From Desulfotomaculaceae bacterium (lineage in GTDB: Bacteria > Bacillota > Desulfotomaculia > Desulfotomaculales > Pelotomaculaceae): a stretch of 64,000 bases of DNA. The translations under genes were made by a program, and so were the position numbers. Shown here one piece after another: positions 1 through 64,000 of this stretch; positions within the stretch are counted from its first letter, which is position 1; each line of letters opens with the position of its first letter. The stretch spans positions 26,430 to 90,429 of the forward strand of contig JAQVGZ010000004.1 of NCBI GenBank assembly GCA_028696455.1, written 5' to 3'. The notes under the pieces are model-generated. The model ran no database searches, was not told the origin of the DNA, and saw nothing but the letters and a program-made list of their open reading frames with translations.

Positions 1-107
1 TGCTCTATTCAATGTAGTAATTATTAGCTAAAATACAAAATGCGATTTTTAATAAAAAACGTTGGTGGTCATAATAATCCTCACCAAAATCAGGTAATTA
101 GTTAACA

Positions 108-1481
108 CTATCTTTTCCTTGCTATTGCCGGTAAAATTATTTCTACTACAGCTCCGCCCTGAGCTGCATTGAAGATCCTTATGCTTCCCGCATGTTCGGC
201 GACTATTTTTTGCACAATGGTTAAGCCCAGACCGGAGCCCGATTTTGCACCTGCGTAGAAATAGTCAAAAGCGTGCTTTAGGTCTTCCGGAGTAAAACCT
301 GCTCCATCATCCACTACCTTTATTATATTTTTCCCATTAATAAGGACAGCATGAACGGTGACTTTGCTTGTGGTATGGCGAATAGCATTGGACAGCAAAT
401 TGGTGAAAAGACTATGCAATTGGTCCCAATCCCCGATCACCCAGGTGCGGGGTGGAATTTCTATCTCGATCCGTACATCCTGTTCCAGGGCATACCCACC
501 AACAGTCTCCATTACCTGTTTCATAATGAAGCTTAAATCATGGGGTAAAAAATAGTGGTTATGCGACTGTTCCAGGATAGTAATATCGATCATATTTTCC
601 ACCACATTTCTCAAACGCATACTTTCCTTATGAATAATATCAAGAGCATTGTCCAGGGCTGGTCCGGTAAATAAACCATCGCGGATTCCTTCCGCATAGC
701 CATTGATACTCATTAGCGGTGTTTTCAGCTCATGAGAGGCGTTCTGAAAAAAGCGTCGCCGGCTCTCATCATAGCTCTTGAGGCGAGCGGCCATCTCATT
801 GAAGGCGATGGCCAGTTGGGCCAGCTCGTCATAAGAGTTAACCTCCAGACGCCGGTCAAATTGACGATTGCCCACTGCCCGTGCATAACCTTCCAGGGAA
901 CGAAGTGGTTTTACCAAATAGCTGATTAAAAAAAAGGCAATTAGAAGGGCCATTACCAGGGCGGCTAAAAGGCTGCCAAAGATCATTAACAGTGTTTCCC
1001 GATACATCGCCTGCAGCGTGCTAATAGATAAGAAGGTTAAAACTGTGCCTCCAATACTAACCGGCACCTCTGCAACTAAGAAATGGTCGTTTTTGAAAAT
1101 ATTTGCCTGGCTCCGGTCAAAGGCTCTGTCTTCGCGCAACGTTTCCGGGAGCTGGTCTATGGCCAGTCCCACCGGAAAATGCTGGGAATGGCTGCTAAAT
1201 ATGATTATGTCTTGCAGGTCTATCCATAAATAGCCGCTCTCTACCGCACGCCCGAGCAAAGGAATGGTTGAAGGTGTGTCAATTTCCTCAGGTGGTAAAG
1301 CTCCGGATCCGAGGGTGTAGGCAATCTCCCAGGCCTGCTTTTCCAGGCTGATTTCTGCGCGCCTTTCTAAGACCCCCACCAGAATCGGGTAAAAAGCCAG
1401 GGCAGTTACCAGAAAGGTAAAAACCACCACGCTTAAATAACTTATTAATATTTTAGTAGATATGCTTTTCCACTTCGCCAT
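108..1481 (-). CDS. Sensor histidine kinase (HAMP, HisKA, HATPase)
   Basis: Two TM segments, HAMP-like region, H-box ASHELKTPL, ATPase motif DDGAGF / GSGLGLTIV; overlaps the response regulator gene. Confidence 0.95.
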   Translation of the reverse strand: MAKWKSISTKILISYLSVVVFTFLVTALAFYPILVGVLERRAEISLEKQAWEIAYTLGSGALPPEEIDTPSTIPLLGRAVESGYLWIDLQDIIIFSSHSQHFPVGLAIDQLPETLREDRAFDRSQANIFKNDHFLVAEVPVSIGGTVLTFLSISTLQAMYRETLLMIFGSLLAALVMALLIAFFLISYLVKPLRSLEGYARAVGNRQFDRRLEVNSYDELAQLAIAFNEMAARLKSYDESRRRFFQNASHELKTPLMSINGYAEGIRDGLFTGPALDNALDIIHKESMRLRNVVENMIDITILEQSHNHYFLPHDLSFIMKQVMETVGGYALEQDVRIEIEIPPRTWVIGDWDQLHSLFTNLLSNAIRHTTSKVTVHAVLINGKNIIKVVDDGAGFTPEDLKHAFDYFYAGAKSGSGLGLTIVQKIVAEHAGSIRIFNAAQGGAVVEIILPAIARKR

Positions 1482-2148
1482 CTAACCGGTATCCGTACCC
1501 CCATATAGTCTGAATATTTGTCTCTGAATCGCTTTCTTTTAGCTTTCGGCGCAAACGTTTGATCAGGTCATCAACTGCCCGCTCGCTCCCATTATAGTCA
1601 TAGCCCCAGATCCGGTCCAGGAGTTCCTGGCGATTAAACGTGCGCTGCGGGTTTTGTATTAATAATGCTAATAGTTCATACTCTTTTCTGGTCAGGACCA
1701 GTTCCTGTCCATTAATGAGGATCAGTCGATCCCCGGGAACTAATTTGAGATTACCTGCCAGTAGATAGCCCTGAGGATCAGAAGGAGCCAGTGTACGGCG
1801 TAAAACTGATCGCACCCGGGCAACAAGCTCCCGGGGGCTGAAAGGTTTGGAGAGATAATCGTCCCCTCCGATTTCCAAACCCATGATCCTGTCCAGGGCT
1901 TTTCTACGCGCCGAGATGAAAATGACCGGTACCCCGCTGCGCTGGCGAAGCTCTCGACAAAATTCCAAACCATCCTGGCCAGGCAGCATGATATCCAGGA
2001 TGATCATATCCGGGTAACTTGATTCCAAACGCTGTGATAGCTCTTCTACACTGTTGAAGGTTTCTACCGTATACCCCTCTTTTTGCAAATATTGGGAGAT
2101 TAACAGGCGGATATTCTCTTCATCATCAACTACAAAAATCGTACTCAA
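1453..2148 (-). CDS. OmpR/PhoB-family response regulator
   Basis: Receiver domain (VVDDEENI, ILDIMLPGQDG) plus C-terminal winged helix (YELLALL...NRQELLDRIWG). Confidence 0.96.
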   Translation of the reverse strand: MSTIFVVDDEENIRLLISQYLQKEGYTVETFNSVEELSQRLESSYPDMIILDIMLPGQDGLEFCRELRQRSGVPVIFISARRKALDRIMGLEIGGDDYLSKPFSPRELVARVRSVLRRTLAPSDPQGYLLAGNLKLVPGDRLILINGQELVLTRKEYELLALLIQNPQRTFNRQELLDRIWGYDYNGSERAVDDLIKRLRRKLKESDSETNIQTIWGYGYRLDGEVEKHIY

Positions 2149-2584
2149 TACTCTCTCTCCTTACAAAGGCCGGAATACGGCTAAGACATTTGATTCCAGT
2201 GTAAGCTTCGAATGTGGCAAAAATATGTTAGCTTTACTTTCAATTGTGTTTAATAAACATTATCCGCCTTCATTCTGACATACTTCACAGTTTATTATTA
2301 TACCGGGCTTAAACATTATCCCTTTGTCTTAGCATTAACGGAATGCATATTCATGCGGCTTCCCATACCTGCTTTATAAGTGGCACAAAGCAAGGTATCT
2401 TTATAGTTAAAAAATACTACTTGTGCAATATTTTATCATTCCGTAATTCTGCCACAATTACAGTGTATCATTAACTTTGTCAGAACTTCAAAAATATTTC
2501 GCTTGGGTCTTTAAGAATGTGGTTCATTGAAAAACCAAGTGGAACGAAAGATGTTGCGTGTAAGGACTGCTTCAGAACCAAAAC

Positions 2585-2765
2585 GGTTAAGATGCGCTGA
2601 GTTTCTCATCCTGAGAGAGCGGGGGAACCAACATTAGTGGGGTGAAACCGGTAACGGTAGGGAGTCCCTTATCCCGAACCCGTCAGCTAACCTCGTAAGC
2701 GCTGAAAGGGAATCCGAGGTTAATAATATCCTAACATAACCAGGGGGTTGCCTTTGGTTATTTTT
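2585..2765 (+). promoter_or_regulatory. Cyclic di-AMP riboswitch (ydaO/yuaA type) with terminator expression platform
   Basis: Conserved blocks gagcgggggaacca, ggggtgaaaccgg, ggtagggag, cccgaacccgtcagctaacctcgtaagcgctgaaaggga; followed by ATAACCA...TGGTTAT-TTTTATTT. Confidence 0.93.
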
Positions 2766-2769
2766 ATTT
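2736..2769 (+). terminator. Intrinsic terminator of riboswitch leader
   Basis: 7-bp stem ATAACCA/TGGTTAT followed by TTTTTATTT before the CDS. Confidence 0.65.
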
Positions 2770-2830
2770 AATTCTCGGCCCTTTTCAATTATGACATTCC
2801 TGTTCAATACCAAAAAAAAGGAGTGATAAC

Positions 2831-4075
2831 ATGAGAGAAACAGGGAATAAGTATAATCTTTATCAATCCATACTCAGAAGCAATGAGCTTAAGGAAGATG
2901 CCCTTACTTTCCTAGAAGCCGTGAAAAACCTACCGGACCGGGCTACTGTCCATGAACAAACCGCAGCAAGAAAAAACAAGATCTTGGAGGTCCTGGGCGG
3001 GACGGAGGAAGACTGGTCCGATTGGAAATGGCAGCTTAAAAGCCGGATTAAAGATAGTAATATATTAGCCTCAATAATCGGCCTAAGCGATCTGGAGCGA
3101 AAACGCATCGACAAAGTAAGCCAGCATTACCGCTGGGCTATTTCTCCCTACTATTTGAGTCTAGTAGATGATGATTATGAAAACAGTCCTATATATCGCC
3201 AGGCTGTTCCTGATTTAAAAGAATTAGATCCAGGTGGCAGTATGGACCCAATGAGCGAGGCCCTGACTTCGCCAGCTCCCTGTGTGACCCGAAGATATCC
3301 GGACCGTATGATCATTAATGTAACCAACCAGTGTGCCATGTATTGCCGACACTGTCAGAGAAGACGTAATATCGGTGAGATAGACCAGCATGCATGCATG
3401 GAAGATATTAAGATGGCGCTTGACTACGTGGCCCAGCATAAAGAAATCCGGGATGTCCTCGTTACCGGTGGAGATGCTTTGCTGCTTAGCAATCAAATGT
3501 TAAAGTTCATCCTGGCTGAGCTCCACAGTATACCTCATGTCGAAATTAAACGTATCGGAACCAGAACTCCAGTGACCATGCCGCAGAGAATCACGCCGGG
3601 AGTTGTTGATATTATCCGCCAGTATCCTCCGATATTTATCAATACCCAGTTTAATCACCCACTAGAGGTTACCCAGGAGGCCAAACTAGCCTGTGACCGG
3701 CTCATTGACGCCGGCGCTGTGCTCGGTAACCAGGCGGTACTGTTGCGCGGGATTAATGATAAACCCTTTATAATAAGAAAACTGTGCCAGGAGTTATTAA
3801 AAATACGGGTGCGCCCTTACTATATATTCCATGCAAAGAGTGTACGGGGCACTGGCCACTTTCAGACCAGCGTTGAACAAGGAATGAGAATTATGGAATC
3901 GCTACGCGGCCATACCTCTGGGTTGGCAATTCCTACGTATATTGTTAATGCTCCGGGCGGACTGGGTAAAATACCTTTATCACCAAATTACCTCCTAAGA
4001 ATGAAAAACGACGAAGTTGTCTTGCGCACATGGGAGGGAAAAATAGTGAAAGTGGAAAACCGTCCTATACTATGA
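2831..4075 (+). CDS. eam: KamA-family radical SAM aminomutase, probably glutamate 2,3-aminomutase
   Basis: CAMYCRHC radical-SAM motif and LAM-like C-terminal region; the two lysine-contacting Asp of lysine 2,3-aminomutase (CDLS, VVDAPGG) are Lys and Asn here (AKSV, IVNAPGG), as described for glutamate 2,3-aminomutase. Confidence 0.85.
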   Translation: MRETGNKYNLYQSILRSNELKEDALTFLEAVKNLPDRATVHEQTAARKNKILEVLGGTEEDWSDWKWQLKSRIKDSNILASIIGLSDLERKRIDKVSQHYRWAISPYYLSLVDDDYENSPIYRQAVPDLKELDPGGSMDPMSEALTSPAPCVTRRYPDRMIINVTNQCAMYCRHCQRRRNIGEIDQHACMEDIKMALDYVAQHKEIRDVLVTGGDALLLSNQMLKFILAELHSIPHVEIKRIGTRTPVTMPQRITPGVVDIIRQYPPIFINTQFNHPLEVTQEAKLACDRLIDAGAVLGNQAVLLRGINDKPFIIRKLCQELLKIRVRPYYIFHAKSVRGTGHFQTSVEQGMRIMESLRGHTSGLAIPTYIVNAPGGLGKIPLSPNYLLRMKNDEVVLRTWEGKIVKVENRPIL

Positions 4076-4155
4076 GTTAAGTAAATGCAATGTAAAGTAA
4101 TTTAATAGAACAATATAAATATTGTAAAAATGTAGGTAATTAGGAGGGGTTATTT

Positions 4156-5469
4156 ATCTTCCATTCAGAAGAAGATGTATATAATTATGTGGACGCAAGT
4201 GGGATTGAGTTTATTCGTCTGGAGTTTACCGACATTTTTGGTGTAATGAAGAGTACAACAATAATGACCGATGAATTGGACAAAGCATTTTCTGGGAAAC
4301 TCATGTTTGACGGTTCATCAATTGATGGCTTTGCAAGCATTGATGAATCTGATCAATGCATAATACCTGACCCAACAACGTTTGCTCCTATGCCATGGAG
4401 TCCACGTGAGGCAGGGGTAGCCCGTATGATCTGTGATGTATACACCCCTGATGGTGTACCTTTCGAAGGCTGTCCGAGATATATTCTAAAAAAAGCCTTA
4501 AATGAAGCTAAGGCTATGGGTTACACCTTTAATGTCGGTCCGGAGGGAGAGTTCTTCCTCTTTAAGACCGACGAAAAAGGACAGGCTACATTTGATATTC
4601 ATGATACGGCAGGATATTTTGACCTTACTACTGTAGATCGGGGTGAACTTGTCCGGCGTAATATTATACTTACCCTAAAACAGATGGGGTTTAAAATAGA
4701 GGCTTCCCACCATGAAGTGGCTCCTGGACAGCATGAAATAGATTTCAAATATGATAAGGGACTGGCTTCAGCAGATAAATGGATGACTTTTAGGGATGTA
4801 GTGAAATATATTTCCAAAGAACATGGCCTCTATGCCACTTTTATGCCCAAGCCGTTTTGTGGTCAAAACGGTAATGCCATGCATTGCAACCAATCACTAT
4901 TTAAAGACAACAAGAATGCTTTTTATGACCCTGATCAGCCCAATGGATTAAGCAATATAGCTCTTAATTATATTGGTGGACTTCTAGAACATTCGCGGGG
5001 GATGGTTGCCATTACTAACCCCATAGTCAACAGTTATAAAAGGTTAAAACCAGGTTATGAAGCCCCTGTAAACATTGCCTGGTCCACATCCAACCGCAGT
5101 ACTCTAATCAGGATCCCTGTTGCCCGGGGAGAATCTACCAGAATTGAACTGAGGAACCCTGACCCTACATCCAACCCATACCTGGTATTTGCCTTGATGT
5201 TGCGTGCCGGTCTTGATGGAATAAAAAATCAAATTGAACCGCCGGAAGCGATAAATGAAAACATTTACGATCTGAATGATAAAAAGATAGAACCACTGCC
5301 CCGTGACCTTAAGGAAGCTATTGAGGAAATGAAAAAAGATCCTTTGATAAGAGAAACTTTAGGAGGCCATATTTTCCGGAGCTATATTGCAGCAAAGGAG
5401 CAGGAATGGGATGATTACGCAGAACATGTTCATCAATGGGAAATTGATCAGTATTTTAAAAAGTTTTAA
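4156..5469 (+). CDS. glnA: Glutamine synthetase type I; probable AUC start (GTG at 4189 is the first canonical start)
   Basis: EFIRLEFTDIFGVMK, VGPEGEFFLF, NRSTLIRIPVARGESTRIELRNPDPTSNPYL; AGGAGGGG lies 6 nt before ATC 4156. Confidence 0.88.
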   Translation: MFHSEEDVYNYVDASGIEFIRLEFTDIFGVMKSTTIMTDELDKAFSGKLMFDGSSIDGFASIDESDQCIIPDPTTFAPMPWSPREAGVARMICDVYTPDGVPFEGCPRYILKKALNEAKAMGYTFNVGPEGEFFLFKTDEKGQATFDIHDTAGYFDLTTVDRGELVRRNIILTLKQMGFKIEASHHEVAPGQHEIDFKYDKGLASADKWMTFRDVVKYISKEHGLYATFMPKPFCGQNGNAMHCNQSLFKDNKNAFYDPDQPNGLSNIALNYIGGLLEHSRGMVAITNPIVNSYKRLKPGYEAPVNIAWSTSNRSTLIRIPVARGESTRIELRNPDPTSNPYLVFALMLRAGLDGIKNQIEPPEAINENIYDLNDKKIEPLPRDLKEAIEEMKKDPLIRETLGGHIFRSYIAAKEQEWDDYAEHVHQWEIDQYFKKF

Positions 5470-6005
5470 GAAATAGAGGATACAATATACTTTAGCCCAT
5501 TTGGTGGTATACCAGGTAATACATACCGGCAGCAGGCACAGTATGTAACCATGCCTGCTGCCGGGTATCCTGACCAGGTAGCTAAACAAGACCTTTAAAT
5601 TTTACCGCTAGTTAAAGGATTTAATCTGATAGTTCTCGTCCTCTTCATTTTAATTTCTTCCTTAAAGAGAGACTAATCACTCAATTTATATGGAACTGCT
5701 TAATAATACCCTCAGCCATTACGTCAGCCATTCCTAAAGATCGTACACTGCCACGCCGGCCTCATATTGTCCGGAAAGCATGTATACTGCTTGTGCTACG
5801 GGCAAAAAGAACGTGTTGCTTTATGGTCCGCAGCGGGTTTTCGTTCGTACCCCATGAGGCGCGCCGGCACATGACCATTATGCCTTGTAAGCGACAGCAC
5901 AAACGTTGGCGGGGTCGCAAACCCTTATTTACCTGTCCTCTTGCTGTGGTTTTAGCGCTGGCTTAACTGGTGCGTTTTATATAAAAATATTGTAATATAT
6001 GATAT

Positions 6006-6719
6006 ATGAAACAATGTACCAGCATTAAAAAAATTATCAAGAAACCTATAATTATATTAGCTTTTACTCTTATACTGTTTTTGACAACAATATATCTATG
6101 GAATGTCGATTTAAGGACTGTGGTGAAAACTGCTGCTTCGGGCGATATAAAGTCAACGGCACAGGCTATTTCAGGTGCGGGAACACTAGCTATACTTATG
6201 AGCATTTATATTAACGCTGCTATTAGCATTATGGGAGTTGTCCCCTCAGTCTTTTTAACCGGGGCTAATGTGCTGGTCTTTGGCCTGCACGGAGGATTTA
6301 TGGTATCCTGGGCGGGAGAGGTTATTGGCGCCACAGTTTCTTTCATGCTTTACCGGTGGGGCATAAAATCTGCCGTTAAGTTACCCGCTGAACGACTGAA
6401 ATCAATAAAAACTATTAATGCTTTACCTTGGACAAGACAAATTTATTTTCTAATGGTACTGCGTATGGCCCCCTTTCTGCCATCAGGGTTAATAAACCTT
6501 CTCGGAGCCTTAACTACTATTCAGACCCATAACTTCATCATTGCCACCACAATCGGCAAGTTTCCTGCTTTGCTTCTGGAAACCGCATGCATTTATAACC
6601 TTATAAACATAAACAAAGGCTATGTCAACCTGGGCATTGGTGTTATTGTGGCCGCCCTTATGTATTTTGGCGCCAAAAAAGAGATTGACCGCCAGGCAAA
6701 ATTATATCAAAAACACTAA
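6006..6719 (+). CDS. TVP38/TMEM64 (VTT/DedA-like) family membrane protein
   Basis: Multi-TM protein with FGLHGGFMVSWAGEVIGATVSF and LRMAPFLPSGLINLLGALT. Confidence 0.8.
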   Translation: MKQCTSIKKIIKKPIIILAFTLILFLTTIYLWNVDLRTVVKTAASGDIKSTAQAISGAGTLAILMSIYINAAISIMGVVPSVFLTGANVLVFGLHGGFMVSWAGEVIGATVSFMLYRWGIKSAVKLPAERLKSIKTINALPWTRQIYFLMVLRMAPFLPSGLINLLGALTTIQTHNFIIATTIGKFPALLLETACIYNLININKGYVNLGIGVIVAALMYFGAKKEIDRQAKLYQKH

Positions 6720-6886
6720 TGCTTTTACCTGTGGGAAATACAGCCTTCGGTAGCATCTCCCTTTTAACTTATAATAGCATGCTTTCCAGCGCATATTACA
6801 ATTTAGCTGTTGTAGTTGCAAAACTATAATTACTTTTTAAGAAGTGTATATAGTAATATAGGTAACGAAAAAAGAAGGTGTTTGTC

Positions 6887-7132
6887 ATGTCGGTTTGTCC
6901 CATTTGTAATGGTTTAGCGACCTTTCACAAATATTGTCCGTTATGTGGCCACCAAATGCAGAATGCCGGGGTCATCCATGACTTTTACGACAATTACAGC
7001 GCTTATTTAGATCAAGAGATTTATGAGGACGGCTACAGGCTTAATGACCATGCTATTTGCGTCCATCTTATGAACTGCCCGAACTGTCATTATGATACTA
7101 ATATCAGCATCCAACGCCTTAATATAAACTAA
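6887..7132 (+). CDS. Small double zinc-ribbon-like protein
   Basis: CPICNG..CPLCGH...CPNCHYD; SD AAGAAGGTG upstream. Confidence 0.65.
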   Translation: MSVCPICNGLATFHKYCPLCGHQMQNAGVIHDFYDNYSAYLDQEIYEDGYRLNDHAICVHLMNCPNCHYDTNISIQRLNIN

Positions 7133-7265
7133 CTCGACCAATTGCACGCCTTTTTTTGCTTATAATCATGTTGTATAAAAGGAATGAATGCAATAATGAC
7201 GAATAATTACAGGGAAAAACTTGTTAATTATTATCGATCGATCTGGAAGACGAGGAGGCTTTAAG

Positions 7266-8057
7266 ATGAGTGTAAATCTGGCAATTATTGGTGGTACTGG
7301 AGTTTATGATCCTGATATAATGACAGACCCGCAGGAAGAGACGGTTTCCACTCCATATGGCGAGGTCCGGTTGATTGTGGGAAGCTTCCACAATAGGAAA
7401 GTGGCTTTTATGAACCGTCACGGAACCGGGCACTCAGTTCCACCGCATTTAGTAAATTATCGGGCTAATATAGCAGCCTTAAAAAAACTGGGGGTGAAGA
7501 GTGTATTATCTACGGCCGCAGTGGGATCACTTAATCCATCCATGCAGCCGGGACATTTTGTTTTCATAGATCAGTTTATTGACTTTACCAAATCACGGCA
7601 GACAACATTTTATGACGGTGGCGTTTCCGGAGTAGTACACATCGACATGACCAATCCTTACTGCGCTGAGCTTAGAGACATCCTGTCCAGAGCAGCCCGC
7701 AGCCTGGGGTTTTTTTCACACGCTATGGGTACATATATTTGCACGGAAGGACCACGATTTGAAACCGCCGCAGAAATTAAGATGTACCGGCTCTTTGGTG
7801 GTGATTTGATTGGAATGACCGGTGTGCCCGAGGCGCCGCTGGCCAGAGAGGCTGAAATGTGTTACGCCACTATTGCTATGGTCACCAATTATGCTGCAGG
7901 CATATCCCCAACTAATCTTACGCACCAGGAAGTATTGGATACTATGGCGCAAAACAGTGAAAACATCAGAAAGCTCGTGATGCAGGCTGTTGCCTGGCTT
8001 GATCCCGAGCGGACCTGCGCCTGTCATCATGCGCTGGATCCTCTAGCTCCGGCATAA
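7266..8057 (+). CDS. mtnP: S-methyl-5'-thioadenosine / thioinosine phosphorylase (PNP/MTAP family)
   Basis: IIGGTGVYDP, NRHGTGHSVPPHLVNYRANI, TEGPRFET, MTGVPEAPLAREAEMCYATIAMVTNYAAG. Confidence 0.9.
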   Translation: MSVNLAIIGGTGVYDPDIMTDPQEETVSTPYGEVRLIVGSFHNRKVAFMNRHGTGHSVPPHLVNYRANIAALKKLGVKSVLSTAAVGSLNPSMQPGHFVFIDQFIDFTKSRQTTFYDGGVSGVVHIDMTNPYCAELRDILSRAARSLGFFSHAMGTYICTEGPRFETAAEIKMYRLFGGDLIGMTGVPEAPLAREAEMCYATIAMVTNYAAGISPTNLTHQEVLDTMAQNSENIRKLVMQAVAWLDPERTCACHHALDPLAPA

Positions 8058-8065
8058 AGATTATT

Positions 8066-9124
8066 TTGAATAAGGGGAAGATTAATTTGGAGACCATGCG
8101 CTGGTTGGAAGAAGGATGCCTGGAACTGCTGGACCAGTCCAAGCTGCCTATTGAGAAAACATACTTAAAATGCCGGGATCATCTTGACGTGGCTGCTGCC
8201 ATCAAAAGGTTGGCTGTGCGCGGGGCGCCCGCCATAGGCGCGGCGGCTGCCTATGGGCTGGTTCTGGGGACGATGAGATTACAGGCACACTCAAAAGAGG
8301 CTTTTGTCGCCGAGGTGGAAGCTATTGCTCGGGAATTGGCGGCAACCAGACCTACTGCGGTAAATCTGCGGTGGGCCATGAATCGTCTATTGCATAAACT
8401 CCGGACAGCTGAAACTAAAGATTTGCGCGAGCTAAAGACAGCTTTACTAGCAGAAGCCAAACTGATCTATCAAGAGGATATAGTCAATAATCATAAGCTT
8501 GGAGAATACGGGCAGGTACTTATTCCTTTTGGGGCACGCATCCTAACCCACTGCAATGCCGGCGCGCTGGCTACAGCAGGTTACGGGACTGCCCTGGGAG
8601 TTATCCGAGCTGCGCAAGAGGCCGGCAAAAAAGTAAGCGTATATGCGGATGAAACCAGGCCGCTGCTGCAGGGCGCCAGGCTTACCGCCTGGGAAATGCT
8701 CGATGCCCGCATCCCGGTGACCTTGCTTACTGACAACATGGCCGGTTACGCGATGGCATGCGGTAAAATCGATCTGGTTATCGTAGGTGCTGACCGGATT
8801 GCAGCAAACGGTGATACAGCCAACAAGATCGGAACTTACGGCCTGGCGGTATTAGCCTGGGCCCACCACCTCCCCTTTTATGTGGCCGCCCCGCTGTCTA
8901 CAATAGACTTAGGCCTGGTCACGGGCGCGGAAATACCAATTGAGGAGCGGGAGAGCACTGAAGTGACCCACTTTAATGGTCATCCGGTAGCGCCTGCAGG
9001 TGTCAAAGCCTGGAATCCGGCCTTTGACGTTACCCCTAACCGGTTGATTACCGCCATTATTACAGAGCGGGGTGTGATTAACCAACCTTACCTAAAAAAT
9101 CTTCAGGAATTGATGAGCATCTAG
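8066..9124 (+). CDS. mtnA: S-methyl-5-thioribose-1-phosphate isomerase
   Basis: RGAPAIGAAAAYG, ILTHCNAGALATAGYGTALGV, VGADRIAANGDTANKIGTY. Confidence 0.96.
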   Translation: MNKGKINLETMRWLEEGCLELLDQSKLPIEKTYLKCRDHLDVAAAIKRLAVRGAPAIGAAAAYGLVLGTMRLQAHSKEAFVAEVEAIARELAATRPTAVNLRWAMNRLLHKLRTAETKDLRELKTALLAEAKLIYQEDIVNNHKLGEYGQVLIPFGARILTHCNAGALATAGYGTALGVIRAAQEAGKKVSVYADETRPLLQGARLTAWEMLDARIPVTLLTDNMAGYAMACGKIDLVIVGADRIAANGDTANKIGTYGLAVLAWAHHLPFYVAAPLSTIDLGLVTGAEIPIEERESTEVTHFNGHPVAPAGVKAWNPAFDVTPNRLITAIITERGVINQPYLKNLQELMSI

Positions 9125-9214
9125 TAATTAAGAGAGTTGACTAAAAGCCTGTTACCGGCCATATATTATATTAAGCCGAAATAGAAACATTTAAATAACC
9201 AGGAGGCAGACATC

Positions 9215-10465
9215 ATGCCTGAATATATTGTGAGAAACCCTAACCTTGCCCCGGACGGCAGGCTTAAAATTGATTGGGTAAAGGCGCACATGCCTGTATT
9301 AAATGCGATCAGGAAAGAATTCGAGCGGGACCGCCCTTTTGAGGGTCTCCGTGTCGCCCTGTCCATCCACCTGGAGGCCAAGACTGCTTATCTAGCCGAA
9401 GTATTACGGGCCGGCGGGGCAAGAGTTGCCGTTACCGGGTCCAACCCCCTCTCTACCCAGGATGACATAGCAGCAGCCCTGGCCGCAACCGGAATAAATG
9501 TTTACGCCTGGCATAACGCCAGTGACACAGAATATCAGGAGCACCTGCTCCACGTGCTGGATACCCGGCCTCAGTTGGTAATTGACGATGGGGGAGATTT
9601 GGTACACCTGCTGCATACGAGGCGCAAGGAGCAAGCCGCTAATGTCATCGGCGGCTGTGAAGAGACAACAACCGGGGTCAGGCGACTGGAGGCCCTGGAG
9701 CGGGAAGGAAGGCTATTGTTTCCCATGCTGGCGGTGAACAATGCCTTTTGTAAATATCTTTTTGACAACCGCTATGGTACTGGAGAATCAGTTTGGTCAG
9801 GAATCATGCGTACCACCAACCTGGTGGTGGCCGGTAAAACTGTTGTCGTACTGGGTTACGGCTGGTGCGGCAAAGGCATCTCCATGCGTGCCAAAGGCCT
9901 GGGCGCCCGAGTAATCGTCTGTGAGGTTGACCCGGTCCGGGCCATTGAGGCCTGTATGGACGGCTATCAGGTGATGAGTAGTGAGCAGGCCGCGGCTGTA
10001 GGAGATATTTTTATCACCGCCACCGGTTGCCGGGATGTCCTGCGCCGAGTCCATTTCACTAACATGAAAAACGGCGCTATCCTGGCCAATGCCGGGCACT
10101 TTGACGTTGAGATAAATAAACCAGAACTGGCCGAATTGGCGATAGAGAATCGAACAGCCCGCCAAAATGTCGAGAAATTTATTATGTCCGATGGCCGCAG
10201 CGTGTACCTCCTGGCAGAGGGGCGCCTGGTGAATCTGGCCGCCGGGGATGGCCATCCGGCAGAGATTATGGATATGTCTTTTGCCATTCAAGCGCTCAGT
10301 GCCAGTTATATCAAAAAAAATGCCGGCGAAATGCAAAAAAGGCTTTACCGGGTACCCGAGGTAATAGACCGCCGGGTGGCCTTTTTGAAGCTGGCGTCGA
10401 TGGATATTGAAATAGACCGGTTGACCAAAGAACAGAGCACCTATATGTGCGCTTGGCGGGAATAA
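9215..10465 (+). CDS. ahcY: Adenosylhomocysteinase family (possibly S-inosylhomocysteine hydrolase)
   Basis: IDDGGDL, EETTTGVRRL, FDNRYGTGES, VVLGYGWCGKG, EGRLVNLAAGDGHP. Confidence 0.94.
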   Translation: MPEYIVRNPNLAPDGRLKIDWVKAHMPVLNAIRKEFERDRPFEGLRVALSIHLEAKTAYLAEVLRAGGARVAVTGSNPLSTQDDIAAALAATGINVYAWHNASDTEYQEHLLHVLDTRPQLVIDDGGDLVHLLHTRRKEQAANVIGGCEETTTGVRRLEALEREGRLLFPMLAVNNAFCKYLFDNRYGTGESVWSGIMRTTNLVVAGKTVVVLGYGWCGKGISMRAKGLGARVIVCEVDPVRAIEACMDGYQVMSSEQAAAVGDIFITATGCRDVLRRVHFTNMKNGAILANAGHFDVEINKPELAELAIENRTARQNVEKFIMSDGRSVYLLAEGRLVNLAAGDGHPAEIMDMSFAIQALSASYIKKNAGEMQKRLYRVPEVIDRRVAFLKLASMDIEIDRLTKEQSTYMCAWRE

Positions 10466-10499
10466 AGAGTTACAGAAAAAAGATGTTGGGGGACAAATC

Positions 10500-11804
10500 A
10501 TGGCTAATATTTTAATTCAAGGCGCCACTATTCTGACCATGGAGGGGCCAGATCAAGAAATCAAGGACGGCGAAATCGCCATTCAAGGTAATCGGATAGC
10601 CGCAGTTGGGCCACGTGGCTCCATCGCGGCAGATTACCGGGCGGACAGGGTGATCAACGGCTCCGGCATGGTGGCCTTGCCCGGTCTGATTAATTGCCAC
10701 ACCCACGCTGCCATGACCTTGCTGCGCAGTTTCGCCGACGATATGCCACTGATGAAGTGGCTTTCTGAAAAAATATGGCCGGTGGAAGATAAACTTCAGC
10801 CTGAAGACATTTACTGGGGCACCATGTTGTGTTGCCTGGAAATGATCAAATCCGGCACGACTACTTTTGCCGATATGTACTTCCAGATGGACCAAGCAGC
10901 TGCTGCTGTGGAAAAGAGCGGCCTCCGTGCTTGCCTGTCCAGGGGTATGATCGGCAATATGCCAAATGCAGAGCAGGCTCTGAAAGATTGCGTCATATTA
11001 ATTAAAGAGTGGAACGGTGGGGCTGACGGCAGGATCAAGGTGATGCTGGGGCCTCACGCCCCATACACCTGCCCACCCGATTACCTCAGGCGAGTGGTGG
11101 AAGTAGCCAGGGTAAACCAGGTTGGGATTCATATTCATGTAGCTGAAACTATGGATGAAGTCAATCAAATCAAAGCCAATTATAATCAAACACCGGTTGA
11201 ATATCTACACCACGCCGGTGTGTTTGAGGCGCCGGTACTGGCTGCCCATTGTGTATATCTGGACGAGGCTGATATTGAAATGCTGGCGCGCTACAAAGTG
11301 GGTGTAGCCCACTGCCCGGAAAGCAATATGAAGCTAGCCAGCGGTATTGCCCCGATAACCCACCTGCTGGAAGCCGGTGTTAATGTTGGTCTGGGCACTG
11401 ATGGGGCTGCCAGTAACAACGACCTGGATATGCTGGCAGAGATGCAAAGTGCCGCTTTGCTGCAGAAGGTTGCTACCGGCGATCCTACGGCAATGCCTGC
11501 ATTTACCGCGCTTAGCCTGGCCACCGCTGGCGGCGCCAGGGTTCTCGGGCTAGAAAGGGAGACCGGGCTATTGAAGGCGGGCATGAAAGCAGATTTGATC
11601 TTGATTAATTTACAGCGCCCGCACTATTACCCATTACATAACCTGATTGCCAACTTAGTGTATGCTTCCCAATCTGCTGATGTGGATACTGTGATTGTTG
11701 ACGGCGAGGTACTCATGGAAGGCAGGCGGGTTTTGACCATGGACGAAGATAGAGTGATCTGGGAGACGCAACAGAGGGCGACGCAGTTGTTTGGCAGGAG
11801 CTAA
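10500..11804 (+). CDS. mtaD: 5-methylthioadenosine/S-adenosylhomocysteine deaminase
   Basis: Amidohydrolase motifs NCHTHAAMTLLRSFADD, HIHVAET, AHCPESNMKLASGIAPI, GTDGAASNNDLDM. Confidence 0.94.
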   Translation: MANILIQGATILTMEGPDQEIKDGEIAIQGNRIAAVGPRGSIAADYRADRVINGSGMVALPGLINCHTHAAMTLLRSFADDMPLMKWLSEKIWPVEDKLQPEDIYWGTMLCCLEMIKSGTTTFADMYFQMDQAAAAVEKSGLRACLSRGMIGNMPNAEQALKDCVILIKEWNGGADGRIKVMLGPHAPYTCPPDYLRRVVEVARVNQVGIHIHVAETMDEVNQIKANYNQTPVEYLHHAGVFEAPVLAAHCVYLDEADIEMLARYKVGVAHCPESNMKLASGIAPITHLLEAGVNVGLGTDGAASNNDLDMLAEMQSAALLQKVATGDPTAMPAFTALSLATAGGARVLGLERETGLLKAGMKADLILINLQRPHYYPLHNLIANLVYASQSADVDTVIVDGEVLMEGRRVLTMDEDRVIWETQQRATQLFGRS

Positions 11805-12044
11805 AGCTACAGCTCACCATAACCACCTGGGTAAGTTTAAGATGGCATGGATACTGAGTGTACACCAGGTCGGCTACAGGCGAATATATGACAGTATTCA
11901 ACACAAATAACCCAAACCACCGGTTAAACGTATTACCGCAATTGCGCTGTAAAAAACCGGCTGGTTTGGGCTGAATATGAGCTGTCCTTTACTAGCTCTA
12001 AATCAGCTGGTTCAAACAGATTTATATCAGTTGCAGCGTTGATG

Positions 12045-12914
12045 CTACGGTATTACCTTGGTTAACGGGTATTCAATAATATCCTGCGCGCCGGCCCGCT
12101 TTAAGGCTGGAATGAGATCTCTTACTTGCCTTTCTTCCAAAATGACCTCTACCGCCACCCAGTCACTATGGACTAACTGAGATATGGTTGGTTGTTTCAT
12201 TGCCGGTAATACATCCAGTATGGTATCAAGCATGTCCCCGGGCACATTCATCTTCATCCCGACCCTGTTCCGGGCACGCAGGGCTCCCTGGAGCAGAACG
12301 GACATGCTTTGCAGCTTTTCCCGCTTCCAGGGGTCATTCCAGGAACTGCGGTTTGCGTGTAATTTGGTGGTTGATTCAAGGATGGTTGCGATAATTCTCA
12401 AATTATTCGCTTTCAGAGAACTTCCAGTTTCGGTTATATCGGCAATAGCATCAACGAGATGGGGCACCTTAACCTCGGTGGCGCCGTAAGAGTACTCGAC
12501 TAAAGCATCAACATCATTTTCTTTTAGATACTTCTGTGTAACCCGGACCAGTTCAGTGGCAATCCGCTTGCCGTTGAGATCAGACACTTTTTCTATACCG
12601 CTGTTGTTAGCCACAGCTATTACCACGCGGATCGGGTTCTGGGTGTTTTTTGCATACATCAGGTCGGCCACTTCTACTACATCAGCCTCATTTTCCATGA
12701 TCCAGTCCAGTCCGCTCAGCCCGGCGTCAAGTACTCCTTCATTTACATAGCGGGGAATTTCCTGAGCCCGCATCAGTACCACTTCAAGCTCCGGGTCATT
12801 TACTGCCGGAAAGTATGAGCGGCTGCGGACAGTGATGATATATCCGGCCTGCTTAAAAAGTTGAAAGGTAGCCTCCTGGAGACTGCCTTTTGGTAAACCA
12901 AGACGAAGCTTCAA
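12045..12914 (-). CDS. hisG: ATP phosphoribosyltransferase, long form
   Basis: LRLGLPKGSLQEATFQLFKQAGY, DAGLSGLDW, C-terminal regulatory-type domain; stand-alone here. Confidence 0.92.
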   Translation of the reverse strand: MKLRLGLPKGSLQEATFQLFKQAGYIITVRSRSYFPAVNDPELEVVLMRAQEIPRYVNEGVLDAGLSGLDWIMENEADVVEVADLMYAKNTQNPIRVVIAVANNSGIEKVSDLNGKRIATELVRVTQKYLKENDVDALVEYSYGATEVKVPHLVDAIADITETGSSLKANNLRIIATILESTTKLHANRSSWNDPWKREKLQSMSVLLQGALRARNRVGMKMNVPGDMLDTILDVLPAMKQPTISQLVHSDWVAVEVILEERQVRDLIPALKRAGAQDIIEYPLTKVIP

Positions 12915-13004
12915 GTTGAATTACCTCCAAGCATATACTTATGTCATATAGTACGGTAAAAGTATACCTTTTGAGTTACCGGGGTGTCAATACCGGGCTC
13001 TTAC

Positions 13005-14177
13005 TTAAAAAGGCTGCGAAATTAGTAGCGATTGACCCGGAAAAATTAAACTGGGATTAGATAAATTGTTTATCCTTGCCAGTGCTTCTACTGTCGTATT
13101 ATAAGTTGCCGCAATGGATGCTAGAGTTTCACCTGGTTTAACTACGTGAACTAATATGCCGGCTGTCGTAATTCGCCACACTTGCAGGCCGCCAACAGCT
13201 GTTCCCAGGCCGATCAGCCCTTCACTGCTCACTGCCAGATCGTTCATCGGGAGGCCACCGGTATTAACCGCCCAATCAGGGCTGCTTCGTTCAACGGGTG
13301 CTTTGTAGCCGAAAATAAAACCTTCAGGAGTGCCCGCCAGCAGTGTTTCTACACTTTCCCCGATGAGCCTGCCCGTGGTTAGTGCAGGCACACTGCTCCC
13401 CAGGTTGTCAGAAGTGAGTACTGTTGTTAGACTCTCGCCTACCTCTACTACCCTCAAACGACCGTCACCACCACCCCAACTCAGCTCACTCCCTGGAGTT
13501 GGTCTCAAATTACCGGCAGTAAGTGATGTTACTAGTGCCGGCAAATTTCTCTGTACCGGTCCTTCCGTTATACCGATTTCAGTGTAGTTCAGCATGATCA
13601 GTCCAGATGTGCCGTCTTCAATGTAGGCCACTGCAATTAATGGAGTCTGTCCTTCAATCCTGTTAACAACTGCCAGATGTTGGGGGGGGCCTGGCAAAAC
13701 TCTAATAGCCAGTAGTTCAAGTTCCTGCCCTAGCCCATTTAGCCTGGCAACCTGATAAAAATACAGAAACTCTTGAGCCTCAGCAGCAGCAATAACCGCT
13801 TCACCTGTATCTCCAGCAAGACGCGCTAGAGCCAGGCTGACAAACCGGGCGCCAGGCTCAGGCTGTGTTTCCAACAACCGGACCAGAGAGCCTGCACTTG
13901 TACCATAAGCCAACACCCTGTCTTCTGTCCCGATAAGGATCTTGTCCCGGTTCCCTTCCCGCAGCCCGACTGCCAGGCTTAATATTACAGTTCCAACATC
14001 AATAGTTTGGGCAAGGACGTAGCCCTCGGCCGCAGGGTAAAACAAAAATGCCTTGCTACCGGCAGCTGCTACCAGATCAGGTCTGTCACTGATGACATTT
14101 CCCCACCCAACCCGGACAGGACCATTCAAGTCTTTCCTGTCCAGAATCACTTCTGCCAGAACCAAAGGCATAGACAA
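13005..14177 (-). CDS. Beta-propeller-like repeat protein with C-terminal LysM domain
   Basis: C-terminus HVVKPGETLASIAATYNTTVEALARINNLSNPSLIFPGQSLLI is LysM; N-terminal part has FG-GAP/propeller-like repeats. Confidence 0.75.
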   Translation of the reverse strand: MSMPLVLAEVILDRKDLNGPVRVGWGNVISDRPDLVAAAGSKAFLFYPAAEGYVLAQTIDVGTVILSLAVGLREGNRDKILIGTEDRVLAYGTSAGSLVRLLETQPEPGARFVSLALARLAGDTGEAVIAAAEAQEFLYFYQVARLNGLGQELELLAIRVLPGPPQHLAVVNRIEGQTPLIAVAYIEDGTSGLIMLNYTEIGITEGPVQRNLPALVTSLTAGNLRPTPGSELSWGGGDGRLRVVEVGESLTTVLTSDNLGSSVPALTTGRLIGESVETLLAGTPEGFIFGYKAPVERSSPDWAVNTGGLPMNDLAVSSEGLIGLGTAVGGLQVWRITTAGILVHVVKPGETLASIAATYNTTVEALARINNLSNPSLIFPGQSLLISQPF

Positions 14178-14215
14178 TCATCCTTTATTTTAATGTTGTA
14201 CTATATATTATGCTG

Positions 14216-14404
14216 TTACACTGCTTTGTATATTAATTTACTTTCTTTTTGATCATGGCTAACCTCGATTTTTTTTAATACTACTACGCCGTTTAGCACC
14301 TCGATCAGTATATCGCTTCCGCCACTAATCCCGAGAGTCTTCATAATATTACGCGGTATAGTGATCTGACCGTTAGGTGTGATGCACGATAATTTTTTCA
14401 TCAT
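14216..14404 (-). CDS. AbrB/SpoVT-like transition-state regulator
   Basis: ITPNGQITIPRNIMKTLGISGGSDILIEVLNGVVVLKK. Confidence 0.85.
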   Translation of the reverse strand: MMKKLSCITPNGQITIPRNIMKTLGISGGSDILIEVLNGVVVLKKIEVSHDQKESKLIYKAV

Positions 14405-14647
14405 ATTCTCTCCTCGCAGCAGTAAATTATCGCCGGCTTGTTTATTATAAAATAGCTCAATGTTTATAACTAGGGGGTATTATTGTTTGAATCTGTCATA
14501 TTTTGTTGGGGTACGGTCAATTAGAACCTGCGTCTCCAACACTCAATGCACAAGATTAATTAATATTTTGTGCTTGAATTATTCTCGAGATAGTGTAATA
14601 TAAAAGAATGACATTTTATAAGACTTTAAATCTAAGGAGCTAAGCAA

Positions 14648-15841
14648 ATGGCGATATCTAAAAAAATTAGTTCTGCAATGTCCAACTCTTCTTGGATCAG
14701 AAAACTTTTTGAAACAGGTATACAGCTTAAAAAACTGTATGGAGATGATAAAATCTTTGATTTTTCCCTGGGCAACCCCGATCATGAACCACCGAAGTCT
14801 TTCAAAGAAGCACTGACTAAATGGGCGCTCGAGCCAGTTGTCGGCATGCACGACTACATGAGCAACGCCGGTTATCCTGAAACGCGGCAGGCTATCGCTG
14901 AGGCGCTGGCCGGAGAGACCGGTCTTCCATTCAGTGAAAACCATGTCATGATGACCGTTGGCGCCGGCGGAGCATTAAATGCGGTGTTAAAAACCATCCT
15001 CGATCCCGGTGATGAAGTGATCGTTTTGTCACCCTTTTTTGTAGAATACAAGTTTTACATAGATAACCACGGTGGCATTGTTAAATTAGTGCCCACCACT
15101 GATAATTTCAACATCGATTTAAACGCTATTGATTCTGCCATATCAGCAGCGACTAAAGCAATCATTATTAATAGCCCCAACAATCCGACCGGGGTGGTAT
15201 ATGATGCTGATTCCCTGGCCGGTTTGGGAGCACTGCTCAAAATCAGGGAAGAGGAACTGGGACACCCTGTTTATGTCATATCTGACGAGGTCTATGCCAA
15301 ACTTGTCTACGATGGCGTTACAGTTCCCAGTGTGTTCAAACATATAAAAAACAGTATTCTGGCCACCTCCTACAGTAAGGATTTGGCTTTGCCCGGCGAG
15401 AGGATCGGCTATGCAGCCGTTTCTCCTGAAATAGATCAGGTGGACCTGCTCATGGACGGTCTTATTTTTTGCAATCGCACCCTGGGTTTTATCAACGCCC
15501 CGGCGCTGATGCAGCGGATAGTCACCGGGCTTCAGCATGAAAGTGTTGATATCACCAGGTATCAAGAAAAAAGAGATATTCTTTATGATCATTTAACGAA
15601 GCTAGGCTTTAAAATGATTAAACCGCAGGGAGCATTTTATCTTTTTCCTCAATCTCCCCTCGAAGATGACATTGAATTTATTAATATTGCGATGAAATTC
15701 AACATCCTGGTGGTACCCGGTACTGGCTTTGGTAAACCAGGACATTTCCGTATCGCTTACTGTGTTGAAAAACAAACGGTATTGAACTCCTTGCCGGCTT
15801 TTGAGGCATTGGCTAAGGAACTGGGCTTAAAGCCATTATAA
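14648..15841 (+). CDS. PLP-dependent class I/II aminotransferase
   Basis: NNPTGVVYDADSL, SYSKDLALPGERIGYAA. Confidence 0.93.
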   Translation: MAISKKISSAMSNSSWIRKLFETGIQLKKLYGDDKIFDFSLGNPDHEPPKSFKEALTKWALEPVVGMHDYMSNAGYPETRQAIAEALAGETGLPFSENHVMMTVGAGGALNAVLKTILDPGDEVIVLSPFFVEYKFYIDNHGGIVKLVPTTDNFNIDLNAIDSAISAATKAIIINSPNNPTGVVYDADSLAGLGALLKIREEELGHPVYVISDEVYAKLVYDGVTVPSVFKHIKNSILATSYSKDLALPGERIGYAAVSPEIDQVDLLMDGLIFCNRTLGFINAPALMQRIVTGLQHESVDITRYQEKRDILYDHLTKLGFKMIKPQGAFYLFPQSPLEDDIEFINIAMKFNILVVPGTGFGKPGHFRIAYCVEKQTVLNSLPAFEALAKELGLKPL

Positions 15842-15972
15842 TTGCCTCAGGCAGGGATCACTTTAAAGCACAGGGGATAATGGAGATAGTTTCAAACGAC
15901 ATGGCCATCCATAGTATGTAAATGCTATAGATGGCCATGTTTATATTTTATCCGTTAGATTATTTTTGTTGG

Positions 15973-17379
15973 TTACAACTGTTTACCTTTTACCGCTTTT
16001 GAATCAGCCCGCACTTTACCCCTGGCCATAGATGCAAATATACCAAAAAAGCAGATTACGGCAAAGATCAAGAATGTTACTTTTAAACTAGCCAGCAACA
16101 GGGAGGCTGAGCCTGCCGTCAGCTGTGCATTACCTGCGTAATGTGCCAGCAACAGAGTGACTATCGACATACTTAAGGCCTGCCCGGTTAAGCGCATCGT
16201 GCCCAGTGTTGATGAGGCCACCCCGTAAAATTTTTTTTCTATGGAACCCATCACAGCATTAGTATTCGGTGAGGAAAAAAGGGCAAATCCAGCGCCGAGC
16301 AGTGATAAATTGAACATGACAGCCCAAAGCCCGCTGAATTGATCTATAAAATAAAACACCATAAGACCGATTATAGTGACCAGCATCCCTGCTGAAGCCA
16401 CGATGCGAGGCTCAATGCGGTCGGAAAGCTTGCCGGCAAGTGGAGATAATAAAGCCATAACAACTGGCTGGGATAGTAAAATTAAGCCGGCTTGCTGTGG
16501 ATCAAAACCCTGCACTACTTGGAGATAAAGAGAAAGTAAAAAACCCACGGCAAAGGTTGCACTGTAGTTAATTAACGCTGCCAGGTTAGAATAAATAAAG
16601 GCTTTGTTACTTCTAAATATTTTTAGGTTAAGTAATGGGTATGCTGCCTTAAATTGTTGCAAGAAAAATAGTATCAGAGCCAAAACACCGATGAGCAAAA
16701 GCCATTTTGCCCAGGGAATGGCAGCCACAGACGATAAACCATACATAAGCGCAATTAGTGCGAAAACATATATGAAAGCGCCGGGAAGATCAAATTTCTC
16801 CCCTTTTGCCTCCGCCCATTCCCCTTTTAATTTAAAAACTGCCAGAAAAATGATTGGCAGACCCAGAAGTGCCGTAAACAAGAACATTGAGCGCCACCCC
16901 AGGTAATGGACAAGAAAACCACCCAGAACTGGACCCAGAGAGAGGCCTGTATATACTGCAGCAGCGTTGAATCCAAGCACCTTGCCCCTTTCCTGAGGCG
17001 GGTATACAGAAGTCAAAATAGCAACGCCTGTGCCAAAAATCATTGCTCCCCCGATACCTTGCAGACACCGGAAAATAATTATAGTTTTCATTGAGCCAGC
17101 CACTATGCAAAGAAAAGAAAACAGCGTGTGCAAGGTAACTCCTATGGTAAAAACTTTTTTCCTGCCCCATAAATCCGCCGCCCGGCCGAAGGGAACAAGA
17201 AACGCTGCAGATGCCAGAAGATAAGATGAGACAACCCAGCTTAAAGTGACCGTATTACTGTTAAATTGCTCACCAATAGATGGTATGGCCAGGTTTATGG
17301 CACTGCCCGTAAAAGGAGTAAGGAACGCTGCGAGTGTGGCAACCAGAAGGGCACTTTTTTTTAAGGGCTCCTCTTTCAT
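15973..17379 (-). CDS. MFS transporter (DHA2/EmrB-like)
   Basis: About 14 TM segments, FGRAADLWGRKKVF, GIGGAMIFGTGVAILTSVYPPQERGKVLG. Confidence 0.92.
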   Translation of the reverse strand: MKEEPLKKSALLVATLAAFLTPFTGSAINLAIPSIGEQFNSNTVTLSWVVSSYLLASAAFLVPFGRAADLWGRKKVFTIGVTLHTLFSFLCIVAGSMKTIIIFRCLQGIGGAMIFGTGVAILTSVYPPQERGKVLGFNAAAVYTGLSLGPVLGGFLVHYLGWRSMFLFTALLGLPIIFLAVFKLKGEWAEAKGEKFDLPGAFIYVFALIALMYGLSSVAAIPWAKWLLLIGVLALILFFLQQFKAAYPLLNLKIFRSNKAFIYSNLAALINYSATFAVGFLLSLYLQVVQGFDPQQAGLILLSQPVVMALLSPLAGKLSDRIEPRIVASAGMLVTIIGLMVFYFIDQFSGLWAVMFNLSLLGAGFALFSSPNTNAVMGSIEKKFYGVASSTLGTMRLTGQALSMSIVTLLLAHYAGNAQLTAGSASLLLASLKVTFLIFAVICFFGIFASMARGKVRADSKAVKGKQL

Positions 17380-17448
17380 AACAACCTCCGCTCATACAGG
17401 CCGGAACTAGTCTTGTGATTTAAGATAGCTTGATTACTTGATATTAAT

Positions 17449-17907
17449 TCAGGCACCCCCAGTTGTTCCAATTTTTCTTGAAAGCTCTTCCCAAAGGCTT
17501 GGGTATCTTTTGGCAATATTAAATGGTTTACCCCGATCATCCACATAAGCATGATTGGTGCTTCCTTCAGCCGTGACGGTGTTGTCCTCCTTTAACACAC
17601 GATAGGCAAAAGTGATCCGGGTGCGGGTTAATGAAGTGATACTAGTCTCTAGAATAACTTTTTCCACTGGTCGCAGTGATAGCCGGTAACGGCAGAAAGC
17701 ATCAATAACTACTAATTCGATACCCTGGTTATGGAAGATATCCATATAAGAAAGGCCTACCTGATCCAAAAATGCGATCCGGCCGTCGGTAAACCAATCG
17801 AAGTATTTAGCGTAATAAGTAACACCGGCGGCATCACAGTCACCCCAGCGAACAGTAAATTCCACCCTTACAGCATCACTGCCTTTATGTTCCGTTCCTG
17901 TTTTCAT
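17449..17907 (-). CDS. Acyl-CoA thioesterase (4-hydroxybenzoyl-CoA thioesterase-like)
   Basis: RWGDCDAAGVTYYAKYFDWF hot-dog signature. Confidence 0.9.
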   Translation of the reverse strand: MKTGTEHKGSDAVRVEFTVRWGDCDAAGVTYYAKYFDWFTDGRIAFLDQVGLSYMDIFHNQGIELVVIDAFCRYRLSLRPVEKVILETSITSLTRTRITFAYRVLKEDNTVTAEGSTNHAYVDDRGKPFNIAKRYPSLWEELSRKIGTTGGA

Positions 17908-17994
17908 ATGTTCCCATCCCCTGACTTTATTAATTATTTTTTCAGTAGCGAAAAGAATACTCCCTAGCTTGTCTTCCGGCTTAAAATCCGTTTA

Positions 17995-18474
17995 CTAAAA
18001 AACTATGATAAAGAACCATACGATCATTATTACCTCGACGGCCAGCTTAAGTACTGTACCGCCTAAAAACCCGATCAAGGTACCAATACCAACGCGAATA
18101 GCTTTATCTAAATCATTTCTGCGATATAGCTCTCCTGCCACGGCGCCAATAAACGGACCGGCAATCAAGCCGAATGGCCCCAACAGCAGTATTCCCAGCA
18201 CGCCTCCCAGCACGCTTCCCCAGATCGCTGCTTTTGAACCCCCGTAATGTTTTGCTCCCATAACACCGGCCAGGTAATCAATTAAGAATACCAGTGCCAC
18301 TGCCAGTCCCTGACCGATGAAAAATAACCACGAAAGGTTGTCGAATTTAACAAATAACCCGTATATTAGCATTCCAAGCCAAATTAAAGGAGCTCCGGGC
18401 AGCATTGGCAGAACTGTTCCAATAACCCCAACGGTAAAAAATACTACTGCAATAATAATGCCGGTAATAACCAT
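17995..18474 (-). CDS. DUF456 family membrane protein
   Basis: Gly-rich TM repeats VLGGVLGILLLGPFGLIAGPFIGAVAGEL. Confidence 0.82.
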   Translation of the reverse strand: MVITGIIIAVVFFTVGVIGTVLPMLPGAPLIWLGMLIYGLFVKFDNLSWLFFIGQGLAVALVFLIDYLAGVMGAKHYGGSKAAIWGSVLGGVLGILLLGPFGLIAGPFIGAVAGELYRRNDLDKAIRVGIGTLIGFLGGTVLKLAVEVIMIVWFFIIVF

Positions 18475-18592
18475 TTTAAACTATCCTCCCTGATTATACC
18501 TGCCCTATATTATACAACAAAATAAGCCACATAAGTGGCATATTTTGTTTCAGATGCATATTTGATAAGTTTTAAGGGTGTCGCGACGGATA

Positions 18593-18790
18593 TTAAATAA
18601 CATCATTAACCATATTGCTCTTTCTTGCATCACTCCTGTGAATAATCCCTTCCACCCGTGTGGCGGCCTTTGCAACGCAATTTCTGCGGGGCTTATCTGT
18701 ACTATTGCGAAAATGTCTGGCAGCCCTAGACATAGCCATTACTGCCAGCGCAGCTGCACCTATTCCTGCAAGTGTACGATATGATAACAT
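18593..18790 (-). CDS. Small hypothetical protein with N-terminal hydrophobic segment
   Basis: 65-aa ORF preceded by a GGGGGG-type SD. Confidence 0.4.
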   Translation of the reverse strand: MLSYRTLAGIGAAALAVMAMSRAARHFRNSTDKPRRNCVAKAATRVEGIIHRSDARKSNMVNDVI

Positions 18791-19010
18791 TTTCTATCCC
18801 CCCTGCAATAACAGTTTCTTTATATTTTTCGCCCCTTAGCCACAAATTATACCAGACAGCAAAATTCCTGGATTTGTGTTTTCCAAAGCCATTACATATA
18901 ATAACTGTTGGCGATGTAACACCCAAAAGAAATTACCTTGACAGTGGATAGTAATAAAAATAAGATTAAAATTAATACAGTAAAGAAGAAAGTGAGCGAA
19001 CACTAAAATA

Positions 19011-19820
19011 ATGAAAAATTACGTTAATGCACCCCTTTTAGATTTTTATATGGATTTGAACAAGATTTCTCTATCCGAGGATGCTGTTAGTTTTGTTAAA
19101 CCGGCCTGTGGGGTTATTAATTTAGAACAGGAACAAGCAGTGCCTATGATTAAAGTATATCCTCCCAGGGTAAAAGCAGTTGATTTCTTTGAGGTGTTAC
19201 AGCAGGTTTCTGGTGTAATCAAGAAAAATCGTCCTGATATGATTAATGAACTAGCCAAAATCGAGGCTGCCTTACCAGTTGAAGCTACAGATCGTGAAAT
19301 GTTTGCTGCCCAGGCTTTTATCCCGGATAGTAACCTGTTAACTAGTTTGAAGCAAGATTTGCCGCGGGATACCTTTGGCCTGTTAATGAATCATACGGTC
19401 AAGCTTTTTATGGTTCGGTATGCTAAAAAAGTTGAAAACCTTCGTAACTTTGATCAATGGCTCCAGGGTCAATGTCCAGTTTGTGGAGGCAGACCGAGTT
19501 TCGCCCTGCTGGATAAGGAAGATGGTAAGAGATACCTTTACTGTGGCTTATGTGAAGTTAGATGGCGCTTCCAGCGACTGGGTTGCCCATTCTGCCTTAG
19601 TAATGAATCACAATTTTTCACATTGGAGGGTACGGAAAAATACCGGGTATATTTTTGTGATCAATGTCACGGTTACATTAAAACCATCGATGAAAGAAAA
19701 GCAGGTGGGGCAAACATTGATTTATTCTGGGAAGATATCAATACGTTGCCATTAGATATTATGGCTATTAATGAAGGCTACTATAATCGACCAGTAGGGC
19801 AACCGGCAACAAACAATTGA
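19011..19820 (+). CDS. fdhE: Formate dehydrogenase accessory protein
   Basis: Paired CxxC motifs CPVCGGRPSFALLD, YCGLCEVRWRF, CPFC, CDQCHGYIKTID; upstream of fdn operon. Confidence 0.92.
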   Translation: MKNYVNAPLLDFYMDLNKISLSEDAVSFVKPACGVINLEQEQAVPMIKVYPPRVKAVDFFEVLQQVSGVIKKNRPDMINELAKIEAALPVEATDREMFAAQAFIPDSNLLTSLKQDLPRDTFGLLMNHTVKLFMVRYAKKVENLRNFDQWLQGQCPVCGGRPSFALLDKEDGKRYLYCGLCEVRWRFQRLGCPFCLSNESQFFTLEGTEKYRVYFCDQCHGYIKTIDERKAGGANIDLFWEDINTLPLDIMAINEGYYNRPVGQPATNN

Positions 19821-19910
19821 CGGGTATTAAAAATAATATTATCTAGCAGGATTTTAAAATGGACATGTCGTATAGAATTAAGATGACATGGAAAGGAGGT
19901 TGGGATCTTA

Positions 19911-20123
19911 ATGCCGCACATTGGTGCACCAGAGTTAATTTTAGTGTTAGCACTGGCCTTAATTATTTTTGGCCCTGGTAAATTACCGGATTTGGGTAAA
20001 GCAGTTGGTAAAACCATTAGGGAATTCAGACGTTCATCAAATGAAATTATGGAAGATACCGAAACGAACAAAGGCGGAGTTGAACCAGAAGGTCAACAAG
20101 CGATTAAAGCATTGAAAAGCTAA
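19911..20123 (+). CDS. tatA: Sec-independent translocase TatA/E
   Basis: APELILVLALALIIFGPGKLPDLGKAVGKTIREF. Confidence 0.95.
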   Translation: MPHIGAPELILVLALALIIFGPGKLPDLGKAVGKTIREFRRSSNEIMEDTETNKGGVEPEGQQAIKALKS

Positions 20124-20171
20124 CCGGAAGCATTCATTGACAGCAGCACAATATCTAGCGGGGGAAAAAAA

Positions 20172-20930
20172 GTGGCTAATAATACCGGTGAAATGCCTGT
20201 GATGGAACACCTGGAAGAGTTACGCCGGGTCTTAATTGTTTCTATTATAAGCACAACAGTGATGGCAGTGGTCGCTTATTTTTTTTGTGACCGGATTTTA
20301 GCCATATTATTGGAGCCTCTAACTCAATTAGACCAAAAGGTCAATTTTACCGGAATTACCGAACCTATCTTTGTCAAAATTAAACTATCCTTGTTTACTG
20401 GTTTTCTAGCTGCCTTGCCAGTCATTTTGTGGCAGGTCTGGAGTTTTATTGTTCCAGCGCTTAAAAAAAACGAGAGGGTTTATTTTACCCTCTTTGTTTT
20501 TATTTCTTTTATTTCTTTTTTTGGTGGTATAGCATTTGGTTTTTTAGGAGTATTCCGCTATGGAGTTGTGTTCTTACTCAAGTTTGCCGGGCCCGAACTT
20601 TTCCCCATGCTTACTATTAGTAAGTATATTTCCTTTACTATCTCTTTTCTTTTGCCCTTCGGGATTATCTTTGAGTTTCCTTTGACTGCCTTTGTTTTAG
20701 CGCGGTTAGAGTTGCTATCTTACGACTTTTTAGCTAAAAACCGGCGTTATGCTTTGTTAATAACAGTGTTATTGTCAGCAGTTATTACTCCTACTCCTGA
20801 TATAATCACTTGCTTATTTGTAAGTGGCCCAATGTATTTGCTGTTTGAAGCAAGCGCTTTAATAGTACGCGTAGTTGAGCGGAGACTTGCTCGCAGGAAG
20901 CAGCGTGAAGAACTGGCCGAGATTGCTTAA
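20172..20930 (+). CDS. tatC: Sec-independent translocase TatC
   Basis: MEHLEELRRVL, 6 TM segments, SAVITPTPD. Confidence 0.96.
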   Translation: MANNTGEMPVMEHLEELRRVLIVSIISTTVMAVVAYFFCDRILAILLEPLTQLDQKVNFTGITEPIFVKIKLSLFTGFLAALPVILWQVWSFIVPALKKNERVYFTLFVFISFISFFGGIAFGFLGVFRYGVVFLLKFAGPELFPMLTISKYISFTISFLLPFGIIFEFPLTAFVLARLELLSYDFLAKNRRYALLITVLLSAVITPTPDIITCLFVSGPMYLLFEASALIVRVVERRLARRKQREELAEIA

Positions 20931-21059
20931 GACAAGGCAATAGATATAACAGATATTTTAAGCTTTATCCCCTTGAAAAGAGGTGAAACATCAGCGAAAA
21001 TATTTTTTAGGAGAAAGGAAATTTTTATAAGTTTGAAGTAGAGGAGGTTTAAGTGTGCT

Positions 21060-24000
21060 ATGAAAAATCTTAGTCGCCGGGATTTTTTGAAGTTTTTAGG
21101 TCTTGGCGCCGCTGGGACTACTTTATTGGAAGTGAACACCCCTTCAGCTTCGGCTAGCACAGCGGAAGACAAGTTACCTACTTTTTCAATGGGACCGCTC
21201 AAAACGAAAAAGGCTAAAGAAACCGCTTCTGTATGCGCTTTTTGTGGCTGTGGCTGCGGTCTTATTGTATATTCTGAAGGAGACCGGGTCACTCATATTG
21301 AAGGTGATCCGGACAACCCCAATAACGAGGGCTCTATGTGCTGCAAAGGTATCTCCCTTGGAGACGCTAATACGATTGTAAATCAAAGTCACAAGCGGGT
21401 GCTTAACGATAAGCGGGTAACTGATGTCCTGTACCGCGCACCTGGCAGTGCCCAATGGGAGATAAAGGACTGGGATTGGGCTCTATCAGAAATTGCCAAG
21501 AGAGTCAAAAGAACACGCGATGAGAGTTTTGAAGAAAAAGATGCCCAGGGGGTAACGGTCAACCGTACCCAGGCGATAGCACATCTGGGCAGCGCTTCTG
21601 TTGATAATGAAGAAAACTATATTATGCACAAGATGCTACGTTCACTGGGGGTAGTTAACATTGACCACCATGCCCGCCTCTGACACTCCTCTACCGTGGC
21701 CGGTCTGGCCCAATCTTTCGGTAGGGGTTGTATGACCAATAGTTTTACCGACTATCAGAATTCTGACGTATTTTTATGCATTGGGGCTAATCCTGCTGAA
21801 AACCACCCCCAGGCTATGCGTCATATGGGCATAGCGGTGGCAAAAAGAGGCGCGAAAGTTATTGTCGTCGATCCCAGGTTTACAAAAACGGCGGCTAAAG
21901 CAGACATTCATGCTCCCTTACGCCCTGGGACTGATATTGCTTTTCTATATGGTATCATGAACTATGCTATTGAAAACAATCTTTATTTTCATGATTATGT
22001 GGTTAATTATACCAATGCATCATATTTAGTCAGTCCGGAGTACGGATTTACTGACGGAGTTTTCACTGGTTTAACAGAAGCAAACGGTAAAGCAAGCTAT
22101 GATACTACCAACTGGCAGTACCAAAAAGATGGGGATAATGTAATAAAAGACCCGTCCTTACAAGATCCCATGTGTGTTTTTCAAATCTTGAAAAGGCACG
22201 TATCACGTTATGATATTAAAACGGTTTGCAACATAACCGGCACACCCGAAGATACTTACCGGAAAGTATGCGAACTCTATTGTTCAACCGGTAAACCGAA
22301 TAAGGCCGGCAACCTGTTATACGCCATGGGAATTACCCAGCACAGCTACGGCGGCCAAAACGTAAGGGCCACAGCCATGTTGCAGTTATTACTGGGCAAC
22401 ATAGGTATTGCCGGAGGTGGAGTAAATGCCCAGCGGGGCGAATCAAATGTACAGGGCTCCACAGATATGGGCATGCTGTATCATTTGTACCCTGGGTATC
22501 TCAACTCTGCAAATGCAGCTATCCATCCCACATTAAAAGACTATCTTGAAAAAGAAACTCCGAAAACAAGTTATTGGTCTAACAGACCTAAGTTCTTTAT
22601 TAGCATGTTAAAGGCCTGGTATGGCGATAAAGCAACAAGGGAAAATGATTTCTGTTATGATTACCTGCCCAAGCATACCGGCAAGGATCACTCCCATATG
22701 GCCATTTTTCAAGCAATGTCAGAAGGAAAAATTAAAGGTTTCTTTGCCTGGGGGCAAAACCCGGCAGTAGGCGGGCCATTGGCTTCAGCAACACGTCAGG
22801 CCCTGGAAAAACTGGACTGGATGGTAGCTATTGATTTATTTGAAACAGAAACAGCTACTTTCTGGAAACGTCCAGGGGTAAACCCTGCCGATATTAATAC
22901 TGAGGTATTCCTCTTACCAACAGCCTTTTCATATGAGAAAGAGGGCACTGTAGCCAATAGCTCGCGCTGGATCCAATGGCGCTGGAAAGCAGTTAACCCG
23001 CCTGGCCAGGCCAAAAGCGACCTCTGGATTGCAGATGCTTTGATGAAGGCCATCCGCAAAGAATACCAGGCAGGTGGCAAGTTTACAGATCCGATCATGA
23101 ATATGGTTTGGGACTACGACATGCACGGGCATGACGAGCCTGATATCATGAAGATAGCCAAGGAAATGAATGGTTATGTAGTAGCAGACGGTACCGTGCT
23201 GGACTCCTTTGCCAAGCTTAAGGACGATGGCACAACAGCCTGCGGGGTATGGATTTTTGCCGGCTATATGTTCGAAGATCCAGTCCTGAAAGTACCGGGC
23301 TGCATGAGACGGAGCCGCGAAGATAAAAGCGGACTGGGCCTGTTCCCCAAATGGTCGTTTGCCTGGCCGCTCAACCGGCGTATTGTGTACAACCGCAACT
23401 CGGCAGATCCCTCCGGCAAGCCATGGGATCCAACAAGAATGCTGGTATCCTGGGATGGTGAAAAGTGGGTCAATAACGATGTACCTGACTTTGGTTTTAA
23501 AGATGCTGTCACAGGAGCTCAAATTCCCCCGGATAAATCAGCTGTTAACTCTTTTATCATGACTACAGAAGGACAGGGGCGTTTGTTTGCTCCTACCGGT
23601 ATGAAAGACGGGCCTCTTCCAGAACACTACGAGCCGCTGGAAAGTCCGGTTAAAAATGTTATAAGCAAAACGCAAAACAACCCTGTTGCGGCACGGTATA
23701 AAGGTGATTTTGCTAAAATCGCCCAAACTGGCAGCCCTGATTTCCCGTATATTGCCACTACTCACCGTCTGGTCGAGCATTACCAGAGCGGTGCGGTAAC
23801 CAGGAATTGTCCTACACTTGCTGAATTAATGCCGGAAATGTTTGTAACCATTTCAAAGAACCTGGCCCGCAGGATCGGGGTAGTGCCTGGTGATGTAGTT
23901 TCGATAAGTTCCGCCCGCGGTGAAATCAAATGCAAGGTAAATGTTTTACCCATCGTAAAGCCAATGAGGGTTAACGGTAAAGAAGTTGAAGTAGTAGGCC

Positions 24001-24131
24001 TGCCCTGGCACTGGGGTTATCAAGGACTGGCGCCAGGAAGCACGGCAAATGACTTAACGCCATTTGTTGGAGACCCCAATACAATGATCCCGGAATATAA
24101 AGCTTTTCTATGCAATGTAAAAAGAGCGTAG
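21060..24131 (+). CDS. fdnG: Selenocysteine-containing molybdopterin formate dehydrogenase alpha subunit (Sec at TGA 21681-21683)
   Basis: Tat signal SRRDFLKFLGL; FeS motif CAFCGCGC...CCKG; DHHARL-U-HSSTVAGL reads through in-frame TGA; the two ORFs 21060-21683 and 21696-24131 are in the same frame. Confidence 0.95.
21684..21727 (+). promoter_or_regulatory. Bacterial SECIS element
   Basis: Immediately 3' of the UGA: outer stem CCTCTACCG (21688-21696)/CGGTAGGGG (21719-21727), apical GGCC-GGTCT-GGCC (21698-21710). Confidence 0.88.
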
Positions 24132-24189
24132 CATTTTTTGATTTCCACACCCACTTTTATTTGAAGCAGAAGTAATAACCGGAGGTGAG

Positions 24190-25044
24190 ATGATGTCCAA
24201 AGGTGTTTTGGTTGACGTCACCAGGTGCATCGGCTGCCGAAGCTGTATGGTTTCCTGCAAATCATGGAATGACTTGCCAGCCAATAAAAGCGAATTTACA
24301 AACAACTGGGACTCCCCAGGAAAAATTAATGCCAATAACTGGACGGTAGTAAATTCTAATATAATCGAACAGGGTGAAGAGGTTAAGTGGCGCTTTGTAA
24401 AAAAACAGTGCATGCACTGTCTTGAACCTGCCTGTGAGTCAGCTTGCTTTACTCATTCGTTTGTTAAAACAAAAGAGGGTGCCGTGATTTATAAGCCAAC
24501 AGAATTAAATCAAGATTATTGCGTTGGCTGCCGGTACTGCATGATCGCCTGTCCCTTTGGAGTCCCTTCATTTCAATGGGATAAACCACTTCCTTTTGTG
24601 CAAAAGTGCAGGTTTTGTTATGACCGCATGAAGGAAGGAGGTTTGGAGCCCGCCTGTGTTACAGCTTGCCCAACAGGTGCCTTGAAATTCGGTGATAGGG
24701 ACAAATTACTGGCTGAAGCATGGCAGAGAATAGACAGCAACCCCAAGTACATCAAGCATGTTTACGGGGATAAGGAATACGGGGGAACCTCGTGGCTTTA
24801 CATTTCTGACGTGCCTTTTGAGCAACTCGGCTTTAGAACAGAAGCATTCGGGAAACCTGTCTCCAATAAGTCTATTCCATCTCTTACGTGGGATGTGCTT
24901 AAATGGACCCCTTATATATTTGTGGGCTGGGGGGCCATCCTGACCGCCTTACATTTCTATACCAAGAGGCGCGCCGAAGTGGAGCATGATGAGGAAAATA
25001 TGTATGAAGCCGTTAACACTCAAGAAAACGACAAGGAAGAGTAA
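24190..25044 (+). CDS. fdnH: Formate dehydrogenase beta subunit (4Fe-4S ferredoxin type, C-terminal TM)
   Basis: CIGCRSCMVSC, CMHCLEPAC, CVGCRYCMIACPFG, CRFC motifs. Confidence 0.93.
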   Translation: MMSKGVLVDVTRCIGCRSCMVSCKSWNDLPANKSEFTNNWDSPGKINANNWTVVNSNIIEQGEEVKWRFVKKQCMHCLEPACESACFTHSFVKTKEGAVIYKPTELNQDYCVGCRYCMIACPFGVPSFQWDKPLPFVQKCRFCYDRMKEGGLEPACVTACPTGALKFGDRDKLLAEAWQRIDSNPKYIKHVYGDKEYGGTSWLYISDVPFEQLGFRTEAFGKPVSNKSIPSLTWDVLKWTPYIFVGWGAILTALHFYTKRRAEVEHDEENMYEAVNTQENDKEE

Positions 25045-25065
25045 TATATTAGATGGAGGTGATTA

Positions 25066-26247
25066 TTGATGCAAAAAAAATGGACTTTTAAAATTACCCC
25101 ATTTAGGAAAGTCCTGCTTGCCCTTGTGGGCATTGCGATATTAGTAGCTTTATATCGTCTTGTCGTGGGTTTGGGGCCAACAACCAATTTAAGTGACGAC
25201 TGGCCCTGGGGACTGTGGATCGGTTTTGACCTGCTTTGCGGCATCGCCTTAGCCGGTGGTGGCTTTAGTACAGCTCTTATCGTACACGTATTGCATAAAG
25301 ACAAGTACCTGCCGATTGCCCGCGCTGCCCTTTTAACTTCGTTAATAGGTTATGTGATAGCCCTGGTCAGCCTCTTGATGGATATCGGTAGGTGGAATAA
25401 CTGCTGGCGTCCCTTTTTCTACTGGGGGTTCCACTCGGTGCTGTTTGAAGTATTCTGGTGTATTTCACTTTACACGACGGTTCAAGTGCTGGAGTTTGGG
25501 GACATTTTCCTTGAAAGAGTAAAGATTCTTCCACTCAAGAAAATTTTAAAGCCTGCGTTAATACCTTTGACTATATTGGGAATTGTTTTACCATCCCTGC
25601 ACCAATCGTCCCTGGGTTCTCTCTATATTGTCACGATTGACCGGCTATATCCTCTGTGGTGGTCCATGCTGATCCCGTTCTTCTTTGTCTGGTCCGCCTT
25701 TTTCCTGGGGCCGGCAATGGTAACCATAGAAGGAACCCTGGCTTCCAGGGCCTACAACCGGAAGCCTGAGTTGCCAGTATTCCAGAGTCTGACTAAAGTT
25801 ACCATGTGGATGTTGATTGTATATCTAATCGTTAAGATAATTGATTTGAATTACCGTGGTGTTGCCGGTATGGCCTTCAACGGTTCTTTTGAAAGCAATA
25901 TGTTCCTTATTGAAATGATTGCCTTCGTAATCGTTCCAATTATTATGTATGCCATTCCCTCTATTCGCACTCAGCTCTGGGGAGTTGTCACCGCCTCCGC
26001 GCTGGTTGTAATCGGTGTGATTTTTAACCGGATGAATGTGGTCTTCACTGGCATGGCCGGCAGTGTGGGTACCAGTTACTTCCCCAGCATTTGGGAGTGG
26101 TTGCTCACCCTCGGCATGTGGAGTGCACTGGTTTTAGTATACCTGTTTGTTGTAGAAAACTTCCCCATCCTGGTTAAAGAGCACGAAGAAGATGAGGCAT
26201 TGTCAACTGGTACAGGCATGACTGCCGGTAAGAGCGTAGAGGCTTAA
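25066..26247 (+). CDS. NrfD/PsrC-family membrane quinone-interacting subunit
   Basis: About 10 TM polytopic protein, WPWGLWIGFDLLCGIALAGGGF, downstream of fdnGH. Confidence 0.88.
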   Translation: MMQKKWTFKITPFRKVLLALVGIAILVALYRLVVGLGPTTNLSDDWPWGLWIGFDLLCGIALAGGGFSTALIVHVLHKDKYLPIARAALLTSLIGYVIALVSLLMDIGRWNNCWRPFFYWGFHSVLFEVFWCISLYTTVQVLEFGDIFLERVKILPLKKILKPALIPLTILGIVLPSLHQSSLGSLYIVTIDRLYPLWWSMLIPFFFVWSAFFLGPAMVTIEGTLASRAYNRKPELPVFQSLTKVTMWMLIVYLIVKIIDLNYRGVAGMAFNGSFESNMFLIEMIAFVIVPIIMYAIPSIRTQLWGVVTASALVVIGVIFNRMNVVFTGMAGSVGTSYFPSIWEWLLTLGMWSALVLVYLFVVENFPILVKEHEEDEALSTGTGMTAGKSVEA

Positions 26248-26282
26248 AGCAGAGTTTTTTATCAGCTTTTCAATGAAACTTG

Positions 26283-26325
26283 TTATTAAATAAGGGAGGA
26301 TACGTGATCCTCCCTTATTTAATAA
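26283..26325. terminator. Bidirectional terminator hairpin between convergent fdn operon and second tatA
   Basis: Perfect 19-bp inverted repeat TTATTAAATAAGGGAGGAT-ACGTG-ATCCTCCCTTATTTAATAA. Confidence 0.85.
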
Positions 26326-26343
26326 AGTCTACTAAGTTTTCCG

Positions 26344-26565
26344 TTAAGATTTATTCTGTACAACTTCAGTCACTTTCTGTATCTCTTCTTTTACATCTTT
26401 TGTTGCACTGGACACCTCGCTAATGTTGGACAGTGAGGCTTTGCGAAATTCATTCAAGGTTCTGCCAAATGACTTGCCTACCTCCGGTAACTTGCGCGGT
26501 CCAAAAACAACCAAAGCAATTACTAAAATTAAAATTAGTTCAGACATACCCAAATTAGGAAACAT
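26344..26565 (-). CDS. tatA: Second TatA/E-type translocase subunit
   Basis: MSELILILVIALVVFGPRKLPEVGKSFGRTLNEFRK. Confidence 0.94.
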   Translation of the reverse strand: MFPNLGMSELILILVIALVVFGPRKLPEVGKSFGRTLNEFRKASLSNISEVSSATKDVKEEIQKVTEVVQNKS

Positions 26566-26705
26566 ATAACCCCCCCTAAAATCGCTCTTTGTAAATTACC
26601 GTGAATATACAATTTTTCTTAATTCGATATATTAATGATAAACTCCTGCTTTTAATAATCTAAAATAAGTTGACGCTAAGGGGGCAAAAATTTTTTGTGA
26701 CGAGA

Positions 26706-27455
26706 TTAAGGATTTGCAAGAGCAGGCTTTGGCTCGGAGAAATAACGGACTATACCGGCATAAATAGCCCATGCTACCTTACTTTGATAATACTGGTCAA
26801 GCATTAATTTCTCTTCCCCGGGATTAGTTATAAATCCGATTTCTACAATAGTGCTAGGCATTCTGGCCATACGGTTGGCAAAATAATCAACTTGCTTGGC
26901 CTCGCGGCCCGGGTTAGCTAAATAACGGTTAAATTGATTTTGGATTGCCCTTGCCAGCCTTTTACTTTCTTCCGATCCTGGTTGAAAAAAAGTTTGAGCA
27001 CCGTCTACCCGTGGGTCGGGGAAACTATTGACGTGAATACTTATAAATATATCAGCATTACGGCTATTTGCCAGATCGACACGGCGGCTCAAATCCTGGA
27101 TTTTTGCTTTATATGAATAATTCGCAACAGGATCGCTAAGTTCCCGGTCAGTTTCCCTGGTAAGCACCGCTTCAGCGCCAGCTTCCCGTAATATTAGTGC
27201 CAGTTTTTTTGACACATCAAGCACAATATCCTTTTCATGAATACCTGTAGTTCCTAATGCACCTGGATCCACTCCCCCGTGACCAGGATCAATTACAATA
27301 AGTTTATTGGCTACTGTCCATGATAGAGTAGCAATATGCCGTTCTTCAAGATAGGAAGAAATTTTCTGGAACCCGAAAATTAGTAACGTTGAGATCAGTG
27401 CTAAAGCCAGGATGTATCTTTTTCTTAGGTGCACATAATGTAAAAATACATGCAA
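26706..27455 (-). CDS. cwlD: N-acetylmuramoyl-L-alanine amidase, CwlD-like
   Basis: IDPGHGGVDPGA, SIHVNSFPDP, TIVEIGFITNPGEE. Confidence 0.88.
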   Translation of the reverse strand: MHVFLHYVHLRKRYILALALISTLLIFGFQKISSYLEERHIATLSWTVANKLIVIDPGHGGVDPGALGTTGIHEKDIVLDVSKKLALILREAGAEAVLTRETDRELSDPVANYSYKAKIQDLSRRVDLANSRNADIFISIHVNSFPDPRVDGAQTFFQPGSEESKRLARAIQNQFNRYLANPGREAKQVDYFANRMARMPSTIVEIGFITNPGEEKLMLDQYYQSKVAWAIYAGIVRYFSEPKPALANP

Positions 27456-27701
27456 AATCCAGCCCCGTCCTTTCTTTATTCTAGAAAGTATGCCGGGCTA
27501 AAATCAAATATGTGCCCCCCCGGGGAACTTTTTATTGATATACTTTTAACAAACAAGACACATACAAAGACTTTAAAATACAGGTAGCCTCAGCTAAAAA
27601 AGCTAGGGCTACTTTTTTAGGGAAGACTTATATACAAGTGAATTTTCCTGCCTGGTTTGATTGCTATTATGTAGTTGCAGTTAAGAGAATATGTTTTATA
27701 G

Positions 27702-28823
27702 CTAAGGATAAACTCTGGGAACACGATGGCTAACCATGCATATTACCTCATAATTGATAGTATCCAGTTTCACAGCAATTTCATTGGCTGATATCTCCTC
27801 ACTGCCCTGACTGCCAATGAGGACAGCCTCATCTCCCATCTTTACTTCGGGGATGTGGCTAACGTCCACCATAATCTGGTCCATACAAATTCTTCCGATT
27901 ACTGGTGCCCGATAGCCATGCAGTAACACCTCCCCCTTTGATGAAAGCCGCCTGGAGTAGCCATCCGCATAGCCAACGGATAAAGTGGCAATAACTGAAG
28001 GCCCTGCGGTTTTATAAGTGCAGCCGTAGCTAACACTAAAACCAGACGGCACTTTTTTTACATAAGCAACTTTCGCTTTCAGGCTCATCGCCGGAAGCAG
28101 ATTCACTATGCTTTGCTCAAGATTTTCAGAAGGGTAAAGCCCGTAGACAATTATCCCTGCCCGGACCAGGTCCAGGTGGGATTCCGGTATTTTCAACAAG
28201 GCCGGGCTATTGGCTGCGTGTTTAAATTTAATCTCAAGGCCGCTTTGGCGCAGCGCCTCGGTAATTTCAAGAAAACGCTCCAGCTGGGCAATAGTATACC
28301 CTGACTCAGCACTATCAGCGGCAGCAAAATGAGTAAAAACCCCTTCTATTTCAAGATGGGGTAAGCGGGCTAGTTTTAAGATTTCACTTACTACATGCGG
28401 GCTAGCCACCCAGCCAATTCTCCCCATACCTGTGTCAATCTTGACATGAACCCTGGCACGTGTGCCCTCCCGCCCCGCAGCTTCTGCCAGAGCTAAAGCC
28501 ATATCAAAAGTGTATACAGTTTGCGAAAGCCTGTAGCGTATCACGTCCTGGGACTGCTCAGGAGGACTGTAGCCTAAGACCAGCACTGGCGCATCTATAC
28601 CAGCCTCACGCAAGGCCACACCTTCCGAAACTCTGGCAACGCCAAGCCATTCGGTTCCGTTGGCCAGGGCGGCCCGGCTTACTTCAATTGCGCCATGACC
28701 GTAGCCGTTGGCCTTAACCACAGCCAGCACTTTGGCCGAAGGGGTTGTCACCCGGCGGATTTCCCGTACGTTATGGGCAATTGCGCCCAGATCTATTTCA
28801 GCCCAAACTGGAAACACAATCAT
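27702..28823 (-). CDS. alr: Alanine racemase
   Basis: [33 protein letters not shown]. Confidence 0.96.
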
Positions 28824-28987
28824 GACCAAACCACCTTGCTCCACATTGCTAAGAAGTAAAAGCGATAGCTTAAGAGACTTCCAACTGGATATCGGTATGT
28901 TGCCCTTATACCGCGCCCAAGGAGTGTGGATGCCGGTAGAATGACAGTCAGTTGGCTTGCCTTTAAAAAACTGTGGTTAAGTGGAAG

Positions 28988-30547
28988 CTACTCGCTTTCC
29001 ACTATCTCCCTGGTTGCTGCAGGAAGGTTGTGAATTATATCTCCGGCTGTCAGCCCAGCCATGCCTTTCACCCTGACTCCCAGGTCACCAGCCAGGCCAT
29101 GGATAAAAGCACCCGCCGAGGCTGCCTGGACAGGTTCTAAACCCTGGGCAACAAGAGATGCGATTACTCCGGTTAGCACATCACCGCTACCACCGGTGGC
29201 CATACCGGGATTGCCGCTAGGGTTAATATAAATTGCCCCACTGGGGGCTGCTACCACCGTCCGGGCGCCTTTTAGCAACGTTACTACATTCCAGGTAACT
29301 GCTGCTTTTTCAGCAACTGATATCCGGTCCTCTTGAATTTCCTTAGTACTTATATCCAATAAGCGGGCCATCTCGCCCGGGTGGGGCGTTATTATTACCG
29401 GAGCCTGCACTTTTCTCATAGTTTCAACTTCCCCGGCCAGGGCGTTTAAAGCATCAGCATCCAACACACATGGAACCCGCACCGAAGGCAGCAATTCCCG
29501 CACCAGAGTCACCACTTCTGGCAAAGTGGATATTCCCGGGCCAAGGGCCAGTACGCTGGCGTTATCTAATAAGTTAAGAATGCTTTGACGAGCGCTTTGA
29601 CTCAGGCTGCCATTACCTGTGTCAGGTAATGGAACAGTCATTACCTCACTGAGTTTAGTCTCCAAAATATTGTGAAGGGACTCTGGCACTGCTACTGTAA
29701 TCAATCCTGCCCCGGTCCGGAGCGCGGCTTCACCAACCAAATAGGCAGCTCCCGTCATTCCCCGTGATCCAGCCACCACCAGTACCCGTCCAAAGCTCCC
29801 CTTATGGGCTGCCGGCGGGCGTGGGGGCAGCCATTCTTTAACCAATTCAGCAGTAATTATATAGCGCTGTGGCGCTTCTTTTTCAATAAGCATAGGTGGA
29901 ATTGAGATATCCACCACGTGTAGCTCACCAGTGTAAACTGCACCAGGCTCGAGAATCAGTCCCAATTTTGGAAGGGCAAAGGTAACTGTATGAGCTGCTT
30001 GAATACAAGGCCCGTGTACCTTGCCTGTATCAGCCTCCAAACCAGATGGAATATCTACGGATACTATCGGCTTGCCGCTTCCGTTCAGTACCTCAACGAT
30101 TCGCCCTGCCCGATCACTCATTTTGCCGTGAAAACCGGTGCCGTAAATAGCGTCAACGATTAAATCTGTGTTCATTAATACCAGGCGGACGATATTGATA
30201 CTATCACCCTGGTGCAACGAATAAATCCTTTGCCCCATCTTTTGCCATGCCTTAAGATTTATCGCTGCATCACCTTTAATGTCCTCAACATCAGCCAGTG
30301 CCAATACTTTAACTTCCGCCCCCATGTTAAATAGGTGGCGGGCTATTACGAAGCCGTCTCCCCCATTGTTTCCCTTTCCTACAAACACTGTTACTACCTT
30401 GCCACGTACGTTGTTACCAAGCACCTGTCTGATTACTTCAACTACCTGACGCCCGGCATTTTCCATTAGGACCACGCCAGGCACTCCGTACTCCTCGATG
30501 GTTTTCTGGTCAAGTTTTTTCATTTCAGCAGCAGTTATAACCCGCAA
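28988..30547 (-). CDS. nnr: Bifunctional NAD(P)H-hydrate epimerase / ADP-dependent dehydratase
   Basis: VGKGNNGGDGFVIARHL; TPHPGEMARLL; NPSGNPGMATGGSGDVLTG. Confidence 0.95.
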   Translation of the reverse strand: MRVITAAEMKKLDQKTIEEYGVPGVVLMENAGRQVVEVIRQVLGNNVRGKVVTVFVGKGNNGGDGFVIARHLFNMGAEVKVLALADVEDIKGDAAINLKAWQKMGQRIYSLHQGDSINIVRLVLMNTDLIVDAIYGTGFHGKMSDRAGRIVEVLNGSGKPIVSVDIPSGLEADTGKVHGPCIQAAHTVTFALPKLGLILEPGAVYTGELHVVDISIPPMLIEKEAPQRYIITAELVKEWLPPRPPAAHKGSFGRVLVVAGSRGMTGAAYLVGEAALRTGAGLITVAVPESLHNILETKLSEVMTVPLPDTGNGSLSQSARQSILNLLDNASVLALGPGISTLPEVVTLVRELLPSVRVPCVLDADALNALAGEVETMRKVQAPVIITPHPGEMARLLDISTKEIQEDRISVAEKAAVTWNVVTLLKGARTVVAAPSGAIYINPSGNPGMATGGSGDVLTGVIASLVAQGLEPVQAASAGAFIHGLAGDLGVRVKGMAGLTAGDIIHNLPAATREIVESE

Positions 30548-30972
30548 GTTTTCACGCCTCCCTCTCTTACAGCTACCGCAAAAGCCAGAGACCTGCCCCG
30601 GTCATGGGATATGCTCAGCAACATCCTGATGATTCCTTTTTCAGCCGCCAGGACGGCAGTGGCGCCATGTAGCAGTACAAGAGGACCATTTTCGTCCTTC
30701 CGGCTGATCTCGATATCAGTCCAATGCGATCCGGTAAGACCGGTGCCCATAGCTTTCAGCACTGCCTCCTTTGCAGCAAAACGCGCCGCGTAGCAGGCAA
30801 AGCGGTCACGCCTGGAATCACAAAAACTTCGTTCGGAAGCTGTAAATACTCTTTTCAAAAAACGGTCACCACTACGCTGTACCGCTTTTTCTATCCTTTC
30901 GATCTCAATTATAACCGTACCTATACCGGCTATTCCAATAATCGTCAAATCACCTTCATTGTTCCCAAGCAA
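30535..30972 (-). CDS. acpS: Holo-[acyl-carrier-protein] synthase (with Asp8-equivalent to Val substitution)
   Basis: GIAGIGTVIIEIERI, AARFAAKEAVLKAMGTG, LLSISHDRGRSLAFAVA. Confidence 0.88.
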   Translation of the reverse strand: MLGNNEGDLTIIGIAGIGTVIIEIERIEKAVQRSGDRFLKRVFTASERSFCDSRRDRFACYAARFAAKEAVLKAMGTGLTGSHWTDIEISRKDENGPLVLLHGATAVLAAEKGIIRMLLSISHDRGRSLAFAVAVREGGVKTCGL

Positions 30973-31170
30973 GTTCTACACTCCTATAAGCTGTTTTATT
31001 TTAGTCATTAAAAAGAAAAAACTCCCAGGGGGGAAACTAACAGCGTTTTTGCAATAAGTTTTTAACATCTATACCCGGCAGCCTTCATAATAAGCTATTC
31101 CACCATTACACGCAAGCATTCCTGAAGAATAGTGAATCTAGTTCACTATTTATTTTTAAGTGATCTTAGG

Positions 31171-31977
31171 TTAAAAACCTAAAATCTTTCGAAGTTTTTT
31201 TGCCTGCGCCCGGCTTACCGGTACTTCGCTTCCTTCCTTATCTTCAACGATAAGGTTATAGGTCCCGTTGAAAAAGGGTACGATTTCTTTCACTTTATGC
31301 AGATTCACTAAATAACAGCGATGGGTTCGAAAAAAAATTTGCTGGTTAAGTCTGGCTTCCAGCTCCTTTAATGTAAAACGGGTAAAAAGCTTATCATTGT
31401 CAGTTTTGATGTAAACGTAATCATGTTCAGTAAAAGCATAGAATATATCTGATTCAGTTACTAGAACAATCTTACCCTGTTTCCCCGCTGGAATGCGGTC
31501 TATTTTAATATAGTTTGAGCTCTTTTGCTGCGCTGGTTTCGGCATATTCTTTCTGACAGGCCTACCCGGGGAATCAGTCGTTGCTGCCAATTCAGCCAGA
31601 ATAGCCGCGTTTTGCACTAATTTGGTCACCTTGTTTATCGCCCTTTTTAAGCGCGCCGGGTCCACTGGCTTTAACAAGTAGTCTACAGCGTTTACTTCAA
31701 AAGCAGAAAACGCATATTCCTCACAAGTGGTGACAACTATTATATGAGGTTGTATTTGCAGGTCCTGGAGATTTTTTATCAGTTCCATGCCACTAATCCC
31801 TGGTTTGGCCAGGTCAAGAAAAAGAACCTGGTATTTTAGCGCCTTAATTAACTCTAAAGCCTCATGGGCATTAGTTGCTTCACCGATGACTTCAATATTG
31901 CTGGAATTGCTCAGAGCTAACCGTAACTCCTGCCTGGCAGGATAATCGTCGTCGACAATCAGCGCCTTGAGCTTCAC
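31171..31977 (-). CDS. LytTR-family response regulator
   Basis: Receiver VDDDYPARQEL / FLDLAKPGISG plus C-terminal LytTR domain (FFRTHRCYLVNLHKVKEI); GTG start. Confidence 0.92.
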   Translation of the reverse strand: MKLKALIVDDDYPARQELRLALSNSSNIEVIGEATNAHEALELIKALKYQVLFLDLAKPGISGMELIKNLQDLQIQPHIIVVTTCEEYAFSAFEVNAVDYLLKPVDPARLKRAINKVTKLVQNAAILAELAATTDSPGRPVRKNMPKPAQQKSSNYIKIDRIPAGKQGKIVLVTESDIFYAFTEHDYVYIKTDNDKLFTRFTLKELEARLNQQIFFRTHRCYLVNLHKVKEIVPFFNGTYNLIVEDKEGSEVPVSRAQAKKLRKILGF

Positions 31978-32382
31978 CGGTGAGACCCCCCTTCTCAATA
32001 AACACAAATGCCCTGTTTGTCTTAATCGTTAATAATTTGAGTCCAAAAGGCTCACTTAAACAGTTTTTGCAAACGTTAGCTAACCTTGCTAAGATATTTA
32101 TATTTTATCTCTTTAATATGCTTACTTTTCTAAACATTATATGTATTCCACGCTATACTCCTATTTCCTTTTCATAAGTAAAAATAATCCCTCATAAGTG
32201 GGATTATTTATGAATACGTTTAATTCTAGTCTTTAATCTGCAATCAAGGTTCCACTTAAGTTAATATTGTCGATTAATTGGAAATTTAAAAGCAACAATA
32301 TCATAAAGTAGTAAAACATCTTATTTACTTTAATTCAACTAATATTGCTCATCAAACTCTTTAGCATAAAGGTATAAACGAT

Positions 32383-33591
32383 TTACACTGCCGCGCGGCG
32401 TAAAGCTATCACTTCGTTTAAAATTCTGTGTGCCAGGTCTAGTTTATCCATTTTAGGTAAGGAGATTACCCTGCCGTCAGGGAAAACCAGCTTAGCAATA
32501 TTAGTATCTGTACTGAACCCCGCCCCGGGCAAAGTGACATCATTGGCCACTAATAATTCCAAGTTTTTTGCTGCTACCTTTTGGTGAGCATTTTTCTCTA
32601 AATCCTCAGTTTCGGCCGCAAAGCCGACCAGCAATTGATGTTTCTTGATTCTGCCAAGTTCCGCCAGAATATCAGGGTTTTTTTCCAATTCAATGGTTAA
32701 GGTTTCTTCATGCTTTTTTATTTTTTGTGTTGCAGCTATCTTAGGACGATAGTCAGCAACAGCGGCACACATTACAACAACATCAACTGATGAAAATCTT
32801 TCCATAACGGCAATATGCATTTCCGCTGCTGTTTGCACCGGAACCACTTCGACACCGGCAGGAGGTTTCAGTACTACCGGACCGCTTACAAGGATGACTC
32901 GGGCTCCGCGTCTGGCTGCGGCCTCTGCTAAAGCAAAGCCCATTTTACCTGAGCTCTTATTAGTTAGGTATCGAACCGGATCAACTGGTTCTACCGTGGG
33001 CCCAGCGGTAACCATTACTGATAGTCCTTTAAAATCACCCTCGTTGGCCAGGATAGAATTAATTCTATCTATAATTAGCTCCAGATCGGCTAACCTGCCG
33101 CGGCCTTCGGCGCCACAAGCCAGCCGGCCTACGCTGGGCTCAACAAAGTGATAGCCCAGGTCGCGTAAACTGGCTAAATTACGCTGTACTATCCGGTTAT
33201 TGTACATATTTACGTTCATGGCCGGACAGATAATTACCGGGCAACCTGCTGCCATCACTACAGTGGAAATTAAATCATCAGCAATACCACAGGCGATCTT
33301 ACCAATAATATTTGCTGTAGCCGGAGCCAAGATCACCAAATCAGACGATGCTGCTAGATCTATGTGTTGAACTGTACCGCCTGCCGGCCGCTCAAATAAG
33401 TCTGTGTACACCCGGTGCCCGGAGAGAGTCTGGAAGGTGAGTGGTGTGACGAATTCTTGGGCAGACTTGGTCATCATCACCCGTATGGAGGCGCCAGCGG
33501 CAGCAAGGTAGCTTACCAACTGGGCTACCTTATAAACAGCGATTCCACCAGTTACACCGATAGTGATATTTTTTCCAGACAGCATATCCAT
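32383..33591 (-). CDS. coaBC: Bifunctional phosphopantothenoylcysteine decarboxylase/synthase
   Basis: GVTGGIAVYK, HIDLAASSDLVILAPATANIIGK, PAMNVNMY, NKSSGKMG, AAVADYRP. Confidence 0.97.
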   Translation of the reverse strand: MDMLSGKNITIGVTGGIAVYKVAQLVSYLAAAGASIRVMMTKSAQEFVTPLTFQTLSGHRVYTDLFERPAGGTVQHIDLAASSDLVILAPATANIIGKIACGIADDLISTVVMAAGCPVIICPAMNVNMYNNRIVQRNLASLRDLGYHFVEPSVGRLACGAEGRGRLADLELIIDRINSILANEGDFKGLSVMVTAGPTVEPVDPVRYLTNKSSGKMGFALAEAAARRGARVILVSGPVVLKPPAGVEVVPVQTAAEMHIAVMERFSSVDVVVMCAAVADYRPKIAATQKIKKHEETLTIELEKNPDILAELGRIKKHQLLVGFAAETEDLEKNAHQKVAAKNLELLVANDVTLPGAGFSTDTNIAKLVFPDGRVISLPKMDKLDLAHRILNEVIALRRAAV

Positions 33592-33600
33592 CCTCCCTGA

Positions 33601-33807
33601 CTACTTGATGCTTGAACTAGCCCTCTTCCACTTGACTTTGTTTTGTGCTATTTCTTGTAAAGCAATGGTTACCGGCTTATTAAAAGCGTCTTTGGACTCA
33701 GCGCTTCCTCTCTCGGTGAGTACCCTGGCCCGTTTTGCCGCCACTACCACCAGAGTATACCGGCTGTCTACCTTTTCAATAAGCTCATCGAGAGTTGTTT
33801 GGTTCAT
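33601..33807 (-). CDS. rpoZ: RNA polymerase omega subunit
   Basis: LDELIEKVDSRYTLVVVAAKRARVL between coaBC and gmk. Confidence 0.93.
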   Translation of the reverse strand: MNQTTLDELIEKVDSRYTLVVVAAKRARVLTERGSAESKDAFNKPVTIALQEIAQNKVKWKRASSSIK

Positions 33808-33826
33808 AACTTCTCCTCACTTAACA

Positions 33827-34447
33827 CTACTGTGCAAATTGTTCAAAAAAAGTTTTGAAGTGCCTTGGGCGTGACTTTTCAGCAGTTATTACTGCCTGGA
33901 CCTTGTCCACTGCCCGCTCAATATAATCATTAATTACCACATAATCGTAACGGGTGGCTAGCTTCAACTCATCGATCGTACAGCTTAAGCGCCTCTGGAT
34001 TTCCTCCAGAGAATCAGTACCCCTCGCGATCAAGCGTGATTCCAGTTCAAACTTAGTTGGGGGTGCAATGAAAATGAGCACTGCTTCTGGTAATTTTTCT
34101 TTTACCTGAAGAGCACCTTGTATATCTATTTCGAGTATAACATCGCTTCCCTTGTCAAGTGTTTCCAGTACAAATTGCCGTGATGTCCCGTAATAATTTC
34201 CATAAACCTTCGCCCATTCAAGAAACTGATCTTCCTGGATCATTTTCTCAAAATCCTGTTTTTTTAAAAAATAATAGTGTTCTCCTTCTATTTCACCATT
34301 TCTTGGAAACCTTGTTGTTGTTGAAACAGACAACCGTAAAGCAGGATTTTCCTGCTGTAGAGCTCTACAAATAGTACCTTTTCCAGTTCCTGAAGGTCCT
34401 GAAATAACAAATAACACGCCTTTTTGCGACTCGGCTGACTGGCTCAT
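33827..34447 (-). CDS. gmk: Guanylate kinase
   Basis: VISGPSGTGKGTI, STTTRFPRNGEIEGEHYYFL. Confidence 0.97.
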   Translation of the reverse strand: MSQSAESQKGVLFVISGPSGTGKGTICRALQQENPALRLSVSTTTRFPRNGEIEGEHYYFLKKQDFEKMIQEDQFLEWAKVYGNYYGTSRQFVLETLDKGSDVILEIDIQGALQVKEKLPEAVLIFIAPPTKFELESRLIARGTDSLEEIQRRLSCTIDELKLATRYDYVVINDYIERAVDKVQAVITAEKSRPRHFKTFFEQFAQ

Positions 34448-34448
34448 T

Positions 34449-34724
34449 TTAATCGGACACATCCTCAGCCTGAGGCGGGGTTTCTTTGGACACCAAACGA
34501 TGGGCTACAGTTTCCGGTTGTACGGCTGAAAGAATCACGTGGTCACTATCAGCGATAATAACTGCCCTAGTACGGCGACCGTAAGTCGCGTCTATTAACA
34601 TACCCCGGTCTCGCGCTTCGGTAATAATTCTTTTTATCGGGGCTGATTCAGGACTGACAATAGAGATAATCCGGTTTGCTGATACAATGTTGCCGAAACC
34701 GATATTAATTAACTTGATCTCCAT
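34449..34724 (-). CDS. remA: RemA-like DUF370 regulator
   Basis: [51 protein letters not shown]. Confidence 0.94.
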
Positions 34725-34775
34725 ACTACTTCCCCCTTATATTGTCTTCCGCGGGAACACCTTATGCCGGTCTGT

Positions 34776-35654
34776 CTATTCTATATTCTGAACCTGCTCT
34801 CTCAATTTTTCCAGCTCACTTTTCACTTCTACGGACAGTCGGCTGATTTCCAAATCATTCGCTTTTGATGCAATTGTATTAATTTCCCTGTTCATTTCTT
34901 GAATTAAAAAATCCAATTTTCGCCCAACAGCCTGACCGGTACCAAAGCAAGCATAAGCCTGACTCAAGTGGCTGTCTAAACGTACAGTTTCCTCGGTAAT
35001 GTTAGATCGTTCAGCGAATAAGGCTACCTCTGCGGCTAAATGGTTAGCGTCCATGCTGCTATCCTGGATAAAATCATTCAGACGCGCTTCAAGTCTGGCC
35101 TTATATTCCTCAATTACTACAGGTGCTCTCTCCCGGATTTTTAGATTAAGTTTTGTGATCAGTCCTACTCTTTGCCAGAGGTCACTAGCCAGACGTTCTC
35201 CCTCGGCAATCCGCATCTGGACTAAATTCTCCAGGGCCATTTCTATCGATTCCTGCAAGGATGGCCACCATTCATCCAAGTTACCAGCAGTTTCTTCCAA
35301 TGATAGCACACCCGGCATGGCAACCAGATGTTTTAGTTTTATTTTACCTTCAACACCAAGGTCTTCCTGGAGGTCTTTCATTGCCTTATAATACGACGCT
35401 GCTAATGCTTTGTCAACTTTTACAGCGGTAGTTTTATCACCACAATCTTCCACTACAAAAAAACCGTCAACCCGCCCACGAGTGACCCATAATTGAATCA
35501 AGCGTTTGATCCGGTCCTCTATTGGCATTAATGAACGTGGCAGCCGTAATACTATTTCGCTAAAGCGGTGGTTTAATGCCTTGAGCTCCACAGTGAATTT
35601 TTTGCCATGTGCAACGGATTCTCCCCTGCCATAACCGGTCATACTTTTTAACAA
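34776..35654 (-). CDS. YicC-family endoribonuclease
   Basis: KSMTGYGRGE...LNHRFSEIVLRLPR; C-terminal DUF1732 EMNREINTIASKANDLEIS. Confidence 0.94.
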   Translation of the reverse strand: MLKSMTGYGRGESVAHGKKFTVELKALNHRFSEIVLRLPRSLMPIEDRIKRLIQLWVTRGRVDGFFVVEDCGDKTTAVKVDKALAASYYKAMKDLQEDLGVEGKIKLKHLVAMPGVLSLEETAGNLDEWWPSLQESIEMALENLVQMRIAEGERLASDLWQRVGLITKLNLKIRERAPVVIEEYKARLEARLNDFIQDSSMDANHLAAEVALFAERSNITEETVRLDSHLSQAYACFGTGQAVGRKLDFLIQEMNREINTIASKANDLEISRLSVEVKSELEKLREQVQNIE

Positions 35655-35831
35655 TTCTCCACCACCCGGTACTATAACGATTTTGTTTCTTCCCAATATT
35701 ATTGTCTATTGCAATTGAATTAATTTAGCCAAATGGAAATCTGAATAACATTCGCTTTTAACCGGAAGAAATCCTTCACTATAAAAAAGAAAACAGGCTG
35801 ACAAATAATTCACTTAACCATTCCAAAACGT

Positions 35832-37025
35832 TTAATAAATTCTTTCCATTAGAGTTGTTATCCTGTCCATGCCTTCTCTGATATTGTCCATAGAAACAGC
35901 ATAAGATAGGCGAAGACAGCTATCATTTCCAAAAGCAACACCAGGTACTACTGCTACTTGTGTTTCTTCCAAAAGGACTGTAGCCAGGTCAGTGGCGCAG
36001 TTAATAACTGATCCTTTAAACGTTTTTTTGAAATATGACTTTACATTGGGGAATAAGTAAAAGGCGCCGCCCGGTCGGTTACAGGTGATTCCTGGAATAG
36101 ACAGTAATCGTTCCAGCATGTAGTTTCTCCGCTGGGTATACTCCTCAACCATTCTATTAATAGGTTCTTGATCCCCACATAGTGCTGCCACACTGGCCGC
36201 CTGAGCAATAGATGTTGGGTTTGAGGTAGAATGGCTTTGCAAACTGGCCATAGCACTTGCCACGGATGATGGAGCGGCAGCGTAACCAATCCGCCACCCG
36301 GTCATAGCGTAAGCTTTGGAAACAGCGTTAATAACTACCGTACGCTCTTTCAAGTCAGGCGAAATTGATGCAATACTAACGTGGCGGAGTCCGTCATAGA
36401 GTATTTTCTCATATACTTCGTCGGAAATAATTGTAATGTCATGCCTGACAATAACCTCTCCCAGTGCCCTTAGCTCTGCTTCAGAATACACCGCACCAGT
36501 TGGATTACCCGGGGTGTTTAAAATTAACAGACGAGTGCGCTGGTTAATAACAGACTCCAGCTCTGCCGGTGTTATCTTAAAACCGTTAATCTCCTGTGTT
36601 TCCACTATTTTTGCTTCGGCGCCGGCCAGCTTTATTTGTTCTAAATAACTTACCCAGTACGGAGCGGGCAATATAACCTCATCACCTGCATGAACAAGGA
36701 CCTGAATGGCGTTGAAAAGAGAATGCTTGGCGCCGGCAGAAGCAACGATTTGGGATGGTTGATATTCCAGACCCTGATCAACTTTAAATTTGCTACATAT
36801 TGCCTCTTTTAATTCATTAGTACCCGCAACTGGCGTATATTTGGTCATACCGCTCCAAATAGCAGCTACAGCAGCATGTTTAATATGATCAGGGGTGTCA
36901 AAATCCGGTTCTCCTGCCCCAAAGCCCACTACACTTATACCACTTGCTTTCATGGCTTTAGCCTTTGCATCTATTGACATGGTCGGGGACGGGTTGAGCA
37001 TAAGCGCTCTATCGGATAATCTCAT
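35832..37025 (-). CDS. PLP-dependent aminotransferase (aspartate aminotransferase-like)
   Basis: GAGEPDFDTPDHIK, NTPGNPTGAVYSE, NAVSKAYAMTGWRIGY. Confidence 0.95.
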   Translation of the reverse strand: MRLSDRALMLNPSPTMSIDAKAKAMKASGISVVGFGAGEPDFDTPDHIKHAAVAAIWSGMTKYTPVAGTNELKEAICSKFKVDQGLEYQPSQIVASAGAKHSLFNAIQVLVHAGDEVILPAPYWVSYLEQIKLAGAEAKIVETQEINGFKITPAELESVINQRTRLLILNTPGNPTGAVYSEAELRALGEVIVRHDITIISDEVYEKILYDGLRHVSIASISPDLKERTVVINAVSKAYAMTGWRIGYAAAPSSVASAMASLQSHSTSNPTSIAQAASVAALCGDQEPINRMVEEYTQRRNYMLERLLSIPGITCNRPGGAFYLFPNVKSYFKKTFKGSVINCATDLATVLLEETQVAVVPGVAFGNDSCLRLSYAVSMDNIREGMDRITTLMERIY

Positions 37026-37364
37026 CCTAATACTCCTCCTTAGTAAATAACCCACAAAAATATATTCTTATGCTAAATCTAAATATATATGACATTTTAT
37101 CTATTGCTGGCCAAAATATCTACTAATACATTTTACCATCATGCATGAAAGTTGCAACAATATCATAATGTATTACATAAATATTCACAGTTTCAGTATA
37201 TGACTATTGCAATAATGGCCAATATTAACATCAAATGTAAATCGTACTAAAGAATAAATATAAATTGGGAGCTTATTACATTAGCCTGACAGATACGTAC
37301 AAAAAAGCGGGCAGGTTACCATTATGTACACCGCTCGCTTTTAGCGATTAAATATACTATATAT

Positions 37365-38204
37365 TTACAGCACCTGGTACTCTCCGGTAAAAACTTCTTC
37401 AGCAGGGCCAGTCATATAGACATGATTATCCGCACCCCACTCAATTAGTAACTCTCCGGTCTTTAAATGTACCGTCACCCGTCTGCTGGTAAAACCATTC
37501 AGCGCACAGGCGACTACCGCAGCGCAGGCCCCAGTCCCGCATGCCATAGTCTCCCCGGCGCCTCTTTCCCAGACTCTCATTTTAATTTCTTTAAGATTTA
37601 CCAATTGAATAAACTCAACGTTTGTCCTGTTGGGAAACGCACTGTGTCTCTCCAGGACAGGACCGACCACAGACAGGGGGATACGTTCCACATCTGGAAC
37701 TACAACAATGCAGTGAGGGTTACCCATCGATACCGCAGTAACCTGATAGGTGATCCCACCGGCCTCCAGCGGTTCACTGATAACCCGGCCAGAAGGTCCA
37801 GTCATTGGTATTTCCAGGCGGTCCAGATGTGGTTCCCCCATGTCAACCCGGACCAGTTTTACCTGATCATTGGCGGTGATCAATTCGGTATGCAGGATAC
37901 CGGCAAGGGTATCCACCTTGATCTGATTTTTATTGACAAGGCCGTGTTCAAAAAGGTACTTGGCCGCACATCGGATCGCATTTCCGCACATTTCTGCCTC
38001 ACTACCGTCCGGGTTAAAAATGCGCATTTTAACATCGGCGGTTTCCGATGGGAGAAGCACTACCAGGCCATCAGCACCAATGCCATAGTGCCGGTCACAC
38101 AAACGTAAGGCAAGTTTTGACAAATCTCTTGTTTCTATATTTTCCTCGAAACAGTCTACCAAAATAAAATCGTTACCCAGACCATGTACCTTAGTAAATC
38201 GCAA
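37365..38204 (-). CDS. dapF: Diaminopimelate epimerase
   Basis: [34 protein letters not shown]. Confidence 0.97.
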
Positions 38205-38253
38205 GTTAATGCCTCCCTACCAATATAACAAATTTTATTATATTTTATCTCAA

Positions 38254-40989
38254 TTAAACTTTTAAGAACATTACTTTTTTCCCGGCTCTGCTCGTCAGAT
38301 GGCGATGCAGGGCAACCAGGACAGCAGGCGCCGCTGCTATCACTAAAATACAAGCCCAGTGCAACCTGCTCATGTGTACAGTGTCAAAGCTCAACTGCAT
38401 TAATGGCACGTAGTTTAATAACAGTTGGAGGAAAGCTGAAATCAACACTGCCCCAGCAAGTGATAAACTCGATAATAATCTCTTTTCAAAAACAGCTTGT
38501 TCCACTGACTGGCAATTGAAAATAAAGTTTAACTGGCAAAAGACAAGCGTATTAAAAACCATAGTGCTGACTAGCGCTTCACCCCCCAGGGACAGGCCGA
38601 TCCAGAAGACTATCAGGGAGCATAAACTGATTATTAGCCCCCTGGTGACAATGTGACTGGTCAGGCCATGAGCAATAATACTTATAGCACTGTAATCTGG
38701 ATGGCGGGGAGTGCGCTTCATAACATTATGTTTACTGTAACCCATTCCCATCACTATTGCCGGGAGAGTGCCGGCAATCAAACCAAACCAAAGGATCTGT
38801 ACCGGTGTTAATAACCCAGGTTGCCCCGCTAGAGCAGCAGCAAGCACAGTTAAGACCAAACCAGCGCTGCCGGAAAGCAAATACCGAATTGCTTTCCGGA
38901 CGTTGGCATAGTAAGCCTTTCCTTCCTTGATTGCTGTGACAACATCACTAAATCGTTCATTGGCCAGAATTATATCCGCGACCTCTTTGGTTACATCAGC
39001 GCTGGTAATACCCATTGCGATCCCAATGTTGGCTGCTTTGATCGCTGGTGCGTCATCTATTCCACTGCCGACTGTAGCTACCACCTGCCCTGTTTTTTTC
39101 AAGGCCTGGATCACCCGCAGCCTTTGTTCTGGTGAAACCCTGGCATATACTGAAACCTGGCTTACCAGTTCAAGCAGCTGTCCCTCAGTCATATGATCCA
39201 GGTCAGTTCCGGTTAGCACTTTTTCATTAATAATTCCCAGCTTGTCTGCTAATGACTGCGCTGTTGACTGGTGATCACCGGTCAGAAGTACCGCCCTTAT
39301 TCCCGCCCGGCGAATGCTTTGCATAGCTTTGCCCGTGTCCGGCCTGAGTACATCGGTAATTCCGGCCAGGCCCAGAAAGACCAACTCCTGTTCTAAATAC
39401 TTATCAGAATAATCCACAATACCAGTAGGTAACGCACGCCAGGCAAGGGCCAGTACCTGCTGGGAATCCGCCGCCATTAAATCAATTTGCTGAAGCAGTA
39501 CCTCCCGCTCCCGGATGGATAGAGGCGAAGCCTTGCCATTCTTGTAGGTATGAGTACATAAACTCAAAACTATTTCAGGTGCGCCCTTGACGTAGACATC
39601 CATTTCTCCTGCGGGCCGTCGGTATACCACCGTCATTCGCTTGCGTTCTGAACTAAAGGGTAGTTCGGCTAACCGTTGCTCTTTTAGTTCTATTTTTTCG
39701 CGCCAAAAACCTGCCTTGGCGGCCATTACCAGAAGAGCCCCTTCCGTGGATTCTCCCTTTATAGACCACCCTCTGAACGGACGATTATCTGCTATCCCCC
39801 TAAAAATCCCGGTGACATCGATATCCCCCCGTTTCAAAAGGGCATTATTACATAGCGCTGCTGCTTTCATAAATAAGTGAAAATGTGAGCTACGCCTGTC
39901 TAATGAACGGCTAAAGGTACCCTTGGGATCATAACCCTCTCCGCTGACCTGAAGTATATGTCCACCTAAATAAACCTGACGTACGGTCATTTCATTTTTA
40001 GTGAGCGTTCCGGTTTTACCCGTACAAAGCACTGTAGTGCTACCGAGGCTTTCTATTGACGATAATTTGCGTATAAAAATTTTACAGTTGATCAGGCGCT
40101 TTACCCCACCAACCTGAGCCAGGTTCGGTAACGCCGGCAAATCCCAGGGACCGGCTGTTACTGCTAAACAGATCCCCAGCAGGAGCATTTGGCTAGTCTC
40201 CCCGCTGCTGCTTGTTCCCAGTGCAACTATAATCAAGCAGGCAAGAAGGAAAGGAACCGACAATGTCCTGTTCATTTGCGCCAGTTGGCTCTGGAGCGGT
40301 GTTCCCTCTTTACAGTTGGCCTTGTGTACGGCTTTATTAAATATGCCGGTCTGATGGATTACTATACCACGGCCGCTTCCCGCGGTGACCGCTGTTCCTT
40401 GATAAGCCATGTTGACAGTATCTTCAAGGGGCAGTTCAAAATCTGATAGTGGCCCGGCTGCTTTACCAACCGGACAGGACTTGCCAGTCAGCGTCAATTC
40501 ATCAATTATTAGCCGGTCTGCCTCTAGCAAGCGTATGTCAGCCGGAACCAGGGCACCCTTTTCAAGCAAAACAAGATCACCCGGAACAAGCTCAGACGCA
40601 GGTATCTTACGTTCCCGGCCATTCCTGATCACCTTGGCGTTAGCCGCAGTAAATTGTCTAAAAACTGTTTTTAAGCGTTCAGAGAGGCATTCCACAATAA
40701 AACCCAAAACTGCCCTGGCTGTTATAATAATTATAATCATAACCGCCTGAGGATAGGCGCCGGACAGTCCTAAATAAGCGCTTATAACCAGTAAGATTAC
40801 GATTAGATAACTATTAAACTGATTGATAAGGAGGTTCCAAAGCGGCATCCCGATTGCCCTGAATATTTTGTCTGAACTAAATCTAGCTCTTCTTGCCTTG
40901 GCATCGCGCTCAGACAGCCCAATCATTACGTCAGTTTGCAATTGTTCTGCAATCTCTTGCTGGGTTAAGGAGTGCCAATGCCTGGACAT
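38254..40989 (-). CDS. P2-type (PMR1/SERCA-like) cation ATPase homolog with degenerate catalytic and transport motifs
   Basis: Full-length architecture, but CTGKTGTLT, LTGKS, VGSGIDDAP and AGPWDLP replace CSDKTGTLT, LTGES, TGDGVNDAP and IPEGLP; KGAPE and FSSERKRMTVV retained. Confidence 0.93.
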   Translation of the reverse strand: MSRHWHSLTQQEIAEQLQTDVMIGLSERDAKARRARFSSDKIFRAIGMPLWNLLINQFNSYLIVILLVISAYLGLSGAYPQAVMIIIIITARAVLGFIVECLSERLKTVFRQFTAANAKVIRNGRERKIPASELVPGDLVLLEKGALVPADIRLLEADRLIIDELTLTGKSCPVGKAAGPLSDFELPLEDTVNMAYQGTAVTAGSGRGIVIHQTGIFNKAVHKANCKEGTPLQSQLAQMNRTLSVPFLLACLIIVALGTSSSGETSQMLLLGICLAVTAGPWDLPALPNLAQVGGVKRLINCKIFIRKLSSIESLGSTTVLCTGKTGTLTKNEMTVRQVYLGGHILQVSGEGYDPKGTFSRSLDRRSSHFHLFMKAAALCNNALLKRGDIDVTGIFRGIADNRPFRGWSIKGESTEGALLVMAAKAGFWREKIELKEQRLAELPFSSERKRMTVVYRRPAGEMDVYVKGAPEIVLSLCTHTYKNGKASPLSIREREVLLQQIDLMAADSQQVLALAWRALPTGIVDYSDKYLEQELVFLGLAGITDVLRPDTGKAMQSIRRAGIRAVLLTGDHQSTAQSLADKLGIINEKVLTGTDLDHMTEGQLLELVSQVSVYARVSPEQRLRVIQALKKTGQVVATVGSGIDDAPAIKAANIGIAMGITSADVTKEVADIILANERFSDVVTAIKEGKAYYANVRKAIRYLLSGSAGLVLTVLAAALAGQPGLLTPVQILWFGLIAGTLPAIVMGMGYSKHNVMKRTPRHPDYSAISIIAHGLTSHIVTRGLIISLCSLIVFWIGLSLGGEALVSTMVFNTLVFCQLNFIFNCQSVEQAVFEKRLLSSLSLAGAVLISAFLQLLLNYVPLMQLSFDTVHMSRLHWACILVIAAAPAVLVALHRHLTSRAGKKVMFLKV

Positions 40990-41189
40990 AGTAGGCTCAC
41001 CTCTCATCCAAAAATTACCTATATATCATGTTTATTCCTTTAAGATAAGAATAATGCTTTAAATATGTAAGCAATTTTTTACCCGGGCAGAATTAATTAT
41101 CTATTTTTCTTTAATTTCAAGTAGAGGATATTGTAAAATAGATTATGTGCGACTGATACATTATGCATCTAAAAGTGGAGGATAGTAAC

Positions 41190-42989
41190 ATGCCTTATGA
41201 TGGCCTGGTCCTGGCGGCAATAACTAGAGAGCTGCAGGAAAAACTGACCGGCGGGCGGATTGACCGCATACACCAGCCCACCAAAGATGAAGTCATTCTG
41301 GTAGTGCGCCGGCCAGGGTTCCGGGGCCGCCTGCTTCTGTCAGCCAATGCCCGGAGCGCACGGGTCCACCTGACCAGGACCACTCGAGAAAACCCTGCCG
41401 CTGCCCCTGTTTTCTGTATGGTTTTGCGCAAGCACCTGGAGGGCGGTCGGATTATTAGTATGCGGCAGCCCGGGCTGGAAAGGGTACTGGTCATTCGGGT
41501 CGAATCGCGAGATGAGCTGGGACGCCAGTCATATAAACAGCTCATTTGTGAAATCATGGGCAAGCACAGCAATATCCTCCTGGTTGAACCTGTTACAAAT
41601 GTCATTATAGATGGCATTAAACGTTATACGCACGCTGTCAGCAGGCACCGGGAAGTTTTACCCGGGCAGCCCTACCTGCCCCCGCCCTTCCAGAATAAAC
41701 TAAACCCGCTGCTCCTTAATGAAGAAGAGTTCCGCCAGCACTGCCTTGATGTGCCTCTGGAAACCACTCTCCTGGAACTGCTGCAGGGCGGATTTGAGGG
41801 GCTGAGCAAAGTCACCTGCCGGGAAATTATTGATCGAGCCAACCTGACGCCGGACGTTCTGCTAGATCACTGTGGCGAATACGAACTCCGCTCCCTGTGG
41901 GAACCCTTTCATCAAATTATGGCCCTGACCCGTAATGGCCGCTTCGTGCCCTGCCTAACCTGCGGTAAAAAGAGCAAGGCCATGGATTTTGCCGCCCTCG
42001 AACTTACACACACAGGGCTAGCCATAAAGCACGGAGAAATGAACGATCTGGTGGATCAGTTCTTCTATGAGCGGGAGCAGGCTGAAGTAATCAATAAGGA
42101 GCGAAACCATGTTATAGCAGTTTTAAAAAAAGAAATGTCACGGTTGGAAAAAAAGCTGGACTTGTATCGGGCAAGCCTGAAAGCTACTGCTGAGGCCAAT
42201 AAATTTAAGCTGTACGGGGAATTACTTACCGCTAATCTCTACCGGCTGAAGCAGGGGCAACCGGAGGCCTGCCTGGAAAACTATTATGAATCAAGAGAAC
42301 AGATCGTGACCATCCCCCTGGAACGCCACCGCTCACCATCGGAAAACGCCCAGCGTTATTTTAAAAAATACATCAAAGCCAGAAACACGCGCACCGCCCT
42401 AGAACCAAGGATTGCCGACGCCCGTGAAGAAATGCTCTATCTGGAAGGGGTTAAAACCGATCTCGAGCAGGCGGGCAGTTTGCCGGAACTGGCAGAAATA
42501 AAGCAGGAGTTAGCCGAGCAGGGCTATCTTAAAAGTCCCCCTCCCTCACCGGGGGGTAAAAAAAAGAAAAAAGAGCGGCTGTTGCCAAAACCCCTTTCTT
42601 TTGTCTCCTCCGACGGCATGCAAATACTGGTCGGGAAAAACAACAAACAAAATGACTATCTGACCTTAAAGTTAGCCCGGGAGAATGATCTTTGGCTACA
42701 CACCAAGGACATTCATGGTTCTCATGTGATCATCAGAACCGAAGGCAAAGAAATATCCGCCTCTACCCTGACCGAGGCGGCCGCGCTGGCAGCGTTTTTC
42801 AGTAAAGGGCGCAGCTCAACAAATGTTCCGGTGGATTACACGCTCAAAAAGCATGTCAGTAAGCCCAAAGGCGCGCGGCCGGGTATGGTCATTTACCGGC
42901 AGCAAAGAACGATTATAGCAATGCCTGATGAAAAATTGGTGGAAGAGCTTGGCGACCGCTCCAGAGAAGAAGGCAAAATTAAGGGTTAA
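41190..42989 (+). CDS. rqcH: NFACT-family ribosome quality-control protein (RqcH/FbpA)
   Basis: MPYDGLVLAAITRELQEKL, ENDLWLHTKDIHGSHVIIR, AAFFSKGRSSTNVPVDYT. Confidence 0.92.
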   Translation: MPYDGLVLAAITRELQEKLTGGRIDRIHQPTKDEVILVVRRPGFRGRLLLSANARSARVHLTRTTRENPAAAPVFCMVLRKHLEGGRIISMRQPGLERVLVIRVESRDELGRQSYKQLICEIMGKHSNILLVEPVTNVIIDGIKRYTHAVSRHREVLPGQPYLPPPFQNKLNPLLLNEEEFRQHCLDVPLETTLLELLQGGFEGLSKVTCREIIDRANLTPDVLLDHCGEYELRSLWEPFHQIMALTRNGRFVPCLTCGKKSKAMDFAALELTHTGLAIKHGEMNDLVDQFFYEREQAEVINKERNHVIAVLKKEMSRLEKKLDLYRASLKATAEANKFKLYGELLTANLYRLKQGQPEACLENYYESREQIVTIPLERHRSPSENAQRYFKKYIKARNTRTALEPRIADAREEMLYLEGVKTDLEQAGSLPELAEIKQELAEQGYLKSPPPSPGGKKKKKERLLPKPLSFVSSDGMQILVGKNNKQNDYLTLKLARENDLWLHTKDIHGSHVIIRTEGKEISASTLTEAAALAAFFSKGRSSTNVPVDYTLKKHVSKPKGARPGMVIYRQQRTIIAMPDEKLVEELGDRSREEGKIKG

Positions 42990-43139
42990 AATTGTATTCA
43001 ACTGAAACAGATTGTGTGGCAGCCCTACTACTTAAATTAGTCCCTGACAGTCCCGCTCATATGTTATTATGGATTTGCCAAAAGCTTCTGTTATCTTAAT
43101 CTGGCTTTTCTATAAATCCAGCCTAAGGGTGATTTTTGC

Positions 43140-43715
43140 TTAAATATTTCTACTACCAGGCTTTACCACCGCCAGACCCTGCCGGCACAGAGGACATTCA
43201 TCAGGAGAATAGGAGAGTACTTCAGTGGTCAGGAGTGCCTCAGTGCGGACACCAAGTTCTATTTTGCCGTTGCTGCGGTCTACGAGCACACCGGCGCCAA
43301 CTACCTCTCCACCAAGCATCCGGATCAGATCGATTACCTCAAGCACCGAGCCGCCGGTGGTGATCACATCCTCAACCACCAACACTTTTTCCCCGGGGGT
43401 AATGAAAAAGCCCCTTCTTAGCTTCATGACCCCTTCTTCCCGTTCGGTAAAAATACTCCGCACGCCAAGCGCATGCGCTACCTCGTAGGACACGATAATG
43501 CCGCCCATAGCCGGGCCAACTACCACAGAAATATTTTCACCGGCAAACCGCCGGGCCAATTCCCCGCAAAGAACCCCTGTATGGTCAGGATGCTGCAAAA
43601 TCATCGCGCACTGAAAATAGCGGTCACTATGAAGGCCTGAGGTTAGCTTGAAATGACCAGTGAGCATGGCCTCGGTTTTTTGAAAAATGGTAATAATCTC
43701 ATCCTTAGTAAGCAA
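43140..43715 (-). CDS. pyrE: Orotate phosphoribosyltransferase
   Basis: VLVVEDVITTGGSVLEVIDLIR, LTSGLHSDRYFQCA. Confidence 0.95.
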   Translation of the reverse strand: MLTKDEIITIFQKTEAMLTGHFKLTSGLHSDRYFQCAMILQHPDHTGVLCGELARRFAGENISVVVGPAMGGIIVSYEVAHALGVRSIFTEREEGVMKLRRGFFITPGEKVLVVEDVITTGGSVLEVIDLIRMLGGEVVGAGVLVDRSNGKIELGVRTEALLTTEVLSYSPDECPLCRQGLAVVKPGSRNI

Positions 43716-43759
43716 TTATGTACCTCCCTAAAAAAGTTTCTTAAATACCTAGAGCCTCA

Positions 43760-44494
43760 TTAAGCTCCTATTTCCTGGAGAATCGCCTTGGCGGCCGCGA
43801 CCGGGTCTGGGGCGGCAGTGACCGGCCGGCCGACTACCAGGTAGCTTGCTCCCAACCTGATCGCCTCGCCGGGGGTCATCGTCCGCTTCTGGTCGTTTGC
43901 CGCTGCTCCCAACGGTCGCACCCCCGGAGTGATGATTAAAAAATCTTTCCCACAGGCTTCCCTAATTGCAGTTATTTCCTTTGGTGACGCTACTACACCA
44001 TCCATACCGGCCTCCTTGGCCAGCCTGGCCCAAGCCACGACCCGTTCTTCAATGGTGCCGGGAATACCCAGTTTCTGATTGAACATATCCTCGTCAATAC
44101 TTGTCAAAACAGTAACCGCTATCACCAGAGGGGGCTTGACCCCGGCCTTACCGGCCTCATCCCGTGCAGCATTGGCCGCTTCCTGCATCATTACCGGGCC
44201 TCCGGCTGCGTGCACATTAAATATTGCCGCCCCGTGTCTGGTGAGCGCCCGTGCTGCGCCAGCTACCGTATTCGGGATGTCATGCAACTTTAGGTCGACG
44301 AAAACAGATGCTTTTCTTTCGATCAGGCGGTGCACAGCCTCAGGCCCGGCGCTATTAAAAAGCTGCATGCCCACCTTGAACGCCCCGGTGTAAGGCGCCA
44401 GGGCACTGGCCAGGGCTACCGCTTCATCAACAGTGTTTACATCGAGGGCGACAATTAAAGGATTTTTAATTAAGGGCACTTGTCCACCTCCCAT
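43760..44494 (-). CDS. pyrF: Orotidine 5'-phosphate decarboxylase
   Basis: VALDVNTVDEA, VFVDLKLHDIPNTV, TPGVRPLG. Confidence 0.96.
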   Translation of the reverse strand: MGGGQVPLIKNPLIVALDVNTVDEAVALASALAPYTGAFKVGMQLFNSAGPEAVHRLIERKASVFVDLKLHDIPNTVAGAARALTRHGAAIFNVHAAGGPVMMQEAANAARDEAGKAGVKPPLVIAVTVLTSIDEDMFNQKLGIPGTIEERVVAWARLAKEAGMDGVVASPKEITAIREACGKDFLIITPGVRPLGAAANDQKRTMTPGEAIRLGASYLVVGRPVTAAPDPVAAAKAILQEIGA

Positions 44495-44650
44495 TACAGT
44501 AATACGGTTTATTATTTTGGATAATATTATATATAAGTTTTAGTTTTGTTTCAAAGTTTATCCTATAAAAGATAGTTTTAAAAAAAGTCGTAATGTATTG
44601 ACACCTTCTTTTTTTTTCTATAGACTATAAAAGATTAAATGACCTTAAAT

Positions 44651-44740
44651 CGGTCCAGAGAGGCCGGTAAGGGATCATAGCTGATGTGTTTTTCTTTTGC
44701 CAACTATGCCTGCTTACCGGTGGTGAGCAGGCTTTTTATT
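44651..44740 (+). promoter_or_regulatory. PyrR-dependent transcription attenuator
   Basis: tCCAGAGAGGcc PyrR-loop; CCGGTAAG (44664-44671) complementary to CTTACCGG (44713-44720); terminator GCCTGCTTACC...GGTGAGCAGGC-TTTTTATT (44708-44740). Confidence 0.9.
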
Positions 44741-44756
44741 GCGACATTTAAGGTAA

Positions 44757-45380
<624 letters not shown>

Positions 45381-45515
45381 AAATATCCGGTTCCATCCTT
45401 TAGTAATACGGTCTTTATGAGACCGGAAAGGGAAGGACCCAGAAAAACCCTTTCAGGCCTCTGCCGGAATAATAAAAACCAGGCGGGGCTTATTTTTAAA
45501 TTTGGAGGGAAACAA

Positions 45516-46457
45516 ATGGGCCTTAGTGGCAAAGACCTGGTTGGACTGCAACACCTGGCGGCTAAAGAAATAAAGTTAATCTTGGACAATGCTATTCCGA
45601 TGAAGGGGATCATCCAAAGGCAGATCAAGAAGGTGCCTACCCTGCGCGGACGCGCCATGGTCACAGTTTTTTACGAGGCCAGTACCCGGACCCGGGCTTC
45701 CTTCGACCTGGCAGCCAAATACTTGAGCGCCGATACTATTGGCATCACTGCGGCAACAAGCAGTGTCAGCAAGGGTGAAAGCCTGAGGGACACCGCCCGC
45801 ACCATTGCCGCTATGGGGGCTGATGTAGTAGTGCTGCGCCACCCAATGGCAGGCGCAGCAGAACTTTTGGCACGTACTGTGGGAGCTTCCGTGATAAACG
45901 CCGGGGACGGCGCTCACGAGCACCCGACCCAGGCCTTACTGGACCTCTTTACAGTGAATGAAAAGAAAGGACGCATTAATGGTCTGAAAGTAGCCATCAT
46001 TGGAGACATATTACATAGTAGGGTCGCCCGTTCTGACATCTGGGGCTTTTCCCGGATGGGTGCGGAAGTGCGACTGGCCGGGCCGGCCACCTTAATGCCT
46101 CCGGGGGTGGAGCAAATGGGCGCACGGGTGTACGAAAAGATCGAAGACGCACTAGATGGTGCCGATGTGGTTTACATCCTCAGAATACAGCGGGAAAGGC
46201 AGCAGCAGGGTCTGTTCCCAGGACTGCGTGAGTACAGTCAGTTGTTCGGCATTAATGCAGAAAGGCTAAGGCTGGCTGCGCCGGATGTGTTGGTAATGCA
46301 CCCGGGCCCGATTAACCGGGGCGTGGAAATTGCTCCGGAGGTTGCAGATAGTCTTCAGGCAGTGATTACTGAGCAGGTAACAAACGGGGTGGCGGTACGA
46401 ATGGCCATTTTGTACCTGCTAGTCGGAGGAGGTAGCCAGCATGAAATTACTTATTAA
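45516..46457 (+). CDS. pyrB: Aspartate carbamoyltransferase catalytic subunit
   Basis: [53 protein letters not shown]. Confidence 0.97.
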
Positions 46458-47727
46458 GGGTGGGACCTTGATGGATCCGGCCACCGGTAGGGTAAACGAG
46501 GAGGATTTGCTTATTAACGACGGCAAAATCACCAAAACAGGCGTAAACTTAAGCGATGACAGCGCTGAAGTGCTTGACGCTGCCGGCAAGCTGGTTACCC
46601 CTGGTCTGATTGATATGCACGTACATTTGCGTGAGCCCGGCTTTGAGGCTAAAGAGACCATTTTAAGCGGCGCCTTAGCCGCCGCGCGGGGTGGTTTTAC
46701 CTCAGTCGCCTGCATGCCTAACACCAATCCGGTGGCCGATTGCGGGGCTATCATCTCCTATATACGGGGTAAGGCGCGGGAAGCGGGAAAAGTTAACATT
46801 TACCCCATTGGGGCTATTACCAGCGGCAGCAAGGGGGTTGAGCTGGCTGAAATGGGAGATATGCAGAAGGCGGGTGCAGCAGGTTTCTCCGATGATGGCC
46901 AGCCAGTAATGAGCGCCGGGCTAATGCGTCGAGCCATGCAGTATGCTGACATGCTTAACATGACCATTATCTCTCACTGTGAAGATAAGAGCCTTGCCGG
47001 TGGAGGAGCTATGCACGAAGGTTATATGTCTACCGTACTGGGCTTACCGGGGATACCAGCATCTGCGGAAGAAGTTGTGGTGGCCCGGGACATTCTGCTG
47101 GCTGAAGAAACCGGCTGCCGGGTGCATATCGCCCACGTCAGCACCGCCGGCTCCGTCCGGCTGGTTCGGGAGGCTAGGGCCAGAGGAGTCCAGGTGACCG
47201 CTGAGGCCACCCCGCACCACTTCAGCCTGACAGATGAAGCGGTGACCGGCTACAACACGAACACCAAGGTTAACCCACCCCTGCGCACTGACATCGATGT
47301 AGCCGCAGTGAGGCAGGGGCTGGCCGACGGAACAATCAGCGTAATCGCCACCGACCACGCCCCGCACACTATTGAAGAGAAGGACGTGGAATATGGTTTG
47401 GCCCCTTTCGGTATAGTCGGGCTGGAAACTGCGGTTGGCTTAGTCTGGACCGAGTTGGTGGCCACCGGTATCCTAACACCGCTAGAGGCGGTGGCCAAGC
47501 TGACTTCAAACCCGGCCTCCATCCTGGGCATTGCCAAGGGAACGCTAGAGATTGGGGCGGATGCGGATATCACCATCATTGACCCGATGGCTACTTGGAC
47601 AGTAGACCCGGAGCAGTTTGCAAGCAAGGGACGCAACACCCCCTTTGCCGGACGCGTTCTACAAGGACTGCCCTATGCAACCATATTAAGCGGCCGGATC
47701 GTAATGCGGGAAGGTGCTTTATTATGA
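46441..47727 (+). CDS. pyrC: Dihydroorotase
   Basis: [39 protein letters not shown]. Confidence 0.97.
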
Positions 47728-47897
47728 ACAAGATCAGACTGTTTTTTACAGCGGTCTTATTATACGTTCTAATTGTTTTTATAGTTCCCGTCTGTACCGG
47801 TCAGTCAAATAAAGATGCGGTTAATGTCAATGAGCTGACCCCGGAGCAATTGGTGATATACTATTACAGTAGTTTAAGCACGGGAGATCTAGACTAG
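47724..47897 (+). CDS. 57-aa signal-peptide/TM protein within pyr operon
   Basis: ATGA overlap with pyrC stop; [57 protein letters not shown]. Confidence 0.6.
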
Positions 47898-47949
47898 TCT
47901 TGGAGTAAATGTTCGCGCGTTAGATAAACGCTTAAATGGGGGAAATAAA

Positions 47950-48741
47950 TTGTCGTTCTTACTTGACGCAGAAATAACTAAGCAAGAAAGAATTGTACCC
48001 GGCCATTTCCGGTTGAGCCTCTCATCGCCGGATATAGTTACCGCAGCCAGGCCCGGGCAGTTTTTGCAGGTACGGTGCGGCAGTACCCTGGACCCTTTTT
48101 TGCGCCGGCCGATCAGTATCCATGCTGTGGATCGGAAAAAAGGCGAGGTTGTCCTGTTTTACCGTGTGGCCGGCCGGGGCACGTCCTTACTTGCCGAAAA
48201 GCGCCAGGGCAATTCAGTGAGCTTGTTGGGGCCACTGGGCCGGGGATTTTCGCTACCGGAAGGCAAGGCCAGGGTAGCCGTGGTGTCCGGTGGCATCGGC
48301 ATTGCCCCCATCTATTTTCTACTGGTGGAGTTGGCCATGTACGGGGTGAGCGCTGACGTTTTTCTGGGGGCAGCGACGGCTGAGCAATTGTTCTTTTTTA
48401 AGGAGATCAAAGGATTTGGATACCGAGTTGAGATTGCTACCGATGACGGCTCGGCCGGCTATCATGGTTTGGTGACCGACTTGTTTGCAGAAAGTATACC
48501 TCTAAGCAATGAATATGCCATGATTTATGGTTGCGGCCCGGGCGGTATGCTGCGACGTCTGGCTGAAATTATCAGATCAGCTGGCGCCCCCGGCGAGTTA
48601 TCCCTGGAAGAGCGGATGGGCTGTGGTGTGGGCGCCTGCCTTTCGTGTGTTTGTAAAACCAGTGGTGAAGGTAAAGTGCAGTACCAGCGGGTCTGCACGG
48701 AGGGGCCGGTTTTCCCGGCTAATGAGGTGGTGTGGACATGA
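47950..48741 (+). CDS. pyrK: Dihydroorotate dehydrogenase electron transfer subunit
   Basis: FAD/NAD reductase motifs, C-terminal 2Fe-2[14 protein letters not shown]. Confidence 0.95.
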
Positions 48742-49688
48742 GTAGCGCATCTGTCCCCAAGAACGCAGGCAAGCCGAACCTGGCAGTTAACATCGGGGGC
48801 CTGTGGATGAAAAATCCAGTCACTGTCGGCTCCGGCACCTTTGGATTTGGGCCGGAGTACGCCCCCTACCTGGACTTAAATCGGCTGGGCGCCATCGTAG
48901 TCAAGGGGATCACCCTGCTGCCGCGCGCCGGTAACGCCACGCCCAGGCTCGTGGAAACCCCAGCAGGTGTCCTGAATTCCATTGGGCTGCAAAACCCCGG
49001 CGTGGACCGGTTTATCACTGAGGCGCTACCCTTCCTGGCGGACTTCGACCTGCCGGTGATTGTGAATATAGCCGGTGATACAGTGCAGGACTACACCCTC
49101 CTGGCAGAAAAGCTCAGTCGCACTGCCGGGGTGGCCGCCCTGGAGGTTAATATATCCTGCCCCAATGTGAAAAAGGGTGGGCTGCAGTTTGGCAGCGACC
49201 CGGCGTCAGCTGCGGAAGTTACCCGCTCAGTTAAAGAAAGCACACATCTACCAGTGATCGTCAAGCTTTCCCCCAACGTAACCAGCATCGTGGCTGTGGC
49301 TGAGAAAGTGGCTGAAGCCAACGCTGATGCCCTCTCCCTGATCAACACGCTGCTAGGAATGGCCATCAACATCAGGACCAGGCGCCCGGTTCTTGGTAAT
49401 ATCCTGGGCGGGCTTTCCGGCCCGGCCGTGAAGCCGGTGGCTCTCCGGGCAGTCTGGCAGGTGCGTAAGGCTGTAAATCTGCCGATTATCGGCATGGGCG
49501 GCATTATCTCCGCCGCGGATGCGATCGAGTTCTTCCTGGCCGGGGCCACGGCGGTAGCAATTGGATCAGCCAACTTTATCAACCCACTGACCACTATGGA
49601 GGTGTTGGAAGGAATCGAAAGATATCTGATGGATAATTCTTTTACTGACATCAGGGAAATCTCGGGCCTGGCCCATAATAACATTTAA
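48738..49688 (+). CDS. pyrD: Dihydroorotate dehydrogenase (class 1B)
   Basis: [39 protein letters not shown]. Confidence 0.96.
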
Positions 49689-49820
49689 TGGATCCGTTGG
49701 CCCCAATTTATTATTTAAGGATAATGAAAAAAGACATTATGGAATTCACCTAATTTCCATTTGTTGCATAACTTATATTATACCCGCACCAAGTGCCGTG
49801 TACTCCGTTTTATGGCAAAA

Positions 49821-49845
49821 GCCCGGTCGATTTCTTTGACCGGGC
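49821..49845. terminator. Terminator hairpin between pyrD and convergent small ORF
   Basis: GCCCGGTC-GATTTCTTT-GACCGGGC. Confidence 0.75.
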
Positions 49846-49852
49846 CTTCGAA

Positions 49853-49987
49853 TTATTTATTTTGTTTTTTTCCGGTATCGTATGCAATAATATATGAACC
49901 GAATACCAGCGAGCAAACACCTACTAATGTCCAAAAACCATTTTGATCTAAATGTGATTTAATACTTGATAATAATGAATCTTCCAT
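49853..49987 (-). CDS. 44-aa single-TM protein, absent from ORF track
   Basis: AAGGAG SD then ATG; MEDSLLSSIKSHLDQNGFWTLVGVCSLVFGSYIIAYDTGKKQNK. Confidence 0.65.
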   Translation of the reverse strand: MEDSLLSSIKSHLDQNGFWTLVGVCSLVFGSYIIAYDTGKKQNK

Positions 49988-50360
49988 AATTAAACTCCTT
50001 AAATATTACTTTTTATTTATTCTAAGGTTTTTTGCAATAAATATAGCAGGTTTATTTAAGAGATAACGTTAAAATTATGAACAAGCCCTAGTGCCAGTTA
50101 CTCTATTTCCTGTTAATTCGTTTTATGCGTGCCATTTACAGCCATATGGGGAACGACTTGCTTTTGGCTTGATTTGACTTGGTATTAAAGATCAATAAAT
50201 TGTTGAACTAATAAATGTAATTATTTGATATAATTAGACAATAGCGTTTTCATATAATAGTATAATTGGAAGGGTTGCCATATTTACCTGATTAGTCCCG
50301 CCATAGGTCTTTAGATGAGATGGTGTGTTAAAAACTAGCCTATACGAGGAGGTATGTGAA

Positions 50361-51194
50361 ATGCAGGCTTTATATCAAGTTAATCGCTTTATAACCGTAG
50401 ATACGCTTGGTGAAGAGGAATTGCTGGCAAAAAGCATTTTTTCAAGCACAGATGTTGAAGCTGTTGGTCAATTGATAGCAGATCAAAGCAGTTTAAAGAT
50501 TAAAAAGGCGTGGTGGGATATTTATCGTTCACCGGATCATAGTTGGAACGGCGGCAAGGAACTTCCAGGCCTTGTCGGTGTCGAAGCATATTTAAATTCA
50601 GGCAAGGATCTAAAACGGGCGGTTAGTGAAGAGGCGGGCGGGCTACCCAGGGAATTGCTGTCTGAGTGTGTCAAAGGAATAATTCAGGCGGAGACATTTA
50701 TTTTTGAAAAAAGAGGCTTTCCTTCTCCCAAGGCTTATGAAGAGCACTGGGACAAAATGTATTTGAACGTATGCCGGTATTACAGTCACCTGGGGCTCGG
50801 GCTGCGTGGTTGGTTTGAACATATTGGTTATAGTGAACGGGCACACAACCTTTATAACCGAAGTAAAAGCTGTACAGTCTGTCGTAAAGGCGATGGAAAT
50901 TTAACGGCTTCTGGAAGCTTTATCGACTCCTTCCATGAGCTATTCGTGCAGATTAATATGGATGGCAAGGGCATTGCCGCTACCGCTTCAGGCAATTACC
51001 TGCGTGCTCCAGATCCGGTTTGCTATGATAGTAGAACCCATATAGATAAACTCATTGGTAAAAACATTTCACTTTTTAATAAGAAGGAAATAGGAGAATT
51101 AGCTGGTGGTTCGCAAGGTTGTGATCACCTGGTTGATATTGTTTATGACCTGAGTAGAGCAGTGGGGCATGTTTTGATGGGAAGTGAAATCTAG
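50361..51194 (+). CDS. Hypothetical protein with DUF2889-like C-terminal region
   Basis: RAPDPVCYDSRTHIDKLIGKNISLF...GCDHLVDIVYDLSRAV; GAGGAGGT SD. Confidence 0.7.
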   Translation: MQALYQVNRFITVDTLGEEELLAKSIFSSTDVEAVGQLIADQSSLKIKKAWWDIYRSPDHSWNGGKELPGLVGVEAYLNSGKDLKRAVSEEAGGLPRELLSECVKGIIQAETFIFEKRGFPSPKAYEEHWDKMYLNVCRYYSHLGLGLRGWFEHIGYSERAHNLYNRSKSCTVCRKGDGNLTASGSFIDSFHELFVQINMDGKGIAATASGNYLRAPDPVCYDSRTHIDKLIGKNISLFNKKEIGELAGGSQGCDHLVDIVYDLSRAVGHVLMGSEI

Positions 51195-51249
51195 AACGTT
51201 TTATCTTAATCCTGCTATTGAATACCATTGATATACTATTTGAAACTAG

Positions 51250-51285
51250 AGGCCTCAGCAATATTATTGCTGAGGCCTTTTGTTA
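51250..51285 (+). terminator. Intrinsic terminator
   Basis: Perfect 13-bp stem AGGCCTCAGCAAT-ATT... ATTGCTGAGGCCT then TTTGTT. Confidence 0.85.
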
Positions 51286-51438
51286 GCCTGGCATGTCTTA
51301 CGAGAGACTTAGCTGGAAAAGCTTGGCGCCAATTTTGGAAACTGGTGTTTTTATTAAAACTTTAACCAAATTTCCCCTACAGCATAATATATTTTAAGAC
51401 CGATGTGGTCATATAGATTATCGAAAGGAGAAATCATA

Positions 51439-51609
51439 ATGGAATGGGAAGAAAATGTAAAGGAAATTGAAGTGGAATGTGGCTGCTCTATAAAAATTGA
51501 AGATAGCATTGTTGTGGTTATTTGCGCCGGTGAAATCGAAATAGAAAAGCTAAGACATTACCTCCGCTCAGCAGCAGAAGTTAAAAGTAATGCAAGAATG
51601 GGTAGTTAG
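51439..51609 (+). CDS. 56-aa hypothetical protein
   Basis: AAGGAG SD; MEWEENVKEIEVECGCSIKIEDSIVVVICAGEIEIEKLRHYLRSAAEV. Confidence 0.55.
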   Translation: MEWEENVKEIEVECGCSIKIEDSIVVVICAGEIEIEKLRHYLRSAAEVKSNARMGS

Positions 51610-51630
51610 GATTTAGAAACTTCTTTGTTG

Positions 51631-51668
51631 GAAAAGCCGTGGTGTCTTTCACCCCGGCTTTTCTATTG
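51631..51668 (+). terminator. Intrinsic terminator after 56-aa ORF
   Basis: GAAAAGCCG...CCGGCTTTTC stem. Confidence 0.7.
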
Positions 51669-51913
51669 CGTTGCCTATGTCTTCCCTTAGCGCTCTACTG
51701 GTAAGAAATCTAATACTTTAAACTGGCAATTAAAAATGCCTGCTGCTTATATTTTGTTTGAATAAACTTTTCTTTCATCTTCAATAAAAAAAGTGCGACT
51801 GTCTTGTACTCTTTTGCTACCGCTCACGTTTTTTTCGGTGAATTGGAGAGGAGAGATTGTACAATCCGCCTCCGAAGTTATATACGAAAGGAGTAAGGAA
51901 ACTGTATTAAAAG

Positions 51914-52753
51914 CTATGGTCTTGTATCTCCAACTGCCAGGTCATGAACAAGTTGCAACCGCTCATAAGTCTGGGGACCGACAATTCCGTCTGGATTAAG
52001 TCCTTGATCCCGCTGAAATTGAGTAACCGCTGTTTCTGTTACTGGACCAAAAAACCCGTCCAGGTCCCCCTGATAATAACTGAGTGTTTGCAAAATTTGC
52101 TGTACACGCAACACATCTGAACCAGGTTCCACACCCATACGAAGAAGCCTTCCCGTAAAAACATTGCCTGTTATTTTTACTCTGGTTCCAAGAGGAACAA
52201 GATCGTATACCCGAATGACGTCATCATTGTACATGCGGACACATCCGTGGCTGACGGCCCTACCAATAGAGGCCTCGTTATCGGTGCCGTGAATGCCATA
52301 ACCTCCCCATGGACAGTTAAATCTCATCCACCGCACTCCAAAGGGACCGCCCGGGTTGCGAACTTTTTGGATAATTTTCCAATCCCCCAATGGTGTAGGT
52401 GTTTCGGGTTTCCCGACAGCAACGGGAAAGACTCCTATTTGACTGCCGAACCGGCTCAAGGAAAGCTGTAATGTAAGAGTATCAATAAAAATAACATATT
52501 CCGGTGCAATAGTAACATCGTCTTCTGGGCTGAGCCCCAGGGCATTATACGTTTCTGGTCCGACAATACCGTCTGTAGCCAGGCCAAAGCTTTGCTGTGC
52601 CCTGACTACAGCATCACGGGTTTCCGGACCATAAACTCCGTTTTCCGGGCCTGCATAAAAACCCAGCTCCCTAAGCCGCTTTTGTACATACCGGACGTCA
52701 GGTCCTTCCATTAAAGGATCCATAATTCGTAAATATCTACTTGAATATAACAA
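51914..52753 (-). CDS. L,D-transpeptidase with two peptidoglycan-binding (PG_binding_1) domains
   Basis: YGIHGTDNEASIGRAVSHGCVRMYNDDV; flanking repeats GPETRDAVVRAQQSFGL / GPVTETAVTQFQRDQGL. Confidence 0.95.
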   Translation of the reverse strand: MLYSSRYLRIMDPLMEGPDVRYVQKRLRELGFYAGPENGVYGPETRDAVVRAQQSFGLATDGIVGPETYNALGLSPEDDVTIAPEYVIFIDTLTLQLSLSRFGSQIGVFPVAVGKPETPTPLGDWKIIQKVRNPGGPFGVRWMRFNCPWGGYGIHGTDNEASIGRAVSHGCVRMYNDDVIRVYDLVPLGTRVKITGNVFTGRLLRMGVEPGSDVLRVQQILQTLSYYQGDLDGFFGPVTETAVTQFQRDQGLNPDGIVGPQTYERLQLVHDLAVGDTRP

Positions 52754-52825
52754 GATTTACCACCCCTAACATTAATATGATAGTTGGTGGTAAAATGTAC
52801 CCCTATTTGCTGTTCTTAAATATAA

Positions 52826-53580
52826 TCAGATCGCAAGCTCCAGACCAATCGGGCAATGATCGCTACCCGTTACTTCGGAATAAATCAGGGCATCCTGAAT
52901 CTTATCCTTCAGGCGTTCTGAGACAAGAAAATAGTCAATGCGCCAGCCAATATTTTTGGCCCGGGCATTAAACATATAGGACCACCAGGTATAAGCTCCT
53001 GCCTTATCAGGGTTCAAGTAGCGGTAGGAGTCAACAAAGCCGGCCGCCAGTAACTCAGTCATTTTAGCCCGCTCCTGGGGAGAAAACCCCGCATTGTTTT
53101 CATTTGACTTGGGGTTTTTAATGTCGATCTCCTGGTGGGCTACATTCATGTCCCCGCAGACCACTACAGGTTTTTTGCGGTCCAGGCTCTTTAGGTGGGA
53201 GCAAAAATCGTCCTGCCAGGCCAGTCGGTAATCCAGACGGGTCAGCCCTCGCTGAGCATTGGGGGCATAAACATTTACAAGATAAAAGCGGTCATATTCA
53301 ACAGTGAGCACGCGCCCTTCCATTCCATGCTCTGCTTGTGCCAGGTCCAGCGTAACCGAGTTTGCTTTACTTTTGGAGAAGACCGCCGTGCCGGAATAGC
53401 TTTTTTTACGGCACTGTTCCAGTACTCATCATAGCCCACCAGGTCAAGTTCAGCCTGGCCCTGCTGCATTTTTGTCTCCTGCAGGCAGAAAATATCCGCG
53501 TCCATAACCTTGAAAAAGTCCATAAATCCTTTTTTTAAACAGGCACGCAAACCGTTGACATTCCACGAAATTAATTTCAT
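52826..53580 (-). pseudogene. exoA: Exodeoxyribonuclease III, interrupted by a 1-nt frameshift
   Basis: Frame 1 MKLISWNVNGLRACL...YWNSAVKK, frame 2 SYSGTAVFSKSKANSVTLDLAQAEHGMEGRVLTVEYD...GSDHCPI; frame switch at homopolymer 53401-53407. Confidence 0.88.
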
Positions 53581-53672
53581 CCGTTTTCTCCCATGAAGCA
53601 GAGTTTCCAACATCTGTTGGTTGTCGGACTATTATTTGAATTCAGTGATAAAGTTTGCTCCCCATAAAAAAA

Positions 53673-53687
53673 ACCGCGCGATGCGGT
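53673..53687 (-). terminator. Intrinsic terminator (minus strand)
   Basis: Minus strand ACCGC-ATCGC-GCGGT followed by an uninterrupted U run. Confidence 0.65.
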
Positions 53688-53693
53688 GATGAA

Positions 53694-53960
53694 TCAAAAA
53701 TTATCATTAAACTTTCGAGCGCTAGCCATATGAAACTCGAACCTTAAATTATCATCTCCTGATTCTATTTCATCGAAAACAGTTATAAATAAATTCCTTA
53801 TCGCTTCATTTTTTTCAAAATCACTTTTAGCGGCATTTTTCTTTTCCATATAATCCCGTACTAATCTACCCAGAGTTGTTTTTCTTTTCGTAAGTTCATC
53901 AGTAATTACAAATATGTGACCTTCGGGCAATTCAATTTCTTGTAAAACTTTATCTTTCAT
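53694..53960 (-). CDS. 88-aa hypothetical protein
   Basis: GGAGG SD; acidic/lysine-rich ORF followed by terminator. Confidence 0.5.
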   Translation of the reverse strand: MKDKVLQEIELPEGHIFVITDELTKRKTTLGRLVRDYMEKKNAAKSDFEKNEAIRNLFITVFDEIESGDDNLRFEFHMASARKFNDNF

Positions 53961-54254
53961 TATATTTCCTCCATTGTCGAATATTTATAAGAAAGCATCG
54001 TTTAATTATGCTTTCAGCATATTCTTTCCTACTTAAGCATATAATTATGAAGCTAATTTGTCAATTAAATATTAAATCCAATGAGCGCTATTGCTTTGCG
54101 CCCTAAAACAGCTGGATAGCTCAGTTTAATTCATTTAATAGTATTTCAGTTACTTGTTCCTCCAACTCTGGAGATTAGTCCTTTAAAATAGAATAGAGTT
54201 CTCCGGTTTAGGTCATCATATGAAGGCAGTAACGATTTGATAGGAGGGATTACG

Positions 54255-54470
54255 TTGGCCAAACCGGATAACCGGGCGGATAATGAAGTGCACCTGCAAA
54301 AACACATCGATCATACTATAGCTAATTTACATGAAGTAGAAGATTACCTGGATGAACATGCAGATGAGCTTACACTTGACGAGAAAAAAGACATAGAAGC
54401 AAAAAATGCCCGGCGAAAAGAAAGCATTAAGAGTTTCATAGCGGAAAAAAAGGACGAAGCTCAACAGTAA
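54255..54470 (+). CDS. tlp: Small acid-soluble spore protein Tlp
   Basis: AKPDNRADNEVHLQKHIDHTIANLHEVEDYL...KNARRKESIKSFIAEKKDEA; TTG start with AGGAGGG SD. Confidence 0.88.
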   Translation: MAKPDNRADNEVHLQKHIDHTIANLHEVEDYLDEHADELTLDEKKDIEAKNARRKESIKSFIAEKKDEAQQ

Positions 54471-54589
54471 CTTCGCTTAATTGTAATTTATTATGCAGCC
54501 CCTTCCAGTTCAAGAAGTGTCTGCATTTTCTTTTTGGGTAATAACTTCTTATGAGCTATGAGGATAAATCTTCAGGTAGTAAATAGTAT

Positions 54590-55174
54590 TCAGACTCTAA
54601 AGCTACCGGCAAGCTCAGCTGGATTTAAACAAGTCATGGCTTCACTCATCACACATACTCCCTTCGCTCCTGCACTTATAACCGCTTTAACCTTATCCCT
54701 GGTTATTCCGCCAATCGCATATACCGGAATGTCAACCATATTGCACAGTTCTTGTAAAAAGGAGAGACCTCTTGGGGGAAGGCCTCTTTTACTATCCGTG
54801 GGAAAAATGTGCCCGGCAATTAAATAAGTAGCTCCTATGTCCTGTGCTTCCTTTGCCTCACTTATTGAATGTACAGAAGCGCCTATCTGGGAAAATAGCT
54901 TAATGTCTTTCTTGTATTTTTTTAAATCCCGCATTGATAAATGAATATATGAACATTTCATTTCTAAGGCTACTAAAAGATTTTGGTTAATGATCAATGG
55001 CACTTGATTTTCAATACAGCTTTTACCTATTCTTTTAACCAGGCTTCTATAGTTTGAAATACTTAAATCTTTTTCTCTCAACATTATAGCTTGGGGTTTT
55101 CCTTTGGCAATTTGATCTATACGGCTGATAAAATCATCTCTGCATAGCTTTCGATTTGTTACACATATCAGCAT
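54590..55174 (-). CDS. ThiE/TenI-family protein
   Basis: LICVTNRKL, IMLREKDLS, YAIGGITRDKVKAVISAGAKGVCVMSE. Confidence 0.88.
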   Translation of the reverse strand: MLICVTNRKLCRDDFISRIDQIAKGKPQAIMLREKDLSISNYRSLVKRIGKSCIENQVPLIINQNLLVALEMKCSYIHLSMRDLKKYKKDIKLFSQIGASVHSISEAKEAQDIGATYLIAGHIFPTDSKRGLPPRGLSFLQELCNMVDIPVYAIGGITRDKVKAVISAGAKGVCVMSEAMTCLNPAELAGSFRV

Positions 55175-55183
55175 AAAATTCTC

Positions 55184-56344
55184 CTAAACCCTGATATAGT
55201 CTGTATAAACAGGTTGCAAGCCTCTACTTATAATCATTTGATGCACTTCGTGAACACTGCGTGAATCAGAAATATCAAATTGCTCATCGCCCTTTTCGTC
55301 TGTCATATGTCCGCCAACACCAACACAAACTCCGGCTGAGATTTTTGTGGCAGCAAGGCCAATCACATTATCACGGAAAACGGCTCTTTCTCGTGTCGAA
55401 ATGGTAATGCCCGCATAGGGCATGAACAAACGATAAGCCAAAATTACTTGTAATAGTTGCCTTTCGCGAACATCATGGGGACGATTATCTGCGTTATTAA
55501 TGTATGGTCTTAGGCGGGGCGTTGAAAAAGAAATCTCAGCATGTGGATACTTTTGTTGAATTAAAAACGCATGCAGGCCCGTAGCATAGGCATCTTTACG
55601 ATAGTCGTCCAGGCCGAGCAGGCATCCAAAAGCAACGCCACGCATTCCCCCCAGTAGAGCACGTTCCTGGGCATGGAAGCGGTAGGGATAAATCCTCTTT
55701 GGGCCTCTCAAATGAACCTGTTCATATTTATTAATGTTATAAGTTTCTTGATAAATAGAAACAAAGTCTGCGCCACATTGGCGCAAATAAGCATACTCTT
55801 CCGAGTTTAGTGGATATATCTCAATGCCGATAGTAGAAAAGTATTCTGTTGCTAAATTAACTGCTTCTCCAATATAGTCTACTCCGGACTTCAGGCGGGA
55901 TTCCCCGGTTAAAATTAAAACTTCTTTCAGGCCGGTAGCAGCAATCGCTTTCATCTCTACCTCGACTTCTTCAAGAGTAAGCTTTCCCCGACGAATTTTG
56001 TTTTTACAGTTAAAACCGCAATAGATACAATGATTTTCGCAATAATTGGCGATATATAGAGGAGTAAACATATACACGGAATTACCGAAATGTTTTCTCG
56101 TCTCTATCTTCGCTTTTTGGGCCATTTCCTCTAAATAGGGCATCGCTGCCGGGGACAATATCGCTGCATAATCATCAGGGGAAAGTTGCTCTTTGGCAAG
56201 TGCACTTTGTACATCTCTGCCGGTAAATTGTTGATAATCATATTCTGCTGTATAATCTAATACTCTGTCCATAATATCCGAATCAATGGCTTCCATGTCA
56301 CCAATATATTCCATAAAGTTTAGCTTATTCAATGCCATGATCAT
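55184..56344 (-). CDS. thiH: 2-iminoacetate synthase
   Basis: Radical [30 protein letters not shown]. Confidence 0.95.
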
Positions 56345-57107
56345 CCTCCAAAAATCCTGTCAAGGGACTGGATGCCTCAGCCCGATTATTTATTACCCGG
56401 CCAAGGCCAGCCAGATAGGCTGCCCGTCCTGCCTCAATTGCTTGTTTAAATGCTTTTGACATTAAGGCCACATCGCCTGCTGTTGCTATTGCAGTATTGC
56501 ACATGATGGCAGCAACACCCATCTCCATGGCCTCGCAAGCTTGTGAGGGGCGGCCGATGCCGGCATCGACAATAATGGGTAAACTGATTTCATCCACCAG
56601 GATTTGAATAAAATCTTTTGTACACAACCCTTTATTGCTCCCAATCGGCGCCGCCAGGGGCATCACTGCGGCTGCACCGGCATTGACCAAAGATCTGGCC
56701 ACATTTAAGTCCGGATACATATAGGGCATAACGATAAATCCTTCTTTAGCCAGGATCTCTGTTGCCTTAATTGTTTCATAATTATCCGGCAGCAAATACT
56801 TGGAGTCACGGATTACTTCCACTTTTACAAAATCCCCGCATCCGATTTCCCGGGCTAGCCGGGCAATTCTGACTGCTTCCCCAGCGTTTCTTGCTCCGGA
56901 AGTATTTGGCAATAGAGTAAGACCTTTTGGAACATGATCAAGGATATTTTCTTGTCCTCCCAGGTTGGCCCGGCGCAGGGCCAGAGTCACCATCTCAGCC
57001 CCGCCATTTTCAACAACAGCCTTGATTATTTTCAACGAAAATTTACCTGAACCCAAGATTAATCTTGATTGAAATGCATGTCCCCCAATGATTAATTGAT
57101 CAATCAT
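56325..57107 (-). CDS. thiG: Thiazole synthase
   Basis: [47 protein letters not shown]. Confidence 0.97.
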
Positions 57108-57121
57108 CTTGCCAACTCCTT

Positions 57122-57925
57122 TCATACATCTTCTATGCCAAGCAATAACCGCAGCACCATATTTGCCTGATGGCCGGCACAAATTTGTACTCTTGGCGCC
57201 AATAACCCTCTTCCAGGTCTTGCTTCGTTTTCAAAATCCCCACACAAATAAAGATTCTTCATTGGTTTAACTGTTTTGATTAGATTGGCGCTGTCATACC
57301 CTGCCATACCGGAAGCTGCTACTATTTTTATACCGGGTAGCTGCTCCAGGGCTACATTTACCAGTAAGGATTTTGCCTCCGGTTGGTCAAAGGCCTCACA
57401 AATGATGTCATATCCAACAAAGAGTTCCTCAACATTGTCTGCTGTTACTTTCGTCTGCTTAGTTTCAACCTTGATGAAAGGATTGATTTCCCCAAGCTGT
57501 TTTTTTAAGGCAACTGTTTTCGGCAGCCCTAAATGGCTAATGTAATAACTTTGCCGGTTTAAATTGCTTGGCTCAACAACATCAAAATCTATCAATAGCA
57601 GCTGACCAACTCCGCTCCTGGCCAGCATTACGGCAATATTAGAACCAAGGCCACCCAACCCGGCTATGGCTACCTTGCCTTTCTTTATTTTTTCATATAC
57701 ATTCGAAGTGTGTCTGGCCATCATCATGCCCTCCAGCTCTTCCCTTTTAGGAATAGCTCCTTTGCGGATGATGGTTAAGGCATCACCTTCCGTTATTTTA
57801 CAGTCCTTATCAATCTGAAAGCCATTTAAAATGACGATATCAGTTTGACTTCCTATTTGCTCCCTTACTTGAAAAGCGGTCTGACAATCTAACTCCAATC
57901 TATGCCCATTTACTGTTACTTTCAC
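57122..57925 (-). CDS. thiF: Sulfur carrier protein adenylyltransferase ThiF with N-terminal ThiS-like domain
   Basis: [25 protein letters not shown]-terminal approx. 65 aa ubiquitin-like without GG tail. Confidence 0.93.
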
Positions 57926-57928
57926 ACC

Positions 57929-58123
57929 TCAACCCCCTCCTACAAAGTTTACAATTTCCAAAGTATCCTCATCCTTGAGTACCACCCTGTCGTAGGATGA
58001 TCTAGGAACAATTTCCCCATTACGTTCTACTGCAATTTTCTTAATATCGTACTTTTGGTCTGCTAAAAAGTCTAACAAACTTTGTTTTTCCCTTAAGACA
58101 ATAATAGAACCATTTACTTTCAT
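57929..58123 (-). CDS. thiS: Sulfur carrier protein ThiS
   Basis: 64-aa ubiquitin-like protein ending VNFVGGG. Confidence 0.94.
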   Translation of the reverse strand: MKVNGSIIVLREKQSLLDFLADQKYDIKKIAVERNGEIVPRSSYDRVVLKDEDTLEIVNFVGGG

Positions 58124-58140
58124 AATCTTCTTCCTCCAAA

Positions 58141-58199
58141 CAAAAAAGCACAAAACGAGATATTTACACCCTTTTGGTGGTGTACCCCATTTTGTGCTC
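58141..58199 (-). promoter_or_regulatory. Terminator-shaped hairpin in thi operon leader
   Basis: Minus strand AGCACAAAA ... TTTTGTGCT-TTTTTG directly before the thiS SD, with inner ACACC/GGTGT. Confidence 0.65.
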
Positions 58200-58470
58200 C
58201 TTATTTAACTATTAATATTTTATAAAATTTTCTTATGATCGTCCAGTACTAATATCTTTTTATTTAAAGTATTTTTATTTCAACTTAAAAAAGTCATATT
58301 TATCCAGACTGATCAAAACTATTATATTGTTTATCAATGAATAACTAGTTATAATATTTAATGTTTGAGCTAATATCAAGTCATATTTATCTAACAAAAC
58401 CCACAAAATTCACCAGTAATAGACACCCAGCTCTCTAGGACCTAAACTAAGATTAATCTCGGAGGTAAAT

Positions 58471-61400
58471 ATGAAAAAAATCACAAACCACAAGCGGATT
58501 CGAGTCACCGTTAACAAGCGCGACATAGAGGTGTACGACGATCTTACCATTCTGCAGGCTTTGCTGCAGGAGGATATTCAAATTCCTCATCTCTGCTATG
58601 ATATTCGGCTAGAGCGGTCCAATGGCAACTGCGGGCTCTGTGTAGTTGAATTGAGTGATCAAAATGGTGTCAGGGATGTCAAGGCCTGTCAGACCCCGAT
58701 CAAAGAGGGCATGGTAATTGAAACTAATAGTGCCGGCCTTGTAAGTTATCGGAAAATTCGCCTGGAGCAAATCCTTTCAGATCATAACGCTGATTGTGTT
58801 GCACCATGTGTAATGGCTTGTCCGGCCAACATTGATATACACTCTTATCTACACCATGCAGCTAATGGTAATTTCGAGGCAGCGTTGCGCGTAATTAAAG
58901 ACAGCAATCCGTTTCCGGCGGTATGTGGCCGTGTCTGCCCACATCCCTGTGAGATCCAGTGCCGCCGCAATCTGGTTGATTCACCGGTGGCCATTAACAA
59001 TGTAAAGAGATTTATTGCTGACTGGGACCTAACCCAAAAGCAGCCCTGGAACCCGCGCAAAAACTTGCCTACCGGAAAGAAAATTGCAATTGTCGGTGCA
59101 GGCCCCTCAGGCCTTTCTGCTGCCTATTACAGCGCAATAAAAGGTCATGATGTGACGGTGTTTGAGCGCCAGCTGCATGCCGGGGGGATGATGCGCTATG
59201 GTATTCCTGAGTACCGGCTGCCCAAAGCGACGCTGGATCAGGAGATTGAAGTGATAAAAAGCCTGGGCGTGAAGATCATGACGGAAAAAGCCCTTGGCAC
59301 GCACATCCTTTTGGAGGACTTGCACAAGGATTTTGACGCCGTTTACCTGGCCATTGGATCCTGGCGGGCAACGCCATTGCAAATTGAAGGGGAAAACTTG
59401 AAAGGGGTCTGGTTGGGGATCCAGTACCTGGAACAGACAGCTAAGGGTGAGGATATTCTACTGGGAGATACCGTGGTGGTAATCGGTGGTGGAAATACGG
59501 CGATTGACTGTGCCCGCACTGCTCTTCGCAAAGGAGCTAGATCCGTCAAGCTGATCTATCGCCGCACTAAGGAAGAGATGCCAGCAGCGCCCTATGAAGT
59601 TGAGGAAGCTTTGCTGGAAGGGATCGAAATGATTTTTTTGCTGGCACCTGACAGGATTGTTCTTGAGGGAGGTAAAAAGAAATTACACTGTATCAAGATG
59701 ACCCTTGGTGAGCCGGACCGTTCTGGCCGCCGCCGTCCGGTCCCGGTCGAGGGCAGGGAGATCGTGATCGAGGCAGATACGGTGATTGGTGCCATCGGGC
59801 AAAGTACGAATACCCAATTCTTGTACCATGATCTCCCGGTGAAGTTGAATAAGTGGGGCGATATTGAAATTAACGGTAAGACCTCACAAACTTCTGAGTT
59901 CAATATCTTTGCTGGCGGTGACTGTGTTACCGGGCCTGCTACCGTCATCCAGGCTGTTGCAGCAGGACGCCGGGCGGCTGAGTCGATGCACAGTCTGTTG
60001 ACCAAGGGTTATGTTAAGGAAGCGCAGTGTGACTATAGCTGCAGCCGTGGCTCATTGGAAGACCTGCCAAAAGGTGAATTTGAGGCTCTGCCCAGACTGG
60101 AGCGGGCTAAAATGCCTTTTCTTGCTCTTGCGGACCGCATAGACAATTTCTATGAAGTTGAATTAGGGTACACGGAAGAGGCAGCAAGAAATGAGGCGCG
60201 CCGCTGCCTGCAGTGCGGATGCGATAAGCGGTACGATTGCGATTTAAGAAAAGAAGCAACTTTGCATGGCATTAAATATGTTAAGCCGGCTCATGAGCGT
60301 CCTTATATTCCAATTGTTGAAGATCATCCGATCATCAGGCGTGATCATACCCGGTGTATCTCTTGCGGTCGCTGTATAGCCGCCTGTGCTGAAGTTGAGG
60401 GGCCTGATATACTCACTTTTTATATGAAACACGGCCGTCAGTTAGTTGGTACCAAGAGCGGCCTGCGTTTAGAAGATACCGACTGTGTCAGCTGCGGGCA
60501 GTGTGTGAATGCCTGTCCCTGCGGGGCGCTAAATTATCGCAGTGAAGAGGGGAAAGTTTTCCGGGCGATCAATGATCCCCATAAAACTGTGGTTGCCTTT
60601 GTAGCGCCTGCAGTACGCAGTGTTATTTCCACGCATTACGGTGTACCCTTTGATGAAGCCTCTTCTTTTATGGCCGGCCTTTTGAAAAAGATGGGCTTTG
60701 ACAAGGTCTTTGACTTTACCTTTGCGGCAGACCTGACCATTGTCGAGGAAACGACAGAGTTCTTAAACCGCATTGAGAAAAAAGGGGTCATGCCTCAGTT
60801 TACATCTTGCTGTCCCGGCTGGGTAAATTTTGTGGAAAGGCGCTACCCGGAAATAATTCCGCATCTTTCCAGCTGCAAATCCCCACAAATGATGATGGGG
60901 GCAACCGTAAAAAATCATTACACCAGGCTGAGCGGCATTGATAAAGAAGACCTTTATGTTGTTTCTATCGTTCCCTGTATTGCCAAGATAGCAGAAGCCG
61001 ACCGCCCTGAGTTCGCTCCTGGCGGTATCCGCGATGTTGATGCAGTTTTAACTTCGAGTCAAATGCTGGAAATGGTAAATTTGAAGCGCATTGACCCCGC
61101 GGAGATTATTCCACAGGAGTTTGATGAACCTTACAAGCAGGTTTCCGGCGCCGGTATTCTCTTCGGCGCTTCAGGCGGGGTAGCGGAGGCGGCTTTGCGG
61201 ATGGCGGTCGAAAAACTGACCGGCAAAGTGCTGACTGAGCAACTGGACTTTGAAGAAATTAGAGGATTTGAGGGGGTCAAGGAATCTACTGTACAAGCTA
61301 ACGGCACTAAAGTTCGTGTCGCTGTAGTTAGCGGGCTGCATAATGTGGAGCCTATCATTGAAAAGATTATCCAGGGTGTGGACGTGGGGTATGACCTGAT

Positions 61401-61920
61401 CGAAGTAATGGCTTGCCCCGGTGGATGCATTTGTGGCGCAGGCCATCCTGTTCCAGAGAAGATTGATGAATTAGATAGGCGCCAGCAGATCCTGGTGAAT
61501 ATTGACCAGACTTCACAATACCGTAAATGCCAAGAAAACCCGGATGTCTTAAGGTTGTACAAGGAATTTTACGGGGAAGCGAACTCTCCACTGGCGCATG
61601 AATTGCTGCATACTCATTATCGCCCGGCCAAGCGTGACCCGGTTCACAGTACTGGCCGGAAGAGGGCCGACTCAGTATTTAAAACCAAGGAGCTGACCAT
61701 TTGCATCTGTGAGTCCTGCTCAGGCAAAGGAGCGATAGAGCTTTTCAATGGCATCAAAGATAAAATCAAACAGCAGAAGATGGACTCTTTCATAGAAGTT
61801 AAAACGATTCGTTTAAAAGAAAACCATACCTCTGAAGGAGTATATATGACTCTTGACGGCAAGCAGATTCAAGAGTTCAATTTTGACAGCCTTTACAGAC
61901 GTATTCTTCAAACAAGATAA
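58471..61920 (+). CDS. [FeFe] hydrogenase fused to GltD/NfnB-like FAD/NAD(P) oxidoreductase
   Basis: N-terminal 2Fe-2S domain, GltD-like VGAGPSGLSAAYYSAIKGHDVTVFE and VIGGGNTAIDCARTALR, 2x4Fe-4S, H-cluster motifs TSCCPGW, PCIAKIAEADRPEF, EVMACPGGCICGAGHP. Confidence 0.93.
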   Translation: MKKITNHKRIRVTVNKRDIEVYDDLTILQALLQEDIQIPHLCYDIRLERSNGNCGLCVVELSDQNGVRDVKACQTPIKEGMVIETNSAGLVSYRKIRLEQILSDHNADCVAPCVMACPANIDIHSYLHHAANGNFEAALRVIKDSNPFPAVCGRVCPHPCEIQCRRNLVDSPVAINNVKRFIADWDLTQKQPWNPRKNLPTGKKIAIVGAGPSGLSAAYYSAIKGHDVTVFERQLHAGGMMRYGIPEYRLPKATLDQEIEVIKSLGVKIMTEKALGTHILLEDLHKDFDAVYLAIGSWRATPLQIEGENLKGVWLGIQYLEQTAKGEDILLGDTVVVIGGGNTAIDCARTALRKGARSVKLIYRRTKEEMPAAPYEVEEALLEGIEMIFLLAPDRIVLEGGKKKLHCIKMTLGEPDRSGRRRPVPVEGREIVIEADTVIGAIGQSTNTQFLYHDLPVKLNKWGDIEINGKTSQTSEFNIFAGGDCVTGPATVIQAVAAGRRAAESMHSLLTKGYVKEAQCDYSCSRGSLEDLPKGEFEALPRLERAKMPFLALADRIDNFYEVELGYTEEAARNEARRCLQCGCDKRYDCDLRKEATLHGIKYVKPAHERPYIPIVEDHPIIRRDHTRCISCGRCIAACAEVEGPDILTFYMKHGRQLVGTKSGLRLEDTDCVSCGQCVNACPCGALNYRSEEGKVFRAINDPHKTVVAFVAPAVRSVISTHYGVPFDEASSFMAGLLKKMGFDKVFDFTFAADLTIVEETTEFLNRIEKKGVMPQFTSCCPGWVNFVERRYPEIIPHLSSCKSPQMMMGATVKNHYTRLSGIDKEDLYVVSIVPCIAKIAEADRPEFAPGGIRDVDAVLTSSQMLEMVNLKRIDPAEIIPQEFDEPYKQVSGAGILFGASGGVAEAALRMAVEKLTGKVLTEQLDFEEIRGFEGVKESTVQANGTKVRVAVVSGLHNVEPIIEKIIQGVDVGYDLIEVMACPGGCICGAGHPVPEKIDELDRRQQILVNIDQTSQYRKCQENPDVLRLYKEFYGEANSPLAHELLHTHYRPAKRDPVHSTGRKRADSVFKTKELTICICESCSGKGAIELFNGIKDKIKQQKMDSFIEVKTIRLKENHTSEGVYMTLDGKQIQEFNFDSLYRRILQTR

Positions 61921-61984
61921 GCTTAATTATATGTTATCCCAGGCGCACAGTTCTTTTTTAAGATAGTATAATGTGCTAACAAAG

Positions 61985-62021
61985 TTATAACCACCGGTGC
62001 TAATTGTACCGGTGGTTATAA
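61985..62021. terminator. Bidirectional terminator-like hairpin
   Basis: Perfect 14-bp inverted repeat TTATAACCACCGGT...ACCGGTGGTTATAA between convergent genes. Confidence 0.7.
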
Positions 62022-62053
62022 TTGCTACCGAGAGGATTGCTTATTCTTTATGT

Positions 62054-62164
62054 TTAAATAAAGAAACTGCAACCACAAACAAGCAGGATTAGAATTAGAA
62101 AGATAATAAACGCTGAGCTACCAACACCAGTTCCACAACCAATGCCACCTGTACCGAATCCCAT
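62054..62164 (-). CDS. 36-aa Gly-rich/hydrophobic mini-protein, YjcZ-like, absent from ORF track
   Basis: GGAGAAATAATT-ATG; MGFGTGGIGCGTGVGSSAFIIFLILILLVCGCSFFI. Confidence 0.75.
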   Translation of the reverse strand: MGFGTGGIGCGTGVGSSAFIIFLILILLVCGCSFFI

Positions 62165-62317
62165 AATTATTTCTCCTTTTTTGTTTTTTATAGCATATGA
62201 AATAATTGATCCTTATGTGAATCTATGGGATGCAAAAATGGATATTATCAATCATAACATTATACTTGGCAGAGTCCTAACCTCAGGAGATGCATAACCC
62301 TGTAGCTTATTTGCGCC

Positions 62318-63058
62318 TCACTCAAAGGACTCAAGCGGTACATAGTACTTCATATACCTGTTTCCCCGGTTATCAGTGAAAGTACCATTCTTGTCTCTAA
62401 CCATCACCGTTGCTCTTTTATTGATATTGAACAGTATTCCTTTAATACTCTTACCTTCATATGTAAATGTTACCGGATCACCTATTTTAAGGCCATATTT
62501 TACCCGGGCTATCTGCCTTTGGGTAGGCAGCTCGTGATAGCTCGTTGTATGACCAAATATATGATTAGCAATGGCTTTAAATCTCTTTCCCCGGCAGCTG
62601 GAGTTTTTAAAATGAATGAATTCAATAAGATGACACAGCTCGTGCTCAAAAACCAGTAAAAATGCTTCCAGGGCGCTGGTGGTGGTTATGCCGCACACGG
62701 TTTTATTACTTTCTATTTCATCGTATTTAAAGAAAAAGTCTGTTCCCATCCGGATCTCGATGGTCATATCACCGGGCCCAATCTTGTCTGGGCGCCTGGG
62801 AAAGATGGTTTTCCCGGCGCTTTTGGTCATCCGCCGGGAAAGGGAGAATTTTAGCTGGCCTTGATAGACCTCGTTAATGCGGTGATCAAAAAAAATTTCA
62901 TTATACAAATCGAACAGCAGCTGCAAATCAGCAGCCGAGATCCTGGTGAGCCTGGCGCTGCTTATGTTAGGAGAGGTTGCAGTCAACCGGTTAATCACAC
63001 ATGTTCTTTTGGCAAATATCTCCCCGGGACTGCGAGTTGTTGCAATTAAATCCAGCAT
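62318..63058 (-). CDS. SprT-like zinc metalloprotease family protein
   Basis: VFEHELCHLIEFIHF; true start likely MLDLIATTRSPGEI at 63058. Confidence 0.8.
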   Translation of the reverse strand: MLDLIATTRSPGEIFAKRTCVINRLTATSPNISSARLTRISAADLQLLFDLYNEIFFDHRINEVYQGQLKFSLSRRMTKSAGKTIFPRRPDKIGPGDMTIEIRMGTDFFFKYDEIESNKTVCGITTTSALEAFLLVFEHELCHLIEFIHFKNSSCRGKRFKAIANHIFGHTTSYHELPTQRQIARVKYGLKIGDPVTFTYEGKSIKGILFNINKRATVMVRDKNGTFTDNRGNRYMKYYVPLESFE

Positions 63059-63077
63059 TGTAACCTCCTGCTTTCCT

Positions 63078-64000
63078 TTACACCTGCTTGATAAGCCGGA
63101 AGGCGCGTCGCGCCGCCTCTGCAGTGCACTCGATCTCCTGCTCACCATGCGCCAGTGAAATAAAGGCAGCCTCAAATTGGGAGGGGGCCAGATAAATCCC
63201 CTGTTCCAGCATGGCATTAAAATACGCCGCATAGCGTGCCGGGTTGGCCAGGCAGGCGCTAGGGTAATCAACCACCTGTTGCGGAGTGAAGAAGACGCAT
63301 AGCATGGAGCCGACGCGATTGATCTGTATCGCTAACCCGGCCTCCCCTGCTGCTTCCAATAGCCGCCCGGCCAGTTTTGCGGACATTTCTTCCAAACGAC
63401 CATAAACGCCCCGTTGCTGGAGCAGCTTCAGTGTCGCAATACCAGCCGTCACCGCCAGAGGGTTTCCTGAAAGTGTGCCGGCCTGATAGACAGGTCCGGC
63501 CGGTGCAACCTGTTCCATAATTTCGCGCCTGCCACCGTAAGCACCTACCGGCAGGCCGCCGCCGATTATCTTACCGAGGCAGGTCAGATCTGGAGTGACC
63601 CCATATAGTTCCTGGGCTCCACCGTAAGCCACCCGGAAACCGGTCATCACCTCGTCAAAAATTAAAATGCTTTCATATTCTTCAGTTACTTGGCGCAACC
63701 CTGCCAAAAAACCCTTAGCAGGCGGGACCACGCCCATATTCCCCGCCACCGGCTCCACAATAACCGCTGCAATATTCTCACCCTCCTGCCGGAAAATCTC
63801 CTGCAAGGAGTCCAGGTCGTTATAACTGGCGTTAATAGTGTCGGCTGCCGTACTGGCAGTTACCCCTGGGCTGGTCGGCACGCCCAGAGTCAGCGCCCCG
63901 GAACCTGCCTTAATCAGCAAAAAATCGGCATGCCCGTGGTAGCATCCGGCAAATTTAACGATTTTACTGCGATGCGTATAGCCCCTGGCCAGCCGAAGAG
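63078..64000 (-). CDS. hemL: Glutamate-1-semialdehyde 2,1-aminomutase (5' end beyond window)
   Basis: [50 protein letters not shown]; open to window edge. Confidence 0.95.

Follow-up and report, generated by a model that had tools for sequence, protein, structure and literature searches.

The window analysed here is a 64,000-nucleotide stretch of a Desulfotomaculaceae draft genome (G000; 2.69 Mb in 167 contigs, 96% complete, 2.8% contamination). On its minus strand lies an open frame of 917 codons (38254..41007), free of internal stops, that encodes a full-length P-type ATPase. The start at 40989 is preferred to the one at 41007 because AGAGGTGA, a Shine-Dalgarno sequence read directly, lies 7 nt upstream of its ATG and because the alignment of the genus-mate proteins begins at the same Met. 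The 911 aa that follow agree with the first-pass annotation, which had described an intact frame of about 910 aa from this start. The gene is flanked by a divergent NFACT gene on one side and by dapF on the other, the latter followed by an aminotransferase gene, yicC, gmk and coaBC (Table 1). This NFACT/ATPase/dapF arrangement recurs throughout the order, with canonical and with degenerate ATPases at the same locus, and the window gene is therefore the order's standard ortholog changed in place. The neighbouring genes share 72-90% identity with those of relatives, in conserved synteny. In Bacillus, rqcH and yloB adjoin as well. A promoter-like TTAAAA-17-TATAAT (10 of 12 matching; 38237-38265, minus strand) can be read where the ATPase gene ends, ahead of dapF, and the number of promoter-like sites in the region is near chance.

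Table 1. Features of the ATPase locus, in window coordinates (SERCA numbering, then residue of the ORF)
Feature	Coordinates	Strand	Basis
dapF, 49 bp 3' of the ATPase gene and on the same strand; order-wide conserved neighbour	37365..38204	-	
YloB/PMR1-type P2A ATPase, catalytically dead; 911 aa with the Met at 40989 as start	38254..40989	-	ORF, family models, Pfam
M6 ligands N796 to G742, T799 to A745, D800 to G746 (WFGLIAGTLP)	38770..38784	-	codon, alignment
M5 ligands N768 to S714, E771 to L717 (SGSAGLVL)	38857..38868	-	codon, alignment
Hinge Asp D703 (TGDGVND) to Ser648 (VGSGIDD), codon AGT; changed in 13/13 degenerate orthologs	39064..39066	-	codon, alignment
N (nucleotide-binding) domain, residues ~350-590; most constrained domain in the genus	39238..39960	-	dN/dS 0.28
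KGAPE nucleotide motif, K515 kept as K474	39574..39588	-	direct read
Phosphorylated Asp D351 (DKTGT) to Gly330, codon GGT; Ser and Ala in the genus-mates	40018..40020	-	codon
M4 ion ligand E309 to Trp288 (GPWDLP), codon TGG; Trp in 3/3 genus members	40144..40146	-	codon, alignment
TGES to TGKS, dephosphorylation Glu E183 to Lys176	40480..40482	-	coordinate from ORF numbering
Shine-Dalgarno-like AGAGGTGA, 7 nt before ATG 40989	40997..41004	-	direct read
NFACT (RqcH/YloA-type), divergent neighbour kept in most of the order	41163..42989	+	

The window ATPase departs from the canonical pump at 10 of 19 key positions. In addition to the replacements in Table 1, N706 has become D651 (GAT) and K684 has become R629 (AGG). 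The losses in DKTGT, TGES and TGDGVND and the M4, M5 and M6 substitutions that had been noticed at first pass are all present in the codons, as are the preserved nucleotide motifs KGAPE, FSSERKRM and LLTGD. A Lys-to-Arg change in the KSK region had also been listed; the codon confirms it, but it belongs to the window species alone, both genus-mates having Lys. In G001 the TGES site reads TEET, with the Glu kept. The Pfam set is complete for a P2A ATPase (E1-E2_ATPase, Hydrolase, Cation_ATPase, and the N- and C-terminal domains). Nevertheless the best NCBIfam model, TIGR01522 (PMR1-type Ca2+-ATPase), scores 500.9 bits against a cut-off of 798.3, and no P2 equivalog model reaches its curated cut-off with this protein.

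From the order, 76 orthologs were extracted, 63 of them canonical at all 19 key positions and 13 degenerate; the class-wide search covered the same 113 genomes, and the frequencies given here hold for the order. Given that 63 of 76 orthologs are canonical throughout and the window ORF is off at ten positions, the substitutions are not chance. Hinge Asp703 is the sole position changed in all 13 degenerate orthologs, which we assign to groups A to F. Group A is the window genus, with GKTGT in the window species and SKTGT (with GSGGGD) and AKSGT (with GSGASD) in the two genus-mates compared (match records Desulfotomaculaceae STF1_190 and Pelotomaculum sp. PtaB.Bin104). All three genomes lack the phosphorylated Asp, the hinge Asp and the ion ligands, and the derived states that they have in common at otherwise invariant sites include E288W, I286G, D648S, N714S, N742G, T745A and D746G. 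Group B (G010) reads DKSGT and GSKFDD, and group C (G013 and G003) NKIGT and NRTEI. In group D (genus g34: L154, L155, L157 and L158, including Sporotomaculum syntrophicum), Glu183 is Ala and the hinge Asp is Glu, with the ion site intact; as Asp351 is kept in three of its four members, this group may be impaired rather than dead, and it could mark an early stage or a pump that is slow or arrested. Group E (genus g30: L159 and L161) has Asn for Asp351 and Lys for the hinge Asp, and its ion ligands are gone. Group F is one g46 genome whose congener is canonical.

The ATPase tree places groups A, B and C in a single clade (SH-aLRT 99) and requires at least four changes to account for the degenerate state. 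A tree of five neighbour genes (NFACT, dapF, pyrF, the aminotransferase gene and YicC) unites the same six genomes (SH-aLRT 100), which rules out a long-branch artefact behind the clade. Thus the same locus has been inactivated at least four separate times in Desulfotomaculales, and the single family implied by the first-pass annotation does not hold. Nor does its concerted loss of chemistry and transport ligands. All six clade genomes have substitutions at the hinge Asp, Glu309, Asn706, Thr799 and Asp800, and Asp351 is kept in group B; because G010 belongs to this clade and still has DKSGT, the loss was stepwise, with the hinge and some of the ion-site residues going before the phosphorylated Asp.

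No second P2A gene was found in the window genome, where other P-type ATPase matches are far weaker, and in G001 the only match besides the locus ATPase is a shorter, weaker one to another pump type. The active paralog contemplated at first pass therefore has no counterpart in this genome, and a spare paralog beside an active copy is ruled out, the gene being the single-copy locus ortholog. Several other degenerate lineages do possess a second P2A gene of canonical type; a backup is therefore not the general rule. A partial second canonical YloB-type ATPase lies away from the usual locus in L043 (~7217-8681; G005 contig C132), with 77% identity to the G012 ortholog over ~444 aa and an additional C-terminal scrap. 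Open frames of ~1570-1600 aa, whose product includes a P2A-like ATPase and far exceeds a normal pump in length, are scattered through the order (L050 on G002 C244, G003 C49 and G013 C20). G017 (64% complete) yielded no more than an unrelated P2A fragment, outside the syntenic position. Relatives of the window ATPase were not found in viral contigs, and no partner gene is fixed beyond the ancestral neighbours.

Selection on the gene was estimated with a purpose-written GY94/F3X4 maximum-likelihood fit. Whole-gene dN/dS is 0.40 in group A (95% profile range ~0.35-0.44; LRT against 1, 180); it is 0.28, 0.23 and 0.20 in C, D and E, respectively, and 0.21 for the pair of F and its canonical congener, against 0.05-0.14 in canonical ortholog sets. 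Ten neighbour genes from the same three genomes as group A, at similar synonymous depth, give 0.07-0.19. Constraint on the window-genus ATPase is thus clearly relaxed, at three- to eightfold the dN/dS seen in canonical pumps. At the same time, neutrality (dN/dS = 1) is rejected for all degenerate groups (whole-gene LRT 82-385) and, within the window genus, for each of the domains (LRT 18-92). Neutral simulation at 0.27 changes per site produced about 17 stops and 58% amino-acid identity; the three ORFs contain 0 stops. By parsimony the genus ancestor already lacked the ion site and the hinge, and so constraint acted after inactivation. The first-pass annotation had reasoned that substitutions shared by no ortholog, with dN/dS near 1, would signify a young pseudogene. 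Instead the losses are common to the genus and dN/dS is significantly below 1, and the retained non-pumping role that it suggested is the best reading; nucleotide sensor, partner subunit or regulator are roles that one might infer.

The remaining constraint is unevenly distributed. Among canonical-invariant columns, group A has kept 29 of 30 (97%) in the nucleotide site, 9 of 33 (27%) in the ion site and 500 of 732 (68%) elsewhere, and columns lost in all three members make up 11 of 29 catalytic and ion columns versus 42 of 254 other invariant ones (Fisher p 0.008). Domain by domain, dN/dS in group A is 0.28 for N, 0.36 for P, 0.45 for the A-domain, 0.47 for M1-4 and 0.54 for M5-10, and in canonical pumps 0.11-0.14 for N, 0.05-0.08 for P and 0.03-0.08 for M1-4. 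The N domain, less constrained than P and M1-4 in canonical pumps, has thus become the most constrained domain in the window genus, which favours a nucleotide-binding role among the candidates.

By descent and fold the protein belongs to the P-type ATPase superfamily, with A, P, N and M domains in order by Pfam and in the predicted fold. AlphaFold2, given a 30-sequence alignment, predicts a complete P-type ATPase (mean pLDDT 79, pTM 0.71). Foldseek places E1-nucleotide states of human SPCA1 at the top (TMq 0.78-0.86) and E2 states mostly lower (0.56-0.69), but this E1 preference of a predicted fold is weak evidence, because the alignment is rich in canonical pumps and AlphaFold2 tends to return an E1-like pump regardless. 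Functionally, phosphorylation of an invariant aspartate is described as common to all P-type ATPases (2023 superfamily review, PMC10654040), and in the window protein that DKTGT Asp is Gly330, with Ser or Ala in the genus-mates; the TGES Glu and the hinge TGDGxND Asp are likewise replaced (TGKS, GSGIDD). Its closest relatives and its locus make it a P2A Ca2+-ATPase of the YloB/PMR1 type by orthology, although the P2A ion ligands PEGL (M4), N/E (M5) and N/D (M6) have all been replaced. The nucleotide-site residues (the F487, R489, K492, K515 and R560 region) are present, with genus losses in 0 of 10 canonical-invariant columns. Catalytic residues gone, a fold that is kept by prediction and purifying selection together describe a pseudoenzyme, and we file the window gene as a pseudoenzyme branch of YloB-type P2A ATPases with a putative non-catalytic function. 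A literature search for pseudoenzymes among P-type ATPases, with subscription papers largely outside its coverage, returned no paper, and none of the papers searched describes a bacterial family of dead P-type ATPases.

We favour, with modest confidence, the explanation that the order's standard YloB-type Ca2+-ATPase has been inactivated in place and is kept by selection as a nucleotide-holding, non-pumping membrane protein. That confidence applies to the explanation as a whole and is weighted towards inactivation and retention, a part that taken alone is very probable; a nucleotide-dependent role is put forward more tentatively. In outline, the pump would have been inactivated in an ancestor shared by three or more related genera, the hinge Asp and part of the ion site going first and the phosphorylated Asp later, after which selection would have kept a membrane protein that no longer pumps. 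The pump cycle depends on an acyl-phosphate, and the Asp required to form it is missing, as are all tested M4, M5 and M6 ligands. The P-type ATPase fold would persist, ATP would be held in the N domain in an E1-like state that does not turn over, and nucleotide occupancy, or plain binding, might be passed to a partner, so that the protein would serve as a sensor, scaffold or regulator. ATP binding may be weak or without Mg2+, the phosphate end of the site (D351, D703) being gone. Asp mutants of animal pumps have been reported to show raised ATP affinity, an observation that plays no part in the evidence here. As for a partner, the conserved neighbours of the ATPase are RqcH/NFACT and DapF. We therefore describe the ATPase as a non-pumping, probably nucleotide-binding membrane protein whose role we infer. 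More speculative still is the general form of this proposal, that YloB-type Ca2+-ATPases of Desulfotomaculales have repeatedly turned into non-cycling, nucleotide-bound membrane sensors or scaffolds, which would show that a P-type pump has a second, pump-independent function that selection is able to maintain once pumping has gone.

The elevated dN/dS would also fit a slowly decaying relic, in which the pump became dispensable where Ca2+ need not be exported and the ORF persists mainly because stops would be polar on dapF, the aminotransferase gene, yicC, gmk and coaBC; we regard this as unlikely. The ATPase gene does come first in a series of genes on its strand, 49 bp ahead of dapF, and its A domain and membrane segments are the most relaxed. 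Calcium handling may have changed too, given that none of the seven genomes in the degenerate clade's three genera (G000, G001, G002, G003, G010, G013 and G017) has the Na/Ca-exchanger family PF01699, which 17 of 18 further members of the bacterial family possess. The exchanger is also absent in three of four group D genomes, and order-wide from 10 of 13 genomes with degenerate ATPases versus 8 of 63 with canonical ones (Fisher p 9e-6). However, only about two of four independent contrasts agree, and with four origins a sign test cannot reach significance; we therefore do not carry the co-loss as proof of lost Ca2+ efflux. It suggests, as a lead and not an established point, that Ca2+ export lost importance in the clade. 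Against decay, polarity bars stops and not amino-acid changes, yet dN/dS = 1 is rejected in all groups and in the window-genus domains, and the gene is full length in all six clade genomes where the locus was recovered. The promoter-like site before dapF is a weak hint that polarity need not act. Group E does not look like decay either: despite D-to-N and hinge D-to-K changes, its dN/dS is 0.20-0.21, tightest in P (0.09) and M5-10 (0.12). Of all the degenerate groups it makes the best case for a functional pseudoenzyme, and since its tightest domains differ from those of group A, separate lineages may differ in role.

That the protein became a passive conduit in the membrane, whether an ion leak, a channel or a lipid scramblase, through a remodelled, small-residue-rich M4/M5/M6 core appears quite improbable. 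The derived ion-site motifs GPW[D/N]LP and W.GLIAG.LP are fixed in the window genus, the replacement of both Asn796 and Asp800 by Gly is seen in groups A and E, with a separate origin in E, and palytoxin makes the Na,K-ATPase a cation channel (title of PDB 9vj0). Nevertheless, a conduit predicts that M5-10 should be the most constrained part, whereas it is the least constrained in the window genus, and the fact that none of the tested charged ligands remains speaks against ion conduction. Continued pumping, or ATP hydrolysis by other chemistry, is very hard to credit: K352, T353, T625-G626-D627 and the N domain are kept, but Asp351, hinge Asp703, Glu183 and all tested ion ligands are jointly absent, and the phosphorylated Asp is the one counted as invariant throughout the superfamily (PMC10654040). 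Finally, a young pseudogene, sequencing error or contaminating contig, conceivable in a draft assembly with some contamination, is already contradicted and has negligible probability, given derived residues common to separately assembled genomes, conserved synteny, a neighbour-gene tree that matches the ATPase tree, and dN/dS.

P-type ATPases are defined by one phosphorylated aspartate. The orthologs at this one locus form a natural series of full-length proteins, some canonical, some partly broken and some fully dead, with selection still acting on all of them. The series separates the parts of the pump needed for pumping from those needed otherwise. It raises a directly testable question, namely whether the bacterial YloB Ca2+-ATPase, adjoining the ribosome-rescue factor RqcH, has a non-pumping role. 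It is also a warning for annotation pipelines, by which such genes would be labelled Ca2+-transporting ATPases.

Compared with known systems, the window ATPase shares fold, domain order and locus with the YloB/PMR1-type P2A Ca2+-ATPases (TIGR01522; SPCA1, LMCA1), at ~50% identity to canonical orthologs, but it is without their phosphorylated Asp, hinge Asp, TGES Glu and M4/M5/M6 ligands. P6 ATPases such as mycobacterial CtpE are without the Ca2+-coordinating TM6 aspartate as well (PMC10654040); however, CtpE is a catalytic Ca2+ uptake pump that keeps PEGL. The apicomplexan guanylate cyclase with a P4-ATPase domain (PMC6592433) similarly places the module in a signalling, not purely pumping, protein, although in Toxoplasma DKTGT is kept and the module is fused to cyclase domains. 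The nearest parallel is human TMEM94/ERMA, a P-type ATPase fold with an argued loss of pumping: TMEM94 is reported to have no TGES, to show undetectable ATPase activity and to bind AMPPCP at micromolar concentrations (PMC12134183), a status contested by its description as an ER Mg2+ ATPase (PMC13322241). In contrast to the window protein, TMEM94 is eukaryotic, belongs to an unrelated subfamily and keeps its Asp, D417.
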